Shown here: one piece after another, positions 1 through 64,000 of the stretch | Numbering within the stretch: position 1 is the first letter of the stretch | Layout: the number at the start of each line of letters is the position of its first letter | From: Cupriavidus necator N-1 | Lineage (GTDB): Bacteria > Pseudomonadota > Gammaproteobacteria > Burkholderiales > Burkholderiaceae | Direction: 5' to 3' | DNA: 64,000 nucleotides | NCBI RefSeq assembly: GCF_000219215.1 | Contig: NC_015727.1 | Span: 1,116,001 to 1,180,000, forward strand | The notes under the pieces: generated by a model | Seen by the model: the letters and a program-made list of their open reading frames with translations, nothing else | The model's database searches: none | Told to the model about the DNA's origin: nothing | Position numbers and translations under genes: made by a program

Positions 1-2
1 AA

Positions 3-983
3 GAACACCTGGGCTACACCCACAAGGGCATCGAGCGGCGTTTCACCGATCTGGCGCCGCTTGAGGGATTCCGGCTGGCCGGCCGGGTCTCGGGCGATTC
101 CACCGTGGCTTATGCCTGGGCCTATTGCATGGCGCTGGAGTCCGCCTGGGGCTGCACGCCTCCACCGCGGGCGGACTGGCTGCGCGCCCTGATGCTCGAG
201 CGTGAGCGGGTGGCCAATCATATGGGTGACCTGGGGGCGCTGGGCAACGACGCGGGGCTCGCCTTCGGCCTGGCGCAATTCTCGCGCTTGCGCGAAGACT
301 GGCAGCGGCTGTCCGGAGAGGCTTTCGGTCACCGGCTGATGATGGACGCCGTGGTGCCGGGCGGCGTTGCGCGCGACCTGACGCCAGCGATGCTTGAGCG
401 CCTGCGTCAGCAGTGCGACCACATTGAGCGGGAAGTACGCGTGCTGCGTGCGGTGTACGATGAGCACGCGGGCCTGCAGGACCGCTTTCTTGAGGCGGGC
501 CGCGTCACGCCACAGCTTGCCGCCCAGCTTGGGCTGACCGGCCTCGCCGGACGTGCCAGTGGCCGCGCCGTGGACCTGCGCTGCGACCTCGCCTGGCTAC
601 CTTACGATAGCTTGGCAGTGAAAATGGCCACCCACCGCGGTGGCGATGTCGCCGCCCGCGTGGCGGTGCGATTCGATGAGCTGTTGGAGTCGCTGCGCCT
701 GATCCGCGCTATCTGTGCAGGCCTGCCGGAGGGAGCCACGCGAATCGTGCTGCAAGCGCCCGCTGGCGCCGCCATCGGGGCAGGATGGGTGGAGGGCTGG
801 CGTGGCGAAGTCTTCGTCGCGCTCGAACTTACCTATGACGGCCGCATCCTCCGTTGCCATTGCCACGACCCATCGTGGCAGAACTGGCCGGTGCTCGAGC
901 ACGCCATCATCGGCAACATCGTGCCGGACTTTCCGCTGATCAACAAATCCTTCAACCTCAGCTATTCGGGGCACGATCTCTGA
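3..983 (+). CDS. Group-4 hydrogenase/NuoD-like large subunit lacking Ni ligands (5' end outside window)
   Basis: The frame is open from base 3, so the N-terminus lies upstream. The visible protein (about 326 residues) follows the HycE/HyfG/NuoD pattern: HLGYTHKGIE, then RVSGDSTVAYAWAY, and a C-terminus ending SFNLSYSGHDL. In HycE the equivalent motifs are RVCGIC and SLDPCYSC, whose four cysteines hold the NiFe centre. Here they read Ser, Ser, Ser and Gly, so the protein cannot bind the metal centre in the usual way. It probably serves as a structural or quinone-side subunit of a membrane complex, as NuoD does in complex I. Its stop overlaps the start of the next gene (TGATG), so the two are translationally coupled. 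The family call is firm; the electron donor is unknown because the rest of the operon lies outside the window. Confidence 0.85.
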   Translation, partial: EHLGYTHKGIERRFTDLAPLEGFRLAGRVSGDSTVAYAWAYCMALESAWGCTPPPRADWLRALMLERERVANHMGDLGALGNDAGLAFGLAQFSRLREDWQRLSGEAFGHRLMMDAVVPGGVARDLTPAMLERLRQQCDHIEREVRVLRAVYDEHAGLQDRFLEAGRVTPQLAAQLGLTGLAGRASGRAVDLRCDLAWLPYDSLAVKMATHRGGDVAARVAVRFDELLESLRLIRAICAGLPEGATRIVLQAPAGAAIGAGWVEGWRGEVFVALELTYDGRILRCHCHDPSWQNWPVLEHAIIGNIVPDFPLINKSFNLSYSGHDL

Positions 984-1513
984 TGTGGCAAATCCTCAAG
1001 CAGATTGCCCGCACCGGCATTGTCACCGAGCCGGCGCCGCCCACCGCGGCGGGCGAGCCCGCCTCTATCCAGCGCATTCACCGGGAGCTGCTCGACATTC
1101 TCGGTCAGGCGCTGACGATCCGGCAGGTCGACGCAGGCTCGTGCAATGGCTGCGAGCTGGAGATCCACGCACTCGGCAATCCTTACTACAACATTGAAGG
1201 TCTCGGCATCAAGTTCGTCGCCAGCCCGCGCCATGCCGACATGCTCCTGGTGACCGGACCCGTCTCGCGTCACATGGAAGAGGCCCTGCGACGCACCTAC
1301 GCGGCAACCCCGGAGCCGAAACTGGTAGTGGCGGTGGGCGACTGTGGCTGCACCGGCGGTATCTTTGGGGAGAGCTATGCAAGCTGCGGTCGTGTCGCCA
1401 ATGTCATCCCCGTAGACGTAACCGTGCCAGGCTGTCCACCGCCGCCATTAGAGATCCTGCGCGGGATTCTGAGCGCCATTCGGCAGCGGCAGACCAATCC
1501 CGCACGGCGCTAG
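983..1513 (+). CDS. NuoB/HyfI-like 20 kDa [4Fe-4S] subunit
   Basis: A 176-residue protein of the NADH:ubiquinone oxidoreductase 20 kDa / hydrogenase-4 component I family. The N2-type cluster ligands are all present: Cys54 and Cys57 in GSCNGCELE, Cys121 in GDCGCTGG and Cys151 in PGCPPPPLEIL. It should pass electrons at the interface with the large subunit encoded just upstream, whose stop codon it overlaps. An ORF runs further upstream in this frame, but the ATG at 983 gives the normal family length and coupling. Intact iron-sulfur ligands next to a large subunit with no Ni ligands suggest a working electron-transfer complex that does not make or use H2. Confidence 0.88.
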   Translation: MWQILKQIARTGIVTEPAPPTAAGEPASIQRIHRELLDILGQALTIRQVDAGSCNGCELEIHALGNPYYNIEGLGIKFVASPRHADMLLVTGPVSRHMEEALRRTYAATPEPKLVVAVGDCGCTGGIFGESYASCGRVANVIPVDVTVPGCPPPPLEILRGILSAIRQRQTNPARR

Positions 1514-1682
1514 CGATGTTGCTCGCCAGGGCGCCTTGTATGCGATGCCCTGCAATTTGCCAACTTAGGCCCAGACTCGCAATCGTCGACACCGCTTGGC
1601 CCCGAAAGCACCTAACGCGCGTCGCGCCATGTGAAGCAGACCCATGCGAACGCCTGGGCAACTAGCCCTTTCCTACTACGTA

Positions 1683-1886
1683 TCACCCACGTTCCTTCGC
1701 CGCCAAACCAGGTGCGCCGATCTTCGGTTTGGTGGCGTAGTCCACCTCGTACTGCTGCAAATAGTCGCGGATCATCTGGCGAACAATCTGAGATGGCGTC
1801 TGGTCTTGGGCGGCACAGAGCGCCTCAAAAGCCTTCTTCTTCTCCGGATCGATCAATACGGTCAGGCGAGCGGTCTTGGATTCCAT
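1683..1886 (-). CDS. Ribbon-helix-helix (CopG/ParD-like) small regulator
   Basis: A 67-residue protein beginning MESKTARLTVLIDPEKKKAF, with the short strand and two helices of the ribbon-helix-helix fold (strand about 5-12, helices about 14-28 and 32-46). Such proteins bind DNA as dimers, as stand-alone repressors or as antitoxins. No toxin-like gene is adjacent on either side, so a stand-alone regulator is more likely. A perfect 8-bp inverted repeat lies about 20 bases ahead of the start, which fits autoregulation. The C-terminal 20 residues are basic and probably disordered. The fold is recognised; the targets are unknown. Confidence 0.7.
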   Translation of the reverse strand: MESKTARLTVLIDPEKKKAFEALCAAQDQTPSQIVRQMIRDYLQQYEVDYATKPKIGAPGLAAKERG

Positions 1887-1906
1887 GCGTTCTGGAGTGT
1901 CATGTT

Positions 1907-1925
1907 ATGATAATAGCATTATCAT
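1907..1925. promoter_or_regulatory. Palindromic operator candidate
   Basis: ATGATAAT-AGC-ATTATCAT is a perfect 8-3-8 inverted repeat in an AT-rich patch 21-39 bases upstream of the ribbon-helix-helix gene. Ribbon-helix-helix dimers often bind such sites in their own promoters. Binding is inferred. Confidence 0.5.
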
Positions 1926-2070
1926 TATATACAATTGCAAGGCTCACCACGTATCCCGCCGACATGAACTGTCGTGATGCCGGAGCGTAAGCAAGACTGC
2001 ATGCCAAGCACGCACTCGCGGCATCAGTAGGGATGAGCGTTTTGGCTCACTTTTTTTCGATGAGGGCACA

Positions 2071-2343
2071 GTGGTAGAAGTGACCATAGAGGTGGCCGCC
2101 AAGGATGGGCTTCAGGCACGGAATTCCGCGCGCTTGGCTTTCACGGCCAATCAGTTTGAGTGCGACATCCTGCTCACCAGCGGCCCCTGGGTCGCAAACG
2201 CCAAGAACGTGATGGAGGTCATGCGGCTGTCCGCTCCGGCGGGGACGTACATACGCATCCAGGCGGACGGCGTGGACGAGGCCGCCGCTGTCGTTACCAT
2301 CGCGGCCTTGCTGAGGGGGGATGCACTCCCCAAGTCTCTCTAA
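2071..2343 (+). CDS. HPr-like protein without phosphorylation sites
   Basis: A 90-residue protein over the whole HPr/PtsH fold. In true HPr, His15 in GLHAR accepts phosphate from enzyme I and Ser46 in AKS is phosphorylated by HPr kinase. Here the same positions are Gln15 (GLQARNSARL) and Asn46 (AKNVMEVM), so neither classical modification is possible. Bacillus Crh also has Gln at 15 but keeps Ser46. This protein may act only by binding partners. The start is GTG with GAGGG just upstream, and the next ORF follows within 14 bases. An HPr-fold protein is clear; the role is unknown. Confidence 0.75.
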   Translation: MVEVTIEVAAKDGLQARNSARLAFTANQFECDILLTSGPWVANAKNVMEVMRLSAPAGTYIRIQADGVDEAAAVVTIAALLRGDALPKSL

Positions 2344-2356
2344 TGGAAACGGACAG

Positions 2357-3187
2357 ATGCACGCCGACCGCTCCTCGTTCGAGGCCTATCTGAAATTCCT
2401 GGCCGAGGCGACCAGCGACGGTACGCCCCAGGTGTTGGAAACCAAGCACGCGCTGTCGCTGCATTTCGACGCACTGGCCACCCAAAGCTTCATGTCGCGC
2501 AAGGATCCCGACAAGCTCGTGCTGGGGTACACCAGGACCATGATGGGCTTCCTGCTGTTGCACCCGACTCCAACCAGAATCTCGATGATCGGCTTGGGTG
2601 GCGGTTCACTTGCCAAATACTGCTACCGGCATCTACCCAACACCAAGGTTGTGGCAATTGAGATCAATCCGGCGGTCATCGCCTTGCGCGAGCAGTTCCA
2701 GATCCCGCCGGACGACGAACGACTCGAGGTGGTTTGCGCGGATGGCGCCGAATATGTCGCGAACCAGAATGCGCGTCCGGACGTCATCCTGGTGGACGGC
2801 TTCCTGGCCGACGGCATGCCGGTACAGCTTGGCACCGCGGATTTTTATGCCGCCTGTCATGCACGCCTGGCCGACACCGGTGTGCTGGTCGCGAATTTTC
2901 TCGAAAGCGATCCCGATATCCCGCTCTATCTGGAGGAAGTCAGCGCCGTGTTCGGCAAATCAATGTCGATTTCCCTGTCCGAGGACAGTGCTAACTACAC
3001 GCTGTTCGCCTGGAAAGGGGCACACAAGCTGCCCGCTCTAGAAGCACTGAAGGCGCGGGCGCGCATCCTGGAAACGGCGCATTCGCTGAACCTGACTGCA
3101 GCCGCTCACCGTCTGAAACGCGGCGAGCGCCTTGCATCGGATCGTGCCGCCTGGCCCAAGCTGGCAAGGCGGTCGGTCCGGTATTGA
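2357..3187 (+). CDS. Spermidine-synthase-like protein (SAM-dependent methyltransferase fold)
   Basis: A 276-residue protein with the Rossmann core of the polyamine synthase family: glycine loop GLGGGSL at about 79-85, acidic residue at the end of strand 2 (VVAIEINP, Glu102), CADG at 127-130 and ILVDGF at 144-149. The substrate-binding N-terminal tetramerisation part of true SpeE is short, and the putrescine-site signature is not obvious, so the substrate is open. I chose the ATG at 2357, preceded by GGACAG; an in-frame ATG at 2321 overlaps the HPr-like gene. It is probably co-transcribed with that gene. Confidence 0.7.
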   Translation: MHADRSSFEAYLKFLAEATSDGTPQVLETKHALSLHFDALATQSFMSRKDPDKLVLGYTRTMMGFLLLHPTPTRISMIGLGGGSLAKYCYRHLPNTKVVAIEINPAVIALREQFQIPPDDERLEVVCADGAEYVANQNARPDVILVDGFLADGMPVQLGTADFYAACHARLADTGVLVANFLESDPDIPLYLEEVSAVFGKSMSISLSEDSANYTLFAWKGAHKLPALEALKARARILETAHSLNLTAAAHRLKRGERLASDRAAWPKLARRSVRY

Positions 3188-3229
3188 CAAGCCTCTTCCT
3201 TGCGTGCAGGCCTTCTCACCAACGCAACC

Positions 3230-4390
3230 ATGCCAATCCTGTACTTGCGTAAGCTGACCGGGAAGGAGCGCAGTCCCGACAGCAATCGGCAACTGGCCTG
3301 CTACCTGGCCTTTGTTGCCGGAGCAACCAACGCAGGCGGCTTCCTCGCCGTGCAGCAGTATACCTCGCACATGTCGGGGATCGTGTCCGCCATGGCTGAC
3401 AACCTGGCGCTTGGCAGTTTCTGGCTGATGTTGGACGGCCTGGGGGCGCTGCTGTCGTTTCTGGCGGGCGCCGCCTGCTCAGCGGTGCTGATTAACTGGG
3501 GTCGGCGCGAGCACCTGCATAGCGAATACGCATTGCCACTCATGCTGGAAGCCGCGCTGTTGGTGTGTTTTGGCCTGCTTGGAAGCAATCTCGAGCACCA
3601 CGAATGGCTGTTCGTGCCGGCAACGGTCATGGTGCTCTGTTTCATCATGGGCTTACAAAATGCCATGATCACCAAGCTGTCAAACGCCGAAATCCGCACC
3701 ACGCACGTGACCGGAATGGTCACGGACATCGGCATAGAACTGGGCAAGCTGTTTTACTGGAACTTGTCCAGAGCCGACTTGAGCAAGCCACCGGTGCTCG
3801 CCAATCGGCACAAACTGCGGGTACTCATCACGCTCATCGCATTGTTCTTCGCCGGCGGGATCATTGGTGCCCTGGGGTTCAAGCACGTCGGGTTCAGCGC
3901 CACGCTCGTGCTGGCAACCCTGCTGCTCGCCCTCGCGGCAGTCCCTGTGCTCGACGATGTGCGTCTGCACTTGTGGCGCCGGGACCTTCTGCCTCATTTG
4001 GCCTCACGCTCCCGGCGTTGGGCTCGCGCAGTCAAGGAAGATGCGCACGCGGTGTGGCTGGCCGCGCAAGATCGCCGCACGCCATGGTATGCGAAAGCGC
4101 TAGCCTTGCTGGTCGCCGCCTATGCCTTGTCGCCCATTGACCTGATTCCGGATTTCATTCCAGTGCTCGGCTATCTGGATGACGTGGTGGTGGTGCCTCT
4201 CGGCTTGTTGCTGGCAATACGATGGATTCCGGTTGATGTGATGCGCGAGCATCGCGCAGCGGCCGCTGCAGCCATCAGCCGCCCCGTCATCCACGTCGCG
4301 GCGCTGGTGATCGTAACGCTCTGGGCCATTGCTGCGGTGTCGGCATTGATCTGGCTCGTGCAACATCTTCCCGGGCGGGGAGGCAACTGA
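3230..4390 (+). CDS. DUF1275 (YoaK-like) membrane protein fused to DUF1232
   Basis: A 386-residue membrane protein with two recognisable parts. Residues about 15-230 form a DUF1275/YoaK-like domain with six predicted membrane segments, including the signature [23 protein letters not shown]. After a charged linker (about 230-280) comes a DUF1232/YkvA-like segment with the hallmark [20 protein letters not shown], and a last membrane helix near the C-terminus. Both domains usually occur as separate proteins, and neither has a firm biochemical role. The frame opens at a TTG at 3200, but the ATG at 3230 fits the DUF1275 start better. Confidence 0.75.
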
Positions 4391-4522
4391 AAGGACGGCC
4401 CGATCTGGCACAGCCATCGGCCAGCCCCACAACGAAGTCGCGGTCTGGCTGACGCCGGGGGCAGAAATGAAGCGCTTTGCGAACGCCTTAGGCGGAAACG
4501 AGGCGCGTGAGCGCGCAATTAA

Positions 4523-6382
4523 ATGAGCGAGAACCTACGTACAAGCCTGCTTGCGCTAATCGCCCTTGGCAAAGAGCGCGGTTTCCTGACGCGTGGTGAG
4601 CTGAGCGATCAGCTTCCGGATTGCGACGAAACATCAGGTGCCATCGACCGGACGCTGGCGATGGTGGCCGATCTCGGCATCGAGGTGGTCGACCGAGCGC
4701 CGGCGGAAGCTCCAGCATGGCTGACTCAGGATGCGGCACCCTCCGCAAATGAGGAGGATGTCGCAGAGGAAGTCGCCGCGGCCATCACGCAGAGCGACGG
4801 TCGATTGACTCGCACGACGGATCCCACGCAGATGTACCTGCGAGAGATCGGCGCGATCCCTCTTCTGACGCGCGGGGAGGAGGTGGCCATCACCCGGCGC
4901 ATCGAAGACGCATTGGCGGAAATGATGGCGGCGATGGTGGCTTGCCCAGTCGTGGTTTCCGAACTCCTGGCTATGGCCGACCGGGTTGCCTGCGATGAGA
5001 TGGCATTTGATGATCTGGTCGATCACATTGTGGAGCCGCAAGCCGAGGCAGGCGGTAGCCTGCAATCAGAAGCGCAGGTGCAGACCGAAACGGAGCTGGA
5101 AGGTGACGATACAGGGCTCGACGATGGCGATCCGGTGCCGATGCCGTCTTCTGATAGCGAATCACTGCGATGGCGGGGCATTGCCTTCGAAAGGTTTGCA
5201 GCAATCCGATGCCAGGCCAATGCGCTTGCCAGTGTCGCTTGCTGCCCAAAAGCAGAACCCACCCAGTATGTCAGGGTGCTGATCACCCTCCAAACTGAGC
5301 TTGCGGCATTCCGCTTTAGCCCGCCCGCCATTGCGGAGCTCACACAGATCCTTGAAGCGTTGATCGGGGAGGTTCGTCAAACGGAGTGCCACATCGCCGA
5401 GATTCTGATCGACAAATGTGGCATCGCGCGCGAAGTGTTTCTAGAAGGATTCAGGGATCAAGCCGCAAATCTAGACTGGATGAAAGCGCTCGCCGCCGAG
5501 AACCCTGCCATTCGCGCTCACCTGACAAGATGGGCGCCTGAAGTGCGAGCGCTTCAGCAACAGTTGCGTGCCTTGGAGGCCCGCGCCGGGATGCCGCTGG
5601 GGGATCTGCGGGAAACCGCCAAACGAGTCGCGAAGGCGAAGACGAAAGCCCTGCAAGCCCGGTCCGAGATGATCGGGGCCAACCTCCGACTGGTGGTCTC
5701 CATCGCCAAGAAATACCAGAACCGTGGCTTGCCGTTGCCGGATCTCATCCAAGAGGGAAATATTGGACTCATGCGCGCCGTAGACAAATTCGATTACCGG
5801 CGCGGCTACAAGTTCTCAACCTACGCCACCTGGTGGGTTCGGCAGGCGGTCATACGTGCCATCGCCGATAAGGCGCCCTCCATTCGTATACCGATGCATC
5901 TTGTGGAGGCCATGGGCAAGATCAACCGGCATTCACGCGAGATCTTCAGGGAAACTGGCGCCATGCCAACGCCGTCCATGTTGGCTGCCCGTTTGGCGAT
6001 GAGCGAGAAACAGATCAAATCCATCCTGAATCTCGTCAAGCAGCCGATCTCGCTGGAGACGCCTTTGGGGGAAAGCGGGGATGCCCTACTAGGAGACACC
6101 TTGGCTGACGAGGACACGGTATCCCCAGTGGACGCGGCGACCCAGGTGGCACTCCATCAGGAAATGGAAACCGTTCTGGCAAGGCTAACCCCGCGCGAGG
6201 CAAAAATTTTGCGCATGCGCTTTGGCGTAGGGCTGCAGACAGACTACACGCTGGATGAAATCGGCGCGCAGTTCGGTCTGACCCGCGAGCGCATCCGCCA
6301 ACTGGAATCCCAGGCATTGCGAAAGTTGCGAAAACCTGAGCTGACGACACGGCTCAATGGCTTCGTAGAGAGAAAGACATGA
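4523..6382 (+). CDS. RpoD-like sigma-70 paralogue
   Basis: A 619-residue primary-type sigma factor with the full domain order: region 1.1 (about 1-80), region 1.2 ([21 protein letters not shown]), a non-conserved insert rich in acidic residues, region 2 ([40 protein letters not shown]), region 3 and region 4.2 (TRERIRQLE). The -35-contacting residues match E. coli RpoD. In region 2.4 the residue matching E. coli Thr440, which touches the -12 base, is Ile444. Several 1.2/2.4 positions also differ from housekeeping RpoD, so this is probably an accessory copy with altered promoter choice. No strong ribosome site is visible. The stop overlaps a 54-residue ORF. Confidence 0.88.
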
Positions 6383-6543
6383 GCGACGAACAGTATCACC
6401 GTGCCGTGGACCTGATCCACTTGCTCTACGCAGCACTGGTCGGCCGGATGACGCCCGGCGGAGGCGAGGAAGCCCGTGAGCTGGCCGAGAGCGCTATGCA
6501 AGAGGCGTCGGAATTCCTCGGACTACCGTCGAAGGAACGGTAG
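6379..6543 (+). CDS. 54-residue protein coupled to the sigma factor
   Basis: An ORF of 54 codons starting [20 protein letters not shown] and ending PSKER overlaps the sigma-factor stop as ATGA, the usual sign of translational coupling. It is acidic and predicted to be two amphipathic helices around [11 protein letters not shown] recognise no family. Position and size would suit an anti-sigma or sigma-accessory peptide, but that is inference only. Confidence 0.5.
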
Positions 6544-6589
6544 TTGAACGAGATCGCGGCGCACAGTTGGGTTGAACGTACCTGCACCA

Positions 6590-6937
6590 ATGAATAGTCA
6601 AAAGATCAGATTTCTTCGCTCACGAATTCCCAAGTTCGAGTGCACCCCTGGATGTCATGACTGTTGTGGCCCTGTGACAACCTCAACGGAGGAAATGTCG
6701 AGGCTTCCCGTCAAGAGCGATACTGAGCACGAAACTGCGCTGGCAAACCTAAGTTGCCCTCATCTTGGTACCACGGGATGCAGCGTGTATTCGGAGCGCC
6801 CATTGATTTGCCGCTTGTTTGGAACGACCCCAAGGCTTGCCTGCCCGAACGGAAACCGGCCGGACAAAATGATCGATCCGGACATTGAACAACAGATTCA
6901 GCGCTTCTTTCTAGAGACACGTCACGTGCTGGTCTGA
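6590..6937 (+). CDS. YkgJ-like Cys-cluster protein
   Basis: A 115-residue protein with the YkgJ-family Cys signature: CTPGCHDCCGP near the N-terminus, then SCPHLGTTGCSVYSERPLICRLFG. These cysteines are thought to bind zinc or an iron-sulfur cluster. The ATG at 6590 removes a six-residue TTG extension. It follows the sigma-factor pair on the same strand after a 46-base gap. Members of this family occur widely and their substrates are unknown. Confidence 0.7.
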   Translation: MNSQKIRFLRSRIPKFECTPGCHDCCGPVTTSTEEMSRLPVKSDTEHETALANLSCPHLGTTGCSVYSERPLICRLFGTTPRLACPNGNRPDKMIDPDIEQQIQRFFLETRHVLV

Positions 6938-7222
6938 CTGAGGCAAGTGGCCACAGCCGGTAGGCAACAACGGGGCGCAGGCAATTCGCTATCGTAAGGC
7001 GCGCATTGCGCAACAGAGTCAACGGTGGCTGCCGGCAATGCCGGTGGTATCTGGGGCCTCGGGCCCCAGACCAAGTAGGCGCTGAATGAGACCGGGCGAC
7101 AATCTGGTCTGTCGCGCGGGGCGTTCGCCAATCGAATCCGAGGCGTTGTGCATGTCGCGCGAACCGGGCACTCGACGCCTCTCGATACCTATCGCGAGCG
7201 CATCATGTGTGAATGCGCTCCT

Positions 7223-7648
7223 TCAAAGAACGGCTTTGAGGACGTCCGCTGCCCGGTTCGCGTCTGCCTGCGAGTCAACGGCCACGTACGCGACGAATTG
7301 CGTACCGATCACCGCCGCTGAGAAGCCACGGAGGTTGATCCCCGCTTCGGCTAGGTCCTCGGTCATTGCAACGGCAAGCCCCGGCTGATTGCTGCCCTGG
7401 ACTCGAACACAGTGCTGCTTCCGCGCGATATTGAACCCTGCCACGGCCGCCGCCACCATTTCCCGATCTCCCTGCAGCGGTGTGACAAACACGAGGCATT
7501 CGCCAGGCCTGTCTGGACTGCGCCGTGCAATGATGAATTGCAGGTCGGCCCCGACATCGCGCAGGGTCGTCAAGATCGCGGCCAGGCCGCCGGGCTTGTC
7601 CGGAATGCTCGCCACCCAGACTTCCACTTGTTCCACGAGCAGTTCCAT
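7223..7648 (-). CDS. Tandem ACT-domain protein
   Basis: A 141-residue cytoplasmic protein made of two ACT domains (about 5-70 and 72-138); the first contains WVASIPDKPGGLAAILTTL. ACT domains bind amino acids or other small ligands and control enzymes in cis or trans; with no catalytic domain here, it is probably a trans-acting sensor. The frame is open further upstream, but AGGAGAAG just before the ATG at 7648 sets the start. The 285 bases between this gene and the YkgJ-like gene hold nothing I recognise. Confidence 0.75.
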   Translation of the reverse strand: MELLVEQVEVWVASIPDKPGGLAAILTTLRDVGADLQFIIARRSPDRPGECLVFVTPLQGDREMVAAAVAGFNIARKQHCVRVQGSNQPGLAVAMTEDLAEAGINLRGFSAAVIGTQFVAYVAVDSQADANRAADVLKAVL

Positions 7649-7799
7649 TGTCGCTTCTCCTAGCCCTTCTCGTTCGGTGCAAGCGGCCGCTTCCCGTATT
7701 GGCTGGTCATCCAGCCGTGGCGCACCATCCATTGAATGGGTGCTCAGCGAGAAGCCGTCTTCTTGGAGCAAACGGCGGACGTGTCTCGATGCCATCGCT

Positions 7800-7919
7800 T
7801 TAGCGGTAGACCAGCACGGGGACCTTGCTATGGGTCAGCACCTTCAGCGAAGCGTCAGTGGCAAGATGCACCACATGATGATGCACCAGAACTGGATGCA
7901 GCCGCGCCAACCTTGAGGA
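7800..7919 (-). pseudogene. Universal stress protein C-terminal remnant
   Basis: The minus strand reads LATDASLKVLTHSKVPVLVYR followed by TAA, which matches the usual C-terminus of UspA-family proteins. Going upstream the frame meets a TAG within about 40 codons and no nucleotide-binding part is found. It is therefore a short leftover. The rest of 7649-8175 shows no gene. Confidence 0.45.
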
Positions 7920-8175
7920 CTACCGCGGGCGATTACGCTTGCATTTCTGCAAAAGACCGGCCCAGTCGACGACGTCGGTCAGTCTCAAGGCTACTGATTC
8001 GAAGTCAGGACCAGCGAACATATGCGTTTGCCTGTCCCCTTCATGCAAATGCTAGTGCTCCTCAGATGAAGAGAGTTGATGAAAGACAATACCTGCCTCA
8101 ACTCGGACTGGTCCACGCCAATCGAGGCGTAGCTCTCATGCGCCACTCATCGGTAAGGTCGGTCACAAACCTGAC

Positions 8176-9036
8176 TCAGATGACGTTTAGCGGGATTTTT
8201 AAATAGCGAACGCCATTCGCATCGGGCGGCGGCAACTCCCCGGCTCGGATATTGACTTGCACCGACGGCAGAAGCAGCGTGGGCATCGCCAGCGTCGCAT
8301 CGCGCGCCTGGCGCATGGCCACGAACTGTTCCTCGCTCACGCCGTCATGCACGTGGATATTGCCTTCGCGCTGAGCGCGCACCGTCGTTTCCCATGCAGG
8401 CCCGCGCCCCTCGGGCGGATAGTCGTGACACATGAAGAGCCGTGTATTACTCGGCAGGTCCAGCAGCTTGCGGATGGAGCGATACAACTCGTGCGCGTCG
8501 CCGCCCGGGAAATCGCAGCGAGCCGTGCCGACGTCCGGCATGAACAGCGTATCGCCGACAAAGACCGCATCACCAATCTGGTAAGCCATGTCGGCGGGTG
8601 TATGTCCTGGCACATGAATCGCCCTGCCGGTCAGGCCGCCGACGGCAAACGTCGCTCCGTCGTCGAACAGGTGGTCGAACTGCGACCCGTCGAGCCGGAA
8701 CTTCGGTTCCAGATTGAAGAGTTTCTTGAACACCCCCTGTACACGGCGAATGTTCTGGCCTATTGCTATCTGGCCACCCAGGCGGCGCTTCAGGTATGGC
8801 GCGGCAGACATGTGGTCGGCGTGCGCATGCGTCTCGAGAATCCACTCGACACGCAGTTCGTGCGCGCGCACAAACGCAATGACCTTATCAGCACTTGCCG
8901 TAGATGTCCGCCCCGCCTTGGGGTCGTAGTCCAGCACTGAGTCGATGATGGCGCACTCGGAGCGCCCCTCCTGAAAGACCACGTACGTCACGGTCCAGGT
9001 CGCAGGGTCGAAGAACGGCTGGATAGTCGGGTGCAC
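8176..9036 (-). CDS. blh: Blh-type persulfide dioxygenase (metallo-beta-lactamase fold)
   Basis: A 286-residue ETHE1/Blh-type sulfur dioxygenase, which oxidises glutathione persulfide to sulfite. Metal ligands are visible: THAHADH (His70, His72, Asp74, His75), HVPGHTPAD and GDTLFMPDVG. The downstream TARCDFPGGD motif is typical of the family. The start is GTG with AGGAGG six bases upstream. It is divergent from a BigR-type repressor gene, with a shared AT-rich palindrome between them, and two small transporter genes follow the repressor. That arrangement matches known bigR-blh sulfide detoxification loci, so the function call is strong. Confidence 0.9.
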   Translation of the reverse strand: MHPTIQPFFDPATWTVTYVVFQEGRSECAIIDSVLDYDPKAGRTSTASADKVIAFVRAHELRVEWILETHAHADHMSAAPYLKRRLGGQIAIGQNIRRVQGVFKKLFNLEPKFRLDGSQFDHLFDDGATFAVGGLTGRAIHVPGHTPADMAYQIGDAVFVGDTLFMPDVGTARCDFPGGDAHELYRSIRKLLDLPSNTRLFMCHDYPPEGRGPAWETTVRAQREGNIHVHDGVSEEQFVAMRQARDATLAMPTLLLPSVQVNIRAGELPPPDANGVRYLKIPLNVI

Positions 9037-9072
9037 GCTCGCCTCCTTGGATGCAGTGCATTCTATTCACAT

Positions 9073-9096
9073 ATATTCTATTGTTTTATATAATAT
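9073..9096. promoter_or_regulatory. BigR-type operator candidate
   Basis: The 84-base gap between the divergent dioxygenase and repressor genes is very AT-rich and holds an imperfect palindrome with arms ATATTcTAT and ATAtAATAT around six bases. BigR-family repressors bind AT-rich palindromes in exactly this position, so both directions are probably shut off by the repressor. Confidence 0.6.
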
Positions 9097-9120
9097 TAAC
9101 AAGCAAAATGTAACCGACCT

Positions 9121-9453
9121 ATGGACCAACCCCACTCCGCCATCGACCTCGCCAGCATGCAAGTTGCAGCGGCGCAGGCCTGCGCCCTGCTCAAGGTGCT
9201 TGCCAATCCGGATCGCCTGCTGCTGATGTGCCGCCTGTCCCAAGGCGAGCTGTCTGTCGGTGAGCTGGAGGAACAGCTCGGCATCCGGCAGCCGACGTTG
9301 TCTCAACAGCTCGGTGTGCTGCGCGAGAACAGCCTGGTGGCGACGCGCCGTGACGGCAAGAGCATCTTCTATTCGGTGGCGAGCCCCCAGGCGCTTGCCG
9401 TCATGGCGGTCCTTTATGAACAGTTCTGTGCCAACCAGGAGGCGACATGCTGA
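9121..9453 (+). CDS. bigR: BigR-type ArsR-family persulfide-sensing repressor
   Basis: A 110-residue winged-helix ArsR-family repressor with recognition helix IRQPTLSQQLGVLRE. Two cysteines, Cys37 (LLMCRLSQ) and Cys103 (YEQFCAN), sit where BigR/SqrR proteins have the pair that forms a disulfide or polysulfide bridge when sulfide is present, releasing the DNA. It is divergent from the persulfide dioxygenase gene and overlaps the next transporter gene by 7 bases, so it heads a three-gene operon. ATG at 9121 gives normal length. Confidence 0.85.
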   Translation: MDQPHSAIDLASMQVAAAQACALLKVLANPDRLLLMCRLSQGELSVGELEEQLGIRQPTLSQQLGVLRENSLVATRRDGKSIFYSVASPQALAVMAVLYEQFCANQEATC

Positions 9454-9881
9454 TTGACCTCGCTAACTTCACGCCCGGCCTGTCACTGGTCGGCGGGTTC
9501 ATCATCGGTGTGTCAGCCGCCGTGCTGCTGCTGTTCAACGGCCGCATTGCCGGCATCAGTGGCATCTTCGGCGGCCTGCTCAGCCTGCCTCGAAAGGACA
9601 TGGCCTGGCGCCTGACCTTCCTCGCTGGCCTGGTTGGCGCTCCTGTGATTGCGAGCCTGCTCGGCAAGCCGGCCATTGCGGATATTCAGGCAAGCTGGGG
9701 CGAAATCCTGGCCGCCGGCTTCCTGGTCGGCCTTGGCACCCGCTACGCCAGCGGCTGCACCAGCGGCCATGGTGTGTGCGGCATCTCGCGCGGCTCCATC
9801 CGCTCGCTGGTCGCCACCCTCACCTTCATGGTGGCGGGATTCCTGACTGTTTTCGTGCAACGGCACCTGATTGGAGGGTGA
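9447..9881 (+). CDS. YeeE/YedE-type half-transporter, first subunit
   Basis: A 144-residue membrane protein with four hydrophobic segments and the sulfur-transport signature RYASGCTSGHGVCGISRGS, whose cysteines are thought to pass thiosulfate or (per)sulfide-derived sulfur. It overlaps the end of the repressor gene and is followed by a matching second half. In bigR loci such pairs move oxidised sulfur species. The exact substrate is unknown. Confidence 0.85.
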   Translation: MLIDLANFTPGLSLVGGFIIGVSAAVLLLFNGRIAGISGIFGGLLSLPRKDMAWRLTFLAGLVGAPVIASLLGKPAIADIQASWGEILAAGFLVGLGTRYASGCTSGHGVCGISRGSIRSLVATLTFMVAGFLTVFVQRHLIGG

Positions 9882-9882
9882 T

Positions 9883-10314
9883 ATGACCGCCATGACTGCA
9901 CTCCTCGCAGGCTTGCTATTTGGCATTGGCCTGATGGTCTCCGGTATGGCCAACCCGGCCAAGGTGCTGGGCTTTCTTGACCTTGCAGGAACCTGGGATC
10001 CGTCCCTCGCTTTTGTGATGGCCGGTGCCATTGCCATTGGCTCGCTCGCCTTCCTCATCGCCAAACACCGCAAGCGCTCCTTCCTGGGGCTGCCTGTGCA
10101 ACTGCCGGCCAGCACGACCGTAACGCTGCGGCTGGTCCTGGGCAGCGCCGCCTTCGGCGTCGGCTGGGGTCTGGCCGGCTTCTGCCCTGGCCCCGCGCTG
10201 GTTGCCCTGGGCGCTGGCTATCCGAAGGCTATTGGCTTTGTGGCAGCAATGGTTGCTGGCATGCTCGTGTTCGAGGTCGCGGAGCGCGCCAAATCAAGCA
10301 TGCAACGGGCGTAG
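9883..10314 (+). CDS. YeeE/YedE-type half-transporter, second subunit (DUF6691-like)
   Basis: A 143-residue membrane protein with four hydrophobic segments and the signature GLAGFCPGPALVALG, holding the single conserved cysteine of this half. It starts one base after the previous stop, with GGAGG at 9873-9877 as ribosome site. The pair probably forms one pore that corresponds to a full-length YeeE protein. Confidence 0.85.
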   Translation: MTAMTALLAGLLFGIGLMVSGMANPAKVLGFLDLAGTWDPSLAFVMAGAIAIGSLAFLIAKHRKRSFLGLPVQLPASTTVTLRLVLGSAAFGVGWGLAGFCPGPALVALGAGYPKAIGFVAAMVAGMLVFEVAERAKSSMQRA

Positions 10315-10499
10315 GCACGCCAGCACTGGCAGCGAAGTGCCGTTGGATAGAGGTGTGGCAGAGGAACAAACAATCCGCCGCAGGGCTGGCGCCGACGGGC
10401 GAAGTGGCGCTTTGCACGGTTCCCCCTGACTTGCCGCCCTCATAGTCAAATTCTAGGTATTCCCCCGGATGTGTTCCTGGCCAACCGTTTCCTGGCACA

Positions 10500-10600
10500 C
10501 CGGAGCATTGCTGATGAGGGCATCAGCAAATGGTCTGCGCAGATTGCTCCGGCGCGCAGACCAGCACATCGATGGGACTGAACACCCGGTACACCCATCG
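10500..10600. other. Structured intergenic element with interleaved inverted repeats
   Basis: In the 370-base gap after the transporter genes are four perfect base-pairing segments: CCGGAGCA (10500-10507) with TGCTCCGG (10545-10552); TTGCTGATG (10508-10516) with CATCAGCAA (10521-10529), 4-base loop; TGGTCTGCGC (10531-10540) with GCGCAGACCA (10554-10563); and CGATGGG (10570-10576) with CCCATCG (10594-10600). The first pair crosses the third, so a single-stranded copy could form a pseudoknot. It may be a small RNA, a leader element or a mobile-element scar. No known family is recognised. Bases 10315-10499 show nothing else. Confidence 0.5.
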
Positions 10601-10604
10601 CTTC

Positions 10605-10620
10605 GTTGATCCCAATCAAC
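10605..10620. promoter_or_regulatory. FNR/ANR-type binding site
   Basis: GTTGAT-CCCA-ATCAAC is a perfect match to the FNR/ANR consensus TTGAT-N4-ATCAA. Its centre lies about 72 bases before the ATG of the Met-rich protein gene. TACCTT at 10641-10646 is a possible -10 box, which would place the site near -41.5, the class II activator position. Oxygen-limited expression is predicted. Confidence 0.65.
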
Positions 10621-10684
10621 TCAAATCCCTGACCGCCGCATACCTTGGACTAGGAACTGTCATGTTTTCTTAGGAGAATCTCCC

Positions 10685-11287
10685 ATGTCCACCAACCATC
10701 GCCTCTCCACCCTTATCACTGCGGCCGTCGTGCTCGCTTGGGCGCCAGCAGCTTTCCCGGCGTCACCGGCTACCGGCACGGAGCATGAGCAGCACCATCC
10801 TGAAAAACAACAAAATATGCCTCCGGTCGTAGCCCCCGGAGTTTCCAGCGATGCAAGGCTGGACGCCCAGGTTGCCCACCTGCGTGCCATCAGAGAGCGG
10901 CTTGCGCGGGCCAAGACGCCGGAAGAGCGCCAGGCCCTCTTGGCTGAACGCCATCAGGTCATGCAAGATGCAATGGCCATCATGCAAAAGGACATGATGA
11001 AAATGGGCGGCCCTGCTCGTATGGCTCCTGGCAAAAGAGTCGCCAAGGGAAACGCCCCATCAAATCAAATGCAAATGTGCCAAGACATGGCGGGTAGTCA
11101 CATGGCGTTCATGCAGGAAATGATGCAGACGATGGCCAACGACCAAGGCATGGGTCCGGGCATGGGCCCGGGCATGGGTCCGGGCATGGGTCCGGGCATG
11201 GGTCCGGGCATGGGTCCGGGCATGGGTCCGGGCATGGGCCCGGGCATGGGCCCGGGCATGGGTAGAACGATGGCGCCAGGCGGATGA
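10685..11287 (+). CDS. Met-rich periplasmic protein with (GMGP)n tail
   Basis: A 200-residue exported protein with a clear signal peptide (about 1-26, ending AAFPA). The mature part starts with a His-rich patch (EHEQHH), has an amphipathic helix with LDAQVAHLRAIRERLARAKT, several MxxxM clusters, one Cys (MQMCQDM), and ends in nine GMGP repeats plus GMGR. Methionine clusters with His suggest periplasmic binding of Cu(I) or Ag(I). The helix region loosely recalls Spy/ZraP-type chaperones. A ribosome site (AGGAGA) precedes the ATG, and a perfect FNR box lies upstream. Metal binding is inferred from composition. Confidence 0.7.
   Translation: MSTNHRLSTLITAAVVLAWAPAAFPASPATGTEHEQHHPEKQQNMPPVVAPGVSSDARLDAQVAHLRAIRERLARAKTPEERQALLAERHQVMQDAMAIMQKDMMKMGGPARMAPGKRVAKGNAPSNQMQMCQDMAGSHMAFMQEMMQTMANDQGMGPGMGPGMGPGMGPGMGPGMGPGMGPGMGPGMGPGMGRTMAPGG
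11147..11266 (+). repeat. 12-bp tandem repeat encoding GMGP
   Basis: Ten adjacent copies of a 12-base unit (GGCATGGGYCCG), the last one ending GGTAGA. Units differ only at a T/C wobble, so the array is young and could vary in copy number between strains. It lies in frame in the Met-rich protein gene. Confidence 0.9.
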
Positions 11288-11487
11288 TTGGTCTAGCCGT
11301 AAGGCTTGGCCCTCGCGCGGACCGATCCCGTTGGACCGGCGACCTGCCAGCCCCTTGCCGTCCGGCCGTGCGCGCTTGCGACAGCAGTCCCGCTGCAGCG
11401 GCAGAACGGAGTGAGCGTCTGCGAAGCTTTCAGCGTAGCGTCGCCGGCGCCGAAGCGTGTGGATATGCCCGAAGTGAGGATCACATC

Positions 11488-12100
11488 ATGGACAAGCCGG
11501 TCTTTGATTACGCGGCCCGTTGGCAGCGCGCGGCGGCTTTGATGGAGCAGCAGGACGTCGACGCGCTGCTGCTGATGAAACCTGCAAATCTTGCATATTT
11601 CACTGGCGACGGTCGACCTTGCGCGCTGGCGCTGCTGACTCGCACGCTGCATTGTGTTGTTGCCGTGCCGGCTTGTGATCTAGCCAGCATTCGTCGCACT
11701 TCCGTCGCAACCGAGCTTCGCTCTTTCCAGAGCGAAGTCGAGATGTTCCACGGCTTCCGCGATGTATTAAAGGAACTCGACCTTACACAGGCAACGATTG
11801 CCATCGAGAAGAACTTTTTCGACGCCGCCTTATATGATGTCTTTGTTGCCCACATCCTACCGAAAGCCCATGTTGTATCCGCTACACCAATTGTTTCGCA
11901 ACTCCGCATGTTGAAGGACGTGGCCGAAATGGCAAGCATAAAGGCTGCCGCTAAAGTAGCAGACTCGGGGATGGATGCGGTTTCGCGTGCGCTGCGGCCG
12001 GGGATTCGGGAAATCGAGATCGCCGGTGAAGCAGAATTCGCCATGCGAAAGGCTGGCGCCGAGTGATGGGCATCGGTTACGTATGTCGCCTCCGGCTGGG
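11488..12100 (+). pseudogene. Broken M24 metallopeptidase (Xaa-Pro dipeptidase/creatinase type)
   Basis: The first 192 codons read as a normal creatinase-type N-terminal domain (MDKPVFDYAARWQRAAALM; FVAHILPKAHVVSATPIVSQ) and the beginning of the catalytic domain (LRPGIREIEIAGEAEFAM). An in-frame TGA at 12064 follows, after which the same frame continues WASVTYVASGW before similarity ends near 12095. The metal-binding part is gone. A nonsense mutation plus a deletion joined this gene to a permease remnant on the other strand. The 200 bases upstream contain no gene. Confidence 0.7.
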
Positions 12101-12490
12101 TCGAGCGGGCCGATGACCTGGCGCGCATCCGCGCCTGCGTCGAGCGTTAGCGCCACATCGTTGAAAGCGCCCTCCATGCCGAACGCTATGCAATCGCATC
12201 CCGCCCCATCCACAGCACGCCAAAGCGGCGGTTATCCGGGAACACCATGCCCGGGCCGACTTCATAGACATATTCGGGGGATATTCCGATGCCGACCACT
12301 TCCAACTGCCGTTCGCGCCCGTTAAGGATGGCTGTGACGCGGGAGCCCACCTCCAGACCGTTCGCGGCAGCAAATGCGGCGCTGGCCACGACCTCGCCCT
12401 CCCGGGCGGGGCTCGGATAGTTTCCGTACAACAGGAAGAGCGCGTTTGCCACTGGCACGCCGATGGCCGGCAAGGAAACCAGCAGGTGTT
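12092..12490 (-). pseudogene. FtsX/MacB-like permease fragment
   Basis: The minus strand encodes part of the periplasmic core of an FtsX-type ABC permease: ANALFLLYGNYPSPAREGEV, GSRVTAILNGRERQLEVVGI and FPDNRRFGVLWMGRDAIA. A TAG follows at about 12204, but a shifted frame continues GMEGAFNDVALTLDAGADAR, as expected for the family. Membrane segments are missing on both sides. It is a frameshifted internal fragment. Confidence 0.55.
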
Positions 12491-13303
12491 GCATCCGACC
12501 ACCAGCCATGATGCAAATAGAAAGGACGAAGTCAAACGCATCACTTTTTCTCGTCGCTGGACGATGTACGTCCAATAATTTGTACCGATGTTGCGCTTCG
12601 ATCTGTGTGGCATCTAATGGACTAGACGAGGACGACGAGCTTATGCAGTCCGTATCATCTTGACTCTGCAGACCCCGAGACGCTCTGCTGGTCAAAGGGC
12701 GCCTCGAAAAACTTCCGTCCCATGTCGAACCGGCAGCGTCGATTCCCGGCGACGATGCAACGCCGGAGGTTGCTGACGCCAGCAGCCACGGAAAAGAGTT
12801 GCCTCAGGATCCCCAAGCCGACGCAGTTCCCCGTCGAAAACGCTGAACCGGTCGGAGAAGACGTCCGGCCGGCACCGAAATCAAAGCTTACCCCTGGGTA
12901 CGGCCTCCGAATCAGGCCGCAGCCGCTCCGTGAGCACGACTCGTTCCACGCATTCCGGGACGCATCGGTCGTCTTCTGTTCCCCAAAAGCCAAGCACGGC
13001 AGCCCTCTTCCCGGATTCGGTTCTCCAGCCGGTGAAGTCGCTGTCGGTCGTCGCGCTCGAAGTTGTTCAGGCGCATGGGGGAAGTTCGAAGGCAGTGGCA
13101 GCCAGCTCTTGGCGTCGACTGTCTTAAATAGCCGACACCACTGCGTGTTTCCCGCGGTTTCCGGTCATCGGTTGCTGGCGGGAAACGGGCTTCGCTCCTA
13201 AGCTCGAACAGGCTGCCCGGCAGCATGTTGCAAGGTCAGGCATGCAAAGAATGAAGTTGTGGCTGGACCACCCAAAGCAAAAAAGAGAAAGAGAGGAGAA
13301 CAA
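12491..13303. other. Stretch without a recognisable gene
   Basis: About 800 bases between the permease remnant and the porin. Several ORFs of 60-160 codons exist on both strands, but none shows a family motif, a good ribosome site or consistent codon use. Given the remnants on the left, it is probably decayed DNA. Confidence 0.4.
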
Positions 13304-14467
13304 ATGTCACTGAAAAGGATGGCCCTGGCGACTCTGCTGGGATGGCCGATGGCAACCCTTGCGCAGTCAAGCGTCACGCTGTACGGCGTGATCGACGCCA
13401 ACGTGGAATATGTCAACCACGCGGGCGTCGTGCCGACGGCCGCCAACGGATTCAACCCGGGACCGGGCAACGATGCCTACCGACTGACTTCCGGCGGACT
13501 TTCCGGCTCGCGCTGGGGCCTGCGCGGCAACGAGGACCTGGGCAGCGGCATCAAAGCTATCTTCGTGCTGGAAAGCGGCTTCGGCCTCGATACCGGCCTG
13601 TCGCAGCAAAGCGGCCGCCTGTTCGGCCGCCAGGCTTTCGTGGGCGTCCAGAGCGACCGCTTCGGGCAGGTCAGCCTCGGTCGGCAGTACACCTCGATGT
13701 TCGAGGCCCTGGCCAACTTCTCTCCAACCGCCTATGCCACGCAGTATGAGCCGGTCGTCATGCAGTCCGGCCCCAACTACCGCGAGGACAACACCATCAA
13801 GTACACCGGGAAGTTCGGGGGGCTGACGGCACTCGCGCACTGGTCCTTCGGCGCCGGGGTGGCCCTGCCCGCCTCGGTAGGGTTCCCCATCCCGATCGGC
13901 GGCAATGGCGAAGTCCCGGGGCAGTTCCGGCGAGACACCGCCTATGGCGGGGCACTGGCTTACACGTTCGGCCCGTTCGCCGCGACGGCCGGCTATGACC
14001 AGTGGAATCCCACAATCGGCACCGGCACCGGCATCATCAAGAAGGCCGTCGTAGGCGCCAGCTATGCGTTCGGCCCCGCCAAGATCATGGGAGGCTACCG
14101 CTGGGGCCAGAACAAGAACGCGGCCGATGTCCTGATCCAGCGCGATGACTTCTACTGGATCGGGGCCAACTACCAGGTCACACCGGCACTCGCGCTCACG
14201 CTCGAGTACAACTACGACGACCTCAAGAACCTTTACGGCAACACGAGTGTAGCCAACCCGTGGCAGATCTCCTTCGTGGCCGACTACTCACTGTCCAAGC
14301 GCACCGATGTCTACCTGACCACGGCCTATGCTAAGAACGCCGGGTTGATGCTCGAGTCGCTCGCGACCTTCTATGCCAACAGCCTGTCGCTAGGTAACAG
14401 CTATGTCCTCGGCAACGGGCAGAGCAACATGTTCGGCGTCGCCTTAGGCGTCCGGCACAGGTTCTGA
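13304..14467 (+). CDS. Gram-negative porin (trimeric, OmpC-like)
   Basis: A 387-residue outer-membrane porin of the beta-proteobacterial type. A signal peptide (about 1-21, ending TLAQ) is followed by SSVTLYGVIDANVEYVNHAG, the usual first strand. SGSRWGLRGNEDLG and GRQAFVGVQSDRFGQVSLGR are the typical strand-loop blocks, and the chain ends GVRHRF with the C-terminal Phe needed for BAM assembly. The frame is open 15 codons earlier, but the ATG at 13304 follows GGAG. A second porin of the same family lies at 41829-43010. Solute preference is unknown. Confidence 0.9.
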   Translation: MSLKRMALATLLGWPMATLAQSSVTLYGVIDANVEYVNHAGVVPTAANGFNPGPGNDAYRLTSGGLSGSRWGLRGNEDLGSGIKAIFVLESGFGLDTGLSQQSGRLFGRQAFVGVQSDRFGQVSLGRQYTSMFEALANFSPTAYATQYEPVVMQSGPNYREDNTIKYTGKFGGLTALAHWSFGAGVALPASVGFPIPIGGNGEVPGQFRRDTAYGGALAYTFGPFAATAGYDQWNPTIGTGTGIIKKAVVGASYAFGPAKIMGGYRWGQNKNAADVLIQRDDFYWIGANYQVTPALALTLEYNYDDLKNLYGNTSVANPWQISFVADYSLSKRTDVYLTTAYAKNAGLMLESLATFYANSLSLGNSYVLGNGQSNMFGVALGVRHRF

Positions 14468-14810
14468 ATGCGCGGGGAGACCGGCAAGGCGTCATCGAAT
14501 GGAGGGGACTTCCCCGTCCCGAGGTCGCGGCGCAAGCCGCCAGCTGGTTCGGAAGTGCCATGATGGCGTGTCGAAGCCGCATCACAACCAACGAAGGGGA
14601 ATTCCCTTCCATCCGACTAGTACAAAGCCTTGATACTTTCAACTCCGATCTTTCGTTGCACAGATCAAGGCCGTCAGCGACAAAAAACGGGCAGCACTGG
14701 GAGCCGGCAAGCCCCAAAACTAGCGCACGAAAAGGTTATCGTCGCAACTCTGCGTTGTCATTCTCTCGCCGGCACATGCATTGCGCAATGGATGATTGGG
14801 GAACATAGCC
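14468..14810. other. Intergenic stretch
   Basis: About 340 bases between the porin and the next outer-membrane gene. I see no supported gene. A promoter for the downstream gene is expected here but no strong match was found. Confidence 0.4.
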
Positions 14811-15725
14811 ATGGAAACAGCTCAAACCGCAGGTCGGCTCAGCGCAGGCGAAGGCAGGTGTCAACGCTTTGCGACCGGCGCGGCCAGGTATCTAATCACC
14901 TTTTTCCTCGCGGCGGCAGCTGGATCGGCGCAGGCTGCACCACCCGATCTGCCTGGTCCGACCGATAGCGATAGCTGGCAATTTGCCATTGCGCCATACC
15001 TTTGGCTGCCCAACGTCAGTGGAGACTTTCGCTTTTCCGGATCGTCATCGACCGGCGGCGGCAATCTCGACATCGGCACGGGGCCGGACAGCTATCTCCA
15101 GAACCTACAGTTCCTGCTGATGCTGCAGGCTGAGGCCAGAAAGGGCAACTGGTCGATCTTCGGGGATGCGATCTACCTCGACTTCAATCGCCAGGACACC
15201 ACACTCAAATCGGTGACGGCGGGCAATGGCGCCCGCATCATCGTGCCCCGCGACGTAGCGACCGATGTGGGCAGCAGCATGACTGGGGGGATGCTCCAGC
15301 TTGCCGCAGGCTACAGGGCGTTACGCGCGCCATGGGGCAATATTGAGCCGTTCGGAGGCCTGCGCTATCTGAACCTGAGTGCGAGCGCGCATTGGACGCT
15401 ATCCGCAACGTTCACGCAGCAGGGCGCGACGCTGGCGCAGCAAGGCAGTGTCTCGCAAACGGAAAACCTCGTGGACGCGATCTTCGGTGTGCGCGGTCGC
15501 TTCAACCTGAGCAGCAATGGCAGGTGGTACGTGCCGTATTACGTCGACGCCGGGATCGGGTCTTCCAGCTACACGCTGCAAGCGTCCGCCGGGGCGGCGT
15601 ATGCGGCAAAGTGGGGCGATATCCAGTTATCCTACCGCTACCTGACCTATGAAGTGAAGGGAGGCGAGCTGATACAACGGCTCACCTTTAAGGGTCCCAT
15701 GCTCGGAGCGGTGTTTCGGTTTTGA
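14811..15725 (+). CDS. Outer-membrane beta-barrel protein
   Basis: A 304-residue exported protein. A long signal region (about 1-42, ending GSAQA) precedes WQFAIAPYLWLPNVSGDFRF, which begins a series of alternating strands, and the chain ends MLGAVFRF with a terminal Phe. The family resembles uncharacterised 8- to 12-stranded barrels. ATG at 14811 with GGGGA upstream was chosen over a TTG at 14796. It lies next to a porin on the same strand; the role is unknown. Confidence 0.7.
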   Translation: METAQTAGRLSAGEGRCQRFATGAARYLITFFLAAAAGSAQAAPPDLPGPTDSDSWQFAIAPYLWLPNVSGDFRFSGSSSTGGGNLDIGTGPDSYLQNLQFLLMLQAEARKGNWSIFGDAIYLDFNRQDTTLKSVTAGNGARIIVPRDVATDVGSSMTGGMLQLAAGYRALRAPWGNIEPFGGLRYLNLSASAHWTLSATFTQQGATLAQQGSVSQTENLVDAIFGVRGRFNLSSNGRWYVPYYVDAGIGSSSYTLQASAGAAYAAKWGDIQLSYRYLTYEVKGGELIQRLTFKGPMLGAVFRF

Positions 15726-15769
15726 TCCGTTCTTGCCCCCATCGTCACGCCCAGGCTGCGAATGACATA

Positions 15770-15847
15770 GGCCGCCCGCTTCGCCTCGGCGACATCGGCG
15801 ACATCGGCAACATCGACATCCTGATCAAAAATGCCGGGGTAACCGGA
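15770..15847 (+). pseudogene. Short SDR-like fragment
   Basis: The frame reads IDILIKNAGVTG, close to the NNAG motif of short-chain dehydrogenases, after a small GDI repeat. It is fused out of frame to the DUF3300 remnant. Only about 25 residues remain, so the call is tentative. Confidence 0.35.
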
Positions 15848-16721
15848 TCGCGCTCTATCCCGATCCGCTGCTGTCACAGGTCCAGATGGCCCCCACCTAC
15901 CCGCTGGAAGTCGCCCTCGCCGCGCGCTGGAGCAAGGCCCATCCGAACCTCAAGGGTGACGACGCAGTCAAGGTGGTACAGAACGAGTCCTGGGACGTCA
16001 GCGTAAAGTCGCTGGTGGCGTTTCCGCAGATCCTTGCGCCAACGGGCGACAAGCTGGACTGGACCCAGAAACTGGGGGATGCATTCCTGGCCCAGCAGAA
16101 GGAGGTGTTCAATGCCGTGCAACGCCTGCGTGTGCGCGCCCAGCAAGCCGGTCACCTCAAGTCGGGGCCGCAGCAGACCGTGACCGTGGAAACAGCAACC
16201 TCCGGCGAAGCCGCGCAGCAGACCATCGTGCGCATCGAGCCGGCGGATCCCCAGGTGATCTATGTGCCGGTGTACAACCCGGCGATCGTCTACGGCGGCT
16301 GGGGCTATGCGGGCTACCCGTACTACTACTGGCCACCCTACGCGCCCTACTACCCCGGCGATGCCTTCGTCGGAGGCATCGCATGGGGCATCGGCCTGGG
16401 CGGGGCCATTGCCTACGCCAGCAAGTTCGAGGGAGGCCGCTGGCAGCACGACGCGCGGCACCGCCAGGGTGTTGCCTATCGCGACAATGCAACACGGGAG
16501 AGATACGGCAGGAGCATGGCCGATGCGGCGGGCCGCAACAACTTTCGCGGGCGCGATGCTACGGGGGCCGGGACAATGGCTTCCAGGGCGTGGGCAGTGG
16601 CGGCAGCGCCGTGCAGCGTGACGTCAATCGCGGAAGCGCGAGCCTGCGTTCAGGCTCCGGCCGCGCTGGCGGCTTCGGCGGTGGCTTTGGCGGCGGACGA
16701 GGTGGCGGTGGAAGACGTTAG
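15848..16721 (+). pseudogene. Broken DUF3300 gene
   Basis: Reads IALYPDPLLSQVQM, then long blocks shared with the intact DUF3300 protein at 25646-27022 (KLDWTQKLGDAFLAQQKEVF; IYVPVYNPAIVYGGW). The signal peptide and first 40 or so residues are lost, with a piece of another gene in their place. Near 16555 the frame shifts; the glycine-rich C-terminus (RAGGFGGGFGGGRGGGGRR) continues in another frame to a stop at 16721. The open frame that runs on to 17034 is therefore an artefact. Confidence 0.75.
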
Positions 16722-16797
16722 GGAACCATGCCCGTTTGGAGTGGTGTCGGTCGCGTTCCTCTGGTCGGCGGGTGGGCGGCCCGGCCCTGTTTGCATT

Positions 16798-16896
16798 CAG
16801 GGGACACGCTTCTATGCCGGTGATTACGAGATCGCGCAGGACGCGGACATCATCGTGATCACGGCTGCCGTCGGTGTGAAGCCGGGGCAGACTCTG
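16798..16896 (+). pseudogene. L-lactate/malate dehydrogenase fragment
   Basis: RFYAGDYEIAQDADIIVITA and VGVKPGQT match the beta-D/E part of NAD-dependent L-lactate dehydrogenases. Upstream and downstream sequence does not continue the enzyme. It is about 33 residues long. Confidence 0.5.
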
Positions 16897-17189
16897 CAAT
16901 GGTGCCATCCACTGCGGGATCGCCAGTGCAATCGCGTGAATTCCAAGCGATCGTCCACGACTGGGCCCCGCCCTGATCACGACGGTCGTGCTGATCACCC
17001 TGCTGCTGCCTGTGCCAGAGGGCAACCAGATTAGCGGACTGTCGAAGGCGGTCAGCGCATCGGCGACCGCCCCCTTGGACGAGGTCGAGGTCACCTGCGA
17101 CAACGAGCCACCTTTCTGACAACAATCGTTGCGAACGAGAGGACCACGATGGCCATCATCGCCATAACCCCGATCGGCATGACCTTCAG

Positions 17190-17336
17190 GATGACGTGGT
17201 GGCCATCCTGATCTCCCGCGGCGTGAAGAAGACGATGGGAACCTGGTGGCGCGTCGGTTTTGTGATGTGCGTGGTGGACCTGCTGATCTTCGCCGTGATC
17301 GGGAGTGTTTGGTGGAAGGTACTTGGCTTCTGCTGA
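17190..17336 (+). pseudogene. C-terminal fragment of an anion permease (SLC13/DASS-like)
   Basis: The frame reads DDVVAILISRGVKKTMGTWW and continues RVGFVMCVVDLLIFAVIGS before WWKVLGFC and TGA, the typical last membrane helix of DASS-type carboxylate transporters. No start or earlier helices are in frame. Confidence 0.4.
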
Positions 17337-17385
17337 ACATGCAGCCGAACGACGCCCGATGAACCGCTCGTGATCATGCCAATTC

Positions 17386-17511
17386 GACGCTCTGGCCCGA
17401 CTGATTGGCGCCCGCTATGTCACCGACCCGGATAAGCCGCCGGACGCGTGGCACAGATTTTTGCTGGATCAGATCAAATGGAGGACATTGCAGCAAGACG
17501 CCTGCACCTAG
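17386..17511 (+). pseudogene. Possible N-terminal fragment of an FAD-linked oxidase
   Basis: DALARLIGARYVTDPDKPPD resembles the start of glycolate/D-lactate oxidase-type flavoproteins. It ends at TAG after 41 codons and overlaps the 3' end of the GNAT gene. Short and tentative; with the two preceding fragments it hints at a lost lactate-utilisation locus. Confidence 0.3.
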
Positions 17512-18065
17512 CGTTTACGCTCACTGTCTTGCAGCGCAAGGGTCACCACGCGTAGCGTGGCGTCGTCTGGACATGCTAAGTCGGAAAATCCAAAACGTTT
17601 GGCCAGTCGCCGCATGCCGGTATTCGACGATAAGACATATCCTTCCATGCATCGAAAGCCGCGGCTCCGAGCGATGTCGATCAGAGTGCCCAGCAGTCGG
17701 CGGGCCAAGCCAAGCCTATGCCAGTCATCGTCTACCGTTACCGCAAACTCGCAGGTATCGCTGCCCGGTGCGGCGGCGTAGCGCGCACCAGCCACAATAG
17801 ACGACACCTTGTTTTCCGTGGCAATTGCCACCAGTGCGAACTCGCGCTCAACCGAGGGATGCGTCGCTTGTTCGAGCATCGCCTCCGGCAGCTGCTGCAT
17901 GGCAGCCATGAATCTCGCGTAACGCGCATCTGCCGAAAGCTTGTTGAACGCCGCCAACAGGCCGGCCTTGTCATCTCCGGTAATCTCCCGCACTAGCACT
18001 TCTCGTTCATTGCACAGGGATACTTTGAACGGCACAAAGTTTGTCGCTTCAGACTTGTCTTGCAT
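17508..18065 (-). CDS. GNAT-family N-acetyltransferase
   Basis: A 185-residue acetyltransferase. The acetyl-CoA-binding motif A is DDDWHRLGLARRLLGTLIDI, after a core beginning VLVREITGDDKAGLLAAFNK; motif B follows (SRGFRCMEGYVLSSNTGMRR). Such enzymes modify amines on proteins or small molecules; nearness to acetate kinase and phosphotransacetylase genes fits control by acetylation, but this is inference. The ATG at 18065 is preferred; in-frame starts at 18140 and 18194 would add disordered residues. Confidence 0.75.
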   Translation of the reverse strand: MQDKSEATNFVPFKVSLCNEREVLVREITGDDKAGLLAAFNKLSADARYARFMAAMQQLPEAMLEQATHPSVEREFALVAIATENKVSSIVAGARYAAAPGSDTCEFAVTVDDDWHRLGLARRLLGTLIDIARSRGFRCMEGYVLSSNTGMRRLAKRFGFSDLACPDDATLRVVTLALQDSERKR

Positions 18066-18190
18066 GGCAACGTTGTTGTAAGGAAAGAAAGTGAGTTCGT
18101 TGAATCGATGGCGGCCGCCTAAGGCAGGCGTCACAGGCATCGAGCGCCGCCTTTTTGCCTCCCGCCAAGTCAACGGGGTACTTGCTGGCG

Positions 18191-18973
18191 TCATGCCATG
18201 ATATTGACGCCGCCATCCACATACAGCGTTTCGCCCGATAGCCGCCTGGCGTAGGTAGTAGCCAGGAAGGCGCAGGTGTACCCGACATCCATGATGTCGA
18301 CCAACTCGCCAAGTGGAGCGCGTTCCACGGCGTCAGCGAGCATCAGATCGAAGCCCTTTAGTCCGGATGCAGCGCGCGTCTGCAGTGGCCCTGGCGAGAT
18401 CGCATGCACGCGGATGCCGCGCGGGCCCAACTCGTACGCGAGGTAGCGTGACACGGCTTCCAGGGCGGCCTTCACCGGACCCATGACGTTGTAGTTCGGC
18501 ACCACCTTGTTGGCGCCGTGGTAGCTCATGGTGAACATGGTGCCACCATCGCTCATCAGGGGCGCCGCCAGCCGCGCCATGCGTACGAAGGAGTGGCAGG
18601 ACACATCCATGGCCTTGGCAAAGCCTTCGGCCGAACAATTGAGCAGGCCTCCCTGCAAAGCGTCTTTCGGCGCCCAGGCGATCGAATGCACCAGAATGTC
18701 GAGTCTTCCCCACTGCTCGCTGATTCGCCCAAACAACTCGTCCATTTCCGCTGGGTTCGTGACATCCAGGGGCAGAAAGATGGAAGCGTCAAGCTCCTGC
18801 GCCACCGGCTCGACAAACTGGCGCGCCTTTTCGCTGGCATAGGTAATCGCGACCTCTGCTCCCAGTTCACGGAAGGCTTTGGCGCACCCATAAGCAATGG
18901 AGTGTTCGTTCGCGATCCCGCAGATGAGTGCGCGGGCGTTGTTGAGGATCGGTTGTTGCGGCGCTGCAGTCAT
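18191..18973 (-). CDS. fabI: Enoyl-[acyl-carrier-protein] reductase (FabI type)
   Basis: A 260-residue NADH-dependent enoyl-ACP reductase for the last step of fatty-acid elongation. The family's loose nucleotide motif (ICGIANEHSIAYG), SIAWAPKDAL and the catalytic Tyr-x6-Lys in VPNYNVMGPVK are visible. GGGAGAG six bases before the ATG at 18973 sets the start. It is in one minus-strand run after acetate kinase. A fabI copy in an ackA-pta setting is probably an accessory gene rather than the housekeeping copy. Confidence 0.9.
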   Translation of the reverse strand: MTAAPQQPILNNARALICGIANEHSIAYGCAKAFRELGAEVAITYASEKARQFVEPVAQELDASIFLPLDVTNPAEMDELFGRISEQWGRLDILVHSIAWAPKDALQGGLLNCSAEGFAKAMDVSCHSFVRMARLAAPLMSDGGTMFTMSYHGANKVVPNYNVMGPVKAALEAVSRYLAYELGPRGIRVHAISPGPLQTRAASGLKGFDLMLADAVERAPLGELVDIMDVGYTCAFLATTYARRLSGETLYVDGGVNIMA

Positions 18974-19049
18974 GGCACTCTCTCCCGGATTCATTTTTGC
19001 CAGTGAGCCGTCAAGACCAAGCCGCTGCCTTGATGGGCTATAACGGCGG

Positions 19050-20240
19050 TCATCGTGTAGGCATTGCAAGGGCGTCCCTGGTATGTCTGGCAATCATCAG
19101 TTCCTCGTTGGTCGGGATGACCCAAACAGGGATACGGCTCGAGGCCAAGCTGATACGCGGTCCGTCGCTGGCATTGGCGGCGGGATCCACGCTCACGCCA
19201 AGCCATGCCGCCAGCTCGCATACACGCTCGCGGATCGGCGCGGCATGCTCGCCGACGCCTGCAGTGAAGACCAGCGCATCCAGCCCCTGCGCGGCGGCAG
19301 CCAGCGAGCCAAGCTCGCGGGCGACGCGGTAGGTGTACAACTCGATAGCAAAGCGGGCTTGCGGATCGTCGCTCGCAAGCAGCGCGCGCATATCGCTCGA
19401 TACGCCAGAGACGCCGAGCAGGCCCGACTTGCGGTAGATCAGGTCCTCGATGGCCCGAGCATCCATGCCGAGTTCGCTCATCAAGTACAGAATCACGCCC
19501 GGATCGAGGCTGCCGCAGCGCGTTCCCATCGGCAGGCCATCCACCGCGGTAAAGCCCATGGTGCTGGCGACGCTGCGCCCCGCCACCAGCGCGCACATGC
19601 TGCTGCCGTTACCGAGGTGGGCCACGACCGTGCGTCCTGCTGCTGCGCCGGCATCGACGCTCGGAAGGACCCCCGCGATGTACTCGTACGACAGCCCGTG
19701 GAACCCGTAGCGCCTGACGCCTCGCGCCGTAATCGCCGCGGGCAATGCGAATGCCTGTGCCACTTCGAGCTGCGCCCGGTGGAAGGCGGTATCGAAGCAG
19801 GCGACCTGCGGCAACTCAGGGCGCCGTTCGGCAAGGATGCGGATCGGTTTGATGTTGTGGGGCTGGTGCAGAGGCGCGAGCGGGCAAAGCGTGTCCAGTT
19901 CTGCCAGCAGTGCCTCCGTCACCCTTGCCGGCTGGGTGAAGCGTACTCCCCCGTGCACAACCCGGTGCCCCACTGCGCTCAGCGTATGCCCTTCCCCATG
20001 GCCGCGCAGGAAGTCCGCCAGGAAGGCGATGGCCCCCTCGTGGCCGAGATCGGTGCCGGCGTCCCACCGCTTGGTCTCGATCTCGGCCCCCGACGCATCA
20101 GTCGCGCGGAATGCCGGCGCCGTGTAGAGCCCGTCGATGCTGCCGCGCAAGACAAGTCTTAGTGCATCGTCATGGGTGTCGTACGCACAGTACTTGATGC
20201 TCGACGAACCCGCATTCAGGACCAGAATCAGTGCGGCCAT
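19050..20240 (-). CDS. ackA: Acetate kinase
   Basis: A 396-residue acetate kinase, which interconverts acetate + ATP and acetyl phosphate + ADP. Family signatures are LVLNAGSSSIKY at the N-terminus, GHRVVHGG, CFDTAFH, RRYGFHGLSYEYIA, HLGNGSSMCAL, DGLPMGTRCGSLDPGVILYL and FTAGVGEHA. It begins four bases after the phosphotransacetylase stop, so the pair is co-translated and makes the full acetyl-CoA/acetate pathway. Confidence 0.93.
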   Translation of the reverse strand: MAALILVLNAGSSSIKYCAYDTHDDALRLVLRGSIDGLYTAPAFRATDASGAEIETKRWDAGTDLGHEGAIAFLADFLRGHGEGHTLSAVGHRVVHGGVRFTQPARVTEALLAELDTLCPLAPLHQPHNIKPIRILAERRPELPQVACFDTAFHRAQLEVAQAFALPAAITARGVRRYGFHGLSYEYIAGVLPSVDAGAAAGRTVVAHLGNGSSMCALVAGRSVASTMGFTAVDGLPMGTRCGSLDPGVILYLMSELGMDARAIEDLIYRKSGLLGVSGVSSDMRALLASDDPQARFAIELYTYRVARELGSLAAAAQGLDALVFTAGVGEHAAPIRERVCELAAWLGVSVDPAANASDGPRISLASSRIPVWVIPTNEELMIARHTRDALAMPTR

Positions 20241-20244
20241 GGCA

Positions 20245-21207
20245 TCACCCCGCAACCTGGCCGGACTCGCGGCGTGCCCTGGCCACCAGCACGGCCACCG
20301 CGCACGACGCCAGCCGGGTCGTGACGGAGTCGGCGCGGCTGGTCAGGATGATCGGCACCCGCGCGCCCAGCACGATGCCCGCGGCGTCGGCGCCGGCCAG
20401 GAAGGTCAGGCTCTTGGCGAGCATATTACCGGCCTCCAGGTCCGGCACCAGCAAGACATTGGCACGCCCCGCCACGGGCGAATCGATCTTCTTGATCCGC
20501 GCCGCATCCAGGTTGATCGCATTGTCCAGGGCAAGCGGCCCGTCGACCACCGCGCCGGTGATCTGGTGGCGGTCGACCATCTTGCACAGCGCGGCGGCAT
20601 CGATCGTCGATGGCACCTTCGGGTTGACCGTCTCCATCGCCGACAGGATCGCCACGCGCACCTCCTCGACCCGTAATGCGTGGGCCAGGTCGATCGCGTT
20701 CTGCAGGATGTCAGCCTTCTCGGCCAGCGTCGGGGCAATATTGACGGCGGCGTCGGTGATGATCAGGGCGTCCTCGTGCCCTGGCACGTCCATCACGAAG
20801 CAGTGACTGACGCGCCGGGCGGTGCGCAAGCCGCTGTCGCCCTTGACCACGGCTCCCATCAGCTCGTCGGTATGCAAGCTGCCCTTCATCAGGGCCTCGG
20901 CCTTGCCTTCGCGCACTAGCTGCACGGCGGCCGCCGCTGCCGCATGGCTATGATCGGCATCGACAATCGGGTATTCGCGGATGTCGAGACCGGCTGCGCG
21001 CGCAGCGTCCTCGATGCGGGACCGTGGCCCGACCAGGATTGGCGCGATCAGGCCCAGCCGTGCGGCCTCCACCGCGCCTTCGAGCGAAGACTGATCGCAC
21101 GGATGCACCACCGCGGTAGGCGTGGGCGGCATCGTCTTGCAGTAATCGATCAGACGTTGGTATTTCTCATGCTTGGCGTTCACGGCTCGCTCCTGCATCA
21201 GGGTCAT
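20245..21207 (-). CDS. pta: Phosphate acetyl/butyryltransferase
   Basis: A 320-residue member of the PTA/PTB family without the long N-terminal part of the E. coli enzyme. Signatures are GLIAPILVGPRSRIE, MKGSLHTDELMGAVV, HCFVMDVPGHEDALIITDAA and GRANVLLVPDLEAGNMLAKS. It makes acetyl (or butyryl) phosphate from the CoA ester. Its place between a PHA-synthase-like gene and ackA makes either acyl group possible. The start at 21207 is uncertain by a few codons (21198 is also in frame). Confidence 0.85.
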   Translation of the reverse strand: MTLMQERAVNAKHEKYQRLIDYCKTMPPTPTAVVHPCDQSSLEGAVEAARLGLIAPILVGPRSRIEDAARAAGLDIREYPIVDADHSHAAAAAAVQLVREGKAEALMKGSLHTDELMGAVVKGDSGLRTARRVSHCFVMDVPGHEDALIITDAAVNIAPTLAEKADILQNAIDLAHALRVEEVRVAILSAMETVNPKVPSTIDAAALCKMVDRHQITGAVVDGPLALDNAINLDAARIKKIDSPVAGRANVLLVPDLEAGNMLAKSLTFLAGADAAGIVLGARVPIILTSRADSVTTRLASCAVAVLVARARRESGQVAG

Positions 21208-21246
21208 TGGTATCGGTCGCCGGCGATGCAGGCGACCCACGGCGCG

Positions 21247-23568
21247 CTAGGACGCGCGCTTGAGTGGGACGGCCGTGCCGCCCACGCGTCCCGGCTTGGC
21301 GCTAAGTAGCGTGCGGATCTGCTCAAGCATTGCCGCCTGCTCGGGCGTGGGCGTGGCGCCAAGCAGGCGCTCATCGGTACGCAGCTTCTCCGCCAACGCC
21401 TGCAGCCGCTGCCGGTCGGCCTGATGCCTGAGCAGTACCGGCAGGGTCTGAAGCGCCTGCTCGGGCGCGTACCGCGCGATCAGTTCCTGCTGACCGCGGA
21501 TCTTGCGCCAGGCGTCGGGCGCCAGTTCCGGCAGCAGATCCGCATAGTCCGTCACCAGTTCCTTGCGCAACTCTAGCCTGGACAGCGGCAGTGGTTCGCC
21601 CTTTCGGCTCAGCAGGCAGGCGAGCCGGGCGATGGCCTCGGCGTATCCGCCACGCCCAACTGCGGCCAGCGCCGTCTTGACTTCCGGCAGGTCCTGCGGG
21701 GCGGTAGCGGCCGATGTGCCCGCGCGGGCGGGAGGCTCGCTCCCTGACAGGAACGGGAACAGGTTGGCGTACACGTTGAAGAATGTGTACTCAGTCATGG
21801 CATCGCGCACGGCCCGGTAGGCGTCCAATCCCGCGCTGAGCATTTCCGCCCCCGCTTGTTCCTGCTGCCGCAGCGGATGGTCCGGGTCCAGCGCCTGCCG
21901 GCTGGACCTGACCGCGTCGGCCGCGGGCTTCAACCATGCCATCCACGGGTTCAGGTCCGAAAATAGCCAGTTCTGCATGCGCAGCGGATGGAATTCGCGC
22001 AGCACCCGCGCTGTCATCTCATTGGACACCGCTTGGACGTAAGGCTGCGCAAAAAGCTCGTAGGCGCGCTGCGTGAAGTCCGACAGGTTGGCGACCGTCT
22101 CGAACGGCTTCTCGTCGACGCGATCAAAGCGGTTAAGCCTGCTGGCGATCTCCTCGAGCGAGTGCTCCTCAAACTCGACCTCATAGTCCACGCCAGCGCT
22201 GCCCTTGCGCTCATGGATGACCATGCCGTAGAGCCCCGGCGGCAGCAATTCGATGCTCTTGAGCACCGAGACGATCTGCGCGTGCTCCTTCTTCGCGACC
22301 GTGCCGGAGACGAAAATGCCGAGATGGCCGACGCTGCGGTGCAACATGCCGACGATCACCTGGCCGCGAGCCTTGATCTCCTCGGTACTGCCATAGATAT
22401 CCACCACCCAATTGAATGCCTGCTGTGGCGGGGTAATATTGTCGCCCATCGAGGCAAACAGCACGATAGGCGAGCGGATCTCGCGTAGATCGAACGCCTT
22501 GCCGCCGGCGTTCTTGACGTCACCGTCCCAGAGCTTGTTGCCGACGAACAGGTTGCGCGTGATCCATTCGATCTCCTCGCGGTTCATCAGGTAGTAGCCG
22601 CCCCACCAGCGCTCGAATTCCAGAAAGCGCGGCGGTTCGGTATCGGCCTTCTTGTACAGGTTGTAATACTTGTCCCAGAGACTGTTGGCCGGATTCAGGT
22701 TCTCGAAATTCTGCACCAGCCAAGCGCCATCGAACTTGCCGTTGCCGAGGTCCGCCGTGTACGAGGCCAACCAGGTCCCACCCAGCAGTCCGCCGGAATA
22801 GCGCATCGGGTTGTCGCCTTCGCCCTCGCTCCAGGCACCACTCCAGTACGACATCGGTGCGCCGTTGATCACGATCGGCCCGGCGTCGTCCGGGTCCGAG
22901 GCCCCAAGCATCATCGCGGCCCACCCCCCCTGGCAATTGCCGACGATCGCTGGTTTGGCGCTGTGCGGATGCAGCGCGCGCACTTTTCTGATGAACTGTT
23001 GCTCGGCCTCGCACACGTCCAGCAGGGTCTGCCCCGGCTCGGGGTCGCGGAAGAAGATGACGAAATACACCGGATGGCCGGCACGCATCGCCACGCCCAC
23101 CTGCGAGTCGTCCTTGAAGCCGCCGATGCCGGGGCCATGGCCGGCGCGGGGATCGATGATGACATAGGGGCGGCGGCTATCGTCGATCGTCACGCCATCG
23201 GGCGGTGTAATTTTCAACAGGGCATAGTTGACGGGCCGTTGGAACTGGCGCCCGTCCAAAACGGTTTCGTAGCCAAAATGCAGGACCGGCTTGAGCCCCT
23301 GCATGGCATTTTCGACAAAGTTGTTGCCCCGTTGCCTAAGCGTGTCCCAGAACAGAATGGCACGCTGCATGCCGTCGATGGCATAGGCATAGCCGCTCAT
23401 CGGATCCATGCCGGCCATCGGCGTGGGCGGGCCGGCGCTCGGATCCCCAACGGCCTGCTGGACGCGTCCACGATAGGCCTCCTGCGCAATCTTCAGGCGC
23501 CTTTGCAGCACCATGCCGGTCTTCAGGCCAACTTCACGCGCGTGAACCAGTTGCTTTGCTGCATCCAT
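21247..23568 (-). CDS. DUF3141 protein, PHA-synthase-like alpha/beta hydrolase
   Basis: A 773-residue protein. Residues about 60-430 have the alpha/beta-hydrolase fold of class I PHA synthases: a lipase-like box with Cys212 (VGNCQGGWAAM), Asp376 (FASMGDNITPPQQAF) and His415 (HRSVGHLGIFV), the synthase-type Cys-Asp-His triad. The rest is helical and specific to DUF3141. It may polymerise or hydrolyse hydroxyacyl-CoA esters; enzymatic activity of the family is unproven. GGAG precedes the ATG at 23568. It heads the DUF3141-pta-ackA-fabI operon, linking it to acyl-CoA and acyl-phosphate turnover. Confidence 0.8.
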   Translation of the reverse strand: MDAAKQLVHAREVGLKTGMVLQRRLKIAQEAYRGRVQQAVGDPSAGPPTPMAGMDPMSGYAYAIDGMQRAILFWDTLRQRGNNFVENAMQGLKPVLHFGYETVLDGRQFQRPVNYALLKITPPDGVTIDDSRRPYVIIDPRAGHGPGIGGFKDDSQVGVAMRAGHPVYFVIFFRDPEPGQTLLDVCEAEQQFIRKVRALHPHSAKPAIVGNCQGGWAAMMLGASDPDDAGPIVINGAPMSYWSGAWSEGEGDNPMRYSGGLLGGTWLASYTADLGNGKFDGAWLVQNFENLNPANSLWDKYYNLYKKADTEPPRFLEFERWWGGYYLMNREEIEWITRNLFVGNKLWDGDVKNAGGKAFDLREIRSPIVLFASMGDNITPPQQAFNWVVDIYGSTEEIKARGQVIVGMLHRSVGHLGIFVSGTVAKKEHAQIVSVLKSIELLPPGLYGMVIHERKGSAGVDYEVEFEEHSLEEIASRLNRFDRVDEKPFETVANLSDFTQRAYELFAQPYVQAVSNEMTARVLREFHPLRMQNWLFSDLNPWMAWLKPAADAVRSSRQALDPDHPLRQQEQAGAEMLSAGLDAYRAVRDAMTEYTFFNVYANLFPFLSGSEPPARAGTSAATAPQDLPEVKTALAAVGRGGYAEAIARLACLLSRKGEPLPLSRLELRKELVTDYADLLPELAPDAWRKIRGQQELIARYAPEQALQTLPVLLRHQADRQRLQALAEKLRTDERLLGATPTPEQAAMLEQIRTLLSAKPGRVGGTAVPLKRAS

Positions 23569-23724
23569 GTCGATCTCCGCTGGAAATTCTGTGACAGAAG
23601 AGCTAAGGGGGGCCGGGGGCGGTTCGCCGTGGCGAAATACCGAATTGGCTGCGCCCCCGACTGCGGACGCCAGGATGGGAGCCCGCATGGTCGACGGGCT
23701 TGGCTCGTCCTGGCTCCGGTGCTG

Positions 23725-24312
23725 CTACTTGCCCGCGGCCGGCTGCACCGACACCGCAACGGCCTCGGTATAGACTGCTTCGACCCGATCGCCCTTCTTG
23801 ATGCCCTTAAGACGGTCTGGATCCCCCACCACGAGGTCCACCGTGCGCCCTTTCGGCCCCTTCAGGGTCACGGTCTTGGCGCTGGTATTGACCGCAACAA
23901 CGTCCGCCGTGACGGTCACTTCCCGGCCGACTGTGCCACCTGGCTTTGCTCCCGGCGCAGCACGGTCCGAGGTCTCGCGCTCGTGCATTGCGAGCGGCCC
24001 CTTATCCTTCTTGAGGCTCATGGTCAGGGCTTCTTTGTACTCTATCGTGACGGTATCGCCGACCTTGAGCTGTTCGAAATTCCTCGCCTCCGGTCCCACG
24101 ACTAGGTCCGTGGTCTTGCCGTCGGCGGATTTGAGCGAAACCGTTCGCGTCGGCGCATCGATCTTGACGATCTTGGCGGTGAGCTTTGCCGTGCCGGTCG
24201 CTGTCGCCTGTCCGGGTGACTGCGTGATATCCACGCGGGTTTCGGTTTGCCCCCACGCAGAAGCGCTAGCCGCTACCAACACCGCAGCGGCCAGCAATGA
24301 CATGCGTTTCAT
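23725..24312 (-). CDS. Exported protein with two OB-like repeats
   Basis: A 195-residue secreted protein: signal peptide about 1-21 (ASAWGQ), then two similar beta-rich units, TAKIVKIDAPTRTVSLKSAD...GDTVTIEYKEA and TADVVAVNTSAKTVTLKGPK...GDRVEAVYTEA. Each resembles DUF5666-type small barrels. The repeat suggests internal duplication. It is probably periplasmic and not part of the preceding operon, as 156 bases separate them. The function is unknown. Confidence 0.65.
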   Translation of the reverse strand: MKRMSLLAAAVLVAASASAWGQTETRVDITQSPGQATATGTAKLTAKIVKIDAPTRTVSLKSADGKTTDLVVGPEARNFEQLKVGDTVTIEYKEALTMSLKKDKGPLAMHERETSDRAAPGAKPGGTVGREVTVTADVVAVNTSAKTVTLKGPKGRTVDLVVGDPDRLKGIKKGDRVEAVYTEAVAVSVQPAAGK

Positions 24313-24373
24313 GGTGTATCCCCTGATCAGACTTGCGTTGCACTCATTCAGAGTGTCCTATGCGCCCCTCGCT

Positions 24374-24628
24374 TCAGCTGAAGCGCTCTCTCATTACGAG
24401 GGCCGTGATCTTGTGACTTTTCCAAAACATATCGTGAATACGCCCCCGTAGCTTGTCCAGGGTGTCATTGTCGAGGGTATCGAAGGTCAGCCGCACGGCA
24501 GGCCTGGTGCCGTCGCCTTCCATGTGTTCGATGCTGGTGTATTCCGGGAATCCGTACTTCACCAGGAAGGCGCCGATTTCCTCATCAGTGGTTTTGGCGT
24601 CGAGGTTTCCAAGTAAGAGAATAGACAT
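24374..24628 (-). CDS. Small RRM-like protein
   Basis: An 84-residue protein that fits one RRM-like alpha/beta fold: first strand ILLLGNLDAKTTDEEIGAFL like RNP2, and a third strand region PAVRLTFDTLD in place of RNP1. The aromatic RNA-contacting residues of RNP1 are not kept, so RNA binding is doubtful. It lies between two genes for exported proteins on the same strand. Confidence 0.55.
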   Translation of the reverse strand: MSILLLGNLDAKTTDEEIGAFLVKYGFPEYTSIEHMEGDGTRPAVRLTFDTLDNDTLDKLRGRIHDMFWKSHKITALVMRERFS

Positions 24629-24710
24629 GACTCACCTTCGGTTTAGGCCAAATATTGGAAAATGCCGTCGACATCATCGCTCGACGGCAGGCAGGCAAGC
24701 AGCGTGCGTG

Positions 24711-25628
24711 TCACGGCGTCACCTCGGTCCAGCCCGGCCCCGGGTCGAATGACCGGATCGCCACGGCCTTGGCTGCGCTATCCGGTCCAAGATCACGCTC
24801 AAAGACTCGCCCATCGTGGCTGACCATGAAGCTCTTGATGCCGGTGTCGCCGTAGCGAACCGGCCACGCGATCACCGCAAATCCACCGAAGAGCTTGCCA
24901 TTCACGAGATAGTCATACTTGCCACCCGGAGCATGGCTTCCCTGCGAGGTAAGCAGCTTGTAGCGATAACCGTAGTAGCCTCCCTGGCCCCTGCTACGCA
25001 TGCCGGCCTCAAGGAACGCTGGTCCCAGCGGGCTTTGCGCCTCGCCGGGCTTGGTTGGCCAGTACAGGCCGTCGTGCTTGCCGGGCGAGCTGACGAGCTT
25101 CGCCGCGTACACCGACATACCCTGCGTCTTCTGGGCCATCTGCGCGTACTCATTCTGCGCATCGCAAACGGCCAGCAAGGTCTGCATTACCGCCAGCTCG
25201 TTGCTGCCGATGCGGCGCAACTGCATTTCGGCAACGCCGGCGCGGGTATCGAAATGCCATCCCTTGGCCGTTTTCACCAGTGGAATCGGCAAGGTCCAGC
25301 CGTCATTGCCGGCCGCAATCCGAGCGCGGTTGCCCCCTTCGGGGCGAATGGCATGCGATTGGCTCCAGGCCTCAAGGAAGCGGTGGCGAATCTCTGCGCC
25401 AACCGGAGGGATCAGTTCGTGATAATTGGCACCAAGCAGGGACTTCATCGCATCGTCGTCGCTGGTGGCAACCGCCTCGCCAAATGCGTTCATAGCAGCC
25501 TCGGGCGAGCTGAAGTTTTTCTGCGCATGAGCTGGGGCGATCCCCAAGGTCAATAGCGCCAGCACCATGGCGATGGCGCTGCCCCAGGCGCAAGACCGGG
25601 ACCGAGGAAGTCGTTGTATCGAGTCCAT
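24711..25628 (-). CDS. DUF2950 exported protein
   Basis: A 305-residue DUF2950 protein with a signal peptide (about 1-36, ending PAHAQ). Family blocks include FSSPEAAMNAFGEAVATSDD, YWPTKPGEAQSPLGPAF, GGYYGYRYKLLTSQG and FAVIAWPVRYGDTGIKSFMV. It nearly always accompanies DUF3300, as here, where it begins 18 bases after the DUF3300 stop. GGGGG precedes the ATG at 25628. The role of the pair is unknown; an envelope location is likely. Confidence 0.85.
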   Translation of the reverse strand: MDSIQRLPRSRSCAWGSAIAMVLALLTLGIAPAHAQKNFSSPEAAMNAFGEAVATSDDDAMKSLLGANYHELIPPVGAEIRHRFLEAWSQSHAIRPEGGNRARIAAGNDGWTLPIPLVKTAKGWHFDTRAGVAEMQLRRIGSNELAVMQTLLAVCDAQNEYAQMAQKTQGMSVYAAKLVSSPGKHDGLYWPTKPGEAQSPLGPAFLEAGMRSRGQGGYYGYRYKLLTSQGSHAPGGKYDYLVNGKLFGGFAVIAWPVRYGDTGIKSFMVSHDGRVFERDLGPDSAAKAVAIRSFDPGPGWTEVTP

Positions 25629-25645
25629 GATCGCATCCCCCAAGA

Positions 25646-27022
25646 TTAGCGCCTACCGCCGCCACGCCCACCACCACCGCCTCCGCCACGGCCGCCGCCT
25701 CCGCCTGCGAATCCGCCGCCGCCGTGACCACCGCCGCCTCCTCTGGCCGCACCGCTTTGGCGGTGTCCAGAAGACTGCATGCTGGATCGGCCCCGGTCAA
25801 AGTCACGTTGGGCCGCGGCGCCACCCCCGCCTACGCCCTGGAACGCGTTCTCCCGACCGCCGCCCGCGCCGCCGCCACGCCCGCTCCCGGCACGATTCGA
25901 CACGCCGCCGCGGTCTCCGGCACCACTGCGGTCGCCGCGCCCTCCGCGATCGGCCACAGACGCCCGGTCCGCCCCCCCACGCGCTCCGCGATCGGCCGCA
26001 GACCTCCGATCCGCCCCCCCACGCCCTCCGCGATCGGCCGCAGACGCCCGGTCCGAGCTGCCCCGACCGCCATCGCGACCACGGTAATCATTGCGCCTGT
26101 CGGAACCGGCCGAACTCCTGCCACCAAACTTCTCACGCGAAGCGTTATCCCGGTACGCCACGCCTTTCCGATGCGAGGCATCGTGCTGCCATCGTCCACC
26201 CCCCTGCACCTTGGTGCGGTCAAAGTTCCGGTCGATATTGGCAGCCTTGTTGACGTTGATGTTCACGTCGCCGCCACCCCAGTTGCAGTTGCCGAAGATG
26301 GCCCCGGCAGCGGCCAGGCCGACGCCCCATGCAAAGCCAGTGGCCAGCGCTGCGCCCGGATAGTAGGCAGGATATGGTGGCCAGTAGTAAGGTGGATAGG
26401 CGGGAGAGCTCCAGGCGCCGTAGACAACGGTCGGATTGTAGGCCGGCACGTAAATGACCTCCGGGTTCGCGGGCTCAATCCGCACAACAGTCTGGCTGGG
26501 CTGCCCCTGGACCGGAGCCGGAGGCGACTCCACGATCACGTTCTGTTGCTCGTTCGACTTGAGGTTCCCCGATTGCTGCGCTCGCGACCGCAGCCGCTGC
26601 ACCGCCGCCAGCACATCCTTCTCCTGGGCGAGGAAGGCATCGCCCAGCTTTTGCGTCCAGTCGAGCTTGTCGTTCATCGGCTCAAGCGCCTGGGGAAACG
26701 CCACTAGCGACTTCACGCTGACATCCCAGGGCTGGCTCTCGACCGCCTTCAGGGCGGCATCGCCTTTCACTTTCGGATTGGCCTTGACCCAGCGTGCAGC
26801 CTGCACGATCTCGAGCGGATACGTGGAGGCCATCAGGACCTGGGACAGCACCGAATCGGGGTAGAGGGCGATGGGCGCGACCAGTGCCTCGAGTTCTTCA
26901 GGCTTGAAGGGAGCCGGCTGGTCCGACGCAGCTTGCGCATACGCGTTAAAGGCGATCAGCGTCAGACTGGCGAACAGCCATGCTCCGACATGACGGAACA
27001 TATATATAAGCCAACGGTTCAT
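25646..27022 (-). CDS. DUF3300 exported protein
   Basis: A 458-residue DUF3300 protein. After a signal peptide (about 1-30, ending NAYAQ) comes the conserved domain (LEALVAPIALYPDSVLSQVL; DKLDWTQKLGDAFLAQEKDV; EVIYVPAYNPTVVYG), then a hydrophobic YPPYYWPPYPAYYPG region and a long Arg/Gly/Asp-rich tail. The tail contains 14-residue repeats and ends in GGGRGGGRR. GGAGG before the ATG at 27022 sets the start. A broken paralogue lies at 15848-16721. The tail could bind nucleic acid or surface polymers. Confidence 0.85.
   Translation of the reverse strand: MNRWLIYMFRHVGAWLFASLTLIAFNAYAQAASDQPAPFKPEELEALVAPIALYPDSVLSQVLMASTYPLEIVQAARWVKANPKVKGDAALKAVESQPWDVSVKSLVAFPQALEPMNDKLDWTQKLGDAFLAQEKDVLAAVQRLRSRAQQSGNLKSNEQQNVIVESPPAPVQGQPSQTVVRIEPANPEVIYVPAYNPTVVYGAWSSPAYPPYYWPPYPAYYPGAALATGFAWGVGLAAAGAIFGNCNWGGGDVNINVNKAANIDRNFDRTKVQGGGRWQHDASHRKGVAYRDNASREKFGGRSSAGSDRRNDYRGRDGGRGSSDRASAADRGGRGGADRRSAADRGARGGADRASVADRGGRGDRSGAGDRGGVSNRAGSGRGGGAGGGRENAFQGVGGGGAAAQRDFDRGRSSMQSSGHRQSGAARGGGGGHGGGGFAGGGGGRGGGGGGGRGGGRR
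25946..26055 (-). repeat. 42-bp coding tandem repeat in DUF3300 gene
   Basis: Two full units (25946-25987 and 25988-26029) and a partial third encode 14-residue repeats of the type GGADRRSAADRGAR. The units differ at a few bases. It makes the tail length variable. Confidence 0.75.
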
Positions 27023-27476
27023 CCCCCATCCTCCCAGCGGCCATTTGCCGGTTACCCCCGCGGACCTGCAGACCCCCTTGGCACAATCGTTCATGAACAC
27101 GGCAATTTCCGGCTAACGAACCGGTGAATGCTGGCGCCTGGATGAAGTAAGCCTGATAAGTTGGTGGCTGATGTTGCCCAGGCGGATCCCGGCACAGGGC
27201 TCGACAAGTTCCTGTTTCCTACGAAGCCTGGACTACAGTTCCAAAGGGAAGCCGGCCGCAAACATTGTGTACCGTACGCACTTTGCGCCCAATCTAGCCG
27301 CAACCGTCACGCAAGCTGACATGAAATTTTTCAGAAGGAGAAATAAGAAAAATATGCGTGATCCATCGTCGACTGGGGTTGCCCCGTTTCATCGGACACC
27401 CATTACGCGGTAGGAATGCCCATTACTGAGCACCCCCCGCACAGATCCCGGCGTGCCCAATTCGGGCACCGGGCTC

Positions 27477-27760
27477 CTACCTCGGGTGTTTGACGGCGAA
27501 ACGCTGATCGGGCCATGGATGGAGGATTCGAGGTTGCGGGAGCCAAGCATCTGCGAGCCGGTTCATTCGCTCCCATGTCATTGCGTCCTTTTGGCTGCGT
27601 CGCCGGAGCGTGCGCCGCCATATGTCAGTGACGTGATAGCGGAATGCGCCAAGCACTCGCGAGTTTGTGGGTACAGCGTGATATGCGAAGTAGTCCGCAT
27701 GGCCGGACCGCGCTTCCGCCCGCCTCGCCCCGGTGGCCGCGGCGATGACCTGGGCACCTG
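27477..27760 (-). pseudogene. Group II intron reverse transcriptase/maturase C-terminal remnant
   Basis: The minus strand reads HADYFAYHAVPTN, FRYHVTDIWRRTLRRRSQKD and LPQPRILHPWPDQRFAVKHP, the maturase end of group II intron-encoded proteins. Downstream on that strand, about 27400-27470, is a GC hairpin-rich stretch with TGTGCGGGGGGTGCTCAGTA, like intron sequence after such ORFs. The reverse-transcriptase domain is missing. The rest of 27023-28071 holds no other gene I can support. Confidence 0.65.
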
Positions 27761-28071
27761 GCTTGGGGGTCACGGCAGTAGCCGGCCGGTACAAGCCGTA
27801 GGTCAGTACGCCGTTCTCCGCCACTTCGAACCGAGAGGCGGGCGACATGAGTCGGCGCATAAGGTAGCCCAAAGCGAACTAGCGGACGCGGTGACCATGG
27901 GTCGCGCAGAGCTGCGAAGCGCGCTGCGGTACTATGAAGCGTTGCCCTTGGGTAAAGGCTAAGGGCCAAATGTTCGCAGCTGGATTGCGTCACATTGAGT
28001 CGTTTAACCGCGGTCGCCGAATATCTCCGAGCCCGTACAACTCGCACGCGACAACCTATGGGAGTAGAGCC

Positions 28072-28500
28072 ATGGTCGCAGTCAAACACGAGGATCTTTC
28101 TATGGCCTTCGACTTCGTTAGCTACGCGGCGCCGATGGAGCACAACGCGTATGTCTCGCTCGATACGGGCAGAGTCTATTGGACCTCTGATTCCAATGAC
28201 GCGTTCGACGAGGATATTCCTGACGACCTTGAAACTTCCGACCGATACCTTGCGATACCACATAAGAACGATCTCGATCTTGGAAGAACTCTCGCCTTAC
28301 GCTTTGTCGCACAAGAGCTGCCTGCGTGTTACGACCAGGTCGAAGGATTTTTCCAACGGCAAGGGGCTTACTCGCGCTTCAAGGATTTGCTGCGGCGCGA
28401 GGGCGTTCTCGAGGTCTGGTATACGTTTGAAGCCGACTCTGTCGAAAGAGCGCTGAGACAATGGTGCGCCGAGAACGGTCTTGAGATTCTTGAAGCGTGA
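28072..28500 (+). CDS. UPF0158 family protein
   Basis: A 142-residue acidic cytoplasmic protein of the UPF0158 family: VYWTSDSNDAFDEDIPDDLE, a LAIPHKNDLDLGRTLALRFV block, then GAYSRFKDLLRREGVLEVWY. The function is unknown. An upstream in-frame start at 27934 is rejected because GGGAG lies seven bases before the ATG at 28072. It is flanked by remnants of mobile elements on both sides. Confidence 0.75.
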   Translation: MVAVKHEDLSMAFDFVSYAAPMEHNAYVSLDTGRVYWTSDSNDAFDEDIPDDLETSDRYLAIPHKNDLDLGRTLALRFVAQELPACYDQVEGFFQRQGAYSRFKDLLRREGVLEVWYTFEADSVERALRQWCAENGLEILEA

Positions 28501-28588
28501 CGGGCCGGTTAGTCAGGCCAAAAAACGTTTTGCCGCACAGGTTCTCCTTCGGGAATTCAGGCGCCGCCGTGCCAAAGCAATCACCTAC

Positions 28589-28975
28589 CTAGCGCATAAT
28601 CCGATCGGAACACTCCGGTCGCAAATCGTCGACTATCGGCCAGTTGCGACCATTCGGCAGACGACCTACCAATGGCCGCCTGTGACGAAAAGCGTCTTTC
28701 ATGACATCTTGAGGTGGCCTGGAGCGTTGATCGTGAATTTCACAGACAGTTGCCGCCGGATTCAGCCACTCACGTTTCCAGCGAGGCGAAAGGACATCGA
28801 GGGGATTCAGAGCGAGGCACTCGAAGCAGAATGAAAGGCCGCGTCGGTCGGACACCCACGCTGCTGGTGTTTGGATCGCCACTAGTCTGTCGACGTTAAC
28901 GTGAGTCAGCGCTGCAAGACGGGCAAGCACCAGTTCATCAACCTGCGGAAACAGCAGCCATCCACAGCGGGGCAA
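28589..28975 (-). pseudogene. TniQ-like remnant
   Basis: The frame includes LVLARLAALTHVNVDRLVAI followed by SFCFECLALNPLDVLSPRWK, REWLNPAATVCEIH: the Cys-x2-Cys...Cys-x2-His pattern and tryptophans of TniQ-type transposition proteins. The later part has no similarity. With 128 codons and no good start it looks like a fragment. A stand-alone small protein cannot be excluded. Confidence 0.35.
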
Positions 28976-29433
28976 GTAGGGGAATGCCCCAGGCTGCTAC
29001 GATCCATTGACCGGCTTCTGGCGGTCGACGTCTATTGCCAGGGCTTCAAGATCGATGGCTCGAAGGTGGAGATTGCAGCCATACATCCGGCCTCATATGC
29101 GGGAGTTGGCCGCCGGCCGCCATGCCGAAGTCTTCCCTAGCGCCCATTGCGTCAGCGACGGCAAATGGGTCACTTTCTAGAAGGACGGGGAAGAAGTCTG
29201 GGCGTGCAATGCCGTGTATGCCGCTGCGCATTTCGACTCTTCTAACGAGTCGAACGCTTGCGCGTCGACGGCCGACTGAGGTGCCGGCGGCGCTCGCACC
29301 CTGCCCTTCTCTGACAATCAAACATACCACCCCAGCAACCAGCAAATTTCGGTGTACGGGCGTTATGTGCAAAAAGTACGCGTCTAAGCCTCAGCCCTCT
29401 AGGCCTGCGCCCTTCGTACGAAGCTCACCGTAA
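28976..29433. other. Decayed stretch, no intact gene
   Basis: A plus-strand frame at 29097 reads MRELAAGRHAEVFPSAHCVS up to TAG at 29178 and goes on with KDGEEVWACNAVYAAAHFD, which looks like one coding frame broken by a stop. I do not recognise the family. Confidence 0.3.
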
Positions 29434-29979
29434 TCAGGTCTCCGCCGCAGGCTCCTGACGCTTACGAATCCACTCGGCAAACGCCTCGTCTTCGATTCGG
29501 TAGTCGCCCATGGCAAGACGGGTCACGACGTTATCGGCCAGCAAACGGCGCAGTGCATGGGCCGTGGTGTTCCTGGTGGCGGGCTTGCCAAGCATGGTAC
29601 CGAGCTTTTCCAGTGTGGCGCTGGAGTGCAAGTCAGACTCACCGCGTGCCAGCAGATATAGAATCGCTCGGTCGGCAGGCTTAAGCTTGCGCCAGTGAGC
29701 GAGCGAGTGTTCGTCTGAGAACACTGAAGCCTTTGTGTAGGCAAGCGCTGCGACGTCCCCCTGCGGTTGATAAAGCATGTACCTTTCGATAAACCGCTTG
29801 AAGAACTCCGGGGTACGATGCAGTTCGTCGAACGCGCGCATACCCTGCTCCAGCGTTAGCTTCTGGCGCGCCATGGTGTTCAGGAGCTTAACTGTGAAGG
29901 CAACGAACTCGTCGCCAAACAAGGGAAACGGCTCGAGTGGGGCCCAGTTGAAGAACGGCTCCGAAGCTCTCGCAAACAT
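29434..29979 (-). CDS. C-terminal part of an AAA-type ATPase with winged helix, probably truncated
   Basis: A 181-residue product: LLNTMARQKLTLEQGMRAFD, TPEFFKRFIERYMLYQ, then a winged-helix-like end (KLGTMLGKPATRNTTAHALR; DYRIEDEAFAEWIRKR). This matches the back half of ATP-binding proteins with an archaeal-type ATPase core; no Walker motifs are found in any frame upstream, and the sequence changes near 30000. It is probably a truncated gene at the edge of the catabolic island, though the piece has an open frame with an ATG. Confidence 0.5.
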   Translation of the reverse strand: MFARASEPFFNWAPLEPFPLFGDEFVAFTVKLLNTMARQKLTLEQGMRAFDELHRTPEFFKRFIERYMLYQPQGDVAALAYTKASVFSDEHSLAHWRKLKPADRAILYLLARGESDLHSSATLEKLGTMLGKPATRNTTAHALRRLLADNVVTRLAMGDYRIEDEAFAEWIRKRQEPAAET

Positions 29980-30150
29980 GGCGCGAAGGGTCGTTGGGGT
30001 TACCCCGCCCGAATGGGGCCGTCGCCGATACAGCGGACATATCGGCTGACATATCGAAAGTATTTTTCCAGAGGCATTGCAGTCAGTAACATCCGAGTCG
30101 ATCCGGATGCCAAACCTTTTGGGCTACCGGCACGAAAACAAGGAGACAAC

Positions 30151-31122
30151 ATGGCAACTGACGCAGTGAGGCGACGCCTCATGCTGGCCGCGCTCGGGCT
30201 ATTCGCCCTGCCGGCCGGTGCGCAGCCCGACTACCCGGCAAGGCCAGTCAAGCTCGTGGTGTCGTTGCCGCCCGGCAGCGGCGCGGATTCCACGGCGCGC
30301 TTCATTGCCCAGAAGCTCGCTGCAAAGCTGGGCCAGCCGTTCGTGGTGGAGAACCGCCCCGGCGGGAACGGCTTCATCGGCGCCCGCGCCGTCGCCGACG
30401 CCGCGCCTGATGGCTACACGCTCTTCGTCGGCAGCAACTCGACGATGGTAACCAACGCCGTGCTGTTCACTAATCCCCCCTACGATCCCGTCAACGGCTT
30501 TGCGCCCGTGGAGCGCCTCGCGCGCTTTGCCATGGTCGTCGTCGTGCCGGCGAATTCGCCGTACAAGGCGCTTGGGGGGCTCATCGGCGCCCTGCGCACC
30601 GCGCCGGGCAAACTCAACTACGCGGCGGGTAGTCCCACCTACCAGATCTATACCGAACTGCTGAACGAGCGCTTCCATGTGCGCGCGAATCCCATCGCTT
30701 ACAAGGGCACGGCGCCGGCCATGACCGACGTCGCCGCTGGCCACGTCGACTACGCGATCGGCGAGATCAGCGCGGTGTTACCGCTGATTCGCGCGGGCCG
30801 TGTCCGCCCGCTCGCCGTGACCGCCCCGCAGCGGCTCAAGGATCTTCCGCAGGTTCCTACCGTTGCCGAAAGCGGTGCGCCGGGCTTCGATGTGGCGGCA
30901 TGGACCGGCGTCTTTGCGCCGTCCAAGGTGCCCGGGCAGATCGTTAACGTGCTGTCCGCCGCCGTACGTGAAGCCATGCAGCAGCCCGACAGCGTGAAGT
31001 TCATCACGGGCCTAGGCGGGGAGGTTTATCTCGGCGGGCCCCAACACTTCCGCCAGTTCCAGCTGGCCGAAATTGAGCGAACCCGCGACATCGTCAAGCG
31101 TGCCGCCATCCAGATTGAATAA
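30151..31122 (+). CDS. Bug-type periplasmic solute receptor
   Basis: A 323-residue tripartite tricarboxylate transporter receptor (Bug family). Signal peptide about 1-24 (LPAGAQ), then DYPARPVKLVVSLPPGSGAD, the ligand-loop ENRPGGNGFIGARAVADAAP and DGYTLFVGSN. AAGGAGA before the ATG at 30151 sets the start. No TctA/TctB genes are near, as is usual for Bug proteins. It leads a plus-strand operon with a racemase-like CoA-transferase-fold enzyme, a crotonase and an SDR, so it probably binds the acid handled by that pathway. Confidence 0.88.
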   Translation: MATDAVRRRLMLAALGLFALPAGAQPDYPARPVKLVVSLPPGSGADSTARFIAQKLAAKLGQPFVVENRPGGNGFIGARAVADAAPDGYTLFVGSNSTMVTNAVLFTNPPYDPVNGFAPVERLARFAMVVVVPANSPYKALGGLIGALRTAPGKLNYAAGSPTYQIYTELLNERFHVRANPIAYKGTAPAMTDVAAGHVDYAIGEISAVLPLIRAGRVRPLAVTAPQRLKDLPQVPTVAESGAPGFDVAAWTGVFAPSKVPGQIVNVLSAAVREAMQQPDSVKFITGLGGEVYLGGPQHFRQFQLAEIERTRDIVKRAAIQIE

Positions 31123-31145
31123 CCCATCGGACCAATTGAGATTCT

Positions 31146-32321
31146 ATGCACACGGAACAACAAGCGCCGCAACGTGGCCCGCTGGCAGGTGTCAGGGTTA
31201 TCGAAATGGCCGGCATCGGTCCCGGCCCGCTGGCCGGCATGATGCTGGCCGACATGGGTGCCGAGGTGCTGCGCATCGAGCGTCCAGGCGAAACCGATCT
31301 TGGCGTCAAGCGTGAGCGCCGCTACGACCTGATGCTGCGCGGGCGCAAGGCGATTGCGCTCGACCTGAAGGAACCACTTGCTGTGCAGGCCGTGCTGGAC
31401 CTCGTGGCATCGGCCGACATGCTGATCGAGGGATTCCGGCCCGGCGTCATGGAGCGGCTCGGCCTCGGACCCGAGGCTTGCCACGCGCGCAACCCGCGGC
31501 TCGTCTATGGCCGGGTCACGGGCTGGGGCCAGACGGGCCCGCTTGCGTCCAGCCCGGGGCACGATATCAACTACATCGCGCTCACCGGCGCCTTGAACGC
31601 CATCGGCCGACGCGGGCAGCCGCCTTCGATTCCGCCGGCCTACCTCGGCGATTTCGCGGGTGGCGGCATGTTCCTCGTCGCTGGCGTGCTCGCTGCACTG
31701 TTCGAGGCGAGCAAATCGGGTATGGGCCAGGTCGTCGATGCGGCGATTGTCGATGGCACGGCGGCGTTGAGCAGCGTCTTCTTCGGGCTGTCGGCCGCCG
31801 GCATGTGGAACGCAGAGCGCGGCACCAACGTGCTCGACTCCGGCGCGCACTACTACAACGTCTACGCGTGCAAGGGCGGCGGCTGGATCTCGGTAGGGCC
31901 GATCGAGGCGCGCTTCTATCGGGATCTGCTGGCCCGCATTGGCATCGATCCCGACAGCCTCGGCGAGCAACTGGACCCGCGCAATTGGCCGGATGCAACC
32001 GACCGGCTGGCCGCGATCTTCCTCACGCGCACGCGCGACGAATGGACCGCACTGCTCGAAGGCACCGACGCCTGCGTGGCCCCGGTACTCGATTTCACCG
32101 AGGCGCCGCACCACCCTCACCTGCAGGCCCGGCAGACGTTCGTCGACATCGACGGCGTCACGCAGCCCGCGCCGGCGCCACGGTTCAGCCGCACGCCATC
32201 CGCCCGCCCGACACAGCCGCGCGCCACCGACGTACGCGACTACGCGCAAACGCTGGCGGGCTGGCTGCCTCCGGAGCGCATCGCAGGCATCCGCGCGCTG
32301 ACCGAGCAAGCTGCGCGCTGA
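31146..32321 (+). CDS. CaiB/BaiF family, alpha-methylacyl-CoA racemase-like
   Basis: A 391-residue class III CoA-transferase-fold protein. It keeps residues that match the alpha-methylacyl-CoA racemase acid/base pair: His139 (SPGHDINYIALTG) and Asp169 (AYLGDFAGGGM), 30 residues apart as in the mycobacterial enzyme. Racemases of this type invert 2-methyl branches so that beta-oxidation can proceed. It lies 24 bases after the Bug gene. A second CaiB/BaiF gene at 39244-40455 lacks this His pattern and is more likely a CoA transferase. Confidence 0.85.
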   Translation: MHTEQQAPQRGPLAGVRVIEMAGIGPGPLAGMMLADMGAEVLRIERPGETDLGVKRERRYDLMLRGRKAIALDLKEPLAVQAVLDLVASADMLIEGFRPGVMERLGLGPEACHARNPRLVYGRVTGWGQTGPLASSPGHDINYIALTGALNAIGRRGQPPSIPPAYLGDFAGGGMFLVAGVLAALFEASKSGMGQVVDAAIVDGTAALSSVFFGLSAAGMWNAERGTNVLDSGAHYYNVYACKGGGWISVGPIEARFYRDLLARIGIDPDSLGEQLDPRNWPDATDRLAAIFLTRTRDEWTALLEGTDACVAPVLDFTEAPHHPHLQARQTFVDIDGVTQPAPAPRFSRTPSARPTQPRATDVRDYAQTLAGWLPPERIAGIRALTEQAAR

Positions 32322-32352
32322 CCGGACACCATCTCATCATTTTTCACTATCC

Positions 32353-33138
32353 ATGAGCAATTTCCTCGATATCCGCCGTGACGGTCCCGTGGCCATCGTC
32401 ACGATGAACCGTCCCGAGACGCGCAACGCAGTTTCCGACGACGACGCCGTAGACGCTCTGGTCGCCATGTGCGATGCCTTCAACCGCGATCACAGCGTGC
32501 GTGTGGTGGTCCTGACCGGCGCCGGCGCGGCGTTCTCCTCGGGCGGCAACCTCAAGACGCTGCGCGCAAAGTTCGGCAACGAGAGCGGCGAGCCCGTGAT
32601 GGCGCGCTACGCCTACCGCGAAGGCATCCAGCGCCTGCCGCTGGCGCTAGCCAATCTCGAAATCCCAGTCATAGCCGCCATCAACGGTCCGGCGCTCGGT
32701 GCCGGCAACGACCTGGCCTGCACCTGCGATATCCGTATCGCATCGGAGCAGGCTAGCTTCGCGGCCACGTTCGTGAAACTGGGACTGATTCCGGGCGATG
32801 GAGGCGCATGGCTGTTGCCCCGCGTCGTGGGTGCGTCGCGTGCGGCGGAACTTTGCTTCACCGGCGACACGATCGACGCGAAGCAGGCGCTGGAGTACGG
32901 GCTGGTTTCCCGCGTGGTGACGCACGACGCGTTGCTGCCCACGGCCCTGGAACTGGCGCACCGAATCGCGGCCAATCCGGGCCACGCGCTGCGCATGTGC
33001 AAGCGGTTGCTCAAGGAGGCGCAGCACGCGCGTCTCGACACGATCCTCGAAATGTCAGCCGGCTTCCAGGCACTAGCCCATCACACCGCCGAGCACAACG
33101 CGGCGCTCGACGGCGTGCTGGCACGGATCCGCGGATAA
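32353..33138 (+). CDS. Enoyl-CoA hydratase/isomerase (crotonase)
   Basis: A 261-residue crotonase-fold enzyme. The oxyanion-hole blocks are [15 protein letters not shown] and [20 protein letters not shown]. The usual first catalytic Glu is Asp in GNDLACTCD, and the second Glu position ([15 protein letters not shown]) is not Glu, so plain hydration is uncertain and isomerase, hydrolase or retro-Claisen activity is possible. It is third in the Bug-racemase-crotonase-SDR operon. Confidence 0.85.
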
Positions 33139-33163
33139 GGGGAGAGAGGGACAAAGGGACAAC

Positions 33164-33919
33164 ATGGACATTCTCGATAATGTATTCCTGATCTCCGGCG
33201 GCGCATCCGGCCTGGGCGAAGCAACCGCGCGCATGCTGGCTGCGGCCGGCGCAAAAGTGGCCATTGCCGACATTAACGAGGCCGGCGAAGCACTGGCCGC
33301 TGAACTGGACGGGCGCTTCGTGCGTTGCGACGTGTCCAGCGGAGCCGATGCCGATGCGGCTGTACGCGCGGCCACCGCCATCGGCCGGCTTGCCGGACTC
33401 GTCAACTGCGCCGGCGTGGCACCGGCCTGCAAGACCGTGGGCAAGGATGGCCCGCATCCGCTCGACCTGTTCGAGCGGACCGTGCGGATCAACCTGATCG
33501 GCACGTTCAACATGACGCGCGTGGCGGCGGCCAGCATGGTCCAGAACGAACCCGACGCCAATGGCGAACGCGGCCTGATCATCAACACCGCATCGGTGGC
33601 CGCGTTCGAGGGGCAAGTTGGCCAAGCGGCATATGCGGCGTCCAAGGGTGGTGTCGCCGCCATGACGCTGGCCGTGGCGCGTGACCTGGCGCGCGACGGC
33701 GTGCGGTGCGTGACCATCGCACCGGGCCTGTTCGAGACGCCCATGCTGCTTGGCTTGCCCGAACTCGTGCGCGACGCGCTGGGCCGGATGGTGCCGTTCC
33801 CGTCGCGCCTGGGCAGGCCGGCCGAGTATGCCCGTCTGGTCGAAGCGATCATCGGCAACACGATGCTGAACGGCGAAGTGATCCGGCTCGACGGCGCGAT
33901 CCGGATGCAGCCGAAGTAG
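33164..33919 (+). CDS. SDR, type-II 3-hydroxyacyl-CoA dehydrogenase-like
   Basis: A 251-residue short-chain dehydrogenase resembling HSD10. NAD site [20 protein letters not shown] motif (VNCAGVAP), catalytic Ser in [10 protein letters not shown] and Tyr-x3-Lys in [11 protein letters not shown]10-type enzymes oxidise 3-hydroxyacyl-CoA, including 2-methyl-branched ones, and also steroids. GGAGAGAG lies upstream of the ATG. It is the last gene before a strong hairpin. Confidence 0.88.
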
Positions 33920-33949
33920 GCCACATCGATCCTCTCCAGGGCAGGGCCA

Positions 33950-33972
33950 GGAGCCGGCAGTATGCCGGCTCC
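33950..33972 (+). terminator. Hairpin at operon end
   Basis: GGAGCCGGCA-GTA-TGCCGGCTCC, a perfect 10-bp stem, 30 bases after the SDR stop. The T-run after it is poor, so it may be a weak terminator or an mRNA 3'-end stabiliser. Confidence 0.55.
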
Positions 33973-34070
33973 GTTGCGTTCCGGGGCGCGCCACGCCACT
34001 GATTGTCCCGATTGTCATGCGCGGTGCACCAATGTAGATTTCCACCACACTTCGCCGATTCTCAAAGGGA

Positions 34071-34976
34071 ATGGACATGGATCTTCGTCAAATGAAACAG
34101 GCCCTGGTGCTAAGCGAGACGCTGAACTTCCACCGCGCCGCCGAACGGCTGCACATGGCGCAGCCCCCGCTCTCCACTGCCATCCGCAAGCTCGAGGAAG
34201 AGCTCGGCGTGACGCTGTTCGACCGGCAACCGTCGGGCCTCTCGCTGACCTCGGTGGGCGAACTCGTGCTGCCCCTGATGCGCAGCACGCTGCTCTTCGC
34301 CGACGAAATCCGCCGGGCCGCGCGCGAAGGCGAGCGTGGCGAGCAAGGCACGCTCAGGGTGGGCTTCGTAGGCTCGTCGGTGTATTCGGTCATGCCGCAG
34401 TTGATCCGCGCGTTCCGGCTGCGCTATCCGCACGTGGAGCTGACCATCGAGGAATCGACCACGGCCGACCTGCTGCGCGCCCTCGAGGACCATTCGCTCG
34501 ATGTGGCGCTCGTGCGTTATCCGGTGCTGGCGCAGACGCGGGCGCAGATCACGTTCCTGCGCGCCGATCCGCTCGTGCTGGCTGTCAGCACCGACTCAGC
34601 CCTTGCCGACCGTACGACCGTGGACCTGTCTGAACTCGGCAACACGCCGTTCATCGTGTACTCGGAATCGCGCGTGCCGGCGATGCACGCGATGACGATG
34701 TCGGCGTTTCACCAGGCCGGCATCCGTCCACCCATCGTGCAGGAAGCGGTCCAGGTACAGACGCTGCTGGCGCTGGTGGAGAGCGGGCTGGGCGTGGCGC
34801 TGGTGCCGGCCACCGCGGCCGGCTACGCCGGAGGCGGCACGCGGTTGATTGCGCTGACCGGCATACCCGAAAAGCTCAGCTTCGGGCTTGCGCTGGCAAC
34901 GATGCGCGATACCAGCGTCCCCACAGCGCGCAATTTTGTGGCGTTGGCGGAGGCCGTGGCGCAGTCGGCCGCATGA
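34071..34976 (+). CDS. LysR-type transcriptional regulator
   Basis: A 301-residue LysR regulator. The N-terminal winged helix reads LNFHRAAERLHMAQPPLSTAIRKL in sense, with the usual AQPPLS recognition helix; residues about 90-300 are the substrate-binding domain. The domain start LRVGFVGSSVYSVMPQLI is typical of CatR/BenM-like members that sense aromatic or CoA-linked acids. It sits between the two catabolic operons, one on each strand, and could control either; no binding site was identified. Confidence 0.88.
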   Translation: MDMDLRQMKQALVLSETLNFHRAAERLHMAQPPLSTAIRKLEEELGVTLFDRQPSGLSLTSVGELVLPLMRSTLLFADEIRRAAREGERGEQGTLRVGFVGSSVYSVMPQLIRAFRLRYPHVELTIEESTTADLLRALEDHSLDVALVRYPVLAQTRAQITFLRADPLVLAVSTDSALADRTTVDLSELGNTPFIVYSESRVPAMHAMTMSAFHQAGIRPPIVQEAVQVQTLLALVESGLGVALVPATAAGYAGGGTRLIALTGIPEKLSFGLALATMRDTSVPTARNFVALAEAVAQSAA

Positions 34977-35003
34977 TCGTCCCGAAACGCGCGCCGCTGC
35001 GCT

Positions 35004-35774
35004 CTAACGCCCCTGAAAAACCGGTTGGCGCTTCTCGGTGAAGGCCTGCAGGCCCTCGCGCATATCGTGGGAACGCTGGTGGTTGCGCAGTTCGAGCAGC
35101 TCGTGCCGCAGTGCGTCGCCCAGCGTCTTGTCGGCGGCCTCAGCCACCACCCGCTTCATGCGCGCCAACACCAGTGGGCTTTTCGCGGCCAGCGCTTGTG
35201 CCAATGCCTGGGCGCGCGTCTGAAGTACGGCGTCGGGCACCACCTCATTGACCAGCCCGAAACGCTCCATCTGCGCGGCGGTAAAGCTCTCGCCGGTGTA
35301 CAGCAACCATCGCGCCGCGTTAGGCGGCAGCTTGCGCGACAACACCGCGGCCCCGCCGGCGCCTGGAAATACGCCGAAGTTGGCATGGGCGTCCCCGAGC
35401 TTCGCGCTTTCGGCAGCAAGCACGAGATCGCACGCCATCACGGTTTCGAGTCCGCCTGCTAGCGCCAGGCCGTTCACGGCGGCGATGACAGGTTTGGGAA
35501 ACGCGCGCAGCGTATCGATGAAGCGTACAACGACGTCCAGGAAATCGGGCTCGCCCGTGGTGCCGGGCTCGGCCACTTCCTTGAGATCCGCGCCGGCGCA
35601 GAACGCCCTGCCATTGCCGGTCAGGACCACCACGCGGATAGCGGGGTCGTCGCGCCAGGCGTCAAGCTGCGCGGCCATCGCTCCAGCCGTCGCGCGGTTC
35701 AGGCTGTTCATGGCGGCTGGGCGGTCCATCGTCAGCCAGCCGACGGGACCATCGATGCGGGTTTGCAGGCACAT
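35004..35774 (-). CDS. Enoyl-CoA hydratase/isomerase (crotonase)
   Basis: A 256-residue crotonase. Oxyanion-hole blocks are GNGRAFCAGADLKEV and VNGLALAGGLETVMACDLVL; the first catalytic Glu is kept (GGLETVM), the second Glu position is Asn/Gly (ANFGVFPGAGG). It ends the minus-strand operon CaiB-acyl-CoA dehydrogenase pair-thiolase-crotonase and starts 11 bases after the thiolase stop. An upstream open frame out to 36299 is a shadow of the thiolase gene. Confidence 0.87.
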   Translation of the reverse strand: MCLQTRIDGPVGWLTMDRPAAMNSLNRATAGAMAAQLDAWRDDPAIRVVVLTGNGRAFCAGADLKEVAEPGTTGEPDFLDVVVRFIDTLRAFPKPVIAAVNGLALAGGLETVMACDLVLAAESAKLGDAHANFGVFPGAGGAAVLSRKLPPNAARWLLYTGESFTAAQMERFGLVNEVVPDAVLQTRAQALAQALAAKSPLVLARMKRVVAEAADKTLGDALRHELLELRNHQRSHDMREGLQAFTEKRQPVFQGR

Positions 35775-35785
35775 CGCGGTCTCCG

Positions 35786-36964
35786 TCAGCAAAGTTCGAG
35801 TCCCATGGCCACGGCTTCGCCGCCGCCCAGGCAGAGGCTGGCAAGGCCCCGCTTCATGCCGCGCTGCTGCAGCGCATGGATGAGCGTCACCAGTAGCCGC
35901 GCCCCGGAGGCTCCCACCGGATGGCCCAGCGCGCAGGCGCCGCCATTGACGTTGAGCCGCTCGGGGCTGATGCCGAGCTGCGCCATCGCGATCATCGATA
36001 CCACGGCGAATGCTTCGTTGATTTCGTACAGGTCCACGTCCTGCGTGGTCCAGCCGGCCATGTCGAGCACGCGGCGCGACGCATGCACTGGTGCTTCGGC
36101 AAACTGTTGCGGCGGGTTGGCACGCGTGGCATGGGCAACGATGCGCGCCAGCGGCTTCAGGCGCTGCCGTACCGCATCGCTCTCGCGCATCAGCACCAGC
36201 GCCGCCGCGCCGTCGGAGATCGAAGAAGCATTGCCCGGCGTGACCGTGCCGCCGTCGCGGAACACGGCCCTGAGCTTCGGCAGCTTGTCGGCGTCGCATT
36301 GGCGCGGCGTTTCGTCCTCTGCGAATTCGGCACCGCGTTTCAGCGGCACAGGGGCGATCTCATCACGGAAGCGGCCTTCCGCCACCGACGCCTGGGCGCG
36401 CAGCAGGCTTTCGCGCGCGTACGCGTCCTGTGCCTCGCGGCCAATGTTGTGCGCCTCGGCGGCCAGGTCGGCGTAGTAGCCCATCAGGTGCCCTTCATAG
36501 GCGTCTTCCAGGCCGTCGCGGTACATGTGGTCGAGCAACTGGCCATGGCCGAGCCGGTAGCCCTGGCGGCCGCGCGGCACGATATGGGGCGCATTGGTCA
36601 TCGACTCCATACCCCCTGCCACCGCCACGTTGCAGGTGCCGGCCAGTAGCAGATCATGCGCAAGCATGACCGCTTTCATGCCTGAGCCGCACATCTTGCT
36701 GATGGTGGTGGCGGGTGTGGAGGTAGGCAACCCGGCGCGCAGCACGGCCTGCCGCGCCGGTGCCTGGCCCACGCCGGCGAACAGGCACAGGCCCATGATC
36801 GCTTCATCGACCGAAGCAGGGGCGACGCCGGCCTGTCCCACGGCCGCGCCAATGGCGACCGCGCCCAGTTCGGGCGCGCTGCACGATGACAGCGCGCCGT
36901 TGAATGCGCCAATCGGGGTGCGCCTGGCACCCACGATGACAATGGATTCGTTGTTGTTCTGCAT
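35786..36964 (-). CDS. Acetyl-CoA acyltransferase (thiolase)
   Basis: A 392-residue classical thiolase that cleaves 3-oxoacyl-CoA with CoA. The acylated Cys92 is in SKMCGSGMKAVML, the His is in NGGACALGHPVGASGARL and the second Cys is in SLCLGGGEAVAM. GGMESMTNAPHIVPRG is the typical thiolase block. It is in the minus-strand operon after two acyl-CoA dehydrogenase genes and supplies the cleavage step. Confidence 0.92.
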   Translation of the reverse strand: MQNNNESIVIVGARRTPIGAFNGALSSCSAPELGAVAIGAAVGQAGVAPASVDEAIMGLCLFAGVGQAPARQAVLRAGLPTSTPATTISKMCGSGMKAVMLAHDLLLAGTCNVAVAGGMESMTNAPHIVPRGRQGYRLGHGQLLDHMYRDGLEDAYEGHLMGYYADLAAEAHNIGREAQDAYARESLLRAQASVAEGRFRDEIAPVPLKRGAEFAEDETPRQCDADKLPKLRAVFRDGGTVTPGNASSISDGAAALVLMRESDAVRQRLKPLARIVAHATRANPPQQFAEAPVHASRRVLDMAGWTTQDVDLYEINEAFAVVSMIAMAQLGISPERLNVNGGACALGHPVGASGARLLVTLIHALQQRGMKRGLASLCLGGGEAVAMGLELC

Positions 36965-37016
36965 GAAAGTCTCTGTGCCTACAAGCTGGAGAATGGGGCT
37001 GGACCGACGCCGAAGG

Positions 37017-38033
37017 TCAGGCGGGGACGGCCAGCTGTGTGCGGGCGAAGTCAAGGATGGCGTGGCCCGATGCCGCGTCCTGCGCGAACACCGCCTCGCC
37101 AAGCAACGTGGCGCAGTACGTCTCGCTACCTGCCACGCTGCGCCACTCGTGCAGGCGGCGCGTGAACAGCCCGAGCGCCAATTCCTCGGTAATGCCGATG
37201 GCGCCGTGTACCGCATGCGCGATCGCCGCCACACGCTGGCCGGCCTCGCAGGCGCGCAGTTTGGCGGCGGCTGCGCGCAGCGGGTCAGGCACGTAGCCGT
37301 CCGCGGCACAGCCAATGCGCGCCGCGAACACGGCCGAGCTGGCCTGTTCGGCCATCACGCTCAGTTCCTGCTGCACGGCCTGGAATTGGCCGATGGACCG
37401 ACCGAACTGCTGGCGGTCGTTAACATACGTGACGCTCATCGCCAGCACGCGCTGCATCGCACCGGCCATGCCTGCGGCGTGCGCCGCGTTGCAAAGCGCC
37501 AGGATGTCGGGCTCGCCATCGCTGAAGCGGAATATCGCGGGATCGGCCGACTGCCATTGCAGCGAAGCCGACGCATGCGGCCGATAAATGCCGGGCACAT
37601 GCGTGGCGGCCACCACTGGCAGCAGCAACCATTCTCCGCGCCACACTGTCAGCACGAGTTCAGCCAACGCCGCGCCCGGCACATTGCGGCACGTGATCTG
37701 CGTCGCGCCCGAGCACGGTGCGATGGCGATGCACTCGCCCTCGCTCCTGCGGCCCGCTTTTGCGAGCATGGCACGCGCGATGGCGGTCTCGGCGAACGGA
37801 TGGCTCAGGCCAGAACGGCCGGCGGCGAGGAACAGCGGGAACGCGTCGGCCAGCGACAAGCCCGCGCCATCGAGTTCGGCGGGAACCAGTGCGTCGGTGT
37901 AACCGAGGGCGTCAATGGCGGACCACTGACGCGCAGCGGCATCGTCTGCGCTGGACTCGCTGCGGCGCACGGCGTCGTCGGCGCACAGGTCGGCGAGCGC
38001 GCGCTCGAAGCCTTCCAGAAGGGAATCAGTCAT
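37017..38033 (-). CDS. Acyl-CoA dehydrogenase, short divergent subunit
   Basis: A 338-residue acyl-CoA dehydrogenase-family protein, shorter and more divergent than its upstream neighbour. It keeps the C-terminal helical part with DRQQFGRSIGQFQAVQQELS and HAVHGAIGITEELALGLFTR, but the mid-domain FAD/substrate motifs (the W-S/T-x-T block) are not clear. In steroid side-chain pathways such a protein pairs with a full-length one as an alpha2beta2 enzyme. It starts 20 bases after that neighbour's stop, which fits such a pair. Confidence 0.82.
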   Translation of the reverse strand: MTDSLLEGFERALADLCADDAVRRSESSADDAAARQWSAIDALGYTDALVPAELDGAGLSLADAFPLFLAAGRSGLSHPFAETAIARAMLAKAGRRSEGECIAIAPCSGATQITCRNVPGAALAELVLTVWRGEWLLLPVVAATHVPGIYRPHASASLQWQSADPAIFRFSDGEPDILALCNAAHAAGMAGAMQRVLAMSVTYVNDRQQFGRSIGQFQAVQQELSVMAEQASSAVFAARIGCAADGYVPDPLRAAAAKLRACEAGQRVAAIAHAVHGAIGITEELALGLFTRRLHEWRSVAGSETYCATLLGEAVFAQDAASGHAILDFARTQLAVPA

Positions 38034-38052
38034 GGCGTGTGTCTATATTGCG

Positions 38053-39216
38053 TCAACGAAGTCCGAGCGCGCGGGCAATGATGCCGCGCATGATCTGCCG
38101 CGTGCCGCCCCGCAGGGAGAAGCTTGGGGACAGCTGCGTGACGTAGGCCAGCGCGCGCTGCAGCGGCTCCGACGGTTCGAATTCGGGCATCCCTTCCATG
38201 GCCTCGGCGATCCAGGCCGGCACGGTCTGCTCGAACTCGGTGCCGAGATCCTTCACGTAAGCCGCGTCAGTCTCGGGGTTCCCGCCCTTGTCGAGCAGGT
38301 CGGCCACGGCGAGCGACATGGCGCGCAGCACGGCAAGCCGCCCGGCAATGCGTCCGGCGATCGCCTTGACGGCATCGGGCACCGGCAGCCCGCAGGCCCG
38401 CACCTCCGCCAGCCACGTTTCGGCCACGAGCTGGCTGGTCAGGATGCGCTCCGGCCCGCTGCGTTCGAAGGCTAGTTCGGCGGTCACCTGCTTCCAGCCC
38501 GATCCTTCCTCGCCGACCACCGCATCGGCGGGCAGGTCCACATCCTCGAATACCACTTCGCAGAAGTGCGCGTCGCCGGCCATGTCCTCGATCGGGCGAT
38601 AGCTGATACCGGGCAGGCTCAGGTCGATCAGCACCTGCGACAGACCCTTGTGGCGGTCGCCATGCTGGCCTGACGTACGCACCAGTGCGCACATGTAGTG
38701 GGTGCGGTGTGCGTTGGTCGTCCAGATCTTGCGGCCGTTGAGCCGCCAGCCGGTCTCGGTGCGCACCGCGCGCGTTCGCACGCTCGACAGATCCGAGCCC
38801 GTGTCCGGCTCGCTCATGCCGATGCACATGAACATTTCGCCGCGCACCATGCGGGGCACGAAATACTCGCGCTGCGCCGGCGTCCCGAACTTCAGGATCA
38901 GCGGCGCGGTCTGGCGTTCCGCGAACCAGTGGGCCGACACGGGCGCACCGGCGGCGATCAGCTCCTCCACCAGCACGAAGCGCGCAAAGGCGCTGCGACC
39001 CGCGCCGCCATACTCCTTCGGCAGCGACAGGCCAAGCCAGCGCCGCTCGGCAAGCGCGCGGCTGAATTCCGCGTCATAGCCCATCCATGTGCGGGCACGC
39101 ACGTGCGTGGGCGTATCGGCCAGCGCCTGTTGCAGGAAAGCGCGGATCGGGCCGCGCAGCGCCTCATCCTCGGGAGGGAGGGCGACGAGTGGCAATGACT
39201 CGAGGCTCGTGGTCAA
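38053..39216 (-). CDS. Acyl-CoA dehydrogenase, full-length
   Basis: A 387-residue acyl-CoA dehydrogenase. N-terminal helices, then MCIGMSEPDTGSDLSSVRTR and GRKIWTTNAHRTHYMCALVR in the flavin/substrate site, and a C-terminal helix with FSLRGGTRQIMRGIIARALG. The catalytic Glu position common in short-chain enzymes is not seen at the usual site, as in related FadE26/34-like proteins. Probably the partner of the next gene. Confidence 0.87.
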   Translation of the reverse strand: MTTSLESLPLVALPPEDEALRGPIRAFLQQALADTPTHVRARTWMGYDAEFSRALAERRWLGLSLPKEYGGAGRSAFARFVLVEELIAAGAPVSAHWFAERQTAPLILKFGTPAQREYFVPRMVRGEMFMCIGMSEPDTGSDLSSVRTRAVRTETGWRLNGRKIWTTNAHRTHYMCALVRTSGQHGDRHKGLSQVLIDLSLPGISYRPIEDMAGDAHFCEVVFEDVDLPADAVVGEEGSGWKQVTAELAFERSGPERILTSQLVAETWLAEVRACGLPVPDAVKAIAGRIAGRLAVLRAMSLAVADLLDKGGNPETDAAYVKDLGTEFEQTVPAWIAEAMEGMPEFEPSEPLQRALAYVTQLSPSFSLRGGTRQIMRGIIARALGLR

Positions 39217-39243
39217 GGGAATGCTCCTGATAGCGGGTTGTCG

Positions 39244-40455
39244 TTACTGGCGCGATGGCGCCAGCACGGTAGCGCCGGACGCAGCCAGCTTGCTGATGTC
39301 TTTGGTGCTGTAGCCGGCTTCGGCCAGCACCGCGGCGCTGTGCTCGCCGAGGCGCGGCGCCTGGAGCGTGATCTCGGGCGATGACTTCGACCACGTGCTG
39401 GGCACAGCCATCGAGCGGATGACACCTTCGGTCGGGTGTTCAACCACTTCGAAGAAGCCTACCGCATCGAGATGCGGGTCGGCCAGCAGCGAGTCGATCG
39501 TGTGCAGCTGCATCACTGGCATGTCGGCGGCTTCGAGTACTGCGATCCATTCCGCGGTCGTGCGGGTAGGCATCACCTCCGCCACCATGCGGTACAGCGC
39601 ATCGATATGCTTGGTGCGCTCGCCGATCGTGGCGAAGCGCGGGTCGCTGTCCATCAGGTCCGGCTGTCCGACCAGCGCGAAGAACTGGCGCCATTGCTTG
39701 TCGTTGTAAAACAGCACGCACAGGTAGCCGTCCTTGGTGCTGAGCGGGCGCCGATTGTGGTCCAGGATGCGGGCATAGCCGCTCGGGCCGATCGGCGGCT
39801 CGAACGTCATGCCACCCATGTGGTCACCTAGTACGAACTGCGCCATGGTCTCGAACATCGGCACGTCTACGCGCTGGCCCTCGCCGGTGCGCTCGCGATA
39901 CAGCAGGCCGGCGCTGACCGCGTTGGCGGCGGCCAGGCCGACGATGCGATCGGCCATCGCACTGGGCGCGTAGCGCGGCAGATCGGCGCCAGCGGCCTTG
40001 GCCAGCGACGGGATGGCGACTGCGCCCTGGATCAGGTCGTCGTAGGCCGATTTGGCCGCGTAGGGGCCGCCCTGTCCGTAGCCGTAGACGCCAACGTAGA
40101 GAATGCGCGGATTGATCTTCGCGATGTCTTCATAGCCGAGGTTCAGCCGTGCCATGGCCTGGGGGCGCACGTTGTAGATCAGCACGTCGGCATCGGCCGC
40201 GAGCCGCAATAGCGCCTCGCGCCCGGCTGGCTGCTTCAGGTCCAGCACGATGCTGCGCTTGCTGCGGTTCGCGTGCAGGAAGATCCCCGCCATACCGTCG
40301 TTTCGCCGGGGCCCGACGTCGCGCACGGTATCGCCCGCGGGCGGTTCTACCTTGATCACATCTGCGCCCAGGTCGCCAAGGATCTGCGTGGCGTAAGGTC
40401 CCATCAGAACCGTCGTCATGTCGACGATCCGGATGCCCTGCAGTGGGCCGCTCAT
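39244..40455 (-). CDS. CaiB/BaiF class III CoA transferase
   Basis: A 403-residue CoA transferase. Family blocks: GIRIVDMTTVLMGPYATQIL, DLGADVIKVEPPAGDTVRD, RSKRSIVLDLKQPAGREALL, VGVYGYGQGGPYAAKSAYDD. It would activate an acid by moving CoA from another thioester. It starts the minus-strand operon. The ATG at 40455 overlaps the stop of a 13-codon mini-ORF and has GGAG six bases before it; an open frame further upstream has no good start. Confidence 0.87.
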   Translation of the reverse strand: MSGPLQGIRIVDMTTVLMGPYATQILGDLGADVIKVEPPAGDTVRDVGPRRNDGMAGIFLHANRSKRSIVLDLKQPAGREALLRLAADADVLIYNVRPQAMARLNLGYEDIAKINPRILYVGVYGYGQGGPYAAKSAYDDLIQGAVAIPSLAKAAGADLPRYAPSAMADRIVGLAAANAVSAGLLYRERTGEGQRVDVPMFETMAQFVLGDHMGGMTFEPPIGPSGYARILDHNRRPLSTKDGYLCVLFYNDKQWRQFFALVGQPDLMDSDPRFATIGERTKHIDALYRMVAEVMPTRTTAEWIAVLEAADMPVMQLHTIDSLLADPHLDAVGFFEVVEHPTEGVIRSMAVPSTWSKSSPEITLQAPRLGEHSAAVLAEAGYSTKDISKLAASGATVLAPSRQ

Positions 40456-40493
40456 GGCCGGCTCCGCCGGTGCGATGGCGTCACGTCCTTCAT
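40452..40493 (-). CDS. 13-residue leader ORF overlapping the CoA-transferase start
   Basis: ATG at 40493 with GGAGGAGA seven bases upstream, the strongest ribosome site in this intergenic region, opens a frame MKDVTPSHRRSRP ending in TGA that overlaps the CoA-transferase ATG (ATGA). It is too short to judge as a protein. It may be a translation-coupling leader, or the true site may have shifted during evolution. Confidence 0.35.
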   Translation of the reverse strand: MKDVTPSHRRSRP

Positions 40494-40784
40494 GATGTCT
40501 CCTCCGTTCGTATGCGGCCATCGTACAGAACAGCGGGAAGGCGAAAAAATACTTTTGATATGTCGCGCCATACACGGGCTGTATCGGGGTATCGGTCTGT
40601 CGGTGGTGCGAAGCGGTACTGCCTGCCACGCACCGTTTCATCTGCTGGATATGCGCCGTCCAACCCACCCTTATCGGGGTGTATCGCCTTCCCGCGTGCG
40701 GGGCAATCATGCCGGACGTGCGCCATGCCGATGCACGCGGCCCGCGTTGTACGGCGGCACCGATTCAATAAAAGGAGACCACTT

Positions 40785-41762
40785 ATGCCCAGTTTCAAGC
40801 CCCGCATGCTGAGGCTGCTGTGCCCCTGGCTGGCGGGATTCGCCATCGCAACACCGGTCCATGCCGGCGAGTATCCCGAGCGACCCGTCAGGATCGTCTC
40901 GGTCACCAGCGCCGGCACCGGCGTCGACGACTACACGCGCCTGCTGGCTAAGTACCTCACGGACAAGCTCGGGCGGAGCTTCGTAGTCGAGAACCGGCCT
41001 GGCGGCAACATGGTCGTGGCAACCGACTTGGTGGCGAAGGCTGCGCCGGATGGCTACACCATACTGCTCGCGGGCTCCGGCGCCATGGCGGCCAACCCAT
41101 ACCTGTTCCGCAAGCTGCCTTATGACCCGATGAAGGACTTCGTGCCCGTGGCGCGGCTGTCGGTGCTGCCGATCGCCATCATCGTTCCGGGCAACTCGCC
41201 CTATCGCTCGGTGAAGGAACTCGTGGCGAGCGCGCAGGCGAATCCTGGCAAGCTAAACTGCGCCACCTCGAGCAACGGCTATCGCGTCATCGCCTATGCC
41301 TTCAATGAAGCCGCGAAGATCGACGCGGCAAGCGTGCCTTACAAGGCCTCGAACGCGTTGATGACGGACGTGATGGCCGGCGTGGTGGACTACGCGGCGG
41401 TCGAGGCGTCCGCCATCATTCCGCACGTGCAGAGCGGCAAGCTCCGTGCGCTGGCCGTCACCGGCCCATCCCGCCTATCGCCGCTAAAGGACGTGCCGAC
41501 GCTGGCCGAACTGGGCCTTGAGCGGCAACCGTTGAATACCTGGACCGGCCTCTTCGCGCCAGCCGGCACGCCGCAGCCGATCGTCGACAAGCTGGCCAGG
41601 CTGGCGCTGGAGTTCATCGGTACGCCTGAGGCGGTAGCGCACTACCACGCACGCGGCAGCGCAGCCTATCCCGCCGACGGCGCGGCGCTGCGCAAGACCA
41701 TCGTCGCGGACCAGCAGATCTGGAAGCGGATGATCGCGCTGACTGGCATCCAGCCGGAGTGA
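40785..41762 (+). CDS. Bug-type periplasmic solute receptor (GTGVDD type)
   Basis: A 325-residue Bug receptor. Signal peptide about 1-27 (TPVHAG), EYPERPVRIVSVTSAGTGVD and DYTRLLAKYLTDKLG, then ENRPGGNMVVATDLVAKAAP. The GTGVDD loop takes the place of the usual G-G-x-x-D ligand loop and is shared with the receptor at 58261-59250, so the two may bind related ligands. AAGGAG precedes the ATG. It is divergent from the CoA-transferase operon. Confidence 0.88.
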   Translation: MPSFKPRMLRLLCPWLAGFAIATPVHAGEYPERPVRIVSVTSAGTGVDDYTRLLAKYLTDKLGRSFVVENRPGGNMVVATDLVAKAAPDGYTILLAGSGAMAANPYLFRKLPYDPMKDFVPVARLSVLPIAIIVPGNSPYRSVKELVASAQANPGKLNCATSSNGYRVIAYAFNEAAKIDAASVPYKASNALMTDVMAGVVDYAAVEASAIIPHVQSGKLRALAVTGPSRLSPLKDVPTLAELGLERQPLNTWTGLFAPAGTPQPIVDKLARLALEFIGTPEAVAHYHARGSAAYPADGAALRKTIVADQQIWKRMIALTGIQPE

Positions 41763-41771
41763 CGAGGCAAC

Positions 41772-41804
41772 AGCGCCGCCCACCCTTTTCGGGTCGGCGG
41801 CGCT
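41772..41804. terminator. Hairpin between convergent genes
   Basis: AGCGCCGCC pairs with GGCGGCGCT, and an inner ACCC/GGGT extends the stem around TTTTC. It lies between the convergent Bug and porin genes. No T-run follows on either strand, so it is only a probable bidirectional terminator. Confidence 0.5.
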
Positions 41805-41828
41805 CCTATCGTCCTGCCGGACCTGCAA

Positions 41829-43010
41829 TCAGAAGATGTGCCGCACGCCCGTGGTCACACCGACCATGTTCTTCTGTCCCGGTGCTTGCGGATAGTTGAA
41901 CAGGTAGCCGGTGAAGGGGCCGTCGTTGATCAGGCTGCCGTTGTGGACGTAGCTGCTGGCGAGGTACACGTCGGTCCGCTTGCTGAGCGAGTAATCGAGC
42001 ACGAGCGAAACCTGCTGCGGATTGGCGGGATTGGTCGCCACGCCCGCTGGCGTCGGACGGTACTGCTTGATGTTCGAGTAGTAGTAGCCGAGTTGCACGC
42101 CCAATGCCGCAGTCACGTCATAGTTGACGCCGGCGAACCAGAAGTCGTCGCGGATCAGCGTGGCGTCGTTGCTGAACTGGCTATCGCGATAGCGGTAGCC
42201 GCCGCTGATCTTGAGTCGGCCCGTCGTGTAGCTCGCGGCCACGCCGGTCTTGCGCTCGCGGCCCGTGTTGCCAGGCGTCGCGGCCGGCGCGGGATTCCAC
42301 TGGTCGTACCCCACGCCCACGGCAAAACCACCGCCCTCGTACGAGACCGCCGCGCCCCATGCGCTGTTGTCCTTGATATTGCCGGGCGCTTCTCCCGGGC
42401 CCAGGGGCTGCCCCGTTCCGGCTGCCTGCAACGATGATGCCGTGCCGAACGAATAGTGCGCTCCCACTTGCACGCCGCCGAACTTGCCGCGGTACTTGGC
42501 CATGTTGGACTGGCGGTAGTTCAGGCCCAGCCACCATACCCCCGGTTCATAGCTGGCCGCAAAGCGCAATGGCGCGAAGACAATCAGCGCGTCGGTCATT
42601 GACGTGTACTGACGGCCAAACGTAAGCCGGCCATGATCCTTGTTGCCTAGCCCCACGATGGCCGCCCGGTTGAACAACGGCGCGGTGGTCAGGTTGCCCG
42701 AGTCCCAGTCGAACCCCGACTCCAGGTTGAACAGCGCCGACCACCCCTGCCCCAGGTCTTCCGTCCCACGCAGGCCCCAGCGCGACGCTGACAGGCCGCC
42801 CGCGCGCGGCATGTCGAAACGCTTGCCCACCGGCGCGGTGGCCGTGCCCGTCGTGGCCAGGTTCGCGGGCGCGGTGCCCACGCGGTTGACGTATTCGATG
42901 CTGCCGTCGATCACGCCATACAGCGTGACGTTGGTCTGCGCATGGACGACACCAGCAGCCATCGTGCCCAGCGCCGCCAACGACGCGTGCGCGAGTTGTG
43001 ATTTCTTCAT
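41829..43010 (-). CDS. Gram-negative porin (OmpC-like)
   Basis: A 393-residue porin. Signal peptide about 1-24 (GVVHAQ), TNVTLYGVIDGSIEYVNRVG as first strand, GGLSASRWGLRGTEDLGQGW and GRLTFGRQYTSMTDALIVF as typical blocks, ending MVGVTTGVRHIF. It resembles the porin at 13304-14467 across the whole length. Its position between a Bug receptor and CoA-ester genes suggests an outer-membrane entry for the same acids. Confidence 0.9.
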   Translation of the reverse strand: MKKSQLAHASLAALGTMAAGVVHAQTNVTLYGVIDGSIEYVNRVGTAPANLATTGTATAPVGKRFDMPRAGGLSASRWGLRGTEDLGQGWSALFNLESGFDWDSGNLTTAPLFNRAAIVGLGNKDHGRLTFGRQYTSMTDALIVFAPLRFAASYEPGVWWLGLNYRQSNMAKYRGKFGGVQVGAHYSFGTASSLQAAGTGQPLGPGEAPGNIKDNSAWGAAVSYEGGGFAVGVGYDQWNPAPAATPGNTGRERKTGVAASYTTGRLKISGGYRYRDSQFSNDATLIRDDFWFAGVNYDVTAALGVQLGYYYSNIKQYRPTPAGVATNPANPQQVSLVLDYSLSKRTDVYLASSYVHNGSLINDGPFTGYLFNYPQAPGQKNMVGVTTGVRHIF

Positions 43011-43114
43011 TTTCTCCCCTTCTCCCTTTGCTTGGTGGCGTCGCCCCAGTGGTTGGGGCGACCTGATGCGCCGCGCTAGCGTCCTCCACGCATGCGCGGA
43101 TTAAAAAAATCCAG

Positions 43115-43960
43115 TCACGCCGGGTTACGCCGGACTTCACGATCCCAGTCATACTTCGGCGCTTCGCCGCGCAGGAAGCCGCGCACCGCTTCCCCGTAGT
43201 GCGGCGCCGCGGCGGCTAGCGCCTGGGCCTGTGCCTCGATCTCGAACATCGTGTCGTAAGGCGTCTCGAACGTCGCGTTTGCAGCGCGCTTGGTCAGCGC
43301 CATGGCTTCACGAGGGCCGTTGAGGAAGCGCGCCGCAAACCGGCGCGCGGCTTCTGGCAGCGCATCGGCGGTGTAGATGTCGTGCACGATGCCAAGTTGC
43401 CGGGCCTCCTGGGCGTCCACGCGGCGACCGGTCAGCATCAGTTCCTTTGCCTTGCTCATCCCGACGATGCGCGGCAGCGCGTAGAGCGCACCCATGTCCG
43501 GTATCAGTCCGACTTTCACGAACGCCATCGAGAACGACGCCCGCTCCGAGGCGAGCACGAAATCGGCTGCCAGCACCAGCGAGCAGCCAGCGCCTGCCGC
43601 AGGGCCATCGACGGCGGCAATGACCGGCACGCCAAGCTGGTGCAGCCGCCGTAACCACGCATGGGTAGCGGCCACGCGGTGGCGCATCACCTCGGGGGCG
43701 CGTGCCGCAGGATCGGGGTCGTCAATCAGCGCCGCGACGGACTTCAGGTCGCCGCCAGCGCAAAAGCTGCCGCCCGAACCGGCAAGGATCAGCGCACGAA
43801 TGCTGCACTCGTTCTCAACGATATCGAGCATGTCGGCATAGTCCTGCCGCATCTCCAGCGACAGCGCGTTGCGCGCCCCGGGGCGCTGGTGCGTGAACTC
43901 CGCGATCCCGTCGAGGACGGTCAGTACGGAATGGCGCAGCGGATATTGCGAGGTTGGCAT
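43115..43960 (-). CDS. Crotonase, enoyl-CoA isomerase-like
   Basis: A 281-residue crotonase. GSGGSFCAGGDLKSVAALID and VDGPAAGAGCSLVLAADFVL form the oxyanion hole. The first catalytic Glu is replaced by Ser (GAGCSLVLA), while an Asp is present in KVGLIPDMGALYALP, where PaaG-type isomerases have their only catalytic Asp. Double-bond isomerase is therefore more likely than hydratase. The frame is open to 44185, but the ATG at 43960 fits the fold. It is upstream of the porin on the same strand. Confidence 0.85.
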   Translation of the reverse strand: MPTSQYPLRHSVLTVLDGIAEFTHQRPGARNALSLEMRQDYADMLDIVENECSIRALILAGSGGSFCAGGDLKSVAALIDDPDPAARAPEVMRHRVAATHAWLRRLHQLGVPVIAAVDGPAAGAGCSLVLAADFVLASERASFSMAFVKVGLIPDMGALYALPRIVGMSKAKELMLTGRRVDAQEARQLGIVHDIYTADALPEAARRFAARFLNGPREAMALTKRAANATFETPYDTMFEIEAQAQALAAAAPHYGEAVRGFLRGEAPKYDWDREVRRNPA

Positions 43961-44234
43961 TGAGGATCCTTCGGTGGATGGGAAACGTCCTGCACGTGCT
44001 GGGCAGACAGTCTCCACGCACGCGCAGCCCAACGGTCCCACCCGACGTGAGGGGATGCAACGCAACCCGAAGGGACATATGGAACGCCACGAATGTATCG
44101 CCACAGCGGCGCGCACCTGGCGACACTTATCGCCACCAAAGGCGGGGGGCACAACCTCATGCCGCCTTGCTTTAAGGTGCAGCATGTCGGCAAGCCGCGT
44201 TCGCGGTGCCGCCGGTTAATGGAGAGCAACGCAA

Positions 44235-45434
44235 ATGGACTTTCGAGCCGACCCCAACCTCACGCAGTTCCGCCAGCAGGTACGCACGTTCCTGCGCGAT
44301 CACCTGCCCGCCGACACGCCAAGCCGCAACCACGGCATGCGTTCTCCGCGCGACACGCTAGTCGCGTGGCAGAGCACCCTCAATAGACAAGGCTGGGGTG
44401 CGCCGTCCTGGGCGTCCGAGCACGGGGGGCCGGGCTGGACCGTGCAGCAGCGCCTGGTGTTCGACGAGGAATGCGCGCTGGCTGGCGCCCCCTCGCAGGA
44501 CAATTTCGCGCAGAAGCTCGTGGGCCCCGTAATCAACCATTTCGGCACCCCCGCGCAGCGGGAGGAGCATATCGGCGCGATCCTGTGCGGTGACCGGATC
44601 TGGTGCCAGGGCTTCTCGGAACCTGGCTCCGGTTCTGACCTGGCCTCACTGCGCACGCAGGCCATGCGCGATGGCGATGACTACATCATCAATGGCCAGA
44701 AGACCTGGACCAGCTATGCCCACCACGCCGACTGGATCTTCCTGCTCGTGCGCACGGGCGCTGGCGAGAGGAAGCAGGCGGGCATCAGCTTCCTGCTGGT
44801 GGACATGAAGACGCCGGGCATCACCGTGCGGCCGATCATCAGCATCGACGGCTGCCACCACCTGAACGAGACGTTCTTCGACAACGTACGGGTGCCCGCC
44901 ACGAACCTGATCGGCGAGGAAGGCCGCGGCTGGCAGGTGACCAAGTTTCTGCTGAACAACGAGCACGCATTCACGGCCGACCTGCCGACGCTGCGCCGCA
45001 TGCAACGCCAACTGCGCACGGTGGCGGCAGCGCCGGCTCAGGGCCGCGCGCTGCGCACGCAACCGCAGTTTGCGCTGCGGCTGGCCCGCTACGAGGCCGA
45101 GATGGAGGCCGTGTCGGTGCTGGTGCAGCGCGTGGCCGCCCTGGAACAGGCCGGCGACCACAGCGCCACCGCGCACGCCTTGGGTTCGGTGCTGAAGATC
45201 CTCGGCACGGAACTCCAGCAGCAGATGGGGCAGTTCCTGGTCGAGAGCCTGGGGGACTATGCGCCCGTGGCCTATCCGTTCAGCGCGGAAGGCAGCGAGG
45301 CAGAGCCGCTGCCGATGCAGGACACCATGCAGGACCTTGCCACCGAAGCGTTCTTCCGCCGCGCCACCACGATCTACGGGGGCACCAGCGAGATCCAGCG
45401 CGGCATCATCGCCAAGGCGAAGTTCCAGCTCTGA
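44235..45434 (+). CDS. Acyl-CoA dehydrogenase
   Basis: A 399-residue acyl-CoA dehydrogenase of the FadE-like branch. WCQGFSEPGSGSDLASLRTQ and GQKTWTSYAHHADWIFLLVR are the flavin/substrate blocks; the end reads RRATTIYGGTSEIQRGIIAK. It is monocistronic, divergent from the isomerase gene, and followed by a good intrinsic terminator. The substrate is unknown. Confidence 0.88.
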   Translation: MDFRADPNLTQFRQQVRTFLRDHLPADTPSRNHGMRSPRDTLVAWQSTLNRQGWGAPSWASEHGGPGWTVQQRLVFDEECALAGAPSQDNFAQKLVGPVINHFGTPAQREEHIGAILCGDRIWCQGFSEPGSGSDLASLRTQAMRDGDDYIINGQKTWTSYAHHADWIFLLVRTGAGERKQAGISFLLVDMKTPGITVRPIISIDGCHHLNETFFDNVRVPATNLIGEEGRGWQVTKFLLNNEHAFTADLPTLRRMQRQLRTVAAAPAQGRALRTQPQFALRLARYEAEMEAVSVLVQRVAALEQAGDHSATAHALGSVLKILGTELQQQMGQFLVESLGDYAPVAYPFSAEGSEAEPLPMQDTMQDLATEAFFRRATTIYGGTSEIQRGIIAKAKFQL

Positions 45435-45488
45435 AGTGTCTCCACGATTGCCTGTTGCTGCCATTCGCAGCCACAGGCAACGGTTCTG

Positions 45489-45516
45489 GCCGGGCAGTGA
45501 CCCGGCTCCTTTTTTT
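45489..45516 (+). terminator. Intrinsic terminator
   Basis: GCCGGG-CAGTGA-CCCGGC followed after TCC by seven T residues, 55 bases after the acyl-CoA dehydrogenase stop. Confidence 0.8.
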
Positions 45517-45559
45517 GCCCGACCCACAAGAAAAGAAAAGCCACGCGGCATCGAGGGAT

Positions 45560-45973
45560 GTCTCTGCGTGCCGTCCGGGTGATCGACGCCGCCACGCACA
45601 CCGGACGCTTGGGACCGTGGCGCTCTATCGTCATCTCGATCTCGGTTTGTGCGCCGCCGTCTTCGAGCGCACCGTAGGGTATTCCCATGAAGCCGCCGCG
45701 CCGGCTACCGACCGGCACCGGTGCAGGACAACGCTACTTGCCCTGGTCACGTTCGCGATCCCAGGCAGCAGGCTTAGCGTCAGGCGTCCCTGGGCGACGG
45801 TGGTGCCAAGCGCGCCGGATCTCGCGCGGCCTCCTCTGGCCGTGGATTCGTTAGTGACCCCGGTGGCGTCGGCAAACGGTGTTTAGGCGGCACTGGCCGA
45901 TGGCGACCCAGTCACCGACGCCGATGACCTCGCCCATCGGCGTTGGCTCGCGGGTTTCTTCTTTGATGTTCAT
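45560..45973 (-). pseudogene. Broken MaoC-family acyl dehydratase
   Basis: The minus strand starts MNIKEETREPTPMGEVIGVG and DWVAIGQ, then the frame changes and continues FADATGV, GTTVAQGRLTLSLLPGI, PVGSRRGG, AQTEIEMTIERHGPKRPVC and VAASITRTA. These are the ordered blocks of a MaoC/NodN-type hydratase, with the catalytic Asp-x4-His region damaged by deletions and frameshifts. Its ATG overlaps the stop of the acyl-CoA dehydrogenase upstream (ATGA), so it was once the second gene of that operon. Confidence 0.65.
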
Positions 45974-47124
45974 GCCTGTACTCGTTCGTTGTTGAGGGAA
46001 TGCTGCAACGCTTCGGCCACCAGTGATTCATGGAGGTCGGCGTTGCCGAACAGCGCATCGGCTACCACTGCGCGCTTGAAGTAATGACCGACGATATATT
46101 CATCAGTCATGCCAATACCGCCGTGCAGCTGGATGCCCTGGCCGCACACATACTTGGCCGCGCGGCCGACCAGCGACTTCGCCTGCGACACCGTGCGCTG
46201 CACGTCGTCCGGCGTGCCGGTCTCCACGGTCGCAAGCAGCGCATATAGCATCGAACGCGCCAGCTCCGTCTCGGCGGCCATGTCAGCCATGCGATGCTGC
46301 AGGACCTGGAAGCTGCCGATAGGCACGCCAAACTGCTTGCGTACCTTCAGGTACTCCGCCGTGATCTCGATCGTCTTGTCCATGGCGCTGACGAGTTCCG
46401 CACACAGCGCCGCCGTGGCCTGAAACAGACCATGCTGGAGCGCTGCCAGGCCAGTGCCGGGCTCGCCCAGCAGCGCGTCGCCTGGCACGGCGGCGATGTC
46501 AAACGTGATCTCCGCCGCCCAGGTGGCGTCATGGAGCGGCACCGCGCGGCACGTTACCCCCGGCGTGTCGGCACGGACTACGAAGAGGCGGAGTTCTCCA
46601 CCATGCATGGCAGACACGACAAAGGCGTCGGCCTCGGTGCCACCGAGCACGAGCGTCTTGGTGCCGTTTAGCACGTAACCGCCCGCTGTCGCCTCGGCGC
46701 ACGTGGCGATGGGGGCCGGCAGGCCCCGAGTTCCCGCTTCGCTGTAGGCCAGCGCCACCCGCCGCGATCCGTCTGCCAGCGCGGGTAGCAGTGCATCGCG
46801 CTGCGCGGGCGTGGCGCCGGCCAGCAACGTCTGCGCAGCGGCCACGGCACAGCCGAGGAACGGCTCGATCACGAGGCCGCGGCCGAACTGGCCCGCGATC
46901 AGCACGGTGTCGAGCAACGTGCCGCCCAGGCCGCCCTGTGCTTCGGGCAACGCGGCGGCAAGCCAGCCGTTGTTCGCGAACGTGGCCCAGTGCCGGCCAT
47001 CGCAGCGCGACCCGGACTTGACCAGCGCGGTGCGCGCCTCGAAGCCGTAGTCCTTCTCGACGAAGCGCGCCACGCTGTCCTGCAGCAGCTGCTGCTCAAA
47101 GGTAAGTTCGAAATTCATGTTCAT
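45970..47124 (-). CDS. Acyl-CoA dehydrogenase
   Basis: A 384-residue acyl-CoA dehydrogenase, with FTLEQ-like N-terminus (FELTFEQQLLQDSVARFVEK), LNGTKTLVLGGTEADAFVVS in the middle domain, YLKVRKQFGVPIGSFQVLQH and a C-terminal QLHGGIGMTDEYIVGHYFKR. The normal SEPxxGSD block is degenerate (AYSEAGTRGLP), as in small-subunit-like members of steroid-type pairs. A broken hydratase gene follows in the same operon. Confidence 0.85.
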   Translation of the reverse strand: MNMNFELTFEQQLLQDSVARFVEKDYGFEARTALVKSGSRCDGRHWATFANNGWLAAALPEAQGGLGGTLLDTVLIAGQFGRGLVIEPFLGCAVAAAQTLLAGATPAQRDALLPALADGSRRVALAYSEAGTRGLPAPIATCAEATAGGYVLNGTKTLVLGGTEADAFVVSAMHGGELRLFVVRADTPGVTCRAVPLHDATWAAEITFDIAAVPGDALLGEPGTGLAALQHGLFQATAALCAELVSAMDKTIEITAEYLKVRKQFGVPIGSFQVLQHRMADMAAETELARSMLYALLATVETGTPDDVQRTVSQAKSLVGRAAKYVCGQGIQLHGGIGMTDEYIVGHYFKRAVVADALFGNADLHESLVAEALQHSLNNERVQA

Positions 47125-47157
47125 TTGGGTTGGAAAAGCGGAACTTCATACGTCAGA

Positions 47158-47445
47158 GGGAAAGCAGTGTGCGCGGGCGAAGGCCATCAGACCGGATCAG
47201 TTGAACACGCCGCGCGACAGGCCCGGTGGGAACAACGCCGGCTTGAACATCGGGATGGCCCCACGCCAGGCAGCTCCCCACGGTCCAGCCGGCGTCGTTG
47301 CGCGCGGTGCGGATGGTGCGTCGCTGCGACATCAGATAGAACTCCTTGCTGCGTACGACGAATACCTGGTTCTTGACCTCGCGCGCCTGTTCGCTCAGCA
47401 GCGCCAGCGTGAACGGGGCGATCTTTGCCGGGTTCAGCGCATCAG
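47158..47445 (-). pseudogene. Short-chain dehydrogenase C-terminal remnant
   Basis: The minus strand reads NPAKIAPFTLALLSEQAREV, QVFVVRSKEFYLMSQRRTIR and NDAGWTV, like the C-terminal third of the SDR group with N-P-A-x-V-A-P and EIYLMSQ motifs. Then the frame shifts, and the neighbouring frame gives MFKPALFPPGLSRGVFN before a stop. No NAD-binding part is present. The rest of 47446-47755 shows no gene. Confidence 0.6.
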
Positions 47446-47755
47446 AACCTGCATGCGTGCCCGGGCTTCGTGGCGTGCTGGCCGGGACGCTGCCTGCCAT
47501 GCGTGTGAACGCGAACAGCGCGACGCGGTTCAGGCGCCCCCATTGCACTTCTGCCCGGATGGACCATCATCGCGGCGCGGCCGGCCGGGGAGTACTCCCC
47601 GACGTGGGTGGAAGGCGGTGGCGGAACTTATGATGAAATTTGTTAGGGCGAAATTTGAACGGACTTAAGGGGAACTGCAGCGGGACTATCCAGTGCTGGG
47701 GACGTGCGCCATCCCCACTCCCGTGCATGACGTGGCCTGGCCGCAGTTGCGCACG

Positions 47756-50700
47756 TCAAGCCGCCAGCGCGCTGCCCGGTTGCGACGGCGCCAGGTCGCG
47801 CAGCCGCGCTGCAGCCCTACCCCGGCCGTTGACACCGAGCTTCACGTAGATGTTTTTGAGATGCCATTTCACCGTTTCGGGCGACACGTTGAGCACACTC
47901 GCGATCTTCTTGTTCGACATGGCCTGCGCCAGCAGCCCGAGAACCTCGCGCTCGCGCTCGCTCAGCATGGCGATGGCCCCCGCCTGCGCCGAGGTACCTG
48001 GCGGCGCAGGCGCGGCCGTTATGGCAGCCGTCAGCAAACGGCGCGCGTAGAAAGCAAGCACGGGGTCGTCGAGCCCCTCACCGATGAGTGCCGCGAACGA
48101 TGGTGCAGCACCGGCCGTCGCGTCGAGCAGCGTGCGGGTCAGCCCCGAACCATGCCCCGTCCGAAGCGCCCGCACTAATGCAGCGCGCGCACCTGCGCTA
48201 TTGCCTGCTGCATGGCGTGCCAGCGCCGTCTGCAGCCACAGTGTGGCGGACCGGGCGGGCCCTGCTTCGCTTTCCAGTATGAGCCGAGCTTCGAGGCGTG
48301 CCGCCGCGTTCGCATAGTCGTGCGTATGAAGCAACATCTCGATCCCGGCCTGTGCAGCGATGCGGGCGACATGGGCGGCTACCGTGCCGGGCTGGCCGGC
48401 GTAGCGCTGCGCAAGCTGCTGCACGCGCCGGAGCACCGCATTGGCGCGTTCGGTCTCACCGAGCTGAAGATGCCGGCTCAAACGCAGGAGCAGCGCCTCC
48501 GCCAGCAGGCGGTCGATCCGATAGCGCACGGCGTAGGCTTCGAGCCGGTCCAGGCACGCGGTGGCCTGCGCCCGCCGCCCGGTGAGCCAGTACGCCCTGG
48601 ACAGAACTGTGAACGCTCGCAGTACCACATCGGGCAGCGACACGCGCTCGAGCATTGCGATGCGCGGCTCTAGCAACTCGCATGCGCTGTCATAGTCGTT
48701 GAGCTCATAAAGGATGTCGGCCAGCAAACCGGCGGCCATGCATGTCAGTCCGAGGAAAGCGGGGCCGCGGCGCTCGGCCTCGCGCAGCACCTCGCGGGCA
48801 CTCTTGGCCGCGTGCTGGATCTCGCCCTCCATCGCCAGGCTCATCGCGGTGATATAGCGGCCAAACATGCTGCTGCGCGGCACATTGCTGCGTCGCTCGG
48901 TATCGCTTTGTAGGCGGCGCGCCTCTTTGTATTCTCCGCGCAGCAGGAAGTACCACGACAGCACGTTGCTGCGGCAGGTCCACCAGAGATCGTCTGCCTG
49001 GGGCGGGATCGCCCAGAGTTCGGGCAGCATGCCGATGATCGTGTCGATATCATCCAGCTGCACCGCGCGGCCGGCGCGAAGCAGGCAGACGACGTAGGGG
49101 TGGACGGTGTCGGTGCGGTCGCACAGCACTGCGAGCCGCTCCAGGCTCTGTTCCAGCCCGTCCACGTCGCGCATGTAGAGCCGCAGGAACGCCACCAGCG
49201 CCAGCAGGCCGAAGCGGCTCTGCACCTGGTCATCGGGCAGCCGGCGCATCAGCGTCAGCAGCTGCGTCAGGTCGCCGCTCTTGAGCAGGTCGTGCCCGCT
49301 TGATTCCACCATTGCCGCGGCGGCAGCCGCCTCGCCCGCGCGCACGGCGTGGTAGACGGCGTCGCCGAGCTGGCCGCGTCGGTCGAACCAGCTCCAGGCG
49401 GCGGCATGCAGCGCGCGCGCCTCCGTGGTGACGCAGGCAATGTCCGGATCGCCAATCCTGCCGTTATCCGCGGGCTCCAGCCTCGCCAGCAGCGTTTCTC
49501 GCAGCAGCGGATGGATCCGATACCACGCCTCGCTGTCGCCGCTGCCTACCTGGGTGATGAATTGGTTGTCGGATTCGAGCCGGGCCAGCCGCGCGGCGAT
49601 GCGCGACGGGGTATCGGTCTCGCCCGGCATTGCCGCGCACAGGTTGGCGCAGAAATGAGGGCAGACGGCCATGCGCGTGAGCATGGCGAGGTCATCCGAT
49701 GCCATCAGGCCCAGCACCTCACGCTCGAAATACGCGGCGAACATGTGCGGGTCTCTTGCACGTGCGAACGGATAGTCACCGCCCTGCCGTTTCCGCAATT
49801 CCACGGCGAAGAGCTGCAGCCCCGCCACCCAGCCATCGGTCAGCGCGTGAAGAGCCGCGGCGTCGCGCGTCGACACCGCACCGACCTGGTCATGCAGAAA
49901 GCGTGCCGACTCCTCCGGCGTAAAGCGCAGGTCGTGCATGTCGAGCTCGGTCAGCAGCCGTTGAGCGCGCAATGCCTCGAGCGCCAGGGGCAGCGCGCTG
50001 CGCGAGCTGAACGCAAGATGGAGCTTTGGCGGCGCGTAGTCGAGCAGACGCTGGAGCGCACGAAAGATGCGTGTGTCAGTGAGGTGGTGCAGATCATCGA
50101 TCATCAAAACCAACTCGCGCTCGCGCTGGTCTAGCGTCTGCACCAGCGTAATGACCCAGTGTTCGATCGCGTTATCGTCCTGGCCGGTGCCGGTCAGAGC
50201 TGCCGCGTTGCGCGCGATGGCGGGATCCGCCTCGGCCAGGCTGGCCAGCAGGCATTCGAAGAATCGTGCGGGCGCGTTGTCTTCCACGCCCAGCGCCAGC
50301 CAGCTCACGTCGAAGCCCAGTGAGATCAGCCCCTTGCGCCAGACCATCAACGCGCTTGTCTTGCCCGCGCCGGCCTGGCCTTGGATCACCACGCAGCGCT
50401 GCCGGCGCGCGTCCAGCAGCCGGCTCATCAGTCGCTCGCGCGGCAGCAGCTTGCGCACATGACGCGGCGGCAGCAGCTTTGCGCTGGCCACGGCTTCTAC
50501 CGTGCGCGGGCGGACCCGCGGCGCTGCTGGATGCGATACCAGCGAAAGGACTGGCTGTGCGGTGGCGCGCGGCGGCGGCGATGGCTGTATCGGCGCTTGG
50601 GCACGCCCGCGGCCGATCATAGGCCATGCGTGCCCTGCCGGCGCCAGGTCGGCGGCATCGACCGGCTCTACCAGGCCGACCACATCCACTTCGCAATGGG

Positions 50701-51661
50701 GGGCCGCGTCAGCCCCGCGCACCCAGTCGAACGGCCGCCGCGCTTCATGCTGTCCTACCGCCGCAAGCACCTGCGCGACGCTTGCCGGCAATCCGCCGGA
50801 CGATTCTCGCAGCAACGCCTGGACGCCGCGCAGCCAAGCGGCGTGGCCCGCCACGAAGCGCACGGTCCAGCGTTGGCCGGCCAGCACCTCCTGTACCTTG
50901 GGATGCTCGTGCGAGAGAGGGTTGTCAGCCAGAATCAGCAACTGGCGGCCAGGCGGCGCGTGCGGCGCCAGCCGGCGCAGGAAGGCCAGCCAGCCGCCGA
51001 CGCGTCCGGCATCGGAATCAGGCGCGCTAGCGGCGTCGAGCATCTTCAGCGTGGTCAGGAACGACACCCCCATCGTGCGGCGGAAAGCTGCGCTGTTGCG
51101 CTGGTTGGCTACGGCAAATGCCGGTTTGCCGGCGGGAGCGCCCGCCTCCATCGCCACGGCCACCGCATGCTCGGGCGCCGCGAGGTAGAGGCCGACGATC
51201 TCGGCGGCGTGCAGTTTATCGGCCGTGCCGGACAGTAACGCGGCAGCGGCGGTTCGATCCGGGCGGGCCGGCAGGCCGCTGGCACGCCAGTGGCGCGACA
51301 CGCAGGCCGAGCTAACGCCCAGTTCGGCGGCAAGCTGGCGCGCGCTCAGTGTTCCGGGCTCGGCATCGCGTGCCAGCGCCACGAGACGAGCGACGTCCAT
51401 CCGCACCGGCGGCGCACCGCGAGGCAGATCCCGTTCGATCCCGGCCAGCCGCGACACGGCATAGCGGTCGCGCCAGCGCGCCACCTGTACGCGCCCTACG
51501 CCGACCTCGGCCGCGATGTCCTTGTTCTGCCATCCTGCGGCAGCCAGCAGAATCATGCGCGCGCGCTGGGCGAGCCGCGCGTTTCCCGAACCTGCCGCAG
51601 CGAGCGCCTCGAGTTCTGCACGCTCGGTGTCGGTCAGCACGATGTGGCAAGCGAAACGCAT
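47756..51661 (-). CDS. IS630-type transposase fused to a MalT/LuxR-type STAND regulator
   Basis: One open frame of 1301 residues. Residues 1-135 are the two winged-helix units of IS630-family transposases (NKDIAAEVGVGRVQVARWRD; LAAELGVSSACVSRHW). Residues about 150-315 match the IS630 DDE domain, but the catalytic triad reads Glu172, Asp246 (LILADNPLSHE) and Gln281 (AAWLRGVQALL), so it should be inactive. After a linker (320-395) comes a STAND ATPase with Walker A GQAGAGKTS (428-436) and Walker B LVLMIDDLH (517-525), then helical TPR-like repeats to about 1200, and a LuxR helix-turn-helix (LSEREREVLGLLAQAMSNKK, from 1233). The last two parts match MalT/AlkS-type inducer-dependent activators. 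It lies alone inside the catabolic island and could control it. Confidence 0.85.
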   Translation of the reverse strand: MRFACHIVLTDTERAELEALAAAGSGNARLAQRARMILLAAAGWQNKDIAAEVGVGRVQVARWRDRYAVSRLAGIERDLPRGAPPVRMDVARLVALARDAEPGTLSARQLAAELGVSSACVSRHWRASGLPARPDRTAAAALLSGTADKLHAAEIVGLYLAAPEHAVAVAMEAGAPAGKPAFAVANQRNSAAFRRTMGVSFLTTLKMLDAASAPDSDAGRVGGWLAFLRRLAPHAPPGRQLLILADNPLSHEHPKVQEVLAGQRWTVRFVAGHAAWLRGVQALLRESSGGLPASVAQVLAAVGQHEARRPFDWVRGADAAPHCEVDVVGLVEPVDAADLAPAGHAWPMIGRGRAQAPIQPSPPPRATAQPVLSLVSHPAAPRVRPRTVEAVASAKLLPPRHVRKLLPRERLMSRLLDARRQRCVVIQGQAGAGKTSALMVWRKGLISLGFDVSWLALGVEDNAPARFFECLLASLAEADPAIARNAAALTGTGQDDNAIEHWVITLVQTLDQRERELVLMIDDLHHLTDTRIFRALQRLLDYAPPKLHLAFSSRSALPLALEALRAQRLLTELDMHDLRFTPEESARFLHDQVGAVSTRDAAALHALTDGWVAGLQLFAVELRKRQGGDYPFARARDPHMFAAYFEREVLGLMASDDLAMLTRMAVCPHFCANLCAAMPGETDTPSRIAARLARLESDNQFITQVGSGDSEAWYRIHPLLRETLLARLEPADNGRIGDPDIACVTTEARALHAAAWSWFDRRGQLGDAVYHAVRAGEAAAAAAMVESSGHDLLKSGDLTQLLTLMRRLPDDQVQSRFGLLALVAFLRLYMRDVDGLEQSLERLAVLCDRTDTVHPYVVCLLRAGRAVQLDDIDTIIGMLPELWAIPPQADDLWWTCRSNVLSWYFLLRGEYKEARRLQSDTERRSNVPRSSMFGRYITAMSLAMEGEIQHAAKSAREVLREAERRGPAFLGLTCMAAGLLADILYELNDYDSACELLEPRIAMLERVSLPDVVLRAFTVLSRAYWLTGRRAQATACLDRLEAYAVRYRIDRLLAEALLLRLSRHLQLGETERANAVLRRVQQLAQRYAGQPGTVAAHVARIAAQAGIEMLLHTHDYANAAARLEARLILESEAGPARSATLWLQTALARHAAGNSAGARAALVRALRTGHGSGLTRTLLDATAGAAPSFAALIGEGLDDPVLAFYARRLLTAAITAAPAPPGTSAQAGAIAMLSEREREVLGLLAQAMSNKKIASVLNVSPETVKWHLKNIYVKLGVNGRGRAAARLRDLAPSQPGSALAA

Positions 51662-52373
51662 ACGTGGTGTTCCTCCTTATTGCTGGCGGCCCGTCAGAAG
51701 TACCATCTGGCCCCGCCCCCCGTATGTCCCGTTGCTACGGCGGGCCGTACGACCCTAATATTCGTCGAAGCCTTTGGCGCAGGCACTTTTGCTGCCGGGG
51801 AAGACTACCAAGGATGCATGGCGAGCCAACCTAGCCAGAATGGCGAGCGCTGGCTCGCATAGTGATGTCTACGGAACAAAACACGGGGTCAACTCGGTAA
51901 AGGTCGTGCCGTTTTCTCGTATCCGCTGCTGAACCGCACCCAGCCATGCCCCACGTCCTCCCCCCCGCCGAAGCACTGATGGACCTGCTCCACGAGGTGC
52001 GGCAAGTCAGCCGCCAACTACAGGTAGCCGCCCGGCGCTGCACGCGCGGAATCACCTATGCCGACGCGCTGCGGGACCTGATCGACGACCGCATGCTGGG
52101 TGCCGATCGGCGCGCGCGAATCATCTGCTACGCGTCGGCGGCGGAGCTTGGCGTCCACGTTGAACTGGCTGCCGAACACGCCCGGCAGGCGATGACGGGG
52201 GGCTCGGGTTTCCGATGCGCGTGCTGTTCTGGGCCGCCTACCGACGTATGCAGTCGGGGCGGCACCGGCGGCCGGGCGCCTGGCCCCGGCCTGACTGAGA
52301 GCCGGAAGCGACAAGCGAAGACATTCACCGGTGGGCGCCTCATTGATTACACCGGCACAGGAGATACAGCCAC
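51662..52373. other. Upstream region of the regulator and of DUF2889
   Basis: About 710 bases. A plus-strand frame from ATG 51946 begins MPHVLPPAEALMDLLHEVRQ and stays plausible to about 52200, then becomes Cys/Gly/Pro-rich and overlaps the DUF2889 gene. A small hypothetical protein is possible but unsupported by a ribosome site or a known family. Promoters of the divergent regulator and the plus-strand operon should lie here. Confidence 0.3.
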
Positions 52374-52946
52374 ATGCCCCTTCCCACCCGCAAGCCCCTG
52401 CATAGGCGGCAGATCACCTGCACCGCCTACCTGCGCGACGACGGCGTGATCGACATCGAAGCAGAGTTGAAAGACGTCTCGCCCGACGGCACGCACCTGC
52501 TGTTCAAGCAGGTGCCGCCCGGCGGCGCCATCCACCATATGCACGTCTCGGTGACGGTGGACATGGACCTCGTGATCCAAGACATCACCGCCCGCATGCT
52601 GAGCGGTCCGGCCGGCAGCTGCCCCGAAGTGGAACCGGCCTACGATGCGCTGCGCGGCCTGGCGCTGCGCGCGGGCTTCCGGCGCATGGTCAAGGAGCGC
52701 GTGGGCGGCGTGAAAGGCTGCACGCACATGACCGACCTGCTTGGCCCGATGGCCACCACAGCCGTGCAGAGCCGCTTCGCGCTCGACCGTGCCCGGCGCA
52801 ATGGTCGCATGCCTGGAGATGAAGTCGGCTTCATGCCTAAGCCGGCGCTGATCGAGTCGTGCCACACCTATCGCGCGGAAAGCGCCGCCGTGAAGGTCAT
52901 CTGGCCGCCGCACCGCCGCACGCGCGACGCCGACACCCCAACCTAG
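52374..52946 (+). CDS. DUF2889 protein
   Basis: A 190-residue DUF2889 protein: KPLHRRQITCTAYLRDDGVI near the start, GPAGSCPEVEPAYDALRGLA, VKERVGGVKGCTHMTDLLGP and ESCHTYRAESAAVKVIWPPH. The conserved Cys and His residues suggest a metal or catalytic site. The family often lies beside CoA-linked catabolic genes in beta-proteobacteria, as here ahead of the thiolase-like/DUF35 pair. The function is unknown. Confidence 0.8.
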   Translation: MPLPTRKPLHRRQITCTAYLRDDGVIDIEAELKDVSPDGTHLLFKQVPPGGAIHHMHVSVTVDMDLVIQDITARMLSGPAGSCPEVEPAYDALRGLALRAGFRRMVKERVGGVKGCTHMTDLLGPMATTAVQSRFALDRARRNGRMPGDEVGFMPKPALIESCHTYRAESAAVKVIWPPHRRTRDADTPT

Positions 52947-53075
52947 GACTGCGCGCCCGCCTGAAAAGCGCTTCGCCTGCCCCGTGACAGCGCGAGCATG
53001 GCCGTGCGGGCCAGGCCCGCTCTCGTCCGCAAAACGTTTCATCCCCCGCCAACGTTTCGATTGAAGGAATCAAAC

Positions 53076-54242
53076 ATGAGCATCAAAGGCAAGGCATATG
53101 TCGTCGGTGCCTATGAACATCCGAGCCGCAAGGCACCGGACAAGTCAGTGGCCCAGCTTCACGCCGAAAGCGCCCGCGGCGCGCTCGAAGACGCCGGACT
53201 GACGCTGGCCGACGTTGATGGCTACTTCTGCGCCGGCGATGCACCCGGACTCGGCGTGCTGAACATGGTTGACTACCTCGGCCTGAAGCTGCGCCACGTC
53301 GACGCCACCGAGACCGGTGGCTCGTCGTACCTGGTGCATGTGTCGCACGCCGCGCAGGCTATTGCCATGGGCAAGTGCAACGTGGCGCTGATCACGCTGG
53401 CCGGCCGCCCACGCTCGGAGGGTTCTAGCGGCACCAAACCGCGCGCCTGGGGCGCCAACATTCCCGACTCGCCCTTCGAGTTGCCATACAGCCCGGCCAC
53501 CGTCAATTCGTATGGCATGGTCGCCATGCGCCATATGCATGAATATGGCACCACGCCCGAGCAACTGGCCTGGATCAAGGTGGCCGCGTCGCACCATGCG
53601 CAACACAACCCCCACGCCATGCTGCGCGACGTGGTGACCGTGGAAGACGTGCTGAACTCGCCGATGATCTCAGACCCGCTGCGCAAGCTCGACTGCTGCG
53701 TGGTGTCCGACGGCGGCGGCGCACTCATCGTCGCCCGCCCGGAGATCGCGGCCAAGCTGAACCGGCCGAGGATCAAGGTGCTGGGCGCGGGCGAGCATGT
53801 GAAGGGCCAGCTAGGCGGCCATGTGGACCTGACGTGGTCGGCGGCCAAGGTTTCGGGCGCCGCGGCATTCGCCGAAGCGGGCGTGGCCCCCGGGGACATC
53901 AAGTACGCATCGATCTATGACAGCTTCACGATCACCGTACTGATGCAGCTCGAAGACCTCGGCTTCTGCAAAAAAGGCGAAGGCGGCAGATTCGTCATGG
54001 ACGGCAACCTGATCTCCGGCGTTGGCAAGCTGCCGTTCAACACCGACGGGGGCGGTCTGTGCAACAACCACCCGGCCAATCGGGGCGGCATTACCAAGGT
54101 AATCGAGGCCGTGCGCCAGTTACGCGGCGAAGCGCACCCGGCCGTGCAGGTCAAGAACTGCGACCTAGCCCTGGCCCAAGGAACCGGCGGCCTGCTTGGC
54201 TCCCGCCACGGCAGCGCCACGCTGATCCTCGAACGCGAGTAG
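53076..54242 (+). CDS. Thiolase-like (SCP2/Ltp2-type) protein without nucleophilic Cys
   Basis: A 388-residue thiolase-fold protein. Compared with the classical thiolase at 35786-36964, where Cys92 sits 19 residues before CNVA, the same position here is Gly82 (ETGGSSYLVHVS...KCNVA). The C-terminal block is NTDGGGLCNNHPANRGGITK. Steroid-pathway Ltp2 proteins also lack the Cys and act as retro-aldolases together with a DUF35 partner; a DUF35 gene follows directly. An aldol-cleaving role is inferred. The ATG at 53076 is chosen over 52998; GAAGGAA precedes it. Confidence 0.85.
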   Translation: MSIKGKAYVVGAYEHPSRKAPDKSVAQLHAESARGALEDAGLTLADVDGYFCAGDAPGLGVLNMVDYLGLKLRHVDATETGGSSYLVHVSHAAQAIAMGKCNVALITLAGRPRSEGSSGTKPRAWGANIPDSPFELPYSPATVNSYGMVAMRHMHEYGTTPEQLAWIKVAASHHAQHNPHAMLRDVVTVEDVLNSPMISDPLRKLDCCVVSDGGGALIVARPEIAAKLNRPRIKVLGAGEHVKGQLGGHVDLTWSAAKVSGAAAFAEAGVAPGDIKYASIYDSFTITVLMQLEDLGFCKKGEGGRFVMDGNLISGVGKLPFNTDGGGLCNNHPANRGGITKVIEAVRQLRGEAHPAVQVKNCDLALAQGTGGLLGSRHGSATLILERE

Positions 54243-54274
54243 TCCGCCTCACACAATACATCCGCGCAATCCAC

Positions 54275-54673
54275 ATGAGCACTCCATACACTCCCCAAGT
54301 TCTGACGTCGCCCGAACAATCGCCGGAGAACGCCGAATTCTGGGCGGCTGCCAGCGAAGGCCGCCTGCTTGTGCGCCACTGCGAGCGCTGCGAAAAACCG
54401 CATTGGTATCCGCGCACGCTGTGCCCGTTCTGCATGGGCGAAACCTATTGGAAGGCGGCGTCCGGCCGGGGTACGATCTATTCGTACAGCGTCACGCGCC
54501 GTGCGGGCCCCACCCCGTTCTGCATGGCTTATGTCACGCTCGAGGAAGGCGTGACGATGATGACGCGCATCGTCGATTGCGACCTCGATACCGTGCGCAT
54601 TGGCCAGAAGGTGCAGGTGACCTTCACGCCCACCGACAACGGCCCCCCCATGCCGACGTTCAAGCCGCTCTGA
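54275..54673 (+). CDS. DUF35 zinc-ribbon/OB-fold protein
   Basis: A 132-residue protein with an N-terminal helix, a zinc ribbon (Cys36, Cys39, Cys50, Cys53 in HCERCEKPHWYPRTLCPFC) and an OB fold (GRGTIYSYSVTRRAGPTPFC). DUF35 proteins bind thiolase-fold partners and shape their CoA-ester site. It is directly downstream of the thiolase-like gene, so the two products probably form one enzyme. Confidence 0.88.
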   Translation: MSTPYTPQVLTSPEQSPENAEFWAAASEGRLLVRHCERCEKPHWYPRTLCPFCMGETYWKAASGRGTIYSYSVTRRAGPTPFCMAYVTLEEGVTMMTRIVDCDLDTVRIGQKVQVTFTPTDNGPPMPTFKPL

Positions 54674-54725
54674 TGTCCGCCTCCACGTAAAACCGCCCTC
54701 GCGGATACACGCACACAACGCAGCC

Positions 54726-56825
54726 ATGACCACCCTGTCCATTCCAGATTGCCTGCTTCACCCGAATTCGGTCGCCGTGATCGGCGCTTCCGACGATCCG
54801 ATCCGCATTGGCGGCCGGCCAATAGCCTCGATGCTTGCCAAGGGCTTCGCTGGCCGCATCCTGCCGGTCAACCCGAACCGCGCTACGGTGCAGGGCCTGC
54901 CGGCCTATCCGTCGGTGGCCGCGCTTCCCGAAGTCCCGGACGTGGCGATCATCGCCGTGCCCGGCGAGCATGCGGTCACAGCGGTCCAGGCACTGGCCGA
55001 CCGCGGCACGAAGGCGGCCATCATGTTTACGGCAGGCTTTGCCGAGGTCAACGATGAAGGCGCGGCCACGCAGGCTGAGATGGTTGCCATCGCGCGCCGG
55101 GCCGGCATGCGGCTGCTCGGGCCCAACACGCTGGGCATGGTCAACATGCACAACGGCTTCGTTGGCAGCTTCTCGGGCTTTGCATCGGCGACCGGGTCAC
55201 GGCCCGGCCGCGTGGGCATCGTCAGCCAGTCCGGCGCCTATGGTAGCCATTTGGTCACGTCGGCCATGGAAGCGGGTGTATTCCCGTCCAGCGTGGTCAT
55301 GACCGGCAACGAGGCGGACCTGAACGTGGCCGATATCGTGCGCCTGTTCGCCGCGGACCCCAACACCGACGTGATTGCCGTCTACGCCGAGGGCATCAGC
55401 GACGGCCCGGGCCTGATAGAGGCATTCCGCGCGGCGCATGCCGCGCGCAAGCCCGTGGTGATGATGAAAGTGGGCCGCAGCGAAGTGGGCGGGGCCGCTG
55501 CACGTTCGCATACCGCATCGATTGCCGGTGATGACGCCGTGATTAGCGCCGTCCTCGACGAGTTGGGCGTGGTGCGGGTGCGTACCACCGAGGAAATGCT
55601 CGACATCCTGCGCCTGGCGGGGCGCCGCATCTTCCCGGCCAACAACTCGCTGGGCGTGGTGACCGTCAGCGGGGGCGCCGGCGTGATCGTCTCGGATGCC
55701 GCCGAGGAACTCGGCATCCCGATGCCCGAGATGCCAGCCGCCGCACAAGCCCGCATGCGCAAACTGCTGCCGATCTGCGCCGCACGCAATCCGGTGGACG
55801 TGACTGCCCAGTTCATCAACGACACCACGCTGGTCACGCCGTTCACGGAGTCGATGATGGCTGAAGGGGGCTACGCCACGCTGCTGGCGTTCTTCAGCTA
55901 CGCGGCGGCCGTACCGGGCGTGGCCGATTCGCTGCTGCAGCAACTGGGCGACGTGCGCAAGCGCTATCCGGATCGGCTCTACGTGCTGGTGGCCCGTGGC
56001 GATCCGACCATCCTCGCTCGCTTCGAGGAAGCCGGCTTCACGGTGTTCGGCGATCCGAGTCGCGCCGTGACCGCCATCGCCGCGATGGGCCGCTTCGGTG
56101 AGGCATTCGCAGGAAACACGTTGGCACCGGTGCCCCGGGTGACCAATGTCACGCTGCCGCGGCAGGCGCCGACCGAAGCGGAGGCGAAGGCGCTGCTGGC
56201 GAAAGCCGGCATCCCGAGCGCGCCTGAACGCGCTTGTGCCGAAATGGAGGTTGCTGTGGCGGCCGCGCGCGAGATCGGATTCCCGGTCGTGCTAAAGATC
56301 CTGTCGCCCGACATTATTCATAAGTCCGAGATTGGCGGCGTGCTGCTGAACGTGGCCAACGAAGGCGCGGTGCGTGAAGGCTTTGCGCTGCTGCTGGACC
56401 GAGCCGCCAAGGCCATGCCCGACGCACGCATCGAGGGTGTGCTCGTGGCCAAGCAGATGAACGGCGGAGTGGAGTGCATCATGGGTATCAACCGCGACCC
56501 GGTGTTCGGCCCGATCGCCATGTTCGGGCTCGGTGGTGTGTTCGTCGAGGTGCTCAAGGACGTGGTGCTCCGCCGCTGCCCGTTCGGCCCGGACGTGGCC
56601 GAACAGATGATCCGCTCGATCAAGGGCGCACCACTGCTGCTCGGTGCGCGCGGACGGCCCGTGGCGGACATTGCCGCGCTGGCCCAGGCGCTGTCGCAGT
56701 TGTCCGCATTCGCCGTTGCCGCGGGCCCGCGCCTGCAGTCGATCGACCTGAACCCGGTGCTGGCCATGCCGCACGGCCAGGGCGTCTACGCTGTGGATGC
56801 GGTGATCGAGGTGGACCCTGAGTGA
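54726..56825 (+). CDS. NDP-forming acyl-CoA synthetase
   Basis: A 699-residue acyl-CoA synthetase of the ADP/GDP-forming type with both subunits fused: CoA-binding domain (SVAVIGASDDPIRIGGRPIA), ligase-CoA domains with the phosphorylated His262 (ARSHTASIAGDD) and a C-terminal ATP-grasp domain (from about 480; FPVVLKILSPDIIHKSEIGG). It makes or uses acyl-CoA with nucleotide. It ends the operon with the thiolase-like and DUF35 genes and could recover energy from a released acyl-CoA or activate the substrate. Confidence 0.87.
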   Translation: MTTLSIPDCLLHPNSVAVIGASDDPIRIGGRPIASMLAKGFAGRILPVNPNRATVQGLPAYPSVAALPEVPDVAIIAVPGEHAVTAVQALADRGTKAAIMFTAGFAEVNDEGAATQAEMVAIARRAGMRLLGPNTLGMVNMHNGFVGSFSGFASATGSRPGRVGIVSQSGAYGSHLVTSAMEAGVFPSSVVMTGNEADLNVADIVRLFAADPNTDVIAVYAEGISDGPGLIEAFRAAHAARKPVVMMKVGRSEVGGAAARSHTASIAGDDAVISAVLDELGVVRVRTTEEMLDILRLAGRRIFPANNSLGVVTVSGGAGVIVSDAAEELGIPMPEMPAAAQARMRKLLPICAARNPVDVTAQFINDTTLVTPFTESMMAEGGYATLLAFFSYAAAVPGVADSLLQQLGDVRKRYPDRLYVLVARGDPTILARFEEAGFTVFGDPSRAVTAIAAMGRFGEAFAGNTLAPVPRVTNVTLPRQAPTEAEAKALLAKAGIPSAPERACAEMEVAVAAAREIGFPVVLKILSPDIIHKSEIGGVLLNVANEGAVREGFALLLDRAAKAMPDARIEGVLVAKQMNGGVECIMGINRDPVFGPIAMFGLGGVFVEVLKDVVLRRCPFGPDVAEQMIRSIKGAPLLLGARGRPVADIAALAQALSQLSAFAVAAGPRLQSIDLNPVLAMPHGQGVYAVDAVIEVDPE

Positions 56826-56871
56826 TGAGTGGCCTCCTCTCCGGGGTGTTGAGCGTCGAGGGGAGAAATTA

Positions 56872-56895
56872 GCCGCGAGCGTCAGCGCTCGCGGC
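56872..56895 (+). terminator. Hairpin at operon end
   Basis: GCCGCGAGCG-TCAG-CGCTCGCGGC, a perfect 10-bp stem with a 4-base loop, 47 bases after the acyl-CoA synthetase stop. The T-run is weak. Confidence 0.6.
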
Positions 56896-57342
56896 ACCCG
56901 TTATCAATCAGTTACGGCTCGTATCGAGCGCCTCTGCGTTAGCGAGGGCCGGCGATCCGCCATGCCGTACCTCCACCCATGCCTGTGGACCGGCCGGTGG
57001 TCGGAGAGAGCACAGCAGCGAGCCCGTCCATGGAGACTGGCGAGCGGCCTGTCGATCACGCAAACGGGCAAGCCGCTCGGCTATGGCGAGGTCTCGAACC
57101 TCATTCGCGCCAATCGTCACTGAAAAGGCACCACGCCGCACCAGCAGCGCAATCGGCTCCGCGAGATGCATTAGGCACCCAGAGCCTTGGCGACGCTGCC
57201 CTGCCGGGCCTCGCTTACCTTTTGGCCCGTCCTACACCGTTCCCGTTGCCCACCACTCGCCAATCCGGGTAGTGCCTCAGCGCGTCGCGCTTGCAATCAT
57301 TAAGCCACGCGATACGCGGACCCCACACTACGGAGAGTGTTC
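56896..57342. other. Intergenic stretch
   Basis: About 450 bases without a supported gene. A plus-strand frame ends LSITQTGKPLGYGEVSNLIR, ANRH at 57121, which may be a remnant of a larger protein that I cannot name. The promoter of the next operon is expected near the right end. Confidence 0.35.
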
Positions 57343-58173
57343 ATGAGCAGGAAGCTGGAAGGCAAGGTTGCCATCGTCACGGGATCGGGCCGGGGCATTG
57401 GCCGCGCGGTAGCGCTGAAGTTTGCGAGCGAAGGCGCCAGGGTGATCGTCAACGATCTCGACCAGGTACCGGCCGACGAGGTGGTGGCCGAGATCGTGAA
57501 GACGGGCGGCACGGCTGTTGCGTTCGCGGGCAGCGTGGTGGCACCGGACTTTGGCTCGAACATCGTCAAGCTGGCACTCGACACATTCGGCGCGGTAGAC
57601 ATCATCGTCAACAACGCAGGCTATACCTGGGACAACGTGATTCAGAAGATGAGCGACGAGCAGTGGGATGCGATCGTCGATTGCCACCTCAAGGCGCCGT
57701 TCATGTTGCTGCGCGCGGCACAGCCTTATTTCCGGGAGGCCAGCAAGGCCGAGGCAGACGCTGGGCGCGAAGTGTTCCGCAAGGTCGTCAACATTTCGTC
57801 GGTCTCGGGCACGCAGGGCAATGCGGGCCAGGTCAACTACTCTGCTGCCAAGGCGGGCGTGATCGGCATGACCAAGACGCTGGCCAAGGAATGGGGCCGC
57901 ATGAAGGTCAATGTGAACTGCGTGGCGTTCGGCGCCATCGAAACGCGCCTGACCCAGTCGACCACCGAGGACAAGACCGTGCAGGTAGAAGGCCGCGAGA
58001 TCAAGGTGGGGGTGCATCCGGACCGCATCGCGGCAGCCGGGCGCGACACCCCGCTTGGCCGGTTCGGCACCGCCGAGGAAGCGGCCGGCGCGGTCTACAT
58101 GCTCTGCATCCCCGAATCGAACTACGTCAATGGCCAGACCATCATCTGTGGCGGCGGACGCGGCGGCTTCTGA
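57343..58173 (+). CDS. Short-chain dehydrogenase/reductase
   Basis: A 276-residue SDR. NAD(P) site VTGSGRGIGRAVALKFASEG, NNAG motif (VNNAGYTW), catalytic Ser in VNISSVSGTQGN and Tyr-x3-Lys in VNYSAAKAG. The length and a 30-residue insert before the C-terminus (EGREIKVGVHPDRIA) differ from FabG. GGAG seven bases before the ATG at 57343 is preferred to the GTG at 57337. It probably oxidises a hydroxyacyl-CoA or cyclic alcohol, followed by a Bug receptor gene. Confidence 0.87.
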   Translation: MSRKLEGKVAIVTGSGRGIGRAVALKFASEGARVIVNDLDQVPADEVVAEIVKTGGTAVAFAGSVVAPDFGSNIVKLALDTFGAVDIIVNNAGYTWDNVIQKMSDEQWDAIVDCHLKAPFMLLRAAQPYFREASKAEADAGREVFRKVVNISSVSGTQGNAGQVNYSAAKAGVIGMTKTLAKEWGRMKVNVNCVAFGAIETRLTQSTTEDKTVQVEGREIKVGVHPDRIAAAGRDTPLGRFGTAEEAAGAVYMLCIPESNYVNGQTIICGGGRGGF

Positions 58174-58260
58174 GCGCGCGAAAACAGCAAGACAGCACGC
58201 GACGTTCCCGGAGCTTCCGCGGCACGTCGCTACCATAACAACGACACGGAGACAACGCCC

Positions 58261-59250
58261 ATGACGAATATCGACAGAGCCCGACGCGCCCTCGCCTGGC
58301 TGGCGACCGGCGTCGCCATCACGCTGATTCCTGCGGGCGGTAGCGCCCTGGCACAGGGCTATCCCGAACGGCCGGTAAAGATCGTATCGCCCACGAGCCC
58401 CGGCACGGGCGTCGACGATTTCTCGCGGTTGCTGGCGAAGCACCTGACCGAGAAGCTCGGCAAGCCATTCTATGTGGAGAACCGCCCAGGCGGCAATTCG
58501 ATCATCGCCACCGACGCTGTGGCCAAGGCAGCCCCCAACGGCTACACGCTGCTGCTGGCACTGTCGAGCGCCATGTCGGCCAACCCATTCCTGTTCAAGC
58601 AACTCCCTTACAGTCCCACGCGCGACTTCGTTCCTGTTGCGCGCCTGAGTTCGCTTCCTGTCACTGTAGTCGTCCCGGCCACCTCGCCGTACCGCACGCT
58701 TGGGCAGTTGATGGCCGCTGCGCGCGCCCAGCCCGGCAAGTTGAACTACGGCACCAGCAGTTCAGGCTACCGTGCGATGCTGGCGGCCATTAACGATGCC
58801 GGGAAAGCCAAGGCTGTTGATGTCCCCTACAAGGCCATGAGCACGTTGCTGCCCGATCTCATCGGTGGCGTGGTGGACTACACCGTGCTCGAGATTTCGG
58901 CGGCCGTGCCGCTGATCCAGTCAGGAAAGCTGCGCGCGCTGGCGGTCTCCAATACTGCCCGTGTCCCGGTAATCGCCGACGTGCCTACGCTGGCCGAGGC
59001 GGGCATGCCGGATGCAACGGTCATTGGTTGGGTTGGACTTGCCGCCCCCGCGGGTACGCCCGCCGCCGTGGTGGACAAGCTCGCGGAGGCGGCGCTCGCG
59101 TTCGTCAACACGCCGGAAGCCAAAGCGCATTTCGCACAACGAGGCACCAGCGCCTATCCGCTGGGCCCGAAGGCATTCGCCAGCGCACTGGTTAGCGACC
59201 AGGCACAGTGGCAGCGCGTGATCTCAATGGCGGGCATCCTCGCCGAGTAG
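58261..59250 (+). CDS. Bug-type periplasmic solute receptor (GTGVDD type)
   Basis: A 329-residue Bug receptor. Signal peptide about 1-33 (GSALAQ), YPERPVKIVSPTSPGTGVDD and FSRLLAKHLTEKLG, then VENRPGGNSIIATDAVAKAA. It is closer to the receptor at 40785-41762 than to the one at 30151-31122. It lies between two SDR genes of the same operon. Confidence 0.88.
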   Translation: MTNIDRARRALAWLATGVAITLIPAGGSALAQGYPERPVKIVSPTSPGTGVDDFSRLLAKHLTEKLGKPFYVENRPGGNSIIATDAVAKAAPNGYTLLLALSSAMSANPFLFKQLPYSPTRDFVPVARLSSLPVTVVVPATSPYRTLGQLMAAARAQPGKLNYGTSSSGYRAMLAAINDAGKAKAVDVPYKAMSTLLPDLIGGVVDYTVLEISAAVPLIQSGKLRALAVSNTARVPVIADVPTLAEAGMPDATVIGWVGLAAPAGTPAAVVDKLAEAALAFVNTPEAKAHFAQRGTSAYPLGPKAFASALVSDQAQWQRVISMAGILAE

Positions 59251-59417
59251 CGTGCCAGGCGATGCCGCTCCCGGCACGCCAATCGACTGCTCCATCCGGC
59301 TAGTGCGCCCTGTCTTGCCGCTGCAAATAATGAGGCACTGCGTATGCCGCGGCCCGGTGCCGGCGGCGTGCGCGACCGCACAACCCAATCTTGTGTCAAC
59401 CAATGAAAGGAAGAGCT

Positions 59418-60350
59418 ATGCAACAACTCTGCAAGGACCGCGTCGTTGTCATCACCGGCGCCGGTCGCGGCCTGGGCCGCGAATATGCGCTGGAATTCGC
59501 CCGCCACGGCGCGAAGGTTGTCGTGAACGATCTCGGCGCCTCTGCCGACGGTTCCAGCGTGGTTGCCGGTCCGGCACAGGATGTGGTGGACGAGATCCGC
59601 GCCATGGGCGGAGAGGCCATCGCCAACAATGCCGACGTGGCTGACTGGGACGGCGCCGGCAGCATGATCCAGAGCGCGATCGACACGTTCGGGGGCCTCG
59701 ACGTGGTGGTCAACAACGCCGCCATCCTGCGCGACCGCATGCTCGTGAACATGCCGGTGGAAGACTGGGACGCCGTGATCCGCGTCCACCTGCGCGGCAC
59801 GTTCGTGCCGATGCGCCATGCCAGCACCTACTGGCGCGACGAATCCAAGGCCGGCCGCCAGCGCCAGGCGCGCGTGATCAATACGTCGTCGTCGGCGGGC
59901 CTGTTCGGCAACATCGGCCAGACCTGCTACGGCGCGGCCAAGGCTGGCATCGCCGCCATGTCGAATATCGCCGCCGAAGAACTGAGCCGTTACGGCGTGA
60001 CGGTCAACACAATTTACCCGAGTGGCACCACGCGCCATACCGAGCACCTGCTCAAGAGCGGGCGGCTCAGCGTGTCGACCGACGCCGTGGAAGGCTTCGA
60101 CGCTTTCGACCCGGCCAATGTGGCCCCGCTGATCGTCTGGCTTGGCAGCGAGCAGTCCGAAGGCGTCACGGGCCGCGTGTTCGGCAGCCGTGGCGGACGC
60201 ATCACGGTGGCCGAAGGCTGGCATGCCGGCCCCCGCATCGAGAAGGCCGGGCGTTGGGAAGTGGCCGAACTGGGCGAGCGCATGCACGAACTGGTCTCGC
60301 GCGCCGCGCCGAGCGCCAACCTCGACGGTGTCATCCCCGGCCGCGCCTGA
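59418..60350 (+). CDS. Short-chain dehydrogenase/reductase, peroxisomal MFE-like
   Basis: A 310-residue SDR related to the dehydrogenase part of multifunctional enzyme type 2: GAGRGLGREYALEFARHGAK, VNDLGASADG, NNAAILRDRMLVNM, Ser/Tyr/Lys in NTSSSAGLFG and CYGAAKAG. This group oxidises 3-hydroxyacyl-CoAs, including branched and sterol-derived ones. GGAAGAG precedes the ATG at 59418. It is followed by two MaoC-type genes, giving the hydratase-dehydrogenase order of beta-oxidation. Confidence 0.88.
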   Translation: MQQLCKDRVVVITGAGRGLGREYALEFARHGAKVVVNDLGASADGSSVVAGPAQDVVDEIRAMGGEAIANNADVADWDGAGSMIQSAIDTFGGLDVVVNNAAILRDRMLVNMPVEDWDAVIRVHLRGTFVPMRHASTYWRDESKAGRQRQARVINTSSSAGLFGNIGQTCYGAAKAGIAAMSNIAAEELSRYGVTVNTIYPSGTTRHTEHLLKSGRLSVSTDAVEGFDAFDPANVAPLIVWLGSEQSEGVTGRVFGSRGGRITVAEGWHAGPRIEKAGRWEVAELGERMHELVSRAAPSANLDGVIPGRA

Positions 60351-60378
60351 TGGCGCAACCAGACCCACGGAGAACAAA

Positions 60379-60822
60379 ATGCTCGACAAAAACCTGATCG
60401 GCCACAGCTTTGGCCAGCGCCAAGTCAAAGTGGAAGAGTGGCCGGTGCGCTGGTACGCGAACGCGATCGGCGAAACCAATCCGGAGTACAGCAACGTGGC
60501 CGCCGCTCAGGCCGCCGGCTTGCCTTCGCTGCGCGTGCCGCCCACCTTCCTGTCGTGCCTCGAAGGCTGGCTGTTCAAGACCTTCGACCTGCTCGCGATG
60601 GCGAAGATCGAGCCATCGCGCGTACTCCATGCGGAGCAGCAGTACGACTACCACGCCCCGGTGCATGTCGGGGACACGCTGACCTACGAGCCAAAGATCG
60701 TCGATGTCTATGACAAGAAGGATGGCGCGCTCGAATTCCTGGTGAAGGAAACGCGCATTACCAACCAGCACGGCGCCCACGTGGCGGACTCACGTACCGT
60801 GCTCGTACAACGCAGAGTCTGA
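60379..60822 (+). CDS. MaoC-like hydratase subunit (FAS1-like dehydratase N-domain type)
   Basis: A 147-residue hot-dog protein of the MaoC_dehydrat_N type: WYANAIGETNPEYSNVAAAQ, VPPTFLSCLEG, HAEQQYDYHAPVHVGDTLTY. The Asp/His pair of active MaoC subunits is replaced (GETNPEYS), so it is probably the non-catalytic half. The next gene has the active pair. Such heteromeric hydratases act on bulky enoyl-CoAs in steroid degradation. GGAGA before the ATG at 60379 marks the start. Confidence 0.85.
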   Translation: MLDKNLIGHSFGQRQVKVEEWPVRWYANAIGETNPEYSNVAAAQAAGLPSLRVPPTFLSCLEGWLFKTFDLLAMAKIEPSRVLHAEQQYDYHAPVHVGDTLTYEPKIVDVYDKKDGALEFLVKETRITNQHGAHVADSRTVLVQRRV

Positions 60823-60835
60823 AGGAGATTCCATC

Positions 60836-61255
60836 ATGACGCAACGCAACCTCGCCGGCCTGAAGGTCGGTGACAGTATTCCGGACCTGCAACTGCCGGC
60901 GGTCAGCCGCCGCACACTGGCGGTCTACGCCGGCGCCTCGGGCGACCATCATCCGCTCCATATCGATTCGGACTACGCTAAGGAAAATGGCCTTGGCGAC
61001 GTGTTCGCACACGGGATGCTGTCTGCCGCCTACCTGGGCCGTCTGGTTACCGACTGGGCCGGCCCCGCGCGGCTGCGCGGCCTGAAGATGCGCTTCACGG
61101 GCATCACGCACCTCTATGACGAGCCACGCTGCACCGGCCGCGTCACGGAGTGCTTCGAACACGGTGGCGAAGCACGGCTGCGCGTGGAGATGCAGTGCGT
61201 GAACCAGAAGGGCGAGCAGAAGATCGTGGGCGAGGCCGTTGTCGCCGTGGTCTGA
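60836..61255 (+). CDS. MaoC-like hydratase, catalytic subunit
   Basis: A 139-residue hot-dog protein with the hydratase-2 motif: Asp37 and His42 in ASGDHHPLHIDSDYA, then VFAHGMLSAAYLGRLVTDW. Together with the preceding gene (13 bases away) it should form a heteromeric enoyl-CoA hydratase. AAGGAGA precedes the ATG. Confidence 0.88.
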   Translation: MTQRNLAGLKVGDSIPDLQLPAVSRRTLAVYAGASGDHHPLHIDSDYAKENGLGDVFAHGMLSAAYLGRLVTDWAGPARLRGLKMRFTGITHLYDEPRCTGRVTECFEHGGEARLRVEMQCVNQKGEQKIVGEAVVAVV

Positions 61256-61290
61256 CTTCCGATCCAATCATTCATTCAGCAATCGTCCCC

Positions 61291-62988
61291 ATGCCGCAAC
61301 TAACACGACATTTCGCGCACTGGCCCGCCGGCGTACCCCGCTCGCTGGAGGTGGCGGACTGCAACCTGTTCTGCCACCTCGAGGAGTCTGCAACGCGCGT
61401 GCCCGACAAGCCGGCCGTCGTGTTCTACGGCCGTCGAATGACGTTCCACGATCTGCATGCTGCCGCCATGGCCTTGGCCGGCTATCTTCAGCATCGACTG
61501 TCGGTGCGGCAAGGGGACCGCGTACTGCTATTGATGCAGAACTGCCCTCAGTACATGATTGCCTTCTATGCCGTCATGCGCTGCGATGCCGTGGTCGTTG
61601 CCATGAATCCCATGAGTACGCGAGAGGAAATGGAGTACTACGCGCGCGACAGCGGCGCGCGCGTAGTGATCGCGACCCAGGACCTGATAGACCCCCTTAC
61701 CGGCCTGCTCGAACAGGATGTGCTCGACGGCTGTGTAGTGGGCCTGGCGGGTGAGTTCGCCGGCAGGCCCGAGGACGTGCCCTATCTCGCCATCCCCGGC
61801 TTCGTCACCGAACCGCGGCAAGGTGCGATGCATCCGCGCACGCATGATTTCTCGCAGGTGTTGGCCGCTGGCATCGCGCCGCTGCCCATGCGCGCCCGGG
61901 GCCGCGACCTCGCAGTGATCGGCTACACGTCCGGCACAACGGGCAAGCCCAAGGGTGCGATGCTCAGCCATGCCAACTTCGCCTACACGCTCGCGCATCG
62001 TGAGCACTGGCAATCGGACCGCGCCGATGAGGACGAGTTGCTGACGCTGCCAGTCAGCCACCTGGCTGGCATGCGCGCGATGAACCAGGCCGTGCGGCTG
62101 GGCCGCACCCTCGCAATGCTGGCGCGCTGGGACGCTAACGCCGCGCTGGAATTAATCGAAAGGCTGCGGCTGCGCTCATGGGCGGCCGTGCCAACGATGC
62201 TCGCGGAGTTATTCGCGCGGCCCGATATCGATCAGCGTGACCTTTCCTCGCTGACGCGCATCTACGGCGGCGCGTCAGCCATGCCGGAGGCGCTGGCGCG
62301 CAGGATGCAATCGCGGCTCGGCATTCCATTTCTGGAAAGCTACGGCCTCACGGAGTTTTGCGGCATGTCGCACAGCAATCCGCCGCAGGCCCCAAGGCGA
62401 CAGTGTGCCGGGGTTCCCGTGATCAACTGCGATGCCCGCGTGATTAATCCCGAAACGGGCGTCGAGTTAGGGACCAACGAGCCAGGCGAGATCGTCATGC
62501 ACGGACCGACCATGTTTGGCGGCTACTGGAACAAGCCGGAAGCGACGGCCGCGGCCTTCATCGAGCTCGACGGCAAGCGGTTCCTACGCAGCGGCGACCT
62601 CGGCTACCATGATGAGGACGGCTACTTCTATATTACGGATCGGCTCAAGCGCATGATTAATGCATCTGGCCTGAAGGTGTGGCCCGCCGAGATCGAATCG
62701 ATCCTATACGGGCACCCAGCCGTGCAGGAAGCGTGCGTGATCTCCGCCTTCGACCCGCATCGCGGCGAAACGGTAAAGGCGCTCGTGGTGCTCCGCCCTG
62801 CTTCGCGCGGCACGGTCCAGCCACAGGCACTGGTCGACTGGGCCCGAGGGTGCATGTCTGCGTACAAGGTGCCGCGCACGGTGGAGTTTGTCGATAGCTT
62901 GCCAAAGACGTCGACGGGAAAAATCCTCTGGCGCGAAATGCAGTTGGAGCAGGACGAGCGGGATCGGGAGGCGCGGGGGCAAGTTTAA
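61291..62988 (+). CDS. AMP-forming acyl-CoA ligase
   Basis: A 565-residue member of the ANL superfamily. P-loop GYTSGTTGKPKGAMLSH, A5 block SYGLTEFCGMSH, hinge block SGDLGYHDEDGYFYITDRLK and C-terminal Lys in PKTSTGKILWRE are all intact. It would activate a free acid with ATP and CoA at the start of the pathway. The ATG at 61291 fits the family start; the longer open frame is a shadow. It is the last gene of the operon and is followed by an intrinsic terminator. Confidence 0.9.
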   Translation: MPQLTRHFAHWPAGVPRSLEVADCNLFCHLEESATRVPDKPAVVFYGRRMTFHDLHAAAMALAGYLQHRLSVRQGDRVLLLMQNCPQYMIAFYAVMRCDAVVVAMNPMSTREEMEYYARDSGARVVIATQDLIDPLTGLLEQDVLDGCVVGLAGEFAGRPEDVPYLAIPGFVTEPRQGAMHPRTHDFSQVLAAGIAPLPMRARGRDLAVIGYTSGTTGKPKGAMLSHANFAYTLAHREHWQSDRADEDELLTLPVSHLAGMRAMNQAVRLGRTLAMLARWDANAALELIERLRLRSWAAVPTMLAELFARPDIDQRDLSSLTRIYGGASAMPEALARRMQSRLGIPFLESYGLTEFCGMSHSNPPQAPRRQCAGVPVINCDARVINPETGVELGTNEPGEIVMHGPTMFGGYWNKPEATAAAFIELDGKRFLRSGDLGYHDEDGYFYITDRLKRMINASGLKVWPAEIESILYGHPAVQEACVISAFDPHRGETVKALVVLRPASRGTVQPQALVDWARGCMSAYKVPRTVEFVDSLPKTSTGKILWREMQLEQDERDREARGQV

Positions 62989-63013
62989 AGGTTGGGGGCT
63001 GTTCCTGATGCAG

Positions 63014-63043
63014 AGGCCGGTGTGGTATTTGCCGGCCTTTTTT
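63014..63043 (+). terminator. Intrinsic terminator
   Basis: AGGCCGG (63014-63020) pairs with CCGGCCT (63032-63038), then a run of six T. It lies 26 bases after the acyl-CoA ligase stop. The sequence from 63044 to 63400 holds no gene I can support. Confidence 0.8.
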
Positions 63044-63400
63044 GGTTCTCATATGAACGCGCCTGGTCTTTCCAGGTGAACGCAAGGTCAGGCTCGACAG
63101 AGGGTTGGTTGCAGACTCATACATGGCCCCACCCCTCTTTGCCAAATGACCTGCTCTACGGCGCACAGGAGATGGATTGCTTATATACATACAGCCTGTA
63201 CGTTGGCGCTCGTATGCGCCTGGCCCCAATGGATTGCGCTCGGTGACACCTTCATATATCCACGGCCTTGTCGGCCCTAAGTCTGCGCAGGATTTGTCAC
63301 CGACGGTCCAACGTGTTTGCCATTGAGTCAAATCACTTGTGCAATTGATGATGGGTTCAATTCTTCCTTTTGTTGCTGGATCTCTGTTACATAGCGAGTC

Positions 63401-63520
63401 TCACGCGGGTGCGTAGTCTTGCTCCTTGGCTAACAGCACCCAGATCGTTCGGGCGGTCTTGTTCGCCAATGCCACTATTGCGATATTCGTGCCGCGTCTG
63501 TCCCGCTCCCCCGAAATTGC
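63401..63520 (-). pseudogene. IS110-family transposase C-terminal remnant
   Basis: The minus strand reads ERDRRGTNIAIVALANKTAR, TIWVLLAKEQDYAPA and TGA, the usual C-terminus of IS110-type transposases. No upstream transposase sequence is in frame. Confidence 0.6.
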
Positions 63521-63602
63521 TGATCACGCGCCCCGAAATACGCACCAACAAGCGCGATGCTCGTGATGGACTCCCAAGTAGCCTAATAGCTACGTTTCCA
63601 TG

Positions 63603-63652
63603 CCCCCGTCTCTCGAGACGTCATGATCGCATGGAGTATCGAGAGACGGGGG
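63603..63652. repeat. 14-bp perfect inverted repeat
   Basis: CCCCCGTCTCTCGA (63603-63616) and TCGAGAGACGGGGG (63639-63652) are separated by 22 bases. It lies between two IS110-type remnants, so it may be an element end or target structure. Confidence 0.7.
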
Positions 63653-63886
63653 AGGGATGGGGCCATTCCACTATATCCGGCCTCATCGTGCAGGCCATGC
63701 CTGCGGGTCCTGATGGAATTCGCCGAGAGCGCTCTCACACCAAAGCAGGCCTGCGCTCTTGCAGTCCACCCTGTCACGCCACCATCTATCCGCTTACCAT
63801 CGCAACTTGCTGACGAGGATTCGTCAGGCGTACAAGCTACACCGGCTTCACTGATAGGTGGTTCTTTTCAAATGTGGTTCCGTGCA

Positions 63887-64000
63887 CTAGCAGCGCCTAG
63901 GCAGTGCCATTCTGTTGGCTAAGGCCACGGCGGCGACGTTGGTCGGTCGTCTCTGGCGCAGACGATCGCACCAGATTCCCCTTCTCTTTCGATTGGAATA
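63887..64000 (-). pseudogene. Second IS110-family remnant (runs off window)
   Basis: The minus strand gives IWCDRLRQRRPTNVAAVALA, NRMALPRRC and TAG, again an IS110-type C-terminus with its end altered. The frame is open to the window edge, so more of the transposase may lie outside. Confidence 0.5.

Follow-up and report, generated by a model that had tools for sequence, protein, structure and literature searches.

The fusion gene and its surroundings

The window, i.e. the whole analysed stretch of 64,000 nucleotides from Cupriavidus necator N-1, carries a single long frame in which a head derived from an IS630 transposase precedes a MalT-type regulator. The following features were assigned to the gene:

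47756..51661, minus: fusion gene, IS630-derived head plus MalT-type STAND-TPR-LuxR body (one 1301-aa ATG-to-stop frame)
51672..51677, minus: Shine-Dalgarno sequence AGGAGG, perfect, 10 nt upstream of the fusion gene ATG
51410..51580, minus: HTH1, residues 28-84 in the head, with its recognition helix at ~55-67 (HTH_23, 61.1 bits, cut-off 24.6)
51260..51409, minus: HTH2, residues 85-134 in the head, with its recognition helix at ~116-127 (profile match, model, identity to free IS630)
50708..51214, minus: eroded DDE region, residues 150-318 (aligned with free IS630)
51146-51148, 50924-50926 and 50819-50821, minus: DDE-column residues Glu172, Asp246 and Gln281 (alignment)
50486..50707, minus: variable linker, residues 319-392 (mean pair identity 0.12)
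49136..50485, minus: STAND ATPase with the part that follows it, residues 393-842 (MalT NF003420; PDB 8bob_C)
48119..49078, minus: MalT-like TPR region, residues 862-1181 (TPR_MalT PF17874, 55.1 bits, cut-off 45)
47810..47968, minus: C-terminal LuxR-type HTH (GerE), residues 1232-1284 (PF00196, 70.3 bits, cut-off 23.5)

The NCBIfam MalT model NF003420 matches its part of the body with E 2.6e-67, below its equivalog cut-off of 537, and the MalT structure 8bob_C aligns with residues 394-815 (E 4.8e-21). The P-loop GQAGAGKT and the Walker B motif LVLMIDD were read by eye, and the P-loop residues A430, G431, G433, K434 and T435 are unchanged across 29 fused proteins. The NCBIfam IS630 transposase model NF033545 covers residues 32-277 of the window protein (E 3.6e-16) with 59.5 bits (61.6 for the head), below the curated cut-off of 100, which the heads of L064 and L065 exceed with 111 and 120 bits. 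The initial annotation had described a whole IS630 architecture joined to a complete STAND-TPR-LuxR regulator in a single 1301-residue frame. The frame and the regulator were corroborated, but the head falls slightly short of a whole transposase: in place of the final ~45 residues of the 361-aa enzyme it has the variable linker. Likewise, its two proposed winged helices are indeed two HTHs, but in the fold comparison, whose first five rows align residues 24-135 only, the pair resembles the paired type of Mos1, SETMAR and Pax.

Around the fusion gene the following features were found:

45970..47124, minus: acyl-CoA dehydrogenase, downstream of the fusion gene (annotation)
51662..51945, no strand: intergenic region flanked by two divergent frames (the fusion gene and the next conserved one), a candidate control region
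51946..52449, plus: small conserved frame that diverges from the fusion gene and matches no Pfam family, disturbed in the window
52374..52946, plus: DUF2889 gene, divergent neighbour (PF11136, E 7.6e-42; synteny)
52998..54242, plus: thiolase-like gene, divergent group (annotation, synteny)
54726..56825, plus: NDP-forming acyl-CoA synthetase-like gene, divergent group (annotation, synteny)

All 17 loci examined are CoA-thioester catabolic islands, a count taken without a background rate for random Cupriavidus loci, and the CoA enzymes found there agree with the placement of the gene inside such an island in the initial annotation. From synteny, which is the basis here, we infer that the fusion protein controls its island. 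Close unfused paralogues with intact frames, which start a few tens of residues ahead of the ATPase, occur in the same genome and occupy the same kind of island; the head must therefore be dispensable for that kind of regulator.

The head in comparison with free IS630 transposases

Residues 1-319 are 41-42% identical to free IS630 transposases over 99% of the stretch; the N-terminal part is thus alignable with IS630 proteins, and the doubt raised beforehand on this point can be set aside. The resemblance is distributed unevenly: HTH1 shares 79% mean identity with 29 free IS630 proteins, the DDE region just 29%. In the heads, the recognition helices show roughly the conservation seen among free IS630. 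At the aligned DDE columns we found the same residues as first reported, Glu172, Asp246 and Gln281. The third catalytic residue, Glu, is present in none of the 42 fused heads with a DDE fold as against 31 of 31 free transposases; the second Asp is retained in 38/42. Four fused clusters lack the DDE fold and still have HTH1, three of them with both HTHs. By the features of an active IS630 enzyme, the window head thus has the two N-terminal HTHs and no intact D, D, E triad. The free transposases of the 361-aa subgroup have the same HTHs and an alignable DDE region as the fused heads, but unlike these they keep D, D, E, possess TIRs and stand alone.

The effect of selection was estimated for the individual parts. 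In three clean pairs, dN/dS of the HTHs was 0.05-0.14, as low as that of the ATPase. In four cleaner pairs the DDE region gave 0.18-0.31, indicating some purifying selection despite the lost triad, and the linker reached 0.5-0.9 in three of the four, i.e. near-free drift. Judged by these ratios, selection protects the HTHs more than the DDE part. For the window and L057, the nearest informative-looking pair, dN of the head was at least as high as dS, a result resting on a handful of changes. The earlier proposal that cutting is probably lost while the DNA-binding parts stay intact is consistent with the missing Glu and with the conserved HTHs under purifying selection.

In the predicted structure the window head has a mean pLDDT of 73.8, and residues 31-70 reach 92-96. 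A rebuilt DDE core was considered and dropped, as a free IS630 control protein (mean pLDDT 57.7) displayed the same helix/strand pattern; owing to this control the models do not decide on the DDE core.

Distribution, descent and upstream regions

Two protein searches yielded 44 further fused-protein clusters beyond the window protein. The fusion is carried by 9/60 genomes of the genus and is also present in Caballeronia and Paraburkholderia, so the search for it in other Burkholderiales, suggested beforehand, was successful; at E 1e-290 only the window's own genome matched among 399 of the order (at most two candidates per genome scored). Because only a limited number of candidates was scored in each genome (at most two, in one survey at most eleven), the counts per genome are lower bounds. 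The frame stays open in tens of divergent members, and with the further clusters in several genomes an assembly error is ruled out. Several fused members are labelled 'IS630 family transposase' in databases, a label which conceals regulators.

In the tree, the heads form one group against free IS630. The body tree likewise groups the head-bearing members together except P0037 and P0165, both without DDE fold, which join the unfused Variovorax protein L074 with a support of 98. One clade made up of all 66 but excluding L074 is rejected by a test (p 0.02, long branches). In trees without the unfused L040, L042, L074 and L078, a branch had separated every head-bearing protein (34, later 42) from the rest; once these four were added the body group was no longer pure, because of L074, and one clean fusion clade was dropped. 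The placement of L074 asks for either head loss in L074, in whose 2 kb upstream region no head remnant was found, or a second capture. A single fusion event is kept as the simplest history, though not a proven one; the functional interpretation given below does not rest on it, and its odds are therefore unchanged.

Upstream of the start codon, one clade exhibits a 41-bp block in 5/5 loci, which was then found in a sixth as predicted. The block is possibly a relic of the IS left end, or it may be just a promoter; a strict sigma-70 scan of it found no promoter. Second sites in the fetched loci did not rise above noise except for self-overlaps. Across 13 genomes one site each was present in five and none in eight, including the window's, so the block is no regulon-wide operator at that stringency; it was seen nowhere but ahead of the fusion gene, and no wider regulon was seen. 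Shared 9-mers in the 750 nt upstream of 15 fusion genes were no more frequent than in shuffles. An IS-end matrix was run over 300 nt of upstream sequence for 16 genes; it scored the window and most loci like random stretches, and no IS-end relic was found in front of the window's fusion gene. L064, L065 and L068, which are not independent because they share a clade, stood out, and so did L061 in the position test; a score of 18.3 was also reached by at least one of 2000 random stretches.

All 13 genomes carry a head-bearing gene. Cognate IS ends were detected in five of them (in G020 a single match with 3 mismatches), and at <=3 mismatches none in the other eight, the window's and seven more, where more diverged ends would escape. 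The notion that the head finds old element ends is consequently not supported in the window's genome.

Proposed origin, alternatives and known systems

The lost triad Glu, the selection on the HTHs, the single head group, the almost pure body group and the CoA islands all speak for domestication as part of a STAND-LuxR regulator, as the initial annotation had it. On this sequence evidence we consider it probable that a cutting-dead transposase serves as the second DNA-binding head of the regulator. An IS630 element would have landed directly in front of a malT-like STAND-LuxR gene, the two frames would have merged, and the catalytic site would have been lost with the two paired-type HTHs retained. 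The product would be an ATP-dependent STAND regulator which controls, probably as an activator, an island of CoA-thioester catabolism; its TPR body would sense a metabolite and its C-terminal LuxR HTH, once activated, would bind MalT-like operators. The head could provide a second sequence-specific grip on DNA, by which the regulator would be anchored at the promoter of its own gene or at the island, possibly via a site that derives from the left end of the IS. The looping of DNA suggested in the initial annotation would go beyond this evidence. That the head binds DNA, that a signal is sensed, and that the protein activates genes and regulates its own is what we infer. More tentatively, the transposase may have been captured together with its own binding site, so that the regulator would still recognise IS630-end-like DNA with the IS left end as operator, and duplication would later have carried it into many CoA-catabolic islands. 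If true, a protein-DNA pair was recruited ready-made in one step, a bacterial SETMAR.

Four other explanations were weighed. The BED domain of BED-NLR proteins is transposase-derived. BED-NLR proteins are named in PMC7761493, and by the precedent of the integrated domains in plant BED-NLR proteins the head might help the STAND regulator to oligomerise, to inhibit itself or to contact protein partners instead of binding DNA. The purifying selection on the triad-less DDE region and its widely kept second Asp would fit such a role, which we nevertheless regard as unlikely, given recognition helices as conserved as in free IS630 and clusters which retain HTHs without a DDE fold. Still less likely, the dead head could sit on the ends of resident IS630 elements as a trans-acting brake: its recognition helices match the IS630 subgroup and five genomes offer cognate ends, but the eight genomes devoid of them carry a head-bearing gene as well, and the 17 loci are catabolic islands. 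Slightly less probable again is a functionless read-through of an IS remnant before a normal MalT-like regulator; unfused paralogues in the same kind of island and the drifting linker of most pairs are in line with it, but the frame would hardly stay open in so many divergent members, with ATPase-like constraint on HTHs that survive even where the DDE fold is deleted. Finally, a real start near residue 390 with an untranslated upstream frame, suggested by where the unfused paralogues begin and named beforehand as a possible objection, has a negligible chance, as the perfect Shine-Dalgarno sequence lies at M1, the only possible starts in residues 330-400 (ATG 348 and GTG 391) have none, M1 and R2 are nearly invariant in 29 fused proteins, and codon-level selection extends across the head.

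The preferred interpretation, a regulator with a domesticated transposase head, can be set beside known systems. With MalT/LAL regulators, residues 393-1301 share the MalT-like ATPase, TPR_MalT and GerE, but the 392-residue head in front is unlike them. SARP-LAL proteins and AfsR are STAND regulators with an N-terminal DNA-binding domain, which in them is a SARP, and PimR has no C-terminal LuxR HTH (PMC5930380). In comparison, the N-terminal domain of the fusion protein comes from a transposase and its C-terminal HTH is kept; no SARP domain is among the 25 of 35 Pfam matches listed. As to anti-phage STAND proteins, PADLOC on P0001 and P0021 gave HTH-sized matches only, and this assignment was dropped. 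TldR descends from TnpB with loss of the nuclease. It is a transposon-derived protein turned bacterial regulator (PMC13418256, accessible parts), but unlike the fusion family it is RNA-guided, with neither a DDE transposase nor a STAND fusion. In the accessible portions of the open-licence literature, including the prokaryote review PMC8987985, host regulators joined to DDE transposases are described for animals and plants and none was found for bacteria, in keeping with the earlier impression that an IS630-regulator fusion was undescribed.

The family, found in soil relatives of Cupriavidus, is old enough for triad loss in every member examined, with the HTHs kept, and its paralogues are many and spread over three genera. 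With it, the turning of a transposase into a transcription factor can be tested directly, the free IS630 of the same subgroup that persist in sister genomes serving as controls. In SETMAR (Metnase), a SET domain is joined to the human Hsmar1 transposase. The fusion family differs from SETMAR in its independent bacterial origin, in the STAND-LuxR regulator as partner, in its many paralogues and in a window genome without cognate TIRs (<=3 mismatches). As in SETMAR, however, the fused heads keep the DNA-binding domain of the transposase with an altered catalytic triad, and the family is probably its bacterial counterpart.

Architecture and distribution of the fusion gene

The initial annotation had described one frame joining an IS630-type transposase to a MalT/LuxR-type activator, and this architecture proved correct in the Pfam/NCBIfam search:

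Window 47756-51661, minus strand: fusion gene, single ATG-to-stop frame of 1301 codons
Residues 28-74: HTH_23
Residues 32-277: IS630 transposase match (59.5 bits, under the curated cut-off of 100)
Residues 393-842: MalT match
Residues 862-1181: TPR_MalT
Residues 1232-1284: LuxR HTH

A perfect Shine-Dalgarno sequence (AGGAGG) lies 10 nt ahead of the ATG, and the only alternative starts between residues 330 and 400, ATG 348 and GTG 391, are both without a Shine-Dalgarno match. The head (residues 1-319) shares 41-42% identity over 99% with free 361-aa IS630 proteins. Searching with it gave 2128 hits, and the first two among the best 120 of these (clusters P0038 and P0039) resemble fragments of fused genes. 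In place of the enzyme's last part stands a variable linker (residues 319-392) with a mean pair identity of 0.12 (29 fused proteins).

A search for the head within long proteins returned 36 proteins, and a second one with another family member as query returned 41, eight of them new. The 44 fused clusters range in length from 870 to 1339; all list HTH_23 and 42 list the LuxR HTH, the two exceptions (P0004 and P0027) being short. At least 14 full-length fusions were found in 9 of 60 genomes of the genus; among the same 60, G020 and G055 encode a head without DDE fold and G042 a copy truncated at the contig end. At least two further fusions occur in two other genera (299 family genomes searched). 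Named fused loci belong to Cupriavidus, Caballeronia concitans, Paraburkholderia sacchari and 'Burkholderiaceae bacterium 16'. At a threshold of E 1e-290 the window's genome was the sole match among 399 genomes of the order. It also encodes close unfused paralogues of the body, one of which (G000:C4:1182888-1185635) lies on the same replicon and island, ~15 kb from the fusion gene and ~3 kb past the window.

Several fused regulators (P0021, P0023, P0028, P0158) are named 'IS630 family transposase' in public databases. At L083 (Cupriavidus sp. UYMMa02A) the fused frame is in pieces and neighbouring genes are broken as well, perhaps through sequencing error.

Catalytic triad and HTHs of the head

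The residues initially assigned to the DDE columns of the window head (Glu172, Asp246, Gln281) were correct. All 31 free IS630 proteins examined carry D, D and E. In a first set of 38 fused heads the DDE fold was absent from three, and the third position of the other 35 was Gln (32), His (2) or Arg (1); seven of eight newer heads have the fold, all with Gln at this position, and the eighth is without it. Among the resulting 42 heads, a count that includes two near-identical pairs (P0001/P0002 and P0013/L061), the third-site Glu occurs in none, the second Asp in 38 and the first Asp in 6. Three of the four clusters without DDE fold (P0034, P0035, P0165) retain both HTHs, and P0037 retains HTH1 only.

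Compared with 29 free IS630 proteins, the window head shows identities of 79% (HTH1), 57% (HTH2) and 29% (DDE region), whereas the corresponding values among the free proteins themselves are 82%, 85% and 89%. Judged by these identities, the order of conservation is reversed, the DDE region being best kept in the enzyme and worst kept in the regulator. The two recognition helices are 84 and 77% identical between window head and free proteins, against 87 and 83% among the latter.

Furthermore, dN/dS was computed per region for 11 pairs. Three pairs (window/L056, window/L057 and L056/L057, the last two loci being the window's own locus in close strains) were set aside as too close; for the head of window/L057, dN equals or exceeds dS on few changes, which speaks neither for nor against constraint. 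In all eight remaining pairs, which share members and are in part near saturation, the HTH value was below the DDE value.

dN/dS by region for the four cleaner pairs
L058/L059: HTH 0.05, DDE 0.19, linker 0.19, ATPase 0.05
L061/L063: HTH 0.12, DDE 0.18, linker 0.87, ATPase 0.14
L064/L065: HTH 0.14, DDE 0.31, linker 0.55, ATPase 0.16
window/L059: HTH 0.09, DDE 0.27, linker 0.51, ATPase 0.21

The fused heads have probably lost cutting and kept the binding part. The finding first made on a single protein holds, and more strongly, for a whole family with a dead triad, guarded HTHs and probably one origin.

Origin of the fused family and its genomic islands

In a head tree of 35 fused and 31 free IS630 proteins the fused ones formed one group (support 100), as did all 46 heads, including those without DDE fold, in an HTH-only tree of just 137 columns (support 84). 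Smaller body trees (34, then 42 fused, versus 25 unfused) placed every fused protein on one side with support 99, four unfused rows being left out. An enlarged tree with these and more loci comprised 29 unfused and 66 head-bearing rows, several being the same gene from two sources; 64 of the 66 formed a pure group (support 97), and P0037 and P0165, both without DDE fold, grouped with L074, a Variovorax protein that has no fused head (support 98). A clade of all 66 excluding L074 was rejected (p 0.02), with long branches and a quick tree. L074 (Variovorax sp. J22P168) has perhaps lost its head, of which no remnant was found in the 2 kb upstream. Across 31 fused proteins, distances between heads track those between bodies with a correlation of 0.93, a value reached in none of 2000 permutations. 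The simplest history is one fusion followed by duplications, DDE-fold erosion in some lines and whole-head loss in L074; a second capture of the head is a conceivable alternative. The fused family probably has a single origin.

At 9 of 17 fused loci with flanks, a window-like divergent group of DUF2889, thiolase and NDP-forming synthetase genes lies across the promoter region, extra gene content separating DUF2889 and the fusion gene in five of the nine. At four loci of another clade (L064, L065, L067, L073) a divergent hydratase-dehydrogenase pair replaces this group. An acyl-CoA dehydrogenase relative is close by in all 17. Islands of the same kind also house unfused relatives; therefore, the body is likely the island regulator and the head an addition.

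In the related loci examined, the fusion gene and DUF2889 are separated by a small conserved frame (51946-52449 on the plus strand of the window) that matches no Pfam family; it is disturbed in the window and L057 and intact in L056 (a 99% relative). In Cupriavidus lacunae two fused genes (L066, L067) on one contig point away from a single shared CoA island, and they are apparently P0019 and P0028, from different clades.

The upstream block and comparison with known systems

Elements of the closest IS630 subgroup are bounded by 32-bp ends of type CTAGTGTAGTGTTGCATTCTTGATGGAACTTA, the left end starting 75-85 nt ahead of the start codon. Within one fused-gene clade (21 rows, support 97), DNA was retrieved for five distinct loci, and all five carry a 41-bp block upstream (L064, L065 and L068 at -86, L067 at -114, L073 at -91). 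Pair identity per 10 nt is 0.52-0.96 within the block and 0.24-0.48 outside. The previously unused clade member P0158 (Cupriavidus sp. KK10 replicon), fetched as a test, has the block at -93 with a score of 47.6, while 64-kb shuffles reach at most 13.0. On these alignments the block is firmly regarded as conserved.

In ungapped alignment with an IS left end, 16-20 of 34 positions of the block agree. Averaged over 10 IS left ends, the match at -90 to -81 was 18.1 (L064), 18.3 (L065) and 16.4 (L068) of 36, compared with at most 16.7 in 99.9% of 2000 random stretches (top value 18.3); L061, of another clade, matches best at -88 (16.3). In 12 of 16 genes, including the window's, the best match lies elsewhere than -90 to -81, that of L067 falling in its own block at -114. 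A derivation of the block from the IS left end is likely, not certain. With up to three mismatches the block occurs at a single site in each of 5 of 13 genomes and is absent from the other 8. It is probably a relic of the left end, retained as candidate promoter/operator of the fusion gene itself.

At up to three mismatches, cognate IS ends were found in 5 of 13 genomes having head-bearing genes, and none in the window's genome. Consequently, the initial suggestion that the head finds old element ends is unlikely to describe its work there. In Cupriavidus necator UYPR2.512 (L092-L127) a cognate IS630 is present in tens of copies across one strain's plasmids; its right end codes the transposase C-terminus, with the TAG stop, as read by eye, within the terminal CTAG.

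No bacterial case of such a fusion was found in the open-licence papers searched, and the text of a review on the recruitment of prokaryotic mobile elements mentions neither IS630 nor DDE (PMC8987985). SETMAR is the closest parallel in design (PMC9062482). SARP-LAL regulators likewise have a DNA-binding domain ahead of the STAND part, but one of another kind, and the fusion protein has a LuxR HTH, unlike the SARP-LAL regulator PimR, which is described without one (PMC5930380).
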